Below, piece by piece: positions 1 through 49,784 of a stretch of DNA of 49,784 nt. The DNA is from Hysterium pulicare CBS 123377 (taxonomy: Eukaryota; Ascomycota; Dothideomycetes; Hysteriales; Hysteriaceae): NCBI GenBank assembly GCA_000467715.1, contig AJFK01000259.1, positions 1 to 49,784 on the forward strand, written 5' to 3'. Made by a program: the position numbers and the translations under genes. The notes beneath the pieces are model-generated. The model saw nothing but the letters and a program-made list of their open reading frames with translations, searched no databases and had not been told where the DNA came from. Each line of letters begins with the position of its first letter. Position 1 is the first letter of the stretch.

Positions 1-121
1 CGGGGGTAATAGAAAGGCTTACCGCAAAAGTGTGGCTTCACAGAGTGTCGCATGCGATGCACGTGACAGCGTATCATCTCAACTTGACCGCGGCCAAAAT
101 GTTCACCCGTAGAAATCCTCG

Positions 122-1786
122 ATGCCATCCCCGCGCCTATCGCTCTTCAACGCACATACATCAAGACACATACGGTCGAATTTCCGGTACTCACATCTCA
201 ATGGCAGACCACGCATCCGACTATGCTCCAGCTGCGCTCCCCAAGCGTTCCACGCATCCGCGCCCAAAAACTCACCTGAGAAACTTTCGCCGAAAAGCCT
301 TAATACCCTGAGTCCGAGACCTGAAGAAATATCTACTCCCTCAAAAGATCACCGCACAATAGCCAATGCCTACGACCTCTTCATCACGCACCCATCCAGT
401 CCCGGATCCCCTCTTTTCCTCCCCAATGGCGCGGCTTTATTTCAGAAACTACAGGCATTCCTTCGAGCGCAATACCCTCAATTCGGCTTCGAAGAAGTCG
501 TAACCCCCACCATTTATAAAAAGTCATTATGGAAAGTCTCTGGGCATTGGGACAAGTATGCAGAGGACATGTTCTCGGTGCAAGGAAGAGGCGCGAGCGG
601 GGAAACAGAGGGTAAAGAAGCAGGACAAGACGAAGAGTTCGGATTGAAACCCATGAATTGCCCCGGACACTGTCTGCTCTTTTCAAGTAAAGTGCGCAGC
701 TATCGCGACCTCCCGATCCGCTACGCCGATTTCAGCGCTCTACATAGAAACGAGGTTTCTGGAGCCTTGAGCGGATTGACGAGGGTGCGGAGGTTCCATC
801 AAGATGACGCCCACATCTTCTGCCGCCCAAACCAAATCACTTCCGAAATAAAAAGCACTCTAGAATTCGTAGGCATGGTATATAAGACATTCGGTCTAGG
901 CCCCCACAAACTCGTCCTCTCAACGCGCCCCTCAAACTTCATCGGCCAAATCCAAGACTGGGACAAAGCCGAATCGCAACTCAAAGAAACCCTGCACCAG
1001 TCCGGCTTGGAATGGACCCTCAACGAAGGCGACGGCGCATTCTACGGTCCGAAAATCGACATCATACTGAAAGACAGCAACGGAAAGGACCACCAAACCG
1101 CCACCATCCAGCTCGATTTCCAGCTCCCGCAACGCTTCGAACTCCGCTACCAAGTCGCGCCCGACGAAGAAGCAGAAGCGACCCTCGCGCCCCCACCCCA
1201 AAGCAGCACTCCCGACCGGCAAGAAGCCCGCACTGGCTACGCCCGCCCCGTAATGATCCACCGCGCCATCTACGGCTCCCTGGAACGCTTCATGGCCCTC
1301 CTCCTCGAACACTACTCCACCAAACTCCCCTTCTGGCTTTCCCCCCGCCAAGCCATCATCCTCTCCATAAACGACACGCCTCGCCTCCTAGACTATACGC
1401 AGAAGCTCCAGCGAACCATCAGCGGTCAAAACCCCCCCTCCCTCACCTCCACAACGCCTGAACACGCAACACCCATCCCTCTAAACCGCTATTATTTTAA
1501 GGTAGACGCGGATACCCGCGCGGTTAGTATCGCGAAGAAAATCAGCGAGGCGAGGAGGTCGGGGTATACTTTTATTATCGTGGTGGGCGATAAGGAGAAT
1601 GAGATGGGGGAGTGTAGGTTACAGATTGCGCATTTGCCGGAAGCGGAGAGAGAGAGGGTTGGGGGGGTTTTGAAGAGCTTTTTGAAGGAGGGGGAGAAGG
1701 AGATGGTGGATTTGGGGAAGGGGGTTGGGGTTGAGGCGGAGGTTGTTAGGCGGTTTATGAGTACGTTGATGGATATGTATTTGTAA
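122..1786 (+). CDS. MST1: Mitochondrial threonyl-tRNA synthetase (MST1-type)
   Basis: Single-exon reading frame of 554 aa for a class II aminoacyl-tRNA synthetase charging mitochondrial tRNA-Thr. Seen: a basic, Ser-rich N-terminus of about 60 aa suited to mitochondrial import; MNCPGH at residues 178-183; motif 2 starting HRNE at 208 followed by RRFHQDDAHIFC; motif 3 starting at MIHRAIYGSLERF (378); a C-terminal anticodon-binding domain to about 550. The Cys of NCPGH and the His residues of DDAHIF and MIHRA correspond to the three zinc ligands known in ThrRS, which distinguishes it from ProRS or SerRS. The N-terminal TGS and editing domains of the cytosolic enzyme are absent, as in yeast Mst1. 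The ATG at 122 is the first in frame that gives a presequence. An overlapping ATG at 30 opens another, unsupported frame. Confidence 0.93.
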   Translation: MPSPRLSLFNAHTSRHIRSNFRYSHLNGRPRIRLCSSCAPQAFHASAPKNSPEKLSPKSLNTLSPRPEEISTPSKDHRTIANAYDLFITHPSSPGSPLFLPNGAALFQKLQAFLRAQYPQFGFEEVVTPTIYKKSLWKVSGHWDKYAEDMFSVQGRGASGETEGKEAGQDEEFGLKPMNCPGHCLLFSSKVRSYRDLPIRYADFSALHRNEVSGALSGLTRVRRFHQDDAHIFCRPNQITSEIKSTLEFVGMVYKTFGLGPHKLVLSTRPSNFIGQIQDWDKAESQLKETLHQSGLEWTLNEGDGAFYGPKIDIILKDSNGKDHQTATIQLDFQLPQRFELRYQVAPDEEAEATLAPPPQSSTPDRQEARTGYARPVMIHRAIYGSLERFMALLLEHYSTKLPFWLSPRQAIILSINDTPRLLDYTQKLQRTISGQNPPSLTSTTPEHATPIPLNRYYFKVDADTRAVSIAKKISEARRSGYTFIIVVGDKENEMGECRLQIAHLPEAERERVGGVLKSFLKEGEKEMVDLGKGVGVEAEVVRRFMSTLMDMYL

Positions 1787-2290
1787 GAGTAGCTTGGTGC
1801 GGTTTATGGGCAGCTTTACGGCCGGTCTGAAATGTGGATGGGGGGTTTGTATGAATATGGGTACTTTTTCTAGATTGTATAGAAGCGTTGACACATGCTT
1901 TGGCTTCTAAGTACCGGCTGCGTGATACACGGTTGAAGCCTTAAGGACACCTCACTTGGACTCTGTATAGACCTTAGAAGAGACCCAATTTTGGAGTCAT
2001 GTTTGAGAGGCATGTTTGTGGAATAGCTGTACTATTTTTTTCTGTAATTTTATGCTACACTCGAGCCCCAACTGTCAATAACAGCGAAACCCCAGCGTTT
2101 TCAGCTTGATATTAACCTTTTGAGTAGCCATCCATACGACATTGGTCGTTTCGTGTTCTCTTCGCCTCAGAATTCCCATGCATGTGTATGTCCCAAAATC
2201 CGAGATCCGCCCCACTACCACATTCTCGGATTTGGCAATGGACGGCAGGTGCAGTAGCAGTGCCCATATGAGTGTTGCCACTTGATAAAG
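1787..2290. other. Convergent intergenic region
   Basis: The 3' ends of the synthetase gene (+) and the zinc-knuckle gene (-) face each other across about 500 bp. It must hold both 3' UTRs and polyadenylation sites. I see no coding potential or structured element; the short frames on the minus strand do not resemble proteins. Confidence 0.6.
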
Positions 2291-3540
2291 TTACCAAGCA
2301 ACGTCGGCAACGGCACCGCCCCAAGGGTCATCGCCATTAGCCTCAGCACCCGTATTGGCGTCATCACCAGCAGCCCATTCGCCGGTCGCCGGAGTACCAC
2401 CATTCGGGGCACCGCCATTGTCCCAGCCGCCAACTGCCTCAGTTCCGCCGCCACCGTTCCACCCACCGACAGCTTGATTGCCGCCGCTATCGAAACCACC
2501 TCCGCCGTAGCTATCGCCTTCTTCCTTGGGAGGCTCAGGGCAACGCTTGGGACCGTGACCGACTGACGAGATGTTAACATGCCGATGGGGCAAAATCTCT
2601 TCATAATACACTTACATTGACCGCAGTTGCGGCATTTGTGCTTGCTCCAGTCTTTGGGCTCAGGACACTCCCTATCATACGTTAGCTAAGACTCCTGGCA
2701 ATGAGATATTGGGTTCGCCATACTTCGACATGTGACCCTCTTGCTCGCAATTGCGGCACCTAATCTTCTTTGGCTCGGGACAATCGACAGCCTTGTGTCC
2801 TGTAAACACTGTTAGAGACATGTCTGAGCCTGAAGGCCGTGCACCTTACCTTGCTCTCCACAGTTTCGGCAAGCGAACCCGCCGCCGCCTCCTCCACCAC
2901 CACGAGGTGGTTCTGGGCAGTCGCGCTTCATGTGGGCACCTCCGCAGTTATAGCAGCCTCCGCCACCTCCGCCACTAGGGGCCTGTGGGCAGTCACGTTT
3001 GATGTGGTCATTGCTACCACAAGTATAGCATCCGCCTCCACCGCCTCCACCACTAGGAGCCTGTGGGCAGTCGCGCTTGATATGATCAGTGCTGCCGCAA
3101 GTGAAGCAGCCATTGCCTCCACCACCAGAATTGCCTCCCTGGGGACAATCGCGTGCGAAATGGCCAGATTGACCGCAACGACGACAGCCATCATTTGAGG
3201 CGTAATTAGTATTGGTACTGTCATTGCCGAAGCCGTTCTGTGCGAAGCCATCTTGGGTTGTACCATCCTGCGCCCAGCCTTCATCGTTGTTGGTGCCGCC
3301 GACATTAGTGTCTTCGGCCCATCCGCCGTTCTGGGGAGTATTTTCGTTTCGGTTCTCGTTCTCAATGTTTTGTCGATGCTTCTTGGAGCGGGCATGAGCC
3401 GGCCAATCTACAGTCCTGATGCTACGATCGCAGACTTCACACTCGGTGAAGTTTGGTGCGACGGGACGGAGCTCGGCGTAGGGACGCGATGGAATGGGAT
3501 TCTGGATAACACCGGCGCGGCCTCCACCACCTCGAGGCAT
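2291..3540 (-). CDS. Zinc-knuckle (CCHC) protein with N-terminal U1-type C2H2 finger
   Basis: Four exons (3540-2850, 2799-2724, 2671-2616, 2562-2291; introns of 50-53 bp), 364 aa, probably a nucleic-acid-binding protein. Near residue 35 is a U1/JAZ-like finger, C-x2-C-x12-H-x5-H (starts CEVCDRS, ends KKH). An Asn-rich linker follows, then seven CCHC knuckles: CRRCGQSGHFARDC, CFTCGSTDHIKRDC, CYTCGSNDHIKRDC, CYNCGGAHMKRDC, CRNCGEQGHKAVDC, CRNCEQEGHMSKEC, CRNCGQFGHGPKRC. Gly-rich linkers separate them and the tail is Gly/Asn/Trp-rich. Knuckle 4 is one residue short between its second Cys and its His. Knuckles 5 to 7 are interrupted by introns and only appear after splicing. Relatives are the fungal Byr3/Gis2-like proteins, but the C2H2 finger makes this distinct from the Gis2 orthologue in this window. 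Partner RNAs are unknown. Confidence 0.88.
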
Positions 3541-3624
3541 GGTGAGCTAAGAGGTGAAGTATGAATCACGAAGAAATGAAGGTTGCGGGTGTTAAGTGAA
3601 CATGTGCTTTCGCGTCGATTGGAC

Positions 3625-3698
3625 CTAGGCAATGGGGTTAGTAAGTTGGCACGGGTTGTTTAGCAGGCTTGCTTGAGGCTCTCATGCCAGGAACTTAC
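3625..3698 (-). other. Probable 5' UTR intron of the zinc-knuckle gene
   Basis: On the minus strand a GTAAGT donor (first base 3698), a perfect TACTAAC branch point and a TAG acceptor (last base 3625) lie upstream of the start codon at 3540. This predicts a 74-bp leader intron. A second donor (GTAAGTG at 3825) suggests another leader intron further upstream. No transcript evidence is available. Confidence 0.55.
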
Positions 3699-5833
3699 CT
3701 GTACTTGTTGATGATGCTTGGGGTAGATGATCGGACGTGAGTGAGTTAAGCTGACAGCTAGGAATAACGTGAGCACTTGCGAGGAGCGAAGCCCAAGTAG
3801 CAGGACAGGATTCAACTGCACTTACCACTCGATATTGACAGTCGAATGGCCTCGCGCGGCACACTCAATGTCGAAGTAGATATGCTGTGGTAGTCAATGA
3901 GTGAGAGTGAGCGTGGTGTTGTGGTGGAGAAGTGAAGTTGAGGCGGGATGTTGATGTAGATGCGGATGCCAAGACACGCAGCTGCTGCGTTTGCAAGCGT
4001 TTGCAAACAGGTGATCCTGGGCGGAAAGCCTACGGCACGTGGTCAATGAGATGATCACCAGAAATGAGGGCAGGAAATTTGCGGGGCGTTAATGAGAGGC
4101 GTCGTGCAAACAACTGCATGTTGCCGCTTCATTGCAGGTTTATCACCTTCTGCCAGGGTAGCAGGCAATTCGAACACTGAGAACTCGGTTTTTCACCATA
4201 CCATCAAAGTAGGCATTTGACAAAAGAGATGGACATGACGACCCGATCAGTTCGAAAAAGGAGATATCAGACTGACATATCAGATTACTATAGAGGTACC
4301 CACGAGACTTTGTACACGAAATCTGTAATGATATAATGAACTTGCAACTTGATACTTGACCAACGCTTCCATGATTTTCCCAGCCTCTCGGTTAGGAATC
4401 TTCGACAAGATCGAAAAAGGGCCGTGAAAACATTGATTCTTTTATCTTACTCTTAGGTATCCTCAGCATGAGTCGCTTCAGAAAGTTTGGGTGACTTGTG
4501 CAAAAGGCAGCAAAGGGGAAATGAAATCCTGTCGCAATGCTCAACTCAGACTCTGGGAAGCTCCTTCAAAGCCGAAACGCATAATGCACCTACCGCAAAT
4601 ACCTAACATACAGCCCACCAAATTGAAGTACTTTTACAAAAATACTCCTATGTACACTAAGAACATCTTTAATGGCTGTACCTATTTGTCCGCGCCGTAA
4701 TTTTACTTCTGTCTCTAGTATGTTAAAAACCCCACTTCACAGCGTGCAGCTCGCGCAAAGGGGACGGGAATTCTTGCACTTCAAAGAGCTCCTGCGCATA
4801 CTCCAAGCACTTTCAACTCACGTTTCAATCATTTCGTAGCCTCATCTGTCAGATGAAATGGAATAAGCGTGCAGGACGGTGTCCGTGGACGGGTTTGGGG
4901 TATCCAGGTGACTCTCATCATCCGCAACAACAAATCGTGCAGGGCCGGGAAGGGAAAGAGGAGATTCTCAGCAATCACATAGTAAATTCCAATGGAAAGT
5001 AATGTTCCAGGTCACTATGGCGTCCTTCTAACGCGCAATATTCGACTGGAGCATTCGCGTCGGAGGGAAGGAACGAGGTAATGCAATTGGTTTCGCAGAC
5101 GATGGCTATTCAGATTACAGTAGATCGAATATATAAGTCAAAAAATCCATTCTCATTACAAAAGATGGGAATTGACGGATGTTGTGCGTTGATTTACGTT
5201 TCTTGACGAAAGATGAGGTTGGAATTGTGGAAGCTCGCGAGGGTTGCGGAACAATGCTTAGCGTGGATGGGAAGGCTCGACCAATTATACGTCACGATCG
5301 TGGTACTTCTTCCAGCAAAACTCTCAACTACCACAGTACGTGACTGGATGGGTACCTGTTCATAAGAGAGAAAAAGAAAGAAATGAAGGTCAGGACGTCT
5401 AAATAAAGCCCATTCCTTCGAATCTAAATTAGGTAGGGCCGATACCACTGAAGGCGTTTTGCCTATTTAGTAAGGTGGAGGGTTTGATAGCGGCTTGAGA
5501 CTTTATCACGTTAAAGACCTTCAAGTATCCAAGAATATTGAAGATCGTTTGTCTGTATTACATATTATGTATTGCGGGAAGTATATACTGATACTGTCAA
5601 TCTAGGTATGTGCAGCCAGGGGTATCTGAAGAAGAAAGACTACATGCGAAAAGAAAAAGGGAAAGAAGATAAGTACTTGAAATCATATCCGTAAAGTCAG
5701 TTCCAAAGTCCAACAAACTCCAATCCCCGAAGCATATTTTCCCCTGAAGCCCAGAAACTAAAATCGTACATCCAATCCCAATTTATGTACTACCATGAAA
5801 CATATTATACCTATTCACATCAATGTTACAACC
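3699..5833. other. Gene-poor intergenic region
   Basis: About 2.1 kb between the divergent leader of the zinc-knuckle gene and the 3' end of the arrestin gene. It must contain the promoter of the former and the 3' UTR of the latter. A short direct repeat (GCGTTTGCAA twice in tandem) lies near 3987-4008. The reading frames present are short and resemble nothing. No tRNA or other RNA gene recognised. Confidence 0.5.
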
Positions 5834-7483
5834 TCACCCCACTACAGCTCCAACCGTAGGCGCAAACATCGCATACTCAGGCGGCGCATCCCTCCCCACC
5901 TCAATACCTCTAATGAACTCCTGCCGCGGCGGCGCCACACTCCTCGGCGTCCACATATCCTCCAACTCCCCCATCGCCACATGCTCAATACTCCTCGCCC
6001 TCGCATTCTCCGTCCCAGACTCGCTGCCATCGGCGCAGATCTGGATGGGGACCTTGAGCGTGAGCGAAGGGTCGCTGACGCCCGGTGCGTGGACAGAGAG
6101 ATGTAGGTTCAGGGAGTAGATGCGGGAGATCAGGCAGGAGTGGAATGTGGGCACGAAGTTCTTGTTTGGAGGGAGAGCGATGGGGACGATGATTCTAGCT
6201 GTGTAGAAGATTTTGCCGTTGTAGTTCTTCGAGGGGCATGGGATACCTGTTATGTGCGTGTTGTCGGCGGAGCAGTCCGAGATACCGGAGTCTCGACGGT
6301 CGAGGGAGCCGCGAGAGGTGGATTGAGAGGTGTGCTTTTGCCATTGGGCGGAGGCGACGCAGAGGGAGGAGAGGCTGACGGTCTCGGCGTAGAGACCTTG
6401 TGTGAGATCGATGCCCATTGTTGCGCGTGTTGGGTAGTTTTGTCGTGGTGCGCTGGAGAAGAAAGTCCCGACCTTCAGTTTGGTGGCCAAAGAACCCAGT
6501 CGTGGAGGCTGACTTTTCTCATCGGCGGGGTCGAAGCGGAGGAGTACTTTGCCCATAGTCGTGATTGGGCAGTTCTTGCTGTCTGATCGTGCACCGGGGA
6601 TGCGCAGTGCCTTGGGCTGCGCAGTCTCCATGACAAGTGTGCCCAGTTTGCCCTTGAACATACCCTTCTTGATCGTCTTCTCCCGTCGCAACTTATACTC
6701 ATCATCTTTGGCAATAACACTGAGGGGAGGCTGTTCCTCGAATGCGGGCTTGACGCGCACTTTCCTCATCCGGTCCGCAAGCACCACTACCGAGCAGTCG
6801 GATTCACGAGTCTGCGTGACCCTGACCTTGATTCCGTATGTGATCTTAGCCATGTCAGGCGCAAAATCATCTAGCAATGCGCCTCCGTGACCTGCCAGTT
6901 CTGGGTCGCCCAAGCTCGGGGGAAGCTGCATGTGTAGCTGGCGGATGTGGTCTGAAACGGTTTTGTGGGTGCATGCTCTTGGGAGGAGATGATTCGGCAC
7001 TACAAAGGTGAAGGGAAATGTGTAGGTTTTGCCTGCGAGTGCGATTCGAGGCTGTGGCAGAGTGGATTCGTCGATAGGTTGAGTAAGCTTCAAGAATCGG
7101 TGCACCGCTTCTGTTCGGCCTGATATCGTTGGCGTCGAAGTCAATCTATCGACGTGGGTCTTCGCGATGCCTGAAACACAAAAATGTCAACTACATTGGC
7201 AGGGGTTACAATCGGAGTATCATAGAGACATACCAACAAAAGAGATTTCGATATCGTCAAATCTGGTGTCGCTGCCGGCCGTAATGGACACAGTTCCTTC
7301 TAACTTATCCATTGTGGAGTAGCTCGTGACATATCCGCCATGGGCTCCATGCGCGTTATTAAGTTGGATATCGACATTTGGCCTGCCCATTTGAGCCAGA
7401 TTCCTGACTTTATAGCCGATCTGGCTCCCAATGGACTGCATTGAGGTTGCGTGCAGAGAGGCAGTGTAAGAGGCGGCCATCAT
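5834..7483 (-). CDS. Alpha-arrestin (arrestin N-domain) protein with PPxY motif
   Basis: Two exons (7483-7234 and 7170-5834; 63-bp intron with GTATGT donor), 528 aa. The N-terminal half has the beta-sandwich pattern of the arrestin N domain: VDIQLNN near 38, a strand ending FDDIEISFVG, then YTFPFTFVVPNHLLPRACTHK with LPPSLGD after it. The second half carries the arrestin C-like domain with VPIALPPNKNFVPTFHSC and a short C-tail. The tail contains PPEY, a match to the PPxY motif by which fungal alpha-arrestins recruit the Nedd4/Rsp5 ubiquitin ligase to plasma-membrane transporters. Role as a ubiquitin-ligase adaptor is inferred from family and motif; the cargo cannot be told. First ATG of exon 1 (MMAASYTASL) chosen because the frame starts there. 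Confidence 0.85.
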
Positions 7484-9295
7484 GGCCAGAAGTTAAGTAG
7501 CAGAGAAGTACGGAAAACCAAGAGGCACAGGACAAAGGGAGGAGGCGTAGTCGCGGCTCAGAGATAAGAGATGTTTGAGCTGAATGCGGAGAAGCAAAGA
7601 CACTGGAAGGACTAGACGAGGTATAATGGGAAGCGTCTCAATCTGGTGTTTCTAGAAGATGAACAGTCCCAGGAAGGCTGAACAGGGCCCAGCTTATATG
7701 TGAGTTCAGACAACATGGCTTGAGACTATGGGCATGTGGTTTTCCGCGATGGACTTGAGTCATCCTTGTGCCACAGGACGCAGAATGCAGCCGGGAATGC
7801 TTGTGGACTCCGCGCTGGACGACACCCCTAGCGCGGGGAAGTGATGACAGGGCGCATGGGGCCGTGCCGTCGTGCTGCCAAAATCCCCAATCACACCCCA
7901 GGCCATGCCGAAAACAGCTCTACATCACAGGCCCAAGGGCGTGGAATTGCGAAATCCAGGCGAAGAACCAGCCCGGAAATCCCCATTAAAAATGCATATT
8001 GTCCAAGGGAGACAAAGCGCCATCGTCTCACATTATCCAGTTTATTCGCCATCCGTCGCTGCGTCTGGCGCTGGTTCATCTCAGCCGTGATCCCTAAAAG
8101 CAGGTTCAGCCCTACCATTGCTAATCGGCCACTTTTCCGACTGTGTACGTTAAGTGGAAGCGCAACTTACCTCAACAATCTGTACCAAGTGGACATCGGG
8201 CGGCAAAGCAATCTAAATCTCTGCTGTTTGAATTTTCACATACGACCTTGCTATGCCGTTAGATGTATAGTCTGCGAAGTTCTTGAAAACGTACCATGCT
8301 GGAGGTGAATCCATTCCGTTTGTGGCGTCAGGGGAAAATTCCTTCCCGTCATTGGATGACTCCGACGGAATGCTTCCATCGCGAATCATCATGCTTTAGC
8401 ATGGCACGCTTCAAATTCAAAGAAAAGTTCTGCTTAGAAATCTAAATTAGTAGCGTACATCGTTTCCATAAATGATGCATCTCAAACTAACATTAGAATC
8501 GCCTCGTATTGCGGCGTACTGCTCGTTTACCACGCATTTATCGCTACTTGAGCCAAGGCTATCATTCTCCACCAGGCGTTCGTGAAGGGCGTGAGAATTA
8601 TTCAGCGTGTGCTGATGTTATTTCCCGCTATATTTGCCAATCTTGACCAGTCACAGCACGTCAACGGCCCGATATCGCTTCGGAGTACGGTTTTCATTCC
8701 GAACAACATTACTCCGATGATAATGAGCGGACGCCTGTTTGCTGGGGAAAGGGCGCACCAACAACTTCGCTTGGACTGATCGCCGAATTTAGATGTATCC
8801 TAAAGGGCCGACAGTTTGGTCGATCCAAGATTTGGTCTGGGAAGTACCACGCTGAGAGTTTGCAGTATGAGGGTACGGTAGAACGAGCTTGGCATACATA
8901 TAACGTTTCCAAGGTTCTCTTCTTAAGATTTGGAAGGCAAATTCGTCACAAATAACTATTTTCCGCGGCATGTTGAATTGTTATTCCGTGAGCTCTCATT
9001 CGATGGTGTTTAACCATGGGTATCTTTGTCTATGTATTATTAAATGGACCGCCATATGTAGTAGTGATTACTATAGTCGTCCAATGAATGGTTACAATTA
9101 CTCCGCCGCATCACTCTATCCCTCGACAGCCAGCCACGAACTGTCGTTGTCGACTCCACTATGAGCGATAGTGCGCATTGACCTCTCGACAGAGATCGTT
9201 TAGCCTGCTCGACAAGCCTCGAAGTATCTCACATTCAATGAAGCTAAGTACAAGCGAAGCTTGGAGTTGCTGGTGCGTTGGATGGAATTAGTTCC
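7484..9295. other. Gene-poor intergenic region
   Basis: About 1.8 kb between the arrestin start and the 3' end of the DUF6536 gene. It holds the arrestin promoter. Short overlapping frames occur on both strands around 7770-8310 and 8580-9160. None has splice signals, composition or motifs that suggest a protein. No RNA gene or repeat recognised. Confidence 0.5.
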
Positions 9296-12133
9296 TCAAT
9301 CAGCAACATCCAGACCCTTCACTGTTCTCTTCCGTATTGACAGCTCTTCCTCAGAGAGCCGGTGCTGCAGACCACTCTCCGATGCCTTGCCCGCGTATAG
9401 CTCATTTGGCACAATCTTGCCAACGGCTTCGGCTGACAACCCAGCATGTCGGAATTGCTTGCCCATTCCCAGATCGCCCCATTGGATACCATACCTGTCG
9501 CAACCGTCAGCACAGAAATTGGGATATGGATTCAAGGATACATACCAAGGAAAGTCGTCTAAATCCGTCGTCGCCGAGCAACATACCCTGACGGACCCAA
9601 ACATCTGCGGGATGAAACCTTCGCGCTTGAACGTGTACGCCCACCAGCAAGTTCCGGTCATTACCAAGATCAAAAAAGTCGCGATCCAGAGTGGATATGC
9701 CGCATAAACAATCTGATTGTGTTAGTCCTTGCTGACACTTCGAAAGGACAGACAAAACTTACGCTATACCTCGAGTGCTCGACGGCCTTATTGCCCACTA
9801 TATAATCCGCATCTCTCCATACCGACTCCTGAGTCTGAAGTGCTTCTCCAAGCATCCAGTGCGTCAGAACACTGTAGAACATGATTGGGAAGAGCACATA
9901 TTTCGGAAGCTGTAAGAGGTAGTCTTGGCAAAATGATTTTCCCTTAACTAGAGTGCAGCGCAATCGATGTCGTCCCGTTTCGAGCATCCCCCAGTCGCGC
10001 TCCTGACAGATCAGCGAAACGTTATAAACCAGCATCAGGTAGAGCAATGAGTAAACGAATTGGGCTCCGTTGGAAATGCAGAAGGTGATAAATTCGCTGC
10101 TCAATCGATCGGCTGGCAGACTAGCAATGGGCAAGGATACGTTCATCCCTCCAAACCCGCCAGTTTCAGACTGGAATTGATCCGCGAACGAACGATTGCA
10201 CCATTTCTCGTCATTTTGGTATTCTTTACATTCCTGTTTGGACGCTACGTAGGAGCCTCCGGCCACAACGGCAACGAAGACGGAAACCATGAGCATGGCC
10301 ACGCTGCAGAACACCAAGATCAACCTAGATGGGTCAAACCCCGTGGCCTGGTAGACATTCTGCGGAGAACTTACATTTGAGTCAATGCGGTGTTACCCAA
10401 ATTCGAAATTAGTGATTTTTTGATTTTCGTAGCAATAGTAGGTTGCTGGTGCTCGGCTGCCTGCTTGTTGACAATATTGAATTTCTTGCAATTCTGGCAG
10501 TGCCCCATTTCATCTAGGAGAAGTCAGACAGATTGGAAACGCCGGAACTACGATGAACCGTTGTACTTACCACCAGTAGCAGAAGGCTCAGGGGACTTGC
10601 AGTGCTTGTGACAAGTATGTTCAGTATGTTTTCTGTAATTTTCGCTTGCGTTGATCATACACTCTCCGTGGATCTTGAGAGCGGCATTGGACGCAGAGGC
10701 AACAATGACATCCCCAAACGTCAAACACTGCCTCTTCACCTTCCCTCGAGCTAGGAGAGTGACAGTAACCATATAGATGGCTTTTACGACAAGACACCCA
10801 GCAAGAATAAAGGCAGCTTGCATCCTGACGTTGAGTCGACATTGAGCTGGCTTCATATCATGCAATGAGCAGAAAACATTATCGCCCATGTAGCAGCTTC
10901 CAATTTCGTAGGTGTAGTAGGAAGCATTAAATTCACCTTCGAGCTTAGCTAAGTCGTTGGTGTTGTTTCGATACTGTGTGCAGTTGTCCCCAGAGTACTG
11001 AATAAGCATCTGGGAGTACGAAACACCAAAATAGTCCATATTGGTGCCGTAGACGTCATCATCGTCCAGAGACATGGCGCTCAGGTGGGAAGAAAAATGC
11101 GCGATTCCGCTCCGAAAGGCGCTCCAGCACACGAAGGATGCGCTGGAAGATAGCTCAAGTTCTCCGCGGTCGAAATCCTGCATACGAATAGAGTCGTAAG
11201 TTGTTTGGTTGTATGCAATTGTCGCAGGCGGTTCCAGTACAAAGCTTGGTCCGATCATTGAGTTTGCAAGGAAATGGACAGGCTTGAGGGTTTACCATTA
11301 GTAAGGAGATGTGCAGAGAGAATGACATGGAAGACTTACTAATGAAGTAGATATGAGAAGTAGCCAGGAAAGCCAGGCTTTTACTTTGCCTTCCCTTTTA
11401 TGGTTAATGTTAAAAGGCGAGTTTGTGCCAACCCTCGAATCTCCAAACTTTTGAAGCATCCATTTCAAGTCGTTAATATTCAGTGATGTGACAATTTGTT
11501 GGTAGGTGTTCGACATGCCCAGGACCATGGTAGCAGCCACGTTGATAAGCAGGAGCAAAGCGGTATTGGTACGCGCAACCGCCTTACAGCTTTGGGGTTC
11601 ACCTCCCACCGAAGTTGACTGTTTGTTTGGTCGTTGAGAGAAGGCCTTTAGGTTCGTAATGATGACAACAATCATCGCGATAGCGAACAAGCTCGTCAAG
11701 AGCGCCATGCTTCGAAGGGAACGGTCCACCAATAACTGATCTTTCCATAGACCCTTTCCGATCCGAGCGTATTCCGTCTCATAGGCGTGATGTTCTCGGA
11801 TGGATTCCCTGACGGGTTTCCTCCGGATTTTGTGTAGTCCCAAGCCATGCTTGAGCTTTTCAATACTTCCCAGAGACGATGAGGATGCATAGGTGGAAAA
11901 GCTGTTTAGACTGGCGCGATCGCTACTTTTGCGTCGTGTTTCGTCAGAAGAATAGTAGGCTGGAGGAGACGGTGATGGCTGATTTGGTGAAATGGAAGCG
12001 GGATTGTACGCGGTTTCACTCCCACTAAATCGCTGGTTAGATAGAGAGCTTCGATAGCGTAGGAAGGTACTCACTCTGCTATATCTTGGGAATCTTGAAG
12101 AGCAACCCTGTCATAGCTATATTCTTGAGCCAT
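9296..12133 (-). CDS. DUF6536-family multi-pass membrane protein
   Basis: Seven exons (12133-12075, 12024-11340, 11282-10571, 10513-10375, 10324-9763, 9712-9546, 9494-9296; introns 50-57 bp), 840 aa. A cytosolic Ser/Pro-rich N-terminus of about 130 aa precedes a transmembrane segment (LTSLFAIAMIVVIITNL). Next is the block with NTALLLLINVAATMVLGMSN, QQIVTSLNINDLKWM and a second membrane segment ending SLPVHFLANS, the pattern of the fungal DUF6536 domain. A long Cys-containing loop, probably extracellular, with N-x-S/T sites follows, then about five more hydrophobic segments. The C-terminus keeps the family ending QWGDLGMGKQFRHAGLS. Exon 1 is only 59 bp (MAQEYSYDRVALQDSQ...) and was placed from a GTGAGT donor. 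Function of the family is not known. Nothing in the neighbourhood suggests one. Confidence 0.85.
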
Positions 12134-13964
12134 GACGACGTGCTTTTGGAGGGTTTGACTGGATTTTCCGGTATTCAAGGTAGCTTGAGCTCAACACCTG
12201 ACTCAAACTTCAATATAGGAAGCCGCGCGAAGTACACATGACAGAGCTCCAGTGCTGAACGGTCTAGGAAGCAACTCTAATGAAAATACTCGGTGACGAC
12301 CACGCGAGAGAAGAGTGTTACAAAGGGAATCGGCTCGGGGATATGTCATGAAGCCCCAGCCTCCCGATCCGCACGCAGATTATGCTTCTCGCTCGGTGGA
12401 GACATGAAGGAACATGGCGGTGCACAGGTCATGCAAGGTGACAGCCTTGCAGGTCGCCCGACAGCGGTTGAACTGATCGCCGAGTGAAGCCTGAAAATAG
12501 AACGAAAGTGGAGGCTTGTCCACCAATGACGCCAGCATACTCAGGAAGGATTCCGGGCTGGTGTCTTGGTGTCCGTCCTTCATCTCGCTTGTCGACGCTT
12601 TGGTGTTGATTTCCAACGTCGGCCCCCAAACCTCCAAATTCAGGCGGGGAACGCTCTTCGTAATTCACACTTGATCGGTCGCCTGGTGATATTTGCGATT
12701 TAAGAGCTCGTCTGATTGCCCGATTAAACAGCTGCATTCCGGGTTTGAGTTGCTTGAAAGTCATGAGAACTGGGGCGGGCTCAACTAAGAAGGTGATCCT
12801 TGACAACTTCGCGGCTTGCATGTCAAGTTTATTGACTCATGTATCTTGATGGAAAGAGCGTCGAATTCCTCCCTTCCAATCGAAGACTTTGAGTCGAGAG
12901 CAACACGATCGGTGACGCCGTGAATTGGGGGCCACAACGCGAGGAGCTGTTTCTTGAGAGTCGCACAGCCAAGAGGGCAACGAAAACTATACATGCAGGT
13001 AGCCGCCGCGAACGGCAGAGGGGTCGATTTGAGAGAGCGAAGCCGTAATCATGAGAGCTATTCTATTAGCTTTGTCTTATCTACTGTCTTATTTGCAAGT
13101 CTTATTCTTATCGCATGTTTTACTTTCTGCCCCCGAGTTTCCCGCATGAGCTTACAGTTAGAGAAGATATTTCAAATTCAACAATTTTCCAGCCTCCGCC
13201 AAACCAGGCCCCAGTCTTCTAACTCTTTAAATGGCTTGAATGATCCAAACTATCCATAAACCCCGACACCGAGGTCGAAATCTCTATCCATAGCTCTACT
13301 ACTGACTTCAATATAGTCGCGCCAAGTAGACCCTTACCCAACCATATCTCCAACCACTGCTCCTTAGTAAAAGACAACTTAGGACCACTCACTCACTCAT
13401 GCATCCGTTCTCCAATACATACTCACCTACCGGCAACGTCCGGAAAATCTAGCCCCTAAACCCCTACCACTGCAACCCATCAGCTGACAAACCGTGCCGC
13501 AATCCTACATTTCTCCAACGCAACAAACCCCGAGTATACTTAGCAACGCGCGTTGCGGACGCCTGGAGTTCCTTAAATAGCACAGAACGATAAGTAGAGA
13601 AGTTGGGAGTTACTGGGTAGGTTTATGGATTTAAGGGACAGGTATTATTGAGCGATGTATTGGGGAAACTGGCTGTGAGGGGTTGTGGGAAAGTCTGTGG
13701 GCGAATGTTTTGAGCTTAGGGGTAGTCAATTTGGTTGAGTATATCGCCGTGAAATGCTCCGACAACACTTTACATAGAGCACTAAAGCCTTTTACTTAAA
13801 GTCTAGTTTTTAATATAGAGTAAAGAGGCTTACTTATTTTTAATCTTTCGAGTTACTATAGATAACTAGATAATAGTTAATATGCTCTACTTTACCTTCT
13901 CTTAATGTCTCCTCACGTTACTTCATACTCATCCCAAACCCCAAATGAGCTACGCAACTACCCT
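12134..13964. other. Intergenic region with AT-rich decayed tail
   Basis: About 1.8 kb. It holds the promoter of the DUF6536 gene and the 3' flank of the RGG-protein gene. The first kilobase has only short frames without motifs. 13230-13960 shifts to a C-rich then strongly AT-rich composition. A perfect 14-bp palindrome, GCAACGCGCGTTGC, lies at 13543-13556. Confidence 0.5.
13760..13905. repeat. AT/TpA-rich patch, RIP-like
   Basis: Composition falls abruptly to mostly A and T with many TpA dinucleotides, between otherwise balanced sequence. In Pezizomycotina this is the usual look of short repeats mutated by RIP (C to T at CpA). The string GTCTAGTTT is shared with the similar patch near 39740, hinting at a common origin. 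No element family can be named. Confidence 0.4.
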
Positions 13965-16454
13965 CTACTCCCCCAAATTCTCCACAACAACCCAAACCAT
14001 CTCCTCCGCCCCAGAAGCACCCTCCCACGCACCCCTCCCACCCCTCCTCCCCTCCTTCCACTGCCTCTTCATTTCCCTCTTCATCTCCTTCTTCTGCCCC
14101 TTATACTCCTTAAAGTCCCTCTTCCCCTCCCCCTTCTCCTTCCCCCACGCCTCCCTCTTCGCCTTCCTCTCCCTATGCCACTCTTTCTTCATAGCCCTCT
14201 TTGCTTTATGCCACTCCTTCTTCATTGCCCTCTTCTGTCTCTGCTTCTCGATCTTGTGCTCATAAGCCGTTTTCTCCGCCTCCGCTTTCGCAATCGCCGC
14301 GTCTCGCTCGCGAGAGATTTCTTCGGGGTTCTTTTTGCCTTTGGCGGTTGCCGCGAAAGCTTTCTGATTGATTTCGCGGACTTTGGAGAGGAAGCGGGTT
14401 TGGGCGCGGGAGAGTTCGTCTTCGGAATCGGAAGAAGAGGAAGACGAGGAGGAAGAAGAGCTGGAAGAGGAGGAAGAACTGTCAGAGTCGTAGTCGTGTT
14501 CCCCAGTTCCACGATGTTCTTCGCGAAGAATACCAGTTTCCTGACCTGCAGGTCCTGATCCATTGTGTACGCTCCTTTCCCTTCCACCCAATTCGGGGAC
14601 GTCGATCGAAGACGGATTGCTTCTACTACCCTCCCCAGACACTCTCCTCCCCAATCCACTCGCCCTCCTCTCAATGCGACCTCCGAATTCCTCGGCTCGC
14701 TTTCCTACCCCTTCGCCCCAAGCCTCTGCTCTCTTCCCAAACTGTTCACCCCATTCTTCGGCATGTTTGCCGAATTGCTCACCCCATGCTTCCATCTTCT
14801 TGCCGAGGTTTTCACCCCATGATGCCCAGTTTTGAGAACCACTGCCGCTCCCGTTGCGTTGCAGGGTGGGGAAAGGAGGCATAGGAGGGAAAGACGTAGG
14901 GAAATCTCGGTCTCCTCTGCCGCCTCGTCCTCCTCTACCCCCTCGACCTCCTCTGCCGCCCCAGCCATGATCGTGTGTTCCATGACGTTCGTCGTTTTCA
15001 TCATGTTCACGATGACCATGCCGCCCAAGCCCTCGACCGCCTCCTCTACCGCCCCAACTGCGTTCGTGGCGTCCGTGATCGTGGCGTCCAAATCCTCGAC
15101 CACCGCGTCCAGATCTACCTTCCTCTTCACTTCCTTCTTCTTTCCTTTGGGGCATCTTGGATCCGCCAATTCGCTCCGCCATCTCTCTCAATGCCACATT
15201 CTGCGCACTGGGTCCAGGAACATCGACCTCCACTTTCTCAACCCAAGGATGCAATGCTTGTGCTTTCTGCTCAGGTGTAGTCTGAGCATCTAGCGCAGAG
15301 GCTAGAGCACCTGCTTTCTGGCCCCTTTCTGTTGGGATATGTAGATTGTCAAGAAGGGTAGAAAGGGAATTGAGAGAGACTTGGAGACCGCGTGGCGCAA
15401 AGAATGCTTCATTTGATGAGTTGATGTAGTTCCTTACTAGCTCTGTGCTGGGGTCAGTGGGCGCGTGTAGAAGACCCAACGAGTTGGGTTTGGTGGCTAG
15501 ACACAGAGCGTTAAGACCATCCAGGAACTCCGCGAACTCAGCAGGGCGGATGGAGTGCGCGTGAAGTGCTTTTGCGTATGCACGTAAGAACTGGACTGGC
15601 TCCTTCTGGGTATGCCGCACGTCGTTCTTTGGCAAATGTTCTTCGGAAGCTGGCCATTGACCAGGCATACGCCAATCAAATGTCCCGCCACGACTCCAGG
15701 GCGAAAACGGAGGGCCTGTGGCGGACTCGTCTCTATGGCCATGCCTCCCCCCTCTTCCACCTCTTCTACCACGTCTTCGACACGAACTCACAGCGTCCTC
15801 TTTAGTAGTCAACGAACCAAGTTGCGGAATCGCGATCCTCCTGACTAAGCGAGGTGCATATCTAGCATCCGCATCAGGATCGTGCCTCGTGAATTCCAGA
15901 GCCCGTGTCAAAAGCACATCGGGGCCCAAACTCGGAATCTGGTAAACAGGAATCTGTTCACTAGACTGAACTTCAGTCACGGGAACCGTCATACCGAGCC
16001 CGTTCGCATTTCTGGTAGTGGCAGGCTGGAACTCGTACGCATTTGGATCGTCCATAATGGAAGATGTCGATCGTGGCTGTTGCTCTGCGGTTGCGGGCAT
16101 CGGATGGGGATAAGTGCCATCGCAGTTTAATTCCATTCGATGGATCTCTAGCGAATTTGGATCTAGAGGTGGGACTCCGGCTCGAGCTTGCTGGAGTGCT
16201 TCATGCTGTGCTTGCTCGTAAGAAGGCGGTAGCTCCTCGTAATGTGGGCCACTGGGGCTATGAACGGGCGTTGGCTCGAACGCATCGAATTCGTCGTCGG
16301 AATCAAAACCATCTGGGAAAGTGGAGGATCGTGGTGTAAAAGGTTGGTTTGATTGACTCGAATGACATGTAGAAATAGGGTGGAGTGGTCGTTGAGAAAG
16401 CTGCTGATCGGTTTCGTCATGCTCAATGAGCGATGTTGGCGGCTTTTCCGCCAT
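13965..16454 (-). CDS. Disordered RGG protein with two 11-residue aromatic repeat arrays
   Basis: Single-exon frame of 829 aa, starting MAEKPPTSL. In order: a Pro/Ser/acidic disordered N-terminus (1-190); a basic RGRRGGRGGRHGH patch near 230; a compact helical block (about 275-420, from VQFLRAYAKALHAHS through WVEKVEVDVPGPSAQNVALREMAERIGG); a His-rich RGG region (about 430-520); five 11-residue repeats W-G-E-x-[LFV]-G-K-x-A-E-x (from about residue 546); a poly-Ser run with acidic ends (about 660-680); and a highly charged C-terminal helix. This helix holds further 11-residue repeats beginning KRAMKKEWH. RGG boxes usually bind RNA or drive condensates. The 11-mers have hydrophobic positions 1, 5 and 9, as in lipid-binding amphipathic helices. 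I recognise no named homologue and infer no enzymatic activity. The short tail after the charged helix could be changed by an unseen intron. Confidence 0.75.
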   Translation of the reverse strand: MAEKPPTSLIEHDETDQQLSQRPLHPISTCHSSQSNQPFTPRSSTFPDGFDSDDEFDAFEPTPVHSPSGPHYEELPPSYEQAQHEALQQARAGVPPLDPNSLEIHRMELNCDGTYPHPMPATAEQQPRSTSSIMDDPNAYEFQPATTRNANGLGMTVPVTEVQSSEQIPVYQIPSLGPDVLLTRALEFTRHDPDADARYAPRLVRRIAIPQLGSLTTKEDAVSSCRRRGRRGGRGGRHGHRDESATGPPFSPWSRGGTFDWRMPGQWPASEEHLPKNDVRHTQKEPVQFLRAYAKALHAHSIRPAEFAEFLDGLNALCLATKPNSLGLLHAPTDPSTELVRNYINSSNEAFFAPRGLQVSLNSLSTLLDNLHIPTERGQKAGALASALDAQTTPEQKAQALHPWVEKVEVDVPGPSAQNVALREMAERIGGSKMPQRKEEGSEEEGRSGRGGRGFGRHDHGRHERSWGGRGGGRGLGRHGHREHDENDERHGTHDHGWGGRGGRGGRGGRGGRGDRDFPTSFPPMPPFPTLQRNGSGSGSQNWASWGENLGKKMEAWGEQFGKHAEEWGEQFGKRAEAWGEGVGKRAEEFGGRIERRASGLGRRVSGEGSRSNPSSIDVPELGGRERSVHNGSGPAGQETGILREEHRGTGEHDYDSDSSSSSSSSSSSSSSSSSDSEDELSRAQTRFLSKVREINQKAFAATAKGKKNPEEISRERDAAIAKAEAEKTAYEHKIEKQRQKRAMKKEWHKAKRAMKKEWHRERKAKREAWGKEKGEGKRDFKEYKGQKKEMKREMKRQWKEGRRGGRGAWEGASGAEEMVWVVVENLGE
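14103..14234 (-). repeat. 33-bp coding tandem repeat (Trp 11-mers), C-terminal array
   Basis: Four in-frame 33-bp units inside the RGG-protein gene. The first two are nearly identical (KRAMKKEWHKA and KRAMKKEWHRE); the third and fourth are diverged but keep an aromatic at position 8 (W, W, W, F). Two weaker units follow down to about 14037. The low divergence of the first pair suggests recent duplication. Confidence 0.75.
14655..14819 (-). repeat. 33-bp coding tandem repeat (Trp/Phe 11-mers), central array
   Basis: Five in-frame 33-bp units encode 11-residue repeats with Trp (Phe in the last) at position 1, L/F/F/V/I at 5 and M/A at 9. Gly is at 2, Glu at 3 in the first four units, basic residues at 7-8, and Glu at 10 in the first four. 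Hydrophobic spacing of 4, 4 and 3 is the signature of an 11/3 amphipathic helix. Confidence 0.8.
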
Positions 16455-17401
16455 GGTGACTCTTCAGCCTTTGGAGATAGTGTTGGGTCGAACCTGAATT
16501 GATATAAGAAGAGACGGAATGGTCCAGATAGGTGAATTTCTAGAAGACGGGGTACCTCTCGATCTCTTGATAGCCGTCGTTGAGAAAACGACTAAACCTC
16601 AATCTTTAAAGCATCTGGAATGACAGAAGCGTTCAAACCAGATATACCTCGTATTTGCGTACGAAATCTCGCATCCAAAGCGAATCACGCAGCTTGATAA
16701 GCACGAAGGATGCGATCAGGCAGCGGCACACAATGTCGTTGCCTTACAAGCTTGCCAATAGCGTGCCCTAAACCGCGTCAGCTTTTCCAGCTGCTGTTGC
16801 GCGACCCAATTCCCCACCAGGTGATCTCGGACATCGCGAACAAGCGACCGGCCGACTCGGGCTTTTGAAAGCGCCCGTTGAACAACGCCATGGAACATTG
16901 AACATTGAACATTGAACTTCATGATTGTTATAATCTGTACATATGCTTCTCTTTGCTTTGCTCGACGACCCGCAATCATGATGGACTGGAAGAATCATTC
17001 CAACCAGAATTCAGAATTCAAGTATTGCTGCCTCAGGCTCGAGTTGTGAGGTGACTTCAACTGCACCACGAGTGCGGGGAACGCCACACCACGCGGCCTC
17101 GTTATCAGATTGCGAGTCCACCTCCCTTTTCAAGTCATGATTGGCAGAAGCGAAAGCACATTCATTGGTCTACTGGCCAGGTAGTAAGCTTCTCTCAACG
17201 ACAGATATCGTAGTACTGCATTATTTGGTGTAGATGACTCCATCCTAGAAGAAGACATGACGTTTTGGGGAAACGCAGTACGAATACACATTAATCGTAG
17301 ACGACGAGGAAACGGCAAATAAAGCAACACAAATGTGAACAAGGTAAACGAAAAAGGCGTTATATAGCTCCCGAAATCTTTCCGCCACATGGTCCCATTG
17401 C
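16455..17401. other. Intergenic region
   Basis: Promoter side of the RGG-protein gene and 3' flank of DMC1, about 950 bp. It contains a small heptamer repeat at 16893-16917. Frames on the minus strand at 16716-16998 and 17130-17405 have no family features; the latter runs through the DMC1 3' end out of frame. Confidence 0.5.
16893..16917. repeat. Heptamer microsatellite (GAACATT)3
   Basis: Three perfect tandem copies of GAACATT plus four further bases, in intergenic sequence. No function evident. Confidence 0.85.
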
Positions 17402-19081
17402 TCAAGCCTTCTCAGGGTCATTGATACCGCCATTCGTGATGATGTACGTAGCTTCACGCTCTGGACAATCTGAAGGAAAAGGTCAGGACAGTAGAAGGAA
17501 GGAAGGAACGGGACCTCAAACCAGGTGAGTCTTGAATCTTGGCGACCCTCTCTTCACCACGTCCCTTTCGAAGAAGGATCCTAGTGGCAGAAGCGTGAGC
17601 GAGAATATGACCACCAACAGGCTTGCGGCCGTCTGCACCGGCGAAGAGAGCACTGGCACCTGGATCACTTTGCACTTGGTTTGTCATGAGGACAGCAACA
17701 TTGAATTCTATTTCCTTCGTTAGTTAAAGGCACGGTGTGCCTTTTCAGAACAACGATACCTTCAGCGACGTGAGTCAACTTGGAGAGAAACTGGTTCAAC
17801 TTCTGCTGACGTTCATTGAGTTCTCCTCGCCCAACATAGTCAACCCTGAAAAGAGCCATGATGCTGTCAATGATCAAGAGCCGGTACTCGTTGCCCACGA
17901 AGAACTCGGCAACCTTGTTAAGGAGCTCCATTTGATGTTCACTGTTAACTGCGCGAGCGTACGTAATATTCTCCTGCGCACTTTCCGGATCGACTCCGAA
18001 GCGTTCAGCAATTTGGGCGATCCTAGATACCGATCAGTGTCCATTGAGAGCCTGAACGAGTATTCACGCAGGGGAATATCAAACCTTTCAGGTCTGAAAG
18101 TGCCTTCCGTGTCTATTGAACTCGTCAGCAACTGCTATTTTGGGAAGTTTCGATATCACTCACCGATGTAGGCAACCTTGCCTTCAGCTCCTCCAAGATC
18201 TTTGGGAAGCTTTACCCACGTTAGGTTTGACTCAGAAAGCGAAGTCGAATCTTACCTGAGCTATGACAGACATAGTATGAGACAGTTGAGTCTTTCCGCA
18301 ACCTGACAGAAGTCAGTCTTGCGTAACATGATACCAGTATAACCAGCCTTACGAAATTCACCGAAAACCTAGATACAGAGTCAGCTATACGTCAAAAGAT
18401 GCCACCAGGCTTTTAGTGGCATACCTCGCTGATGCTCATTGTCTGGAATCCTCTTGATGAATGTCAGCAATAGCTGAGAGCACAATCCAAGCTGCCCTTA
18501 CCCTCCGAGTATGGTGTCGAATTGCTTGCTTCCAGTGGAAATCTTCATGACCCGTTTTCGTTGCTGTCCGAGCTCTTGCGCAGTTACGAAGCCTCCACCC
18601 GGGGGCTACATCCAGTCAGCAGGACCGGAATGACCATATACTTGACATCGCAAGTATATGGATGGATGACATACCTGGCACTTGCCGATGGCTTCCTTGA
18701 CTTTCTCTACTTTGATCTCACTAAAGCCTTTGATCTTCAGGAGATTTCGTCGGGTTGCTGCGTGGACAGCCTATTTTGATCACGGACAATGTCAGCATTG
18801 GCACGAGAGGCTGTTTTAAATGGAACATAGTGCCGTACTGCGATGGTGTAGTATCCATTTGCCTTTAATTTTGCGATGTCAACAGCGCCGATTCCTGGAG
18901 GAACCAGTTAGTGAAGTGCCGACGCGAAGTCTCAACACCCCAAGACGGACCGTGTGCCTGAATGGAGTCGATATCGACAATGAAGCCATCCTGTGTGCGA
19001 GATTAGTGGAGTTTGTCTTCTTTGAATGGGGTTGTTTCTCACGTCATTTACGGATTCATCGCTTGCTACAGAGGATGGCAT
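17402..19081 (-). CDS. DMC1: Meiotic recombinase Dmc1 (RecA/Rad51 family)
   Basis: Thirteen exons, 338 aa, the usual Dmc1 length: 19081-19043, 18990-18951, 18894-18839, 18770-18675, 18605-18502, 18452-18425, 18368-18353, 18302-18256, 18209-18164, 18112-18085, 18022-17760, 17707-17522, 17469-17402. The product forms filaments on single-stranded DNA and drives interhomologue strand exchange in meiosis. Seen: a helix-hairpin-helix N-domain ([31 protein letters not shown]); [17 protein letters not shown]; Walker A GEFRCGKTQ (124-132); Walker B LLIIDS (215-220); the Dmc1-type segment [18 protein letters not shown]; loop 2 [11 protein letters not shown]; and the C-terminal end [12 protein letters not shown]. 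The last features separate it from Rad51. Two exons are tiny (16 and 28 bp). Introns 2, 10 and 12 use unusual donors (GTCCGT, GTTTGA, GTTTGA). Presence implies a retained meiotic programme. Confidence 0.95.
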
Positions 19082-20115
19082 TGTAGACACCGGGAACGAC
19101 CAGTCGGGAACAGAATGAAGGATGTAATTTTATGGAATATGTAGTGAGCGTGGCAAAGTTGGAGATGTAACTGGAAGTGGTGGAGAGCTGAAATGGGGAT
19201 GAAGTGAGGTTGATGAGCCAACGCTAAGACTTATCTGAACAGGAAGGCACGCGCTCAAACCTGACGACATGCCGACATAACTGCTTGCCCATGTCGCCGA
19301 CATATACCTAGGTACTGTGTGATGAGTAAGTCACGTCGATGTACTAAACTGAATACGAAATGTAAGAAGTAGACCAAACCTCAACGTCACATTTTGTCAG
19401 CCATCGTAGAGATCTTCCTATGCAGCCGGAATCTGGTAGTGTAAATCTGTATTCAATAAAGCTGAATATATTCACATAAAGAAATAGGGGATTGAACACC
19501 GATGTGTCAGATGCAGATGGGATAGATGACTCGCGCGATTCAAGAACTGAAGAACCAAGATAAGAGGCAGGAGCAGCCAATAAGATGCCAATATCTATTC
19601 TCAACAATCCGACAAAGTAAACTCTCCGCATTTCCAGTCCTCCATTCCTTTCCCTTTCCTTCCCTGGCTATTGCTACCGCCACCTTCCACACTTCTTTCC
19701 ATCGTCTGAGGCATTCTTGTCTATCAGAATTCTATCCGAAGAAAAGAGAAGACAAGAAGTCTCAAAGATTCGCCGTGATGCCGTTCAAGTATGATGGTTT
19801 CTCTAAGGGATGTATAACGTCGTGGGTATCTGCGTAGGATTCATGAAAATTTTGGTTACTCGTGATGCGTCATTTTGCCGGTGCCGAGAACGAGAAAAAT
19901 GGCAGCCTAAGCTCAAAAAACGATTGTGATGTAAAGCAAAAAAGGAACTGGAATATTCAAGCCGTATAAGAGAGATGAATGATGATCTCGTCAAGCCCTA
20001 CGGGCGTGATCATAGTGGGTGGCATGACCGATCACATATTTACGTGAAAGATCCTCGGCGGTATTATCCCTCTGAAGCCCTTCGCAGAGCCTCAACAGCC
20101 ACCCACTCTCTATGT
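19082..20115. other. Intergenic region
   Basis: About 1 kb upstream of DMC1 and downstream of the GIS2-like gene. It should hold the DMC1 promoter and the 3' UTR of the latter. Short frames on both strands carry no motifs. Nothing else recognised. Confidence 0.5.
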
Positions 20116-21148
20116 CTAAGCCACGGCTGTGGTTGGAGCCGGTGGCTGGACAGTCGAGTTCGCTTGGGCGGGAGGGACACCTTCGCCATTTACTTCGGCT
20201 TGAGGACATTCGCGGCTAATATGGCCTAATTGTGAGGTTAGATTTGACATTATCGCCATCCACAAAGAATTATCGACGTACCAGCTTCTCCGCATCGGTA
20301 GCAGGTCTTTCCAGCTGTGTTGAGTGGTCCACCGTTCGGAGCTGTACAATCTCGGCTGATATGCCCGAGTTTACCTAGACCAATCATTAGCTAATGCAAC
20401 CAAGCATCTGTACAATCACGTATTTACTTACCACAAGCATAACACTTCATTGCCTGTGCCTGACAATCCCTTGCGAAATGATTCGGACCTTTTAGCGCAC
20501 TTAGTATCTGGGTTGCAATGGAGGGCTAGACGCTCCAACTCACCTCCGCACCGGTAGCAAGTGGCGGGTCTGGGTCCACCAGCGAAGCCTCCTCGGAAAC
20601 CTCCACCAAAGCCGCCCCGAGGAGGGCCGCCAGCACCCCGACCCATACCACCAGCACCTCCGGGATTAGGGCACGATCTTGCGAGGTGGCCGGGCGAGCC
20701 ACATGCATAGCACCGGCCGCTCGAGGCTCCGCTTAATCGAAGCGTTGGGCAATCGGCTTGGACGTGGCCCAGCCCTTGACAATGGTAGCACTGCTTTGCT
20801 GAAAAACCTGTTAGTTGAATGAAGTAAAACGGAGTAATACGATCACGTGTCAAAGCGCACGGACCATATTCGTTGAGCATGTCATTCCAATCCCTCGTGC
20901 GCCAAAGGAAGAATCAAAGATATATACGTACTCTCAGTAGTCCGTGGATGAGGGCAGCCGTTGCTCTCATGTCCAGGCTGCTTGCCTATATCCACACTGA
21001 ATCAGTTCCTGCATCTCCTATTGTAGTATTCCATTTCTTTCAGATATCTCTTACAGTTGTAGCACAGTCTTTCGCTCGAGGAGCAGACTTCGGCGTAATG
21101 GCCGACATTGCCACATTTATAGCAGGCGCGGCGTGATAATGATGACAT
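20116..21148 (-). CDS. GIS2: Gis2/CNBP/Byr3-like protein with seven CCHC zinc knuckles
   Basis: Six exons (21148-21055, 20985-20932, 20798-20544, 20488-20432, 20374-20282, 20225-20116), 220 aa. Relatives bind single-stranded nucleic acid, mRNA and ribosomes, and act in translation and stress granules. Seven knuckles are visible: CYKCGNVGHYAEVC at residue 9, CYNCKQPGHESNGC, CYHCQGLGHVQADC, CYACGSPGHLARSC, CYRCGGPNHFARDC, CYACGKLGHISRDC and CYRCGEAGHISREC. A Gly/Arg-rich (RGG-like) spacer separates knuckles 4 and 5, a typical arrangement in Pezizomycotina. The number and spacing match yeast Gis2, which has seven. Four of the five introns split knuckles, so unspliced frames miss them. The start at MSSLSRRACYKCG is the conserved family start. 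An in-frame ATG further upstream is not needed. Confidence 0.93.
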
Positions 21149-22790
21149 TTTCGTAGTCGTATAAATGATGCGACGAGAGGAGTCGGTAATGCGACAGGTA
21201 TAAATGGTCCGTACAAGTTTCCTAGCACACCCAACCAAGGCGGACGAAAATCAAGGGAAGTATGAATGTATACGGTCCTCCACGGAGTACTGTAACGTGT
21301 TAGTGCCTTGAAACTGAAATACTGTCGCTGCCTTGAGCATGCGCCGTGGTGCGAAGGGTGGGAAAACGGTTCACGGGAAGGAAGAGTTTGTATGTTGGGA
21401 GTTTGCACGCAAAACACCATGGAACTTTTTCTCTGAAAGGGAAGGTTGTGCGGATGCGCATATGTACCTTCTCGGTCCTGGTCTGAAAATTCCTTCACCT
21501 ACACCGGTCAGCGTGGATTCCTACTAAATACGAGGGGGGGAGCGCAGCGACGGAACGAACAAGGCGCAAAGGCCAAACATCAGAGAGAAAGAACAGTATG
21601 CTAACTCACCTTTCCTTCCCTCAGCAACGCTGCTCAACCGTCCTCCTTTCCGGCGTCAGGGTGCTTCACGGTTTATGTAGGTGATATGCAGGTAGGGTTG
21701 AAGGTTGCGTCGGGCTGCAGGAAAAAAGTTGCTAGAAAAGAGCTTGCCTAGGACGCAGGGACCACATTCGGTAAAGCATGAGTTATGCCGCAGAAAAAAT
21801 CAGAAGTCGCAGGCTTGTCACCGAGGTCCAGGCTGCCTTTTGCACGGAGCTTAACGGCGTTGCCACGTTGACCTAACAACTGCCACTTGGAGAATTTTGC
21901 ACCCCTGATCCAATCCAGACATGCTGTTTGGACCAAGGGATGTTTGCCAGCATGTCGGCCTTCTCCGCCACTGCCGCCATCTCCATCCTTCGCCATGACG
22001 CTCGTGACCCTGTACTGGCGTGGGCAATGCATCTCCGACTTCAGCCCGGCCTGAGACACGCTGCCACGAGCTGGAGGAGATCTGTGCCAATCCTGCCTCA
22101 CCTTCGACGTGTGCTGACCAATAAGGTCCTCCATGCGATGCTCGTACCACAAGGGCAGCTCTCGCCTCTCGGTTAGGTGTTGCGAGACTTGCAAAGGAGA
22201 GACGGAGGAGTCCACATCTGGAGGTTGCAGGATGTGGGGTGAGGTTCTAGAGATGATTTCTCGCAGGATGACATCTAGCACGCTCCAGACCCATTCGGGC
22301 CGGCTGCTCGTGTGTTCCGCACGTCAACTTAGCCTCTGGGTTCCTGCATGAGGCCCGCCATGAGGATAAAAATACCGAGAACAGAAGCAAAATGTTGGGG
22401 CTGTTTCTTGATATGGCGGAAAGTAAAGCAAAGCAATTTCTAGAAGGCTAGAATAGGCTATGATATCTGGATTTGAAACTCTCCTTGGGCTGAGACCCAG
22501 CCCAAGGGTAATCTCATTTGGTATTTATCCTATACACTTTTGTGCCTAGCTTGCTTTTTTGAAACCCTCAATGATACAGGGAGACAAACGCCTTTGCGTG
22601 GAAACAGAGACTCCATTGATTGCTTTTTGTCGCGTTACTTTTATACTACTATACGTACAGATCCAACAAAGGGGTATCTACTCAAATCAAGAAAGGACAG
22701 GGAGCAATACCTAAACAAACAACATCTTCCTACTTTTATGCATTCACATGCAACGTACACATATCTACAAATGAACGTCTGTTACACAGC
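21149..22790. other. Gene-poor intergenic region
   Basis: About 1.6 kb holding the GIS2-like promoter/leader and the 3' flank of the Zn2Cys6 gene. A minus-strand frame at 21748-22281 (177 codons) has no recognisable domain, and I do not call it a gene. A perfect 9-bp inverted repeat lies at 22483-22507. Confidence 0.5.
22483..22507. repeat. Perfect 9-bp inverted repeat, 7-nt loop
   Basis: CCTTGGGCT and its exact reverse complement AGCCCAAGG flank a 7-base spacer. Could form a GC-rich hairpin. Lies 284 bp beyond the stop codon of the Zn2Cys6 gene, perhaps outside its transcript. No function assigned. Confidence 0.8.
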
Positions 22791-25440
22791 TTAGTTCTGA
22801 TTCTTCATAAACCAATCTGAACTCGCATCGACCATGAAATTCGTAATGTTAAACTCGTTGCTCGGCACGCCTTCTGGGATGGGCATCTGTCCTTCCGCAG
22901 GAGCGCCATAAGCCATAGGGCCGTCCATAGAAACAGGGAGTCTAGGCATGTTGAAAAAGTCAAAGACATCCAAATACTCGAGCTCATTGGCACCCGGCGT
23001 ACGAGCTGGCGTGACGGAAGCAGGTCTTGTCGCCGTAGGATGTTTGGGTTGTCGAGAGATGAGAAAGTCGAGGTCGAATGCACAACGGCGCATATCTGCC
23101 AGTATTTTGACGGTGGAAGGGGTGATGCGCTCTCCATTCACGCCGGCTGGGGCGCGTTGTGATTCTTGGTATTCCTGTAACACTCTGGAGAGGAGGTTCG
23201 CGTAACGGGTGCCGACCTCCCAATTCTGTCCCATTTCACGTAATGTGCTGACCAGAAGGTTGATCGACTGATCGACGCGGTGGTCAATGGTTGAGCCGTG
23301 AACCAAGAGAACACGGGCGGCAACCCAGAGGGAGAATGCAAAGGGCGGGCCAAGTTTTGTGAGCAATCCATTGTCCCTGACACACCCACAAAGAGCAGTA
23401 ATGCTTTCAACAGCATTAAGGCATCTCTGGCTGGCGCTAAAAGAAGGGGTGAATATTGGAGAGCGATGAGTCGGATATGCAGCGGATGAGTGGAGACGAA
23501 TGACGGTTCTATAGCAGAGTCAGTCCAAAAAGTCAAGCACAGGTCTGGACAGCAAAGGGCTCACGTATGGTAGGCTGCATGCAACATCACCCATCCACTG
23601 CTCAGGTTCTTGCCTCCCCCGGGTCCAGAGAATAGTCGTGCAGAATTTCCATACTCGGACGGAAGATTGTACTTCCAGGCTTCGATGACATTATCAAGCT
23701 CACGGTATTCGCTCTGCCATTTCTCCACGTCGGAAAGAGAAGTGATATCTACCTGTTTCTTCAGGAAAGTATGAATGCGCGACAGAATCCCGATGATTTC
23801 GACATAGAATGAGAACGGGCCTAGATTTTCGGGCTTGTTCATAGAATAGTCCGTTCTGGAAGGCGTCTGGAACCACCTTGTCTCTGCTGGCGTGTTACGA
23901 CTGAAGACATCATCCCGACAGGGTAATCTGCGATCTATTTCCTTTTCATCCAGGGCGAATTCGAACGCGGTAGCAACAGTCGCATACCGGTCGAGGATAT
24001 AGATACACCAGAACAGGCGTCTTCGACTTTCTTCTTCAATCCAGTCTTTCGGCTCTGGCAACACCATGGCTCGTAAAGTATAAATGGATGCATACTGCGG
24101 AGACACCATAGGTGAGTACGATTCTGTGGCAAGACCAAGCTGTACCACAGATCGAGTAATGAGCGCAAGTAGGTTCCATCCCGGCGGACCATTCGAGCAT
24201 CCGACCAGATCTAATGCGAGGATTACAAGAGCTTGAAGAGATTTCACAGAGCTATTCTCCATTCCATACAGCAAGACCTTTTCCTTTGAGGTCTGATGGT
24301 ACCGCTCCCGTTTTTCAGGCGTTAGACGCTGATCGGCCGAGAATCTCAATGTAGTCGCAACAATAGCATGGAGAAGGATACGGTCAGCCTCGTCGAGGCT
24401 GGCGTCCCCGAACAAAGAATTCAGGGTAGAGGTGCGGTGTAGTATGGGACACCAAGGGTAAATGTGCTTGAAGAACAGATCCGCGAGACAATACAGTAGG
24501 TCATAAGGAGGGAAGTCGTTGTCCTGATGATTGATTTGCTGCTGTCCAAGCGATTGAGGGATGTTTGGTTGCGCAAAACGATCAGTCTCAAATGGTGAAG
24601 GTGGCACAGGATTGTATATGTCCCTCGGTGTTCCCAGGTCTCGTAACGAAGGGTGTATGTGCTGATCGGAAGGAATCGAAGGCTGGTAACCTCCAGTGGT
24701 AGCGATAGAACCCTGTCTTCCGGATAGACCGCCAACAAAATCTGTTTGTATGGATTGCTGGGAGAATGTCGAAGGCTTCTGTATGAATAAGGCGGTCTCG
24801 GGTCGTGGGATATGAGGCGTTTGAATTATAGGCGGGGTCTTGAACACAGGCACGTCGTGGGGTGACGCATGGGAAGGAGCGATTTGATGGCCGGAAAGTT
24901 GGCTTATTTGCGACTGCTGTTGTTGAATCAACGACTCAAGCTTGTCTACAAGTATTACACGTCAGCTTCACTCAGATAATGCGCAAATGCCACTCACCAA
25001 GCCGGGCTTCAAGCTCGCGGCCGTATCCAGCTCTCAATCCAGGCTTTTTTCTCTCCCGATAGATACAGACCTGTTCAAATATTAGGTTTCAATTTTCACA
25101 GTCACATCCTGGGAGTCTCACATGGCTGTTCTTGATACACCATCCACAACTTGGCTGTCCACGATCGCATTTCACCTTACGCTCTTTGCACTTTTCTGCG
25201 ATCAGCAACTGAAACCAACAGCCTCAATTCGATCAAGCATACTTTCTCACACGATACACTTATAGGACGTTTGCGCTTCGTCGGCGACGATAGCTGACCT
25301 CCGTCCGCGCCGGGAGTGGAGCCTTCGCCGGCGCTCCAATTGTCGTTATCATCGTCGAGCGGAGACTGTTGGAAATGCTTCGAATTCGAATCAGGGCTGA
25401 CGTAGGACTTATTGTCGCCATTAGCAGCATTCAGGTCCAT
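22791..25440 (-). CDS. Zn(II)2Cys6 transcription factor with fungal middle-homology region
   Basis: Five exons (25440-25243, 25190-25122, 25070-24998, 24945-23565, 23508-22791), 812 aa; a nuclear DNA-binding regulator. The binuclear zinc cluster is assembled across two introns: Cys64, Cys67, Cys74, Cys81, Cys84 and Cys91 (C-x2-C-x6-C-x6-C-x2-C-x6-C). It is followed by ERKKPGLRAGYGRELEARL and a short coiled coil (DKLESLIQQQQ). A Gln/Pro-rich linker leads to the fungal_trans region starting near LLYCLADLFFKHIYPWCPIL, with EEESRRRLFWCIYILDRY, a typical match. The C-terminal stretch ends DWFMKNQN. It is divergently transcribed from L-rhamnonate dehydratase across 386 bp, so regulation of that gene or of rhamnose use is a reasonable inference. 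I cannot identify it as a named regulator from sequence. Confidence 0.9.
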
Positions 25441-25826
25441 AGTGGAGCCAGATCAGACTGATGCTTGGGGAGGTGTATGCGGAGGAACTTCTTCGGTTTG
25501 CTCTGACCCGAGGGCACGAAATTGTGGGGGAAGCCGAGGGCCACTTGTGTTGTAGCGCGGAAGCGTGTCGGATCTCGACTCCTTCAACACTGATTCTGAG
25601 GACGAACGACACAAGTCTAACGCCCAAAATGCCTATCTTGCCGGCATATTATGGCCGAGAAGTGTTGGCAGACTGGTGCTGCCAATAGCTTCGCCGCATA
25701 CGTTATCCGAGTAGGATTTAAAAACACGGCATTTCCCCGTCTATCAAGGAACTGTAAAAGCAAATATCACTAGACCCCTCCGTTAGTTTTTTTCTTTGCT
25801 TTCACTTCGAGTCCCTCCTGTGAAAT
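25441..25826. promoter_or_regulatory. Shared divergent promoter, Zn2Cys6 gene and LRA2
   Basis: The 386 bp between the two start codons must carry both promoters. Several CGG/CCG triplets, the half-site bound by Zn2Cys6 proteins, are present, for example two CGG triplets separated by 8 bp near 25560-25572. GCGGAG and GTGGGG fit the loose CreA consensus SYGGRG. These short matches are weak evidence alone. Confidence 0.5.
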
Positions 25827-27217
25827 ATGCCTTCAAGCACTACTTCTCCCGCACCGCGCAGTTTCCCTACCATCAAAGATGTCCGGACATTCATCACGCA
25901 AGGCCCTGGGTCCGGAGGAGATTATCACAATGTCCAAGGTGGTCACTGGCTGATAGACTCCAAAATTTCGACTCCAATGTCCCAATATGAGCAATATGGG
26001 AAATCGCGGACAAGCTGGGGCATCAACGTCTTAGGGTCGTTTTGCGTAGAGATCGAGGCAACGGATGGAACAAAGGGATTCGCTACCGGGTTTGGTGGAC
26101 CACCTGCGTGTTGGTTGGTGGCTGAACATTTTAATCGCTTTCTCATTGGGAAGGGTGAGCTTTGATCCAGTTGTTCACGTTATCCTCGGTTTCGTAAAAT
26201 CATATTTCGTCCAATCAGTTTCTAATATTTGCTTTTTCCGTAGACCCAAGAGATACGAACCACCTTTTCGAGCAGATGTACCGCGGCTCCATGTTCTATG
26301 GGCGCAAAGGTCTTCCTGTTGCTGTCATATCCGTCATCGATTTAGCAATCTGGGATCTGTTAGGCAAGATTAGAAACGAACCTGTTTACAAGATGATTGG
26401 AGGCGCAACACGGGAACGCCTCAACTTCTACTGCACGGGCCCAGAACCAACTGCAGCAAAAGCTATGGGCTTCTTCGGTGCGAAAGTGCCTCTACCATAT
26501 GGCCCTGGAGAAGGTGTGGAGGGGTTGAAGAAGAACGTCGAGTTCCTCCGCAAACATCGGGAAAGTGTTGGACCCGACTTCCCCCTTATGGTCGATTGCT
26601 ATATGAGCTTGAATGTGCCATATACCATTGAAGTTGTTAAGGCTACCGAGGACCTAAATCTAAACTGGTGGGAAGAGTGTTTGTCTCCTGATGATACAGA
26701 TGGCTTTGAGCAAATCAAGCGTGCCCACCCAAGGATGAAATTCACCACCGGCGAGCATGAGTACTCTAGATACGGTTTCCGGAAGTTGATTGAGGGACGA
26801 AATCTGGATATCTTACAACCGGATGTCATGTGGGTTGGAGGAATGACGGAGCTGCTGAAGATAGCTTCGATGGCAGCAGCTTACGACATCCCGGTCGTTC
26901 CTCATGCCTCCGGACCGTACTCGTATCATTTTGTGATCTCTCAAGCGAACTCACCATTTCAAGAGTATCTTGCAAATTCTGCGGATGGTAAATCAGTGTT
27001 ACCGGTATTCGGGGACTTGTTTCTCAACGAGCCCATTCCAACAAAGGGATATTTGGAAGTGTCTGAGCTCGACAAGCCTGGGTTTGGACTGGAGCTCAAT
27101 CCTGCAGCACGTTTGATTGATGCAACGCATATTCTGAATCCAGCTCCATCGAAATCTTTGAAGTCAATCGAGGAGACACAAGTCAAAGTTGGTGAAGTAA
27201 ATGGTCATTCTGCTTAG
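25827..27217 (+). CDS. LRA2: L-rhamnonate dehydratase (enolase superfamily)
   Basis: Two exons (25827-26154, 26244-27217; 89-bp intron), 433 aa. It dehydrates L-rhamnonate to 2-keto-3-deoxy-L-rhamnonate, step three of the fungal non-phosphorylated rhamnose pathway (EC 4.2.1.90), in the cytosol. Seen: the N-terminal capping domain with TSWGINVLGSFCVEIEATDG and ATGFGGPPACWL, then a TIM-barrel. The metal ligands Asp227 (MVDCY), Glu253 (WWEECL) and Glu280 (TTGEHEY) and catalytic His330 (VPHASG) fall within a residue of those reported for bacterial rhamnonate dehydratase (226, 252, 280, 329). That supports this member over mandelate racemase or galactonate dehydratase. Start at MPSSTTSPAPRSFPTIKDVRTF is the first ATG preceding the conserved domain. 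The other LRA genes are not in the window. Confidence 0.93.
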
Positions 27218-27636
27218 TGCATATCTCATCCTTGGTTTGCATACTTTTGAGCTCGTAGCTAAGTCTTGACTTGATTGTTGCTTGATGTAGAAATATTTTG
27301 AGTGTTTTTAACAGTTTAATGAAACGATTTACGATGCAATTACCTAGGTACCTATTTTTAGTAATGTCGTGTTTAAGCTTAGGTACACAGTTTTCGTGAG
27401 GCCCACCAGAATATGTCTGTGCGTAAGGGACAATGGCGTGGGGCAGCGTGTGGCTAGGGCTACCTAGGGTTCACTTTAGCTGAAGCTTCTCAGCTCCAGT
27501 TTCACTTTAATATTTGAATACTTTAAGGCCTCAAAGGAACCTTGTTCAATTCTTGCCTTCCGTCAGAACTCTTCTCAACAATCTCTTGATCTTCAATTCC
27601 AGCCCCCTCTTCAACTCCCACTACCCCGCTTACATC
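27218..27636. other. Intergenic region, tandem genes
   Basis: About 420 bp between LRA2 and the pyrophosphorylase start, holding the LRA2 3' UTR and the next promoter. An in-frame upstream ATG at 27514 would add 41 unconserved residues to the downstream protein and is not used. Confidence 0.5.
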
Positions 27637-29293
27637 ATGGCAGCTGTCAAAGAGACGGTCAACAACCTCCTCGAAAAACTCCACATTACCACCCCAGCTG
27701 CATCAGAACCACCTGCCACCGAACCGCCCTCTGAAGAGCTTAAGGAACTTAGAGAGAAGTACGATAAGGAGGGTCAAGGCCATGTCTTCTCCTTCTACGA
27801 TGATCTGAGTACTCCAGAGAAATCGGCCCTATTCAAACAACTGCAGAACTTCGACCCCAAATACATCAACGAGATTACCGACAAAGCCCTCCATCCTCCC
27901 GAAGCCGAAGCTAAAGACTCGGAACCAAAACTCGAGCCCCTGCCAGAAAATGCTACTTCGTCGATACTTGACTCGAAGGAGGAGGATCTCACCAAGTGGT
28001 ATGAGTCTGGCTTGGATCTCATCGCCGAAAACAAGGTAGCAGTGGTCTTGATGGCTGGAGGACAAGGTACACGATTGGGAAGTTCGGCTCCTAAAGGATG
28101 CTTTGACATTGGTCTTCCTAGCAAGAAATCATTGTTCCAGCTTCAGGCGGAGAGGATTGGCAAGGTTGAGCTTCTGGCTCAGAAGAAACACAATAAGGAG
28201 GCCACTGTACCATGGTATGTCATGACCAGTGGACCTACGCGAGGACCTACGGAGAAGTTCTTCGAGGAGAATAATTACTTTGGTCTCAAGAAGGAAAATG
28301 TGGTCATATTTGAGCAGGGTGTGCTTCCTTGTATCTCCAACGAAGGCAAGATTCTGTTAGAGAGCAAGTCGAAGGTACGTGAAATAACTATTGCTATGGA
28401 ATGAAGCATCTGCTTAACTGACTTTGAGATAGATCGCAGTCGCTCCTGACGGTAATGGCGGTCTTTACCAAGCCCTCATTTCCTCTGGCGTCGTAGCCGA
28501 CATGTCCAAACGCGGAATCGCACACATCCATGCTTATTGCGTCGATAATTGTCTCGTTAAAGTCGCCGACCCAGCCTTCATTGGTTTCGCCGCATCAAAA
28601 GACGTAGACATCGCAACCAAAGTCGTCCGAAAGCGGAATGCTAAGGAATCTGTGGGCCTCATTCTCCAGAAGAACGGAAAGCCAGATGTTGTGGAATACT
28701 CTGAGATTGATGCAGCAGATGCTGAGGCGAAGGATCCAAAGAACTCACAACTACTCAAATTCAGGGCAGCCAATATTGTCAACCACTACTACTCATACAG
28801 GTTCTTGGAGAGCATCCCTGAGTGGGCGAGGAAGCTTCCCCATCACGTAGCGCGCAAGAAGATCCCGTATATGGATACCGAGAAGGGCGAGACTATCAAG
28901 CCAGAGAAGCCCAACGGAATCAAGCTGGAGCAGTTCGTCTTCGATTGCTTCCCATTCCTACCAATGGATAAGTTTGCTTGTATGGAGGTTAAGCGAGAGG
29001 ATGAGTTCTCACCATTGAAGAACGCCAAAGGTACTGGAGAGGATGACCCAGATACTAGCAAGAAGGACATCTTGACCCAAGGTACGAAGTGGGTAGAGGC
29101 TGCCGGTGGTATAGTTGTAAGCGAAGGTGAACAGACTGGTGTTGAGGTCTCACCCCTTATCAGCTATGTAAGTTTACTTCCATGTGGTCCATTATTCGAA
29201 CCACATCTGACTCCTCAATAGGGTGGCGAAGGTCTCCAATTCCTTAAGGGTCGTACAATCAAGGCACCAGCCGTCATCGAGAAGGAAGAGTAG
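27637..29293 (+). CDS. UAP1: UDP-N-acetylglucosamine pyrophosphorylase
   Basis: Three exons (27637-28374, 28433-29167, 29222-29293), 514 aa, normal for the family. It makes UDP-GlcNAc from UTP and GlcNAc-1-phosphate in the cytosol, feeding chitin, N-glycan and GPI synthesis. Seen: nucleotide-binding signature [17 protein letters not shown] (from residue 138); [51 protein letters not shown] across intron 1; [39 protein letters not shown]; and a C-terminal [16 protein letters not shown] in its own 24-codon exon. The ATG at 27637 (CATCATGG context) is chosen over the in-frame ATG at 27514 because [17 protein letters not shown] resembles family N-termini and the extension does not. Confidence 0.96.
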
Positions 29294-30078
29294 GGGCGAG
29301 CATTCGATGGGTGCTAGAGTTCCGCGTGAGACACATGGGATGCATTGGGGCACTATGGACCAAATGTGCGGAAAAGCATTACGGATGATTGAAGCCTCTG
29401 TATAACCATCGGCGTGGTTTATCTCAATAGTCAACTGTTTAGGATCAGTGAAGATAGCTGAAATCCGAACAACTATTTGCCAGCGTATCCTCTATACAAT
29501 TTGTTTCGCTCTGTGTGGAGTAATGTAATAAAGGAGTGTTAGTAATCAAATCACGTGGTTATAGATCGACCCGAGATAGCTATTGCGTCAATGTTACGAA
29601 ATTGATGTGGAAGGTCCGCGGGGTACTTCCACATCAACAACAGCCCTACTCCGATGAGACTGCAGAGGGCATTTGCACCGGCGTAGTGGCAGATTCTTCT
29701 AATTCTTAGAATCACGATCGCGGCAGATGGCATTGTTGAACATTTCGATGGGGAGATCCTAGCAAAATGAAGACTCACGTTCTCACGATCAAGGTGCATA
29801 TTCCCTGAGGCGCGCCCTGTACATCATTGTCATGACGTAGAGATATTTTCTCTTGTGACAGTTTAACAGGGTTACGCAGAAATGATGCGGAGAATTCGGC
29901 AGCTAATTGGAGATTCATACGGCATATGTCATTCTTTGTGTGAAATAACTTTGCCGTCTAGTACAAAGCTAGCAATTCGCCCGTCCTTATTCTCACTTCA
30001 CCTCACTTCTCTCTACTTATTCTTCTGATAATTCAGTCTATCCAATCGTGAACCTTACTTGAGAAGACTTAATCCAAA
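29294..30078. other. Intergenic region
   Basis: About 785 bp holding the UAP1 3' UTR and the dehydrogenase promoter, which has a pyrimidine-rich stretch just before its ATG (29990-30030). A minus-strand frame at 29551-29799 has a hydrophobic stretch but no splice or family support, so it is not called. Confidence 0.5.
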
Positions 30079-31669
30079 ATGGCATTGTCACAAGCCGCCT
30101 TCAAGGCTGAGCAAGCTATGGGCCACGGCGATAACGCCACTACCATTCAAGATGTTACCAACCCTGCCATGACTAAAGGCGCTGGCGATCCAAACGAGAA
30201 GATGAAAGCTCTGGCGTGGATGGGCAAGAATAAGGTCGAAATGGTCGAAGTGCCAAAGCCCAAGATCATGGAGGATCGGGACGTCATATTGAAGGTACAC
30301 TGTCAAATTCATCAGAGACTGAGGCATATACTGATAATGTAACTAGGTCACCGGCTCCACCGTCTGCGGCTCCGATCTACATCTCCTCCACGGTACCGTC
30401 GTCGAGCTCCAGAAAGGCGACATATTAGGCCACGAATTCTGCGGTATCGTCGATGAAATGGGCCCTGGCGTCAAAGGATTGAAGAAAGGCGATCGCGTGG
30501 TCGCCAGTTTCCAAATTGCCTGTGGCGACTGCTATTACTGCAAAAATAAACTCTCCTCGCAATGCGAGAAGACGAACTCCAATACCATTGAGAACGCAAT
30601 GTACGGCGGACGCACCGCAGGCATGTTCGGTTACAGCCACTTGACTGGCGGATTTGCCGGTGGACAGTCAGAATATGTGCGCGTGCCATACGGTGATGTC
30701 AATCTTCTGCACATTCCCGACGACGTTCCGGATGAGAAGGCTCTCTACCTCTCTGATGTCCTTGCCACAAGTTGGAATGCCGTGGTCGATACAAAAGTGT
30801 ATAAGGATGATATCGTTGCGATCTGGGGTGCCGGCCCCATTGGGCAGATGTGCGCCGACTTCGCGTTCTATCATGGTGCCAGGAGAGTCATTATCATTGA
30901 TTCGAATTGGAGACTGGACTTCGTTAAGGAGAAGATCCCGAACGTGGAGACTATCGACTACACAAAACTTGGCAAGGACAGTGTCACCAGCAAACTAAAG
31001 GAGATGTGCGATGGGAGGGGGCCGGATGTAAGTTATCATGACCCTCTACCTTAATCATAAGCTAATTCCCCAAAAGGTCGGAATAGAGTGTGTGGCAGGC
31101 GAAGTATGAAGACTCTTCAGCAAACTTATTATTTCAGTTTACTAAAAATTTGCAGTACGCGAAAGGTTGGGCTCATTACTTCGAATTAATGCTGGGACTG
31201 GAAACCGACACCTCAGAGATCATCAACGAAATGATCACTTCAGTCCGCAACTTCGGAAGAGTTGGGTAAGCGAAAATCCCCATGAGTTGTATTCACTTAT
31301 AATATCGCTTACGTAATTAGTGTTACCGGTGTATACGTCGGCTTCACAAATCACTTCAACATCGGGTCCCTCATGGAACGCGGGATTCGGTTGATCGGTA
31401 ACGGACAAGCGCCTGTTCACCTCTACTGGGAGGAACTTCTCAAATTGATTCAGGAGGGCAAGATTGACCCGCTCAAGATGGTGACGCATCGTGTCCGAGT
31501 AGAGGAAATTGACAAAGTCTACTACAAGTTCGAGGCTAAGGCGGACGGGATGCAGAAGGTCTTTATTTCTACGAAATACAGTGCACCGCCTTGTGAAGGT
31601 GCGCCGGAGTTGACGGTGTATGAGGAGGGTGGATTAGAAGCGCTGGAGAAGAAGAAGTTCAAACCATGA
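30079..31669 (+). CDS. Zinc-dependent alcohol dehydrogenase, formaldehyde-dehydrogenase-like MDR
   Basis: Five exons (30079-30294, 30347-31027, 31077-31103, 31156-31265, 31321-31669), 460 aa, with one 27-bp exon encoding VGIECVAGE. A medium-chain NAD(P)-dependent oxidoreductase. Seen: catalytic zinc Cys in STVCGSDLHLLHG; GHEFCGIVDEMGPGVKGLKKGDRVV; the four structural-zinc cysteines in CGDCYYCKNKLSSQC; Rossmann motif WGAGPIGQMCADFA; and the C-terminal KVFISTKYSAPPCEGAPEL. The last motif and the long insert place it with glutathione-independent formaldehyde dehydrogenase-like proteins of fungi and bacteria. An N-terminal extension of about 40 aa precedes the domain; its first ATG is taken as the start. 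Substrate cannot be assigned. A decayed relative lies 1.7 kb downstream. Confidence 0.88.
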
Positions 31670-33339
31670 GCATCACTGAGTAGATACCAATTTGAGACAT
31701 GATTGCTCGTTCATAACATAGAATAGTTAATGAGTCAGGGACCTGAAAATGACCTTTTCCTTTATACTCTAGGCCAGATATTCCTGTTAGTTATAAATTC
31801 ATTGGCTCAAGAACCACATTCTCGAAACCATGCTTTCGACGAAGCCCCCTTCCTGCACATCACGATCCACATGTGGGACCCCCTTCGAAGCCAGTTCGCA
31901 TCATCGAACCAATCTAATGTCAACCCTTTTTATATACCTCTCTTTAGCTATAAATCTTAATAATATTATAAAATTAATACTCTTTTCTTACCCATCTAAT
32001 ACTAAGCTTATATTATATACCTAACTCTTGAAAGGCTCCGCGCCGTCCACATCTTTAAGGGCGCTTCCCCGAGCTCAAACCATATCCGCGGTCTGCCGGC
32101 AACGGCATATGTAGGGGCACACGTAGATGCCTTTTTCCAGAGTCTATAAACTGTCGTGTGCCTACTAGCTCAATTCCAAGCACGTAGCTTCAGTTGAACC
32201 CTTTCCCTAGGACCGAGTTACCTATATATACCAGTATCAACTAGATTGGAAGATGCTAGAATATTTGGCCTGAACGAGCGCCTCGTTGAGGGCGTCTTTC
32301 AAAAGGAACTTTCATTTAGTCATATAAAGATTTAAACATTTAGTATATCTTGTGGGTCAATTTCCTATCTGAGTGCCTAAGAGTATGCAAAATAAGGTTG
32401 CTAAGTCGAACCTACATTCTGACAGCGTTAAGAAGGTATCACTGTTATCGGCGAGGAAGGAAAAGTGATGAAGGATGATTAATGGGTGAGGGAAAGGTGC
32501 GAGATGAAGCTCTCCCTACTACTTTCCTTCCTTCTCAAAAGGGCTTTCCACCAAGGCCAACACAATCGTGCTACACGTTCATGATTGGTGGAGCGCTCTT
32601 GCTCTTTCCGGCAACCAGCGCCCACGATAAGATCAGCCCCGCGTAGGGACGTCAAATATCTGAAGGATGCTTTCCATAGCTAAGATTAATGCGCATTTGT
32701 GTATCTATCGAGGAGCTCGTTGGGCATACGAAGGCTTCGCTTCCTCACAGAGGTGAGGTGACCTCCCTCCAGAAGTGATCGATTGGGAGGCACAAGGATA
32801 GAAGAAGCAAACCAGGCATCCTGAAGATGGAAATGATGCAATTTGGATGAAATATAGCTTGAAAGATGATGGACTGATGGAGTGGTGGCTACATAACAAT
32901 GGTGTTGAGGTGAGGATGTAGGCAAGGTGGGGTTGGGTGGTGTATGTACGCTTCGAAGTGCGGCGGTGAGAGGACGGCTATGGCGCATAACTTTAAAATA
33001 AGCTTAACATAGTCGGGATATCTCCAAGGAGAGAATCAGATGTTCGCGATCCTCTTGCACCTGAAAGATCTAATACATATATGAAGATTATAGGAAGTGT
33101 TTCTGCGCGGTGTAGTAGTAAAGCGAGACTGATCGAAATCCGCTGGTGGAACTATTGCATATACCAGTATGCGATTCAACCTAGATAATACACCGGGCCA
33201 TATTAAAAATCTCCCAAGTTGGACTCAAGAAATCTACAATGTTGCGATTGAAGACATCCAGGCGAGAAGTCATCGTGAGCTTGGCCCGTGCACTATTCTA
33301 TTCTTAGGCGCCTCCCGATTAGGTAAGAAAACATACATC
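31670..33339. other. Gene-poor, partly AT-rich region
   Basis: About 1.7 kb without a supportable gene. The part 31925-32035 is strongly AT- and TpA-rich. The minus-strand frame at 32686-32988 lacks any recognisable feature. No RNA gene seen. Confidence 0.5.
31925..32035. repeat. AT/TpA-rich patch, RIP-like
   Basis: An island of nearly pure A/T with many TpA steps, bounded by balanced sequence. Consistent with a RIP-mutated repeat remnant; the element cannot be identified. Confidence 0.4.
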
Positions 33340-33450
33340 TAATACTTAGTTCAATGCTTGAAGGATTTCAAATATACATTGAGACTAGATGGAGTACATC
33401 TCCATGTCCAGGCGCTCCGAAGTTGACCGCACATTACATGGGCAGTGTAG
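33340..33450 (+). pseudogene. Decayed C-terminal fragment of a zinc dehydrogenase gene
   Basis: The plus-strand frame around 33354-33440 encodes EGFQIYIETRW then STSPCPGAPKLTAH. This aligns without large gaps to the C-terminus of the intact dehydrogenase upstream (DGMQKVFISTKYSAPPCEGAPELTVY, residues near 420-445). Proteins of that family often read VFVETKFS..PCPGAPKL here, so the fragment may derive from a different paralogue. No further part of the enzyme is recognisable: sequence just upstream is interrupted by stops, and the frame ends after about 60 codons of unrelated residues. Protein-level identity is clear but nucleotide identity is low, suggesting an old remnant. Short alignment, so moderate confidence. 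Confidence 0.5.
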
Positions 33451-33610
33451 GAGAAATGAATGATTGCATAAATATCACGGCACAGTATAATGTGCTTTAT
33501 TACTCCCGAGGTCTTTATTTTTATGTTAGCACCATAGTCTCTTCCTAGGTAATTTTATGATGGGTTTATGTTAAGCGTCATTTAACAAAAGAAACCTGAC
33601 CTCCGGATGT

Positions 33611-34023
33611 AGAGCAAGGAAATAGACTCTATATTCTTCACTCTCAGCATTTAGGACCTTGTACCAAGCCCAGATTATATTATATTATGGGCATGAAAGT
33701 TCATTAAGTTCCCAGTACAGAGTCTTTCAACTATGCTCGGTACCCTTCAATCTCAGCATTTCAGATCCTGATCCAGAGGTTGCATCGTGCTGTGTTACAG
33801 CTGCAGAAATTAGTTAAGTTCCTAGTACGAAGAGAAAATATCACATTCAGGATTCTCTATTATTGGCACTTAAGTCCGTTATTCTAAGGCCAGATTGTGC
33901 TGTGCTACAGTCACGAAGGTTAGTCAAGCTCTTGGTACTCACCTTCAATTTAGATCCCTGTACCTATTAATCTTAGCATTTCAATCCCTTATCCCAAGGT
34001 CGCTTCATACTAAGAACCAGTAC
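33611..34023. repeat. Degenerate 110-bp tandem repeat, about 3.75 copies
   Basis: Units start at 33611, 33721, 33831 and 33941, in exact 110-bp register; the last is truncated at about 34023. Each carries a CTCAGCATTT-like box (33641, 33751, about 33861, 33971). The first three also carry a TTAAGTTCCTAGTAC-like box (near 33704, 33814, 33924), and a shorter CCAGTACA remains near 34017. Units 2 and 3 share GTGCTGTG(T/C)TACAG. The copies differ at many positions but have kept their length. Noncoding on both strands as far as I can see. Confidence 0.8.
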
Positions 34024-34285
34024 ACCGAAAGGGACTTTTACTTACCACCGCAGATTAAATATACCTAAGTATCGTTCTAGTGTCAATACCTACTACACAT
34101 CACATCCGGCGCAACTTGATGTTACAAAATGTAGAAATAGGGCCATCTCTATACTGTACAGTATACGCACTGTACAAATCGCTAAATACCAAAACCCGCA
34201 TCGGCATAATGCCATCCGCTTTCGCCAACCACTCATCCTAAAAGTTATAAAACGCCACTGTATGCAACTGAAAAGGCATGATTGA
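34024..34285. other. 3' flank of HRD3
   Basis: Short region between the tandem repeat and the HRD3 stop codon. No gene seen. Confidence 0.5.
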
Positions 34286-36932
34286 TCAATGTCCCACACC
34301 CCCAGCCGCCCAATTCAAGAACTCAGGATCACCAGGCTGAGGGAAAACACCTCGATCCCCTGGCTGTCCTTGTGCCTGCTGCTGCTGATCCTGCTGCGCG
34401 CCGCCCTGTTGACCCTGCAACTCCCTCCTCCTCTGCTCCTCCGCCCTCCTCTGCCTCTGATTCCGATAATAAACCAAAAAAGCCAAGACGCCCGTTAGCG
34501 CCAAAATAATCAAGCTCTCCAGAATCTCCGAATCGATATCCTCGTAGTAATCGTCGTCGCCTCCAGGCATGGTATTCGACGACGGATCATAATCATCCGG
34601 CTCCATATCCTGCCAAGCCGCCGCATCCGCTTCCAGGAACGCCGTAATCCATTCCGAGAAGGACCAGTCCTTTTTGGGGTTCGGTTCGTCCTGGATGGAG
34701 TTGACGCGGCCGTTGGTGACCGTATTCCACCAGCTGCGCAGACGGAGTTTATAGAGGGAGAGGATGACGGGGAGGTAGGCTTCTTTTTTGTTGGTTTCGA
34801 GAGCTTGGTCGTAGAAGCGTTTAGCCAGGTGGAAGTCTTGCTCGATGCCGATGCCGTTTTCGTGCATCCACCCTAAGTTCCACATGGCTTGTGCGGATTG
34901 GAGTGTTTCGGCTGCGGCTTGGTAACAGGATGCTGCGCGCTCGTGATCGGGGCGTGTACCATAGCCTGAGAGGTAGTAGTCGCCCATTTTCACCATTGAG
35001 TCGATGTTCTTTTGCTCGGCAGAACGCGTCCAGTATATTAGGGCGAGTGCGGCATCGCCTACTAATGTTGCTTTCTTCTTTATGAAGGGGATCAACGAGC
35101 TGAGTGTGAAGCGTGGTTTTACTTGGTCGAGGAGGTATGCGACGTTGGCTTGACCTGTTTCGAATCCTTGCTCGGCGGCCATCATGTAGTCTATAAGCGC
35201 GGTCTCTAGATCGCCCGCTTCATAGGCTTCGTTGGCTTCTTCGAAGGAGGAAAGAATGATCTCGGCTTTCTCGGCGACAATTTTATAATAAGCAGCTGCC
35301 ATGCCGCAGGACTTGTCCCTGCCAACGCCCTGGTGGCAAAGCTCGGCAAGGTAGTAGTATGCCTCAAGATGTCCGTTCCTCGCTGCAATGTCGAAGTATC
35401 GCATTGCGATCGGCACGTCGCCTTGATCGAGAAACAAAGCACCTAGGCGGACTTGGGCGGCGGCAAGATCTTGGTCTGCAGCTGCGCCGAAAAGATCAGC
35501 GGCTTTGACGGGGTCTTTGGGGACGCCGAAGCCATTGAGATACATCAGACCCATGGAGTATTGGCATAAAGCGTCACCGTTTGCGATACCTCGTTTGAAC
35601 CAGGTCAAAGCAATCGGGAAGCTTTGTTCCAAGCCTTCACCGCGAAGGAACATTCGTCCGAGATAGCCGGCGGCTTTTGAGGCGAGCTTTTCGGTCTGGT
35701 GGGAGACGTTTGGTTTGGTTTTGCCTTCTTTGGTCCAGTACATACGGGCAAGTTCTAAGAAACGTCGTTTTGCAGATACGAGATCTCTCTTCGAGGCTCG
35801 AGAGCCATCATAGTGAAGTTTCGCAAGATTGAAAGTGGCTCTTGGGTCGCCTTCTCTAGCTTTCACATCCAGATATTCCACAACATCGTCCAATGCGGCG
35901 TAGACATCCGAATTCGGGCCCCCTTGTTTGGCGTTCGGTCCTGCACTGCTAACGCTGGCGCCTTCTCCATATACCCCTCCTTCATCGTCCGCAATCCTGT
36001 AAGATTCCTTGATCATAGAGTATCCGCCAGGTGGTCCTGATCTCATGTGCTTGATAGCTTTATCCGCAACGCTCTTGTACCAGTAAACAGCCTCCTCGCA
36101 ATTCCTTGGTGCGGCAATTCCTGTGTGATGTCGGTATGCGATTGTCATCTCCGATCTAATATCTCCTCCTTCGGCTGCCAAAGTATGATACAACATAGCC
36201 TTGGCTTGGTCCTGCTTCACAGCCCCGCCAATTCCAGTCGCATACATGAAACCCACCATATGCTGCGCTGAAGCATTCCCATTCAATAACGCCAACTCAT
36301 GATACCTCTTAAAAGCTTCCGAATAATTTCTCGGATGTGTGAAGTTTCCAAAGAAGTTCATCTCCGCTAGCATGAATATTGCATCCGAGTTCTTTTCCGC
36401 CGCTGCATCTTCCAGCAGCCTGACGGCTTGTGATAAGGGCGGGCTCAGCTTCTTTGTCTGCGGATTCGAAGTTACGAGGTCGGGCTGAGGGGGTCCATTC
36501 ATGAAGAGTAAAAAGAAGAGCTCTTTGGCATAGTATGCGGTTGTTCCAACGATGCCCGTAGGTTTACTGAAGCGTGAGAGACGAGACGCGGAAGGACGGA
36601 GTTTGCGGAGGATCGAGGTAGCTTCTTCGACGGCCGATGCGCCTGGAGGCAAAGTCAGTGTATGTGATGACAGTGTATAGAATAGTATACGTACTTTGGC
36701 CGCCATCATTGCCCGGTACACCTCCCCAGTTATCTTCCAAGATCGGGCGATGTCCTACAGGTTTTTGCTTGGAGTCCGCTCGGTCGTGGGCGCGGAATTG
36801 CGCAGATGCGACGGCGACAAATATGCAAAAGAAAACTACAGAAGACAATCAGTCCTACAATTCTTATACCCAGGGTATTTAGGCTTAGATACCGAAAAGA
36901 AGCGGCACGAGCCGCTGAAATTGGAGCTTCAT
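34286..36932 (-). CDS. HRD3: ERAD ubiquitin-ligase subunit Hrd3 (SEL1L homologue)
   Basis: Three exons (36932-36893, 36835-36695, 36642-34286), 845 aa. Hrd3 sits in the ER membrane with the RING ligase Hrd1 and delivers misfolded luminal proteins. Seen: a signal peptide (MKLQFQRLVPLLF then VFFCIFVAVASA); a luminal domain with many Sel1-like repeats, such as AIFMLAEMNFFGNF, AQHMVGFMYATGIGG, CQYSMGLMYLNGFGVPKD and AMWNLGWMHENGIGIEQD; and one transmembrane helix near residue 780 (LIILALTGVLAFLVYY). A Gln/Arg-rich cytosolic tail follows. The frame open from 36848 has no ATG at its start (TTG preceded by a stop). A 40-bp first exon with donor GTATCT and acceptor TGTAG restores a complete signal peptide, so I place the start at 36932. 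Confidence 0.92.
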
Positions 36933-37520
36933 AAGGACTTCCGTTCGACTATGTCAACGGTCGAAAAGGTGAATGTCATTTCGACACGAAGCTTATAAAG
37001 AAGCAAACATTGACGCGACACAGTCGATGTAGATGGGAAAGTAGGTTCGTCGTGGAACGGCGAAGATGCCACCTTTGATGAATTCATTCGGCAAACATTA
37101 TTAGGGCAGAGCTTACTGGGGGAGACAGCACAGCCACCTGAGACATCCTTGGCTGCGTCATCCACTGCTCCGAATAAACACATCGACCTGACATTCACCA
37201 TCGGCCACCGCAACAGGTAACAAATCGTCAATTACGGATCAGTTCATGACAGACTGACTAAGGCACCTTGAACTGTTCCTATAAATCTTACTCGCGATTT
37301 GAACACTGGTCGATATCATCAAGGGCCGTTATAGGATTCGGACCAGTGTTTTGTCCGAGGCCGGGTTGTTGTGCTGATTTCTAAGCTCACTAAAAGACAA
37401 TAGATCTTCGAATTAAGGCATCAGACACTCATCTATGTCCATATATTTCAGCTTAAGAATCTTCTCATTGCTCAACGCTGATGTGCCTTGTTGTCATATG
37501 CAATTGTATTGAGCTCCAAT
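36933..37520. other. Divergent intergenic region
   Basis: About 590 bp between the divergently transcribed HRD3 and MFS transporter genes; it holds both promoters. The minus-strand frame at 36929-37231 overlaps the HRD3 start and has no features. Confidence 0.5.
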
Positions 37521-39362
37521 ATGACTGAATCAAACACTTCCCCTGCGGAGCGGGCTCCGTTACTGTCACCAAATACCTCTCCATCTAGCTCAAGCACTCT
37601 TCAAGACCCGGAAAGGAATCGAAAGGATGGAAAGCCAGTTAAGATATCCGCATTGAGGGGGACGTTGGTAGTTCTATCAATCGGCATGCTCATCTTCCTT
37701 CAAGGTAAGGTCGATTGTTGAACGTGGGAACCCAGTACAGTTATATGTTACTCGGTTTTTATCAATGAAATTCGAACCAAGCTGACTATTCATGATAGCT
37801 ACCAATATCTCAATACTCACTACAACGCAATCCGCAATCGCAGCCGACCTTGACGCTTTTGAGAAGGCAAGCTGGCTGACATCTTCCTATCTAATAGCCA
37901 TGTCGTCAGTCGCTCCATTGATGGGTCGACTCTCCCAACTATTTTCGCCGCGTCTTTGCATTATCTTCTCAACCTTTTTGGTCTGTATTGGATCCGTCAT
38001 CACTTCATCTAGCTCATCATTCGAGCTGTTCATGGTTGGCCGTGCCGTGACCGGTGCTGGTGCAGCAGGCATACTGATTGTTGCCACTATCATAGCTATT
38101 GAAATGTCTGGCGCTAAACATCGAGGTCTCTACATCGGCATGATCAATTCCGGTATGACTGTTGGTGTTTCTTTAGGAGCTGTCATCGCCGGCGCTGTAG
38201 AACCGAAGTTTGGTTGGGTAAGCCAAGATGCAATCATCTTCATTGCCTCACACCATGCTGATCATCAACATAGAAAATTCTTTTTGGCGTCCAAGCTCCT
38301 CTGAGCCTGATAGCAGGCTGTGGACTCCTCTTCGCTATTCCTGCAAACTACATCACGAGCACAGGCGAATTTCAAGGCCTACCGTTACGACAAAAGCTCG
38401 CCCGTATTGATTATTTTGGAGCCGTCTCCCTCACCATGACAATCGTTCTCTTCCTACTCGGTTTATCTGGTCCACGTGTTATAGCGACCCCGATCGTCCT
38501 CTCTGTTATGTTACTGCCACTTTTCATCCTCAACGAAACTCGATTAGCAACCGATCCAATTATCCCCGTTTCGGTGCTCAAATCGCGCGGAACACTACTC
38601 ACATGCTTAGCCACTGTCGGCTTCATGATGGCCCGATGGAGCGTTCTATTCTACACGCCGACCTATGCTCTAGCTATTCGAAATTGGCCACCCGCAGTTG
38701 CAGGCTCCATTCTCATTCCAACAAATGCTGGTTTCGCGACCGGTGGTCTGCTAGCAGGTTTCTTCCATATACGACGCGCAGGGAGCTTTTACGTCCCTAG
38801 CTTAGTTACAATGGGCTTGTTTCCTGTGACCATGCTCATACTGGCGCTCACGAGCAATACCACCACACCAGCTGCTGCTTACGTGGTGGTTGTTTTCATC
38901 AACGGGTTATGTACCGGCGCGGCATTGAACTATACCCTGGTCCATGCTCTCCACCTAACCATACCATCCGTACACCCAATCGTGCTCTCCTTGGTCGCAA
39001 CATTCCGAGGGTTTGCTGGGAGCTTCGGAAGTGCGATTGGAGGTGGATTCATCACACGAGTTCTCCACAAAAATCTACAGAAAGGCTTTGCAAACGCAGG
39101 ACTCAAGCACCGCGAAGACTTGATCAGGAGACTACTAGGAAGTCCGGCCTTAGTGAGGGGTTTGGAAGGAAAGGAGAAAGAGATTGCCGTAAGCGCGTAC
39201 GAGGCTGGGATAAAAGCTTTGTTCCTGGCTGGTATGGGCCTGGCGGTTATCGTTGTGTTGGTACAAGCGGGTACGGGGTGGAAGGAACCGAAGGAAGTGA
39301 AGGAGGCTGAAAGGGAGGAGGAAGAAGTGGGTGGGGAGGAAAGTCTTGTTGCTGGAAGTTGA
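37521..39362 (+). CDS. MFS transporter, vacuolar basic amino acid (VBA/Fnx)-like
   Basis: Three exons (37521-37704, 37799-38217, 38274-39362), 563 aa. A polytopic major-facilitator protein: a cytosolic N-terminus of about 50 aa, then roughly 14 hydrophobic segments, as in the DHA2 group. Seen: ATNISILTTTQSAIAADL and SWLTSSYLIAMSSVAPLMGRLSQLF (TM1/TM2 and motif A region); VGRAVTGAGAAGILI; GLYIGMINSGMTVGVSLG (motif C-like); and an acidic C-tail. These resemble fungal vacuolar amino-acid importers such as Fnx1/Vba. The N-terminus has ERAPLL, an acidic dileucine signal known to sort proteins to vacuoles or lysosomes. Substrate is inferred only. Start at MTESNTSPAERAPLL is preferred over the ATG 33 bp upstream. 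The intron 2 acceptor was placed by frame. Confidence 0.87.
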
Positions 39363-40912
39363 GATGGAGTATATAAATGCTATAGATATGTACAAGTACA
39401 TTTTGTTGAACACATACCATCCTACTATGTCAAAAGCCTATCTTAAGCTCATTACCACGAAGAGAGTCCAGACTGGTTGAGCTGTTTGGGCGGTATTATT
39501 TCTAAAAAAGGTTAACATCCAACCCTTCAGCTCTTCACTTAACGATCTGCTCGTTGCATATAGCCCACAGTTCTCCACAATACAGCTTTTCCATGTTATA
39601 TCGCACCAAATCCAGCTATGCTCCACGCCCCATATAGCGCTACATCTAGTATACAGGGTCTAATCATCCTCGCCGACATCCTCTAAACTGCTCCCAGCAG
39701 CACTAGAGTAATAAAAGAAAGCTTAAAGTAGATAGTCTAGTTTATTATATTTAGCTTTTTAAAATTCTAATTTTTATAAGACTATAAGCTCTTTAGAGAT
39801 ATATAGTATAATAGAAATAGAGAAAGAGGCTTCAGTAAGATAAGTAAAGGGAGGGGAAAGCCGTTAGCAGAGCTGAGGGAAGCCTGAATAGGCATAAAAA
39901 AGATTATATTAAAGTGATCCCAAGTAAGACATCTCAAATCCGCTGCTTATATTTTCTCTCAAGGACCTGTGCGGAAATTAGGTAAGTGAACCAAGGTGCA
40001 GGAGCGATGACACGCAAAGCTTACGTGGGTGAGCATAATATCTTCGTAGCTTCCTGATATGATGTTTTGAACATTCTAAAGCCCAAGATTCCGGTCATTG
40101 ATCACAGGTGGGAAGAGCTAAGTATAGAGTAATATGGAGTGGGTGACAAGGCAGTAACACAACCAGAAAAATATGTAGGATTGGGCTTTTTACAAGAACG
40201 CAACTTCTCTAAATCATGACTCTAGAATGGAGGGACTGACTAGGTTTTCAGGGAGCCTGCAGCCCTAAGCCTATCGTTTTAGCCTAAGCCGGCGTGAATT
40301 AAGCATCAATCAGGTTATTCCACAGGGTAAATTGAGATGCTCTTACGAGGTTAATATGCTTTGTGTAAGCGGCGCAGAAGATAAAGAAGCCTTATAAAGG
40401 AAATCTGAATAAGGCTAGAGTAGTAAAATTAAAATAAGACTAATTCTATTTTAAAGGTATGGAATAATAGTAGCTGGGTAAAAGGCTTGCCTCTGGTCTG
40501 GAAACAGGCACTTTCCATGTTAGCAGGGGTATCCAGAGTCGGCTTGGTCATAAAGAATTGATTGTCTATTATAGTATCGATCCGCTAATTGATGCGAAAT
40601 TCAAAGGCACTTATGCTGATTTGCGAAGGAGCTAGTAAGAACCCCTGAGGAGAACACTACGGATTAGGGAAGTTCTCTGACCGTAAAAGGGGGCAAGAAT
40701 GAAAATATCAACGCGATGTATACCTAGGTATTTTGAGACTCTGTTTTCAAATAGTCTATATGGTTATCTTAATTGTCAGGTGTAACTATGAGAAAGATGA
40801 ATTTATCTAAGTTTCTCCTACCAACGCTGAAGGCGTTGTATTGCTTACCCAACATTCGGCTTCGCCTCAAGGTTCAAGCCATGGATCCAGATTGTTCGTC
40901 TTCTATGTCCCA
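39363..40912. other. Gene-free, AT-rich region
   Basis: About 1.55 kb with no supportable gene. It is dominated by AT-rich patches (39690-39860 and 40375-40470) separated by ordinary sequence. It separates the MFS gene from the BTB cluster. Confidence 0.55.
39690..39860. repeat. AT/TpA-rich patch, RIP-like
   Basis: Long A/T-dominated run with many TpA steps and few CpA. It shares short strings (CTTAAAG, GTCTAGTTT, AAAGAGGCTT) with the patch at 13760-13905. Suggests two remnants of the same repeat family after RIP, but similarity is too short to prove it. Confidence 0.4.
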
Positions 40913-41687
40913 TTAGGTTGGCCGCCCCTCACGCAACTTATGCCCTGGTCCCGAGTGGTCATGAAATTGGCATCGATCGATGTTCGCCCATGCCTCTCGA
41001 CCTACACATTTCGTGTTATTGGACTCAAACGTCTCCGAAAGAACATCCAAAAGAAACTCCTTGGTGTAGTCTTTTGTCTTGCTCCGGAAAGTCTCAGCGT
41101 TTGAGGTTCTGCACCTCATGGCGACAAGGAATTTCCGCAGCGGATCGTTCTCCATCGTGTTCTCGTACACGTAAGGAATGCACATGTTAGGATATCGCCA
41201 TGTCACGGTGTTGACTTCATGGAGAAGGTCTATCGCTGCATTCTTTAATCCCGGAATACCCCTCATGTCTCCGTAGACGTATACCTTGCAAATGAGAAGT
41301 TCATCTAAGTAGTTTGGTTCTTCTTCGGGGTCGCTAGGCGTGGATTGCAAGCGGTGAGTGTATAACCAACAGTAGAACGCTTCGAACACATCGACTTCAT
41401 CCTGCGGCAACTCGAATGTTGGGCTGCTAGACTCTTCGAATCGGCCCTTGAAGAGACCCGCGAAGTATGCAGAGTTCCAGGTGAGAATGCCTTTGTGGAT
41501 TTTGAACTCCTTCTTTTCTTCGCCGACTAGTATAGAGATGAGCTCGTCGTGGCAGGACCTATTAAATAATTAGCTAATTGATTTTGAATAGGGTTATTTA
41601 ATGGTGGACTTACATTGGTGGAAACGGGATGGGGTGTGAGCATGTCGTAAAAGCCGGCATCTTGAATGGCTTCTTTTGGGTTGTCAT
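40913..41687 (-). CDS. BTB/POZ domain protein, cluster copy 1
   Basis: Two exons (41687-41614, 41558-40913; 55-bp intron), 239 aa. The BTB/POZ fold starts right after the intron: SCHDELISILVGEEKKEFKI, HKGILTWNSAYFAGLFKGRF, LPQDEVDVFEAFYCWLYTHRL. A helical BACK-like segment follows with YVYGDMRGIPGLKNAAIDLLHE and the ending DRCQFHDHS. Fungal proteins of this type are numerous. BTB domains mediate dimerisation or Cullin-3 binding, but no function can be assigned. Exon 1 is 74 bp with the intron in phase 2, identical in length and phase to the next copy, so the two are tandem duplicates. The start ATG is fixed by that homology. Confidence 0.87.
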
Positions 41688-42168
41688 TTCTCGGAAAGGA
41701 CAGTTGGTAGTTGCTAGACGAAAGCTTTCCGTTCGAAATAGAACGCTATAGCGTTTTGTATAATTACGATCAGCTCAAGAAGTGAATGTACAGAGATGAA
41801 AGGGAGACAAAATCATGGAATGTCTTAATCACATCAACATTGTTTACCTTCATTCGTGTTAACAATTGTTCATATTCAATCACATTAGCAATCACTGCTT
41901 ACCTAGAATCACCTAAACATTGTTTACCCCAAACGGTGATCACAAGTAGATTCCAGAACCGATCTAAGTATTCTGTGACAAAAATGAATTTCATGATTTT
42001 AGTATTTTGGATATTTCCTATACTGCATTGTGAAGTTCCGATGAGGGCCAGATATCCTGCCAATTCTTCTTCGGCAACATTATTCCCTGAGAATGATTTT
42101 TTGTTGCTGCTCATTATGGCCTTCCCTTGTGCACACGCCACGTTCTGATATCGAGTGGATAACTTAGG
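41688..42168. other. Intergenic region between BTB copies 1 and 2
   Basis: About 480 bp holding the promoter of copy 1 and the 3' flank of copy 2. The string AACATTGTTTACC occurs twice about 80 bp apart (near 41837 and 41915). No gene. Confidence 0.5.
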
Positions 42169-42972
42169 CTATGAAGCCGGCGATGGATGCTGTAATAACT
42201 TGATACCAGGAGGGTCAGAATGATCGTGATATTGGCACCTATCAATCCTTGCCCAGCTGTCCCTATTGAGAAGGCCCCATTGTCTGCCTTGGGCCGACAA
42301 GGCTAAGATCACATCGTAAAGCGAGTCCGGCGGTAGGAATCTTCGATTCATATGCTTGAAAGCCTCAAGATCCTTGGTTCCAACAATCAGATCAATAACA
42401 AACTTCCGGAGTGGCGAGGACTCAGTTGTGCTGTCATAGATATAGGGAATCACTCCAGTGGGCACTATCCAATGAGTAGTGACGTATTCGTGAAGTCGAT
42501 CAATCGCTTCATTTTTGACTCCAGGAATGTCGCGCATATCTCCAAATACGAAAAGCTTGGCCAGGGTATGGCACGGATAGCCCTTGAGCATATTGGGTTC
42601 TGTAGATAGGTTGGAAAGCTCTCCAAATTGTCCGGTATACAACCAGCACCTAAAGGCTTCGAAGACTCTTGCATCGTCATTGGGAAGCTCGACTGTGCGT
42701 GTTTGGCTCTCCTTGAAACCCCCATTCAATGCAGCGGCAAAGTACGATGAGTGCCAGGCGAGGAGGTTCCCATGCAGCAAGTATTCCTTCTTTCCTTCAC
42801 CGACAATAACTGTGACGAGGTTGTCGAAATCATAGCAGGAACTGGAGTTTATTAACCAGGAAGTTTCAGAAAAACTCGTGGGAGACGTCGTCACTTACAT
42901 TGGAGGTTTTGGCATGGGAAAGGAGCATGGCTTGAGCTCGGGCATCTTGTAAGATGGCCTGGGAGTCGACAT
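42169..42972 (-). CDS. BTB/POZ domain protein, cluster copy 2
   Basis: Two exons (42972-42899, 42841-42169; 57-bp intron), 248 aa. BTB core: SCYDFDNLVTVIVGEGKKEY, HGNLLAWHSSYFAAALNGGF, LPNDDARVFEAFRCWLYTGQF. A BACK-like stretch follows (FVFGDMRDIPGVKNEAIDRLHEY) and the ending DRCQYHDHS. The N-terminal peptide MSTPRPSYKMPELKPCSF parallels that of copy 1 (MTTQKKPFKMPAFTTCSH) with the same 74-bp exon. An unspliced frame from an ATG at 42894 exists but lacks this conserved N-terminus, so the spliced model is preferred. Function unknown. Confidence 0.87.
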
Positions 42973-43789
42973 GGTGACGTTTGCATGGACTTTTTGGGTC
43001 ACTCGCGATGTCGTTCAATTGGCGTTATTAGGATGAGGATAGGTTGAGGCGAAATCTATATCTGTCAATCAAGGTGTGGTGAGATAGGTGAAGTGGATTT
43101 AAGTGAGAGTGAAGATAAAGAAGACGATACTTCACTCCAATCAAGCTTCACTTACCCGAACGGTACCTAAGAACTTCTTTCCAAATACGGACATCCTGGA
43201 AATATAAAGATTCCACAGTCAGCAGAAAGTAACAAGACTCACACGGGGTGTCATCATTCTTCGTTTCCAGAGGATAGGTCTGCGCTTACCACCTTCTTTC
43301 CTACCAGCCTACAAAGCCGATTTGACCTCTGTACAATGCATTAAAGCCAGTTGCTGTCCTTGAGATTATCCGGAAAGTAGCTTGCAGAATAGAATCTATC
43401 CAGAGTTGTGCGGCTATGGAAGTCTGTAGTATGTCCCAATAATGACACCCATTTTTTTCACGAATGACCTCACATTCAACCCAGTTTGAACTTCACATCC
43501 TTGAAACAGTCCTGTCACTGGTTGACCCCGGCAAATCAATATGCTCAGGATTCGTCCATGAAACCGTGAGCTTGTACAATGTAGAATGAATGTGAATGTT
43601 TTTACTCAATGGACCGATATTGTTGAGCTCGTTCAGTGGTCTTAGCAATTTCAAGCAAGTACAGAGTAAACCCGAGATATCCCAGATTTCTTGGTATGGG
43701 GAATAGTACTTTTAGTGCATTAAATCAAGCACAAACCGGAAACAGGCCACTCACTATCGAATGAGAGACCTCATCCACAGCTGCTCCGA
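42973..43789. other. Intergenic region between BTB copies 2 and 3
   Basis: About 820 bp holding the promoter/leader of copy 2 and the 3' flank of copy 3. No coding potential or repeat recognised. Confidence 0.5.
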
Positions 43790-44669
43790 CTACTTCAAAG
43801 GATGTCCATGCCACCGACAAGCACATACATCCTGAGCATTCTCCCCACCATACGTCCAGTAATCCTTCCCCTGAATTATCTCCACCAAATCATCCTTCGT
43901 AAAGTGGTCGGCCTGACACCCAATGTCCATCGCGTTAGCGAACATCGCCACCAGTTCGATGAGCATGTTGTAGATTTTCGAATGCTCCGGCGTGTTCTCT
44001 CGAACGTAGGAAATTGAATCCAAGGGAACATACTTCTCACGCGCAATTTTCTGGAGGAGGAGCGTGACGATCGTGTCCATCAGGTCGTGGATGCCCCGGG
44101 CATCGGCGAAGATGTATAGGTCGCAGAGGGTCTGATGGGAAAGTGCAGGATTGGGATCGAGAAATACGCGTTCATCTTCGACCCAGTGGAAACTTAGCCA
44201 GAGGCTGTTTAGCTTTACGCTGGAGATGACACTGATATCGAGAGTCATTCCATCGTAGAGTCTACCGGTGTAGAGCCAATTTCGGAAGAGCTCGAAGATC
44301 TTCGGGTCATCGTCTTTGAGTTCGACTAATCCTGTCTTGCCTTCCTTGAACTCGGAGTTGAAGGCCTTGGAGAAGTAGGAGGAGTAGTGTGAGATCAGGC
44401 CTTTGTGGACTGAAAACTGCCTCGGATTATCTTTGCCGACGATGATGGAGACCATGGTATCGAAACATGCTCTACCAGTGGACAATTAGTTCGGTATCAA
44501 CAGTTTCAATTAAGCCAACTTACACAGGAGTAGCATGGAGTGCAGAGGGGCAAGAGGGGCAAGCCTGACTTATGGGCGCGACGGGGCTTTGATGCTGGGA
44601 CGTAGGCTTTTGGCGGTTTCTTCTGCGTAGCGCAGCTTGGATTGCGTCTTGCGAGGGGAAGGATGCCAT
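43790..44669 (-). CDS. BTB/POZ domain protein, cluster copy 3
   Basis: Two exons (44669-44524, 44471-43790; 52-bp intron), 275 aa. BTB core after the intron: ACFDTMVSIIVGKDNPRQFSV, HKGLISHYSSYFSKAFNSEF, LKDDDPKIFELFRNWLYTGRL. Then a segment longer than in copies 1 and 2, LYIFADARGIHDLMDTIVTLL, and the ending CACRWHGHPLK. The intron lies at the same place and phase (2) as in the other copies, just before the conserved Cys, but exon 1 is twice as long (starts MASFPSQDAIQAAL, basic). It is therefore a more diverged member of the same family. Function unknown. Confidence 0.82.
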
Positions 44670-45306
44670 GACTTCTTTACGTTGAAGAGCACGCTCTGGT
44701 TTGGCTGCTCAGTTGTGCTGTATAGGGTTGACTGGAGTCGAGGGTTACAATCGCGAGATATACTAAGCTCGTTCAATCGAGGTGAAAACTGTTTTCGGGT
44801 TGAATGCAACACCAGGTTCTGGTGAATTGGGTTGCCGGAAACCAAAGGCACTATGCGCAGACTACTTCGTTAGCCCGCTTTCAAGTGAACCCCATACGTT
44901 TCCTTATCAACGTCGGGTTTATAAGCTTTAGTATATAGGCCGTCTTGTAAAGCAAATGTAGCGCCGAAGTTCCCAGCAACATAAAGCCTATATAGACGTC
45001 ACCTCTCACAAACAGAGGATTCTGATTGATAAAAAAAGTTCATCCAAGCAACAAATGGGCTAATATAGAATCAAGCAGAGGGATTGTTCAACGTGTCGTG
45101 GGAAATATAGTTTGCGAGATCGTTCACGTACCAAGTTCGAACACAGCATTATGTGACCGATTTCCTATCCGTCCATGTGGATCTGGTCATTTGGTGATTA
45201 GAGAAGCAAAGGTTGTTTTGTTAACGCAAGGAAATCGGGCATCTTTGATTCTTAGTTTGATCTTCTCTCTTCCTGAATTTATGTACAATATCATTATGCT
45301 CCTATC
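44670..45306. other. Intergenic region
   Basis: About 640 bp between BTB copy 3 (promoter side) and the 3' end of the complex I subunit gene. No gene or RNA recognised. Confidence 0.5.
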
Positions 45307-45900
45307 CTACTTCCACGACGGCTCATCTCCGTGTTTCCTTGTCTGTATAAGTTAGCGATTCTCCATCCACCAAACTCTCGACTCGACCATCCAGGATTCT
45401 TACCAGCAAAGCTCCCTTCCCACCCAGTTCCTTCTCCAATCCATCCGGAAATGTCCTCGGAACGCTAATCTTATCCGGATAAGTCAGGTATACGACACCG
45501 CATAGCCCTAGCACAGTGGCTATGAATGTCCCCATCAGAACACCTCCCCAACCTGGCTTGAAATGGGTGTAATCCTCGGGAGTGAACATGCCGAGAATGT
45601 CGTTGTCTTCGTGGACGGGCTCGCCGTAGTTGCGTCGTTCTTGCTTGTCCCACCAGTCGCCGTAGGGGTCGCGATGTTGTCGTTTGGTGCCATTGACATT
45701 GGGGTATCCGCCGTTCTGCATCCCTCAATTAGCTATTCGAAGCCCTTTGGAATATACGAGACTTCTCAACGGACCATATTTGGATCTGTAATGTCTGCTA
45801 CATCGTTCGAGACGGCGCGGATCTGATTGAGTCGAGTACGTGCGGAGGGAACGAGGGCCCGACTGAGCGGACGAGCCGCTGCAATGCGGCGGGAAAGCAT
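45307..45900 (-). CDS. Mitochondrial complex I subunit NDUFB8
   Basis: Three exons (45900-45775, 45715-45404, 45342-45307), 157 aa. Accessory subunit of NADH:ubiquinone oxidoreductase in the inner membrane. Seen: a basic, Arg-rich mitochondrial presequence (MLSRRIAAARPLSRALV); the conserved matrix/IMS motif RDPYGDWWDKQERRNYGEPVHEDND; MFTPEDYTHFKPGW; one transmembrane helix (VLMGTFIATVLGLCGVVYL); and YPDKISVPRTFPDGLEKELGG. The last intron (61 bp, GCTAAC branch point) gives the ending TRKHGDEPSWK. If retained, the frame stays open for 26 other residues. The spliced ending resembles other fungal subunits (short, basic) and is preferred. Intron 1 has an atypical GTCCGT donor. Confidence 0.9.
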
Positions 45901-46534
45901 TCCGAAGGAGTGTTAGAAGCTTTGCGCGCTGCGAGTGAAGGGGTTGCGTACTTTGGGGTGGATTGGACGGGCTCAATGGCTTTGAAGATGTGGTGGGACG
46001 TCGGAGGTGGTGATGCAAGGCGATTGCTGATGGCGCTAGTCGGGCCGTCTAACCTGTCCAGAAGCCATGACATTTGTGGCAGTAGCACGACTAGCTGTCA
46101 CCTGCGCTCTGCGGACTACAACCTCGCACGATTATACTGAAAATGCTGACATCTCTTCATGTAGGCTACGCAGAGGTAAAGCATCGATTCCTAGCTTAAC
46201 AGCATGATGAATGCGAAACGAGCGCAGAGTAACGAGTCCATTCCTGCATGCTGATGTCTGGTCATAAATGCGCAGGTTAAGGGAGCCCTCGCCTAGCGGC
46301 TGGGGCGAAGTCCCGGACGGGCAAAAGAGCCCAACGTTCTGTTTCTTTGCAATGTCCATCACCGTCAACCCTTGAAACAATAATCCAACCTAACTTCCGC
46401 CACAGATGAGCCAGTCAAAATCTGGACGCATCATAGGCAATTTCGAATCAAACCCTATCCTGGCACCCTGCTTTTGAAACTATTGATGACCGGTTCGTGG
46501 TGGAATAGGTGGTCTCGACTTCCAAGGTTGTGAG
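45901..46534. other. Divergent intergenic region
   Basis: About 630 bp between the NDUFB8 gene (-) and SWR1 (+), holding both promoters. The minus-strand frames at 45798-46088 and 46132-46380 have no features and overlap the NDUFB8 leader. No tRNA found. Confidence 0.5.
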
Positions 46535-49500
46535 ATGAGTGAGAGTGCTCCCCTCGAACCTCTGGAACGCGACAACAGCGGAGCCGACGACAACACTCCT
46601 CTCCACAACGAACCCAACAACGAATCCGAATCACATCCAAATGGCACAACCGAAACAAAAGAAGACCATCGGACGGAAATCAAGACTGAGGACGAGAGTA
46701 GTGCTACCCACCACCGCCCGGTGAAGCGGCGCAAACTTGACGACCTTGCTCCAAGGCCTCGATCAACCTCGCGCGTCAGTCCACCTTGGAAGCCTGTGAC
46801 TGTTGAAGGGCCCACCTCGATCATAATTGATGGGAAAAGGAAATCGACGAGATTCAATCCTCCGGCACCGCCTGTATCTGGCAAGCGAACAACACGAGGC
46901 TCTGCAACAACAAAGGCAGCACAGGCTAATGGCAATGCAAGGACTGGTCTGAGGCAGAATGGATCGCGGGTGGTTTCTACACCCGCACTGGCATCCAAGG
47001 TGAAGGTGAACCAGAATGGACTACGGAAAGCTACGTCAACCACGTCACTGAAATCGTCGGCTCCAAAAAAGGCTCAGCGACCTCGAAAATCATCCGATGC
47101 CAACCACCAGTCTCCAACATTGACTAATGGTCATTCACCAGTCGTGAAGCGGGGCCCGGGACGCCCTCGCAAGGAACGACCACGAACGCCGGATGATAAT
47201 AATGAGTCGCATGTACAACAGAATTTCACCCCACCCAGCAAGCTTCAGGCGGACACGCTTCCACCCGGGCCTACACCTCGCCTGAGACTCCTACTCCGCC
47301 GTCCACAAATTCCAAACCGTCACCCTCAACACATGCCTCCTCCGAAACAATACGCATCCTTTGCAGAATGGTTAGAGCATGATGACCCATTGGAAGGTGA
47401 AGACGTACAGAAGATAACGCCGAGCAAGGCAAAGGAGGAGGCAGAATGTCGACAGCGAATCCTTGAAGCTGCGGAATATGGTGTGCTTAGCCAAGGGCGA
47501 AGTAGCGTATACCAGCCTGACGAAGCCGAAGAACCTCCTCCCCAATATGGACACTATGACCATGTCATTGCACACGTCATGAATTTTGGCAAATTACTCA
47601 GAGAGGAGAAATTGAGGCATCGGAGGCTGGCGAAGCGTCTGGCAGTTGAGGCTGTGGAGAAATGGAAAGAGAAGTTCAAGAGGAAGTCTCAAGAGGAAAT
47701 AGAGCAGGAAGAGAGGGACCATGCTGTGTTAAGGTACAAACAATTGGTTAAAGACGTCAAGGACTCCTGGTCTCTTGTTAAAGTGGAGATTGACAAAGAG
47801 AGGATCGCTAAGTGGGAAGAAGAACAGCTACAACTCGGTCACAAGGCTATGGATAATATGTTCACTCAGGCACAGGAAATCCTTGGGAGGAACATGTTGG
47901 ACGCTTCATCATCATTTGTCAGCGAAGACCGCGATAGCGAAGAGGATCCAGATGATGGAACTGGCGACACAGATGAAGATCAAGAAGACGAGAATATGTC
48001 ATCATCCGGATCCGCCAGTGACGAAGAGGCAGGTAACGATGAGGATGCCAACCTTGACAGGGAACAATTACTAGCCAAGTATGGTCAGCTGCCCGACATT
48101 CCAGCCGAGGAGGACGAAGAGGATGGGGAGAATGATGACAATGGAGAGCAATCTGAAACTGAGAGCACAGACCTTGTCGATATTGGCGAAGTTGAAGATA
48201 GAACTCCTCAGCCCACACCGGATAGGGATCTTGACATGTTCGACGACGATGAAGCTTCTGAAATGGACCTAGTCACCGATCGTGCTCCCATACAAGATCA
48301 TGTGTCTGATAGAGAACTCTCGAAATCGCCCGCTACGAACGGATTTCCTGAAAATCCATATGCCTCTACCAACGGTGTAAACGAGGAGCACGATGCCGAG
48401 GATAGCGGAAATGACGACACTAAATCCATCGATTATGCTGCCGTAGAACTCGAAGAAGTCGATGAGGCACTGTTGGACTCTGATGACGATGGTGGTCAAG
48501 CTGCAACATCTGAATCGGGTAGCGAGGCTTGGTCGGATAGTGACGAAGAGTCGGTGGAGGAATCTGGCGAAGAGTCACAATCAGACGAAGAGCCTGGAGG
48601 CGTTTTAGGGTTTCTTGCGCCGGACGAGATCACCAAGATAAAAGAATCTGCCAAGGCTGCTCTGCCGGAAGAGGACGGAGAAGTCCACTTAACCAATGGT
48701 ATTAACGGACATGGTGATCATTTACACTCAGAGCAAATCGAGGAGTCTACAAGTGTGCTAGGCGAGTCTGAACAGCCGATGGATATCGACAAGCTATCAG
48801 ATGTGGGAGCCCCAAATGGCACATATCACGAAGATGACATAGATGAAACTGCAAGTCAACCTGACATTGAGGATACGGAAGTAAGGGACGAAGTTCCTTC
48901 CAAGAGAGTTTCTGTCAGTAGATCTCGGGATACTTCGTCCCCTCCGAGAACGGAAATTCCCAGTCTCCTTCGAGGAACTCTCCGAGAGTACCAACATGGT
49001 GGATTGGACTGGCTTGCGAACCTCTATGATGGGGAGACGAACGGAATATTGGCCGATGAGATGGGACTCGGCAAGACCATTCAAACCATCTCCCTTCTTG
49101 CATGGCTGGCCATCAACCGGCAAAAATGGGGTCCGCATCTCGTTGTCGTACCGACTAGCGTCATGCTTAATTGGGAGATGGAGTTCAAGAAATGGTGTCC
49201 GGGATTCAAAATCCTTACGTACTACGGAACTATCGAAGAGCGCCAGAGAAAACGCAAAGGTTGGCTCAATGATGATCTGTATAATGTTGTTATCACATCC
49301 TACCAACTTATTCTACAAGATGCTTCGGCCTTCAAGCGTCGTGGATGGACTTACTTGATTCTTGACGAAGCACATAACATCAAAAACTTCAAAACTCAGA
49401 GATGGCAGACTTTACTCAACTTCAGGACCGAGCGGCGGTTGCTTTTGACTGGAACTCCATTGCAGAACAATATCGACGAGTTATGGTCTCTTCTTTATTT

Positions 49501-49784
49501 TCTCATGCCTGCAGGTTTCGCAGGTGAAGGCCGCATTGCAGGTCTTGAAGAGTTCACTATGGCTTTGAAGAAGCCTACCAATCAAATTCTCGAGCAAGGC
49601 CGACAACAACTTGACGCCGAAGGACAAAAAGTTGTCAAGAAACTTCATGAAGTGTTGCGACCGTACCTCCTTCGACGTTTGAAAGCAGATGTAGAGAAGC
49701 AGATGCCTGCCAAGTACGAACATGTCGTTTACTGCAGACTGTCGAAACGTCAAAGACAGTTGTACGACGGCTTCATGGGCCGAG
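46535..49784 (+). CDS. SWR1: SWR1 chromatin-remodelling ATPase (5' part, cut by window end)
   Basis: An uninterrupted frame of 1083 codons from ATG 46535 runs off the window. Swr1 is the Snf2/INO80-family ATPase that exchanges H2A for H2A.Z in nucleosomes. Seen: a disordered N-terminus with RPVKRRKLDD and PRPRSTSRVSPPWKPV, typical of Swr1; an AT-hook-like KRGPGRPRKERP near 207; an HSA domain from about 340 (HVMNFGKLLREEKLRHRRLAKR), which binds actin-related proteins; a long acidic region (about 460-780); and the helicase lobe starting LRGTLREYQHGGLDWLANL. Within it are Walker A DEMGLGKT (841-848), motif Ia VVPTSVMLNWE, DEAH (944-947), LLLTGTPLQNNIDELW and LRPYLLRRLKADVEKQMP. The second RecA lobe and the characteristic insertion lie beyond the window. 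Confidence 0.95.
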   Translation, partial: MSESAPLEPLERDNSGADDNTPLHNEPNNESESHPNGTTETKEDHRTEIKTEDESSATHHRPVKRRKLDDLAPRPRSTSRVSPPWKPVTVEGPTSIIIDGKRKSTRFNPPAPPVSGKRTTRGSATTKAAQANGNARTGLRQNGSRVVSTPALASKVKVNQNGLRKATSTTSLKSSAPKKAQRPRKSSDANHQSPTLTNGHSPVVKRGPGRPRKERPRTPDDNNESHVQQNFTPPSKLQADTLPPGPTPRLRLLLRRPQIPNRHPQHMPPPKQYASFAEWLEHDDPLEGEDVQKITPSKAKEEAECRQRILEAAEYGVLSQGRSSVYQPDEAEEPPPQYGHYDHVIAHVMNFGKLLREEKLRHRRLAKRLAVEAVEKWKEKFKRKSQEEIEQEERDHAVLRYKQLVKDVKDSWSLVKVEIDKERIAKWEEEQLQLGHKAMDNMFTQAQEILGRNMLDASSSFVSEDRDSEEDPDDGTGDTDEDQEDENMSSSGSASDEEAGNDEDANLDREQLLAKYGQLPDIPAEEDEEDGENDDNGEQSETESTDLVDIGEVEDRTPQPTPDRDLDMFDDDEASEMDLVTDRAPIQDHVSDRELSKSPATNGFPENPYASTNGVNEEHDAEDSGNDDTKSIDYAAVELEEVDEALLDSDDDGGQAATSESGSEAWSDSDEESVEESGEESQSDEEPGGVLGFLAPDEITKIKESAKAALPEEDGEVHLTNGINGHGDHLHSEQIEESTSVLGESEQPMDIDKLSDVGAPNGTYHEDDIDETASQPDIEDTEVRDEVPSKRVSVSRSRDTSSPPRTEIPSLLRGTLREYQHGGLDWLANLYDGETNGILADEMGLGKTIQTISLLAWLAINRQKWGPHLVVVPTSVMLNWEMEFKKWCPGFKILTYYGTIEERQRKRKGWLNDDLYNVVITSYQLILQDASAFKRRGWTYLILDEAHNIKNFKTQRWQTLLNFRTERRLLLTGTPLQNNIDELWSLLYFLMPAGFAGEGRIAGLEEFTMALKKPTNQILEQGRQQLDAEGQKVVKKLHEVLRPYLLRRLKADVEKQMPAKYEHVVYCRLSKRQRQLYDGFMGR

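Follow-up and report, generated by a model that had tools for sequence, protein, structure and literature searches.

An 11-residue amphipathic repeat in an Arg/Gly-rich disordered protein of Hysterium pulicare: a candidate lipid-surface helix

Amphipathic helices with an aromatic edge usually bind fat or membrane surfaces or other helices. The 11-mers of synucleins and LEA proteins have the 11/3 periodicity also seen in the array described here, and the 22-mers of apolipoproteins are punctuated by proline. For perilipins, the cited part of PMC4807253 reports that the 11-mer regions are sufficient for droplet targeting, that their helicity rises in micelles and that the PLIN1 11-mers were modelled using apoA-IV (3s84) as a template. 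An amphipathic helix and a phase-separating disordered region occur together in the plant PMF proteins, as described in the cited part of PMC13123921.

The window, that is, the whole stretch of 49,784 nucleotides of the H. pulicare contig that was analysed, contains the open reading frame P0001. Its features are collected in Table 1. The first-pass annotation had placed 11-residue repeats in a disordered RGG protein. Their position, 14655-14819, corresponds exactly to residues 546-600 of the 829-residue ORF on the minus strand. The description of the protein also held: P0001 contains 18 RG dipeptides, 10 of which belong to RGG, and 563 of its 829 residues had pLDDT values below 50 in AlphaFold2 models, which were made for a single chain without alignment. 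The composition comprises 78 Arg, 34 His, 93 Gly and 44 Lys. PPxY motifs, one of which is present, are ligands of Rsp5/NEDD4 WW domains. Mean pLDDT of the middle region was 41.4.

Table 1. Features of the P0001 locus, with positions in the window
Feature	Residues	Position	Strand	Basis or remark
ORF P0001, uninterrupted, holding array 1	829 aa	13965..16454	(-)	start context GTCACCATGGCG
PPSY motif	76-79	16218..16229	(-)	
First Arg/Gly cluster	226-241	15732..15779	(-)	RRRGRRGGRGGRHGHR
Middle region, short predicted helices, no accepted family	287-430	15165..15596	(-)	AlphaFold2 (low confidence), Pfam
Main RG/RGG region	447-515	14910..15116	(-)	
Predicted continuous helix	539-601	14652..14840	(-)	AlphaFold2; 10-residue block pLDDT 66-84 over aa 541-600
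Array 1, five 11-mers	546-600	14655..14819	(-)	
Ser run (n=17), in linker separating arrays 1 and 2	659-675	14430..14480	(-)	
Predicted long helix	710-811	14022..14327	(-)	AlphaFold2; block pLDDT 90-95 to aa 800, 74 for 801-810
Array 2, basic 11-residue periodicity	737-791	14082..14246	(-)	W748, W759, W770, F781

The units of array 1 read WGENLGKKMEA, WGEQFGKHAEE, WGEQFGKRAEA, WGEGVGKRAEE and FGGRIERRASG. As initially described, position 1 is Trp or Phe, position 5 Leu, Phe, Val or Ile, and position 9 Met or Ala, each in five of five units. The accompanying phrase, alternating Glu/Lys elsewhere, was inaccurate since it omits Gly at positions 2 (5/5 units) and 6 (4/5); Gly makes up 12 of the 55 residues. 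Unit 5 is degenerate, with 1-3 of 11 residues in common with units 1-4. The 11-residue repeat is confirmed as real, beyond chance: its lag-11 identity (26/44) was equalled in 0 of 2000 shuffles. Within a sample of 291 ORFs of at least 120 residues (six frames of 226,905 bases from this genome, the window among them; many of the ORFs are not genes), the runner-up reached 15. This runner-up is an opposite-strand ORF lying over the 3′ part of the P0001 gene.

On the Fauchere-Pliska scale, the hydrophobic moment of array 1 was 0.50 at 98.18 degrees, with the peak angle at 98 degrees. Compared with shuffled repeats, as had been suggested at first pass, the real array stood above all 20,000 full shuffles. 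A stricter control, in which the 11 columns were permuted identically across all units, was passed modestly, the moment being matched in 475 of 20,000 trials with the Fauchere-Pliska scale and in 1315 of 20,000 with the Eisenberg scale. Over 55 residues, array 1 ranked first among the 50,976 windows of the ORF sample, at 0.53, the next distinct segment being at 0.41. The phase of the hydrophobic face was constant, lying between 25 and 42 degrees in each of the five units. The face forms one continuous stripe of W/F, L/F/V/I and A/M, flanked by a Gly stripe, and AlphaFold2 returned one helix spanning residues 539-601. The 98-degree peak, the constant phase and this single predicted helix are consistent with the 11/3 helix proposed initially.

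Tandem Repeats Finder, with a minimum score of 50, did not list a 33-bp array at array 1, which indicates that the DNA copies have diverged. Compared pairwise, units 1-4 kept 6-9 of 11 residues while their silent sites had mostly turned over. Values of pN were 0.15-0.32 in six of six pairs and those of pS 0.71-1.37 in five of six and 0.48 in the sixth, as obtained from small counts with a simple method that overcounts. Because residues were kept despite silent change, the register is not a fresh duplication. These data bear on two alternatives. Array 1 could be low complexity or an old duplication, without function. The Ser run and the RGG parts adjoining the array, the degenerate unit 5 and the 2-7 percent of column-permuted trials that match the moment would fit this view; however, the residues kept despite DNA divergence and a lag-11 identity far above the next one in the ORF sample make it highly improbable. 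The array could also supply cation-pi stickers (Trp with Arg/Lys) in a disordered chain, driving condensation together with the RG parts, with the register as a by-product of duplication. The RG and RGG counts and the large share of low-pLDDT residues speak for such stickers. This explanation is nevertheless improbable in view of the strict register with its constant face phase, of residues retained through silent change and of a predicted helix whose block pLDDT of 66-84 stands out from the low-confidence chain around it.

We tentatively favor the view that selection has maintained residues 546-600 as an 11/3 amphipathic helix that folds on a lipid surface as perilipin and apolipoprotein 11-mers do, an explanation to which, taken as a whole, we give a probability of about 0.42. 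With 12 Gly in 55 residues, array 1 would be only marginally helical in water and would fold upon contact of its aromatic edge with a hydrophobic surface. This surface would most likely belong to a lipid droplet or another organelle and consist of a phospholipid monolayer or bilayer. The basic array 2 would contribute an affinity for acidic lipid headgroups or RNA, and the disordered RG-rich segments would in turn stay at that surface. Mean helix propensity, lowered by Gly in array 1, was 0.48 there versus 0.39 for residues 710-811. A HeliQuest-type score was weak, exceeding 0.68 in only 8 of 46 windows and 1.34 in none of the 46, which counts against the lipid-surface reading. The net charge of -1 and the mean 18-mer hydrophobicity of 0.10 are weak for lipid binding and therefore leave room for a helix bundle. 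We also counted against the lipid-surface reading that there are only five units, the last one degenerate, and that the column-permutation control was modestly passed. If array 1 binds lipid, P0001 would be a fungal protein whose perilipin-like 11-mers link a condensate-type chain rich in Arg and Gly to the surface of a droplet or membrane. The RNA- or condensate-to-membrane tether suggested at first pass is hypothetical, as are membrane binding and RNA binding by P0001.

A helix bundle would take the form of a hendecad coiled coil that oligomerizes the RGG protein or pairs array 1 with array 2. The a-de-h spacing of right-handed hendecad coiled coils can be read in the units, with a at position 9 (A/M), d at 1 (W/F), e at 2 (G) and h at 5 (L/F/V/I), giving a slightly right-handed assembly. 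Trp rings would pack over the Gly/Ala stripe of the neighbour, and the acidic (positions 3 and 10) and basic (position 8) flanks would pair. Besides the identical 4-4-3 spacing and the Gly/Ala stripe, the near-zero net charge with oppositely charged flanks agrees with this arrangement, as does the designed helical bundle 4uos, which followed apoA-IV among the weak PDB matches of array 1 (E 0.31). Array 2, which the first-pass annotation had missed, provides another 11-residue array in the same protein (net charge +16 on residues 739-793). However, its positions 5 and 9 carry Lys/Arg instead of hydrophobics, and the one-chain AlphaFold2 model cannot show an oligomer. Moreover, Trp in nearly every core unit together with two Gly per unit is unusual for coiled coils, and the sole bundle matched in the PDB was a designed one. 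We consider the hendecad bundle possible, with some doubt. Were it to hold, array 1 would exemplify a hendecad packed through Trp and Gly.

Searched alone, array 1 had two best outside matches: in the PDB, apoA-IV (whole-sequence E 6e-5, with no single stretch significant), and in Pfam, the apolipoprotein family PF01442 (21.7 bits, E 1.8e-4, where the cut-off is 90 bits). Neither appeared at E values up to 1 when full-length P0001 was the query. The comparison with lipid-binding 11-mers made at first pass is weakly favored by the array-only matches and weakened by their disappearance with the whole protein. In the whole genome, the top PF01442 score fell at array 1 (18.2 bits, E 0.03, below cut-off), and the same profile gave sub-cut-off matches in 13 of 14 bacterial and archaeal control genomes. 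Apolipoproteins (PF01442, apoA-IV, apoE) share with array 1 the 11-residue amphipathic units, which in array 1 show as the 11/3 moment peak at 98 degrees; in contrast to their proline-punctuated 22-mers, P0001 has no Pro in residues 536-612. An apolipoprotein proper was rejected on the bit score and on the empty whole-protein search. A perilipin proper was likewise rejected, as PF03036 was not found in Pfam scans of the whole protein or of the array; the one sub-cut-off place for this family in the genome lies on another contig (E 0.0097). The same scans reported no synuclein or LEA family for P0001 or array 1. Array 1 resembles perilipins (PLIN1-3 and relatives) in its 11/3 amphipathic helix of 11-residue units, for which folding upon contact is expected. 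It differs by its RG-rich surroundings and by the fixed positions, within each unit, of a single Trp or Phe and of one or two Gly. The apoA-IV chain matched by array 1 is the one, 3s84, on which the PLIN1 11-mers were modelled (cited part of PMC4807253). The first-pass annotation had called the joining of such an array to disorder unusual. Both are indeed present in P0001, but the plant PMF proteins provide a precedent; these belong to the mitochondrial outer membrane and resemble P0001 by combination of features alone (cited part of PMC13123921).

Arrays of a closely similar 11-mer, WGExFGKxMEA, were found at 18 bacterial loci, presumably 16 in Bacteroidota and two in Firmicutes. Words of 9-13 residues are identical between these arrays and P0001, GKKMEAWGEQFGK occurring at 7 of the 18 loci; the matches are confined to array-like or charged stretches. 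Most of the 56 distinct bacterial units have Glu at position 6 and most have Met at position 9, whereas array 1 has mostly Gly at 6 and mostly Ala at 9. Bacterial spacing is also looser, with steps of 7 or 8 residues and longer ones. The likeness apparently arose by convergence. Most of the bacterial ORFs have an apparent N-terminal signal peptide, as judged by eye, and so need no lipid surface in the cytoplasm, which favors the hendecad bundle. Under either role of array 1, the bacterial look-alike suggests that evolution has arrived at this sequence solution on more than one occasion. WGExFGKxMEA might even be a recurrent cassette on which unrelated proteins of a fungus, Bacteroidota and Firmicutes have converged, as a nearly identical Trp/Gly-striped 11/3 helix. 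It would be a general surface-binding or bundle module that here, together with a basic array, would pin an RGG, PPxY-bearing disordered scaffold to a surface; we regard this as rather unlikely.

Pairs of WGE 33 bases apart occurred at three overlapping places in the fungal genome, all in array 1, and at one place each in the genomes of loci L046 and L059 (controls 0). In the phylum to which L046 belongs, six of 296 genomes matched, and the control gave 6 places in 4 genomes, so that two WGE units alone are background there. Within these matches, WGExFGKKMEA could be read in L062 (the starting genome) and L063 only. No relative was confirmed among viral contigs by pattern searches (2 and 40 matches), nor found in phage sequences, and the plasmid search gave two Rhizobium records at E 0.2.

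In its own genome, at E values up to 10 and among the best candidates scored, array 1 and the middle region matched only themselves. Several family leads were set aside. For whole P0001, SR-25 (E 0.01) and DUF4692 (E 0.23) stayed under the Pfam cut-off and covered the Ser-rich part, and the PDB match mS141 (E 0.19) was uninformative. Erf4 for the middle region (Pfam E 0.055) and DUF1138 for array 1 (Pfam E 0.28) were equally uninformative. NCBIfam returned nothing at E up to 1, and Pfam no accepted RNA-binding domain in P0001. No account of P0001 or of Trp/Gly 11-mers in fungi was found among the literature matches listed, and a search by peptide words gave no paper.

P0001 also carries an NxxFFxPRGL-like motif. 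A first DNA pattern for this motif gave two places, one being the P0001 gene (control 0), and a second gave 11 (control 16). With residues 160-445 as query, tblastn against all 12 motif loci returned a single match, L029, at E 0.32, indicating that P0001 has no paralogue among them. The motif may resemble Aspergillus proteins annotated RfeF, a likeness on which nothing here rests. RfeF exists as an annotation name (cited part of PMC2644712). Finally, according to the cited part of PMC10023807, the disordered sequence of septal-pore SPA/SPP proteins favors Arg and His and contains little Lys or Gly. With 93 Gly and 44 Lys beside its Arg and His residues, P0001 is weakly disfavored as a protein of this type.

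Translation confirmed that the DNA marked in the first-pass annotation encodes exactly five consecutive 11-residue units of the 829-residue RGG protein (array 1; Table). Positions 1, 5 and 9 are W/F, L/F/V/I and M/A in all five units. That part of the earlier description was right, but it left unmentioned the glycines at position 2 (5/5 units) and position 6 (4/5 units). On an 11/3 wheel, the sequence of positions is W/F at 0 degrees, L/F/V/I at 33, A/M at 65, G at 98 and G at 131, the remaining positions being mostly E, E, K, A/E, N/Q/G/R and K/H/R. The wheel shows an aromatic edge and an adjoining small-residue stripe between two flanks, one acidic and one basic, and the moment vector keeps the same direction in all units (25-42 degrees).

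Positions in the window of the array-bearing ORF, its features and neighbouring ORFs
Feature	Position	Strand	Remark
Array-bearing ORF, 829 aa	13965-16454	-	uninterrupted; start context GTCACCATGGCG
Array 1, aa 546-600	14655-14819	-	five 11-mers
Array 2, aa 737-791 (with W748, W759, W770, F781)	14082-14246	-	inside predicted 102-residue helix
PPSY motif, aa 76-79	16218-16229	-	near N terminus
C terminus, aa 817-829	13968-14006	-	EEMVWVVVENLGE
ORF with Bul1 matches	5834-7186	-	sub-cut-off, E 7.5e-5
Two ORFs with multiple CCHC zinc knuckles	2812-3546 and 20428-20913	-	
Three BTB-domain ORFs	40913-44485	-	within 3.6 kb

The hydrophobic moment stood out from shuffled sequence: its peak lay at 98 degrees whichever of two hydrophobicity scales was used, and it was reached by none of 20000 full shuffles. 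In a stricter control, the eleven columns were permuted alike in every unit with the repeat itself preserved; 475 of 20000 permutations reached the moment on the Fauchere-Pliska scale and 1315 of 20000 on the Eisenberg scale. By this test the amphipathic column order is favoured, though not overwhelmingly. None of 2000 shuffles matched the lag-11 identity, whether at lag 11 itself or at any other lag between 8 and 22. Array 1 was also ranked among 291 ORFs of at least 120 residues, many of them not genes, drawn in six frames from 226905 bases of the same genome (the window and 19 loci). Its lag-11 identity (26/44) was the highest; the runner-up (15) was an ORF that overlaps the 3′ part of the array 1 gene on the opposite strand. 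Its 55-residue moment, 0.53, was the highest among 50976 windows, the next distinct segment having 0.41. Another amphipathic segment, REFGKFHQDFQKGAGVIQDAFNDAANKAE, whose 11/3 moment is fairly high (0.39), occurs in an ORF of L010, a further locus of this genome.

Units 1-4 have 6-9 of 11 residues in common as against 18-23 of 33 bases, and Tandem Repeats Finder did not list the array at a minimum score of 50. Across the six pairs of these units, pN ranged from 0.15 to 0.32, while pS was 0.48 in pair 1-2 and 0.71-1.37 in the other five; these values come from small counts and a simple method that overcounts codons with multiple changes. The residue pattern of units 1-4 has been kept while silent sites have largely turned over. 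Unit 5 retains mainly the hydrophobic positions (1-3 identities with the others, pN 0.45-0.61).

Databases were searched with array 1 alone. In the PDB, the top matches were to apoA-IV, with whole-sequence E-values of 6e-5 and 2.6e-4 and no individually significant stretch; a designed helical bundle (E 0.31) and apoE (E 0.37) followed. In Pfam, Apolipoprotein matched at E 1.8e-4 and 21.7 bits, for a cut-off of 90. A search of the genome with this profile found four places, of which that of array 1 scored best, with an E-value of only 0.03. None of this is taken as a sign of descent from apolipoproteins. The sub-cut-off match says only "amphipathic 11-mers", and is read as 11-mer likeness because the whole protein as query (E up to 1) found neither apoA-IV in the PDB nor the Pfam profile, and because the profile has below-cut-off matches in 13 of 14 control genomes. 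A profile search of the genome gave no perilipin match within the gene. According to PMC4807253, perilipin 11-mer regions are sufficient for lipid droplet targeting and gain helix in micelles; their modelling template there, apoA-IV 3s84, is the same chain as the PDB match of array 1. This work offers the best precedent for a mechanism.

Structure prediction (AlphaFold2, single sequence) placed array 1 in a helix, residues 539-601, with block confidences of 66-84. A second helix, 710-811, was predicted mostly at 90-95; confidence was below 50 for 563 of the 829 residues, and the middle region (aa 287-430) modelled poorly alone (mean 41.4). Made without an alignment, the model supports helicity and is uninformative on partners. 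Our tentative reading, with a probability of roughly 0.4, is that array 1 is a surface helix: Gly-rich, Trp-edged and marginally helical, it would fold upon lipid contact, and the basic helix 710-811 could add positive charge. The apolipoprotein and perilipin analogy counts for this reading; against it stand a net charge of -1, a mean hydrophobicity of 0.10 and a HeliQuest-type score that exceeds 0.68 in no more than 8 of 46 windows. Helix 710-811 passes this value in 69 of 85 windows, mainly via charge. The geometry of array 1 also fits a hendecad bundle, with positions 9-1-2-5 as a-d-e-h and Trp over Gly/Ala, in which the opposite charge flanks would pair; we hold this to be somewhat less likely than the surface helix.

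A second 11-residue repeat, absent from the first-pass account, lies at aa 737-791 (array 2; units KQRQKRAMKKE, WHKAKRAMKKE, WHRERKAKREA, WGKEKGEGKRD and FKEYKGQKKEM). Over aa 691-815 the lag-11 identity is 14/33, reached by 0/2000 shuffles at lag 11 and 5/2000 at any lag 8-22, and the ungapped match between the arrays was reached in 0/300 shuffles. Positions 5 and 9 of array 2 are Lys/Arg, aa 739-793 carry a net charge of +16, and the moment is 0.29 (reached by 75/20000 shuffles). Array 2 is a basic, Trp-ribbed helix, different in kind from array 1 and not a second copy of its surface.

In a single scan of species genomes of bacteria and archaea, a 65-residue array 1 segment had 450 pattern matches; tblastn, with E-values that hold for these candidates alone, showed 18 of them to encode a relative. 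These bacterial loci (L043-L060), by their record titles 16 of Bacteroidota, chiefly Flavobacteriia, and two of Firmicutes (L059, L060), carry WGExFGKxMEA-like 11-mer arrays, some interspersed with 7- or 8-residue steps. On reading, their ORFs fall into two types of protein unrelated to each other; those of the first type begin with a stretch that looks by eye like a signal peptide. No accepted Pfam domain was found in the five of the 18 ORFs tested; in L043, DUF2884 matched over the array below its cut-off. A word of 9-13 residues is common to the fungal array and 18/18 loci, GKKMEAWGEQFGK being identical in 7; the scan seeds were drawn from the query, so that shared words are partly built in, their arrangement in arrays less so. 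A set of 56 distinct bacterial units, selected for an initial Trp, agrees with the fungal units in the commonest residue at positions 2, 3, 5, 7 and 10, whereas positions 6 and 9 are mostly Glu and Met instead of the fungal Gly and Ala. In BLASTP of the whole fungal protein against the 18 ORFs, array 1 with its flanks was the best match each time (E 4e-13 to 3e-6). The only other matches below E 0.02 joined aa 700-776, the basic helix, to that same stretch of the bacterial ORFs (E 0.002, 0.007 and 0.015, in a database of 18 without low-complexity filtering), as expected of charged helices. In the 7 loci with the 13-residue word, the DNA agrees with the fungal array at 30-35 of 39 bases and at 4-9 of 13 third codon positions, Met and Trp codons included. 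These 39 bases, too short a stretch to exclude recent transfer, give no clear sign of it. The arrays are apparently alike through convergence, a claim that rests on the longer arrays because the two-unit WGE pattern alone was at background level in 296 genomes of the Bacteroidota phylum.

The RNA- or condensate-to-membrane tether proposed earlier would require both lipid binding and RNA binding. The RG/RGG content is real (18 RG, 10 RGG) and could point to RNA binding; a Pfam scan accepted no RNA-binding domain in the protein. An amphipathic helix and a phase-separating disordered region within one protein have a precedent in PMC13123921.

The assembly holding the window (contig C204) comprises 37.2 Mb in 596 contigs. 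The C terminus of the protein is an acidic-WxxV sequence, similar in pattern to an Atg8-interacting motif. PPSY-type motifs and Bul1 are both tied to the Rsp5 ubiquitin ligase in yeast; the co-occurrence in the window of the PPSY motif and an ORF with sub-cut-off Bul1 matches may be coincidence. A domain scan of 19 neighbouring ORFs found a fungal transcription factor domain in one (E 1.1e-32) and, among the others, DUF6536, a class II tRNA synthetase core, CCHC zinc knuckles, Sel1 repeats and BTB domains. These domains mark the genome as fungal, presumably of Pezizomycotina; the three BTB-domain ORFs, all on the same strand, are perhaps a tandem family.
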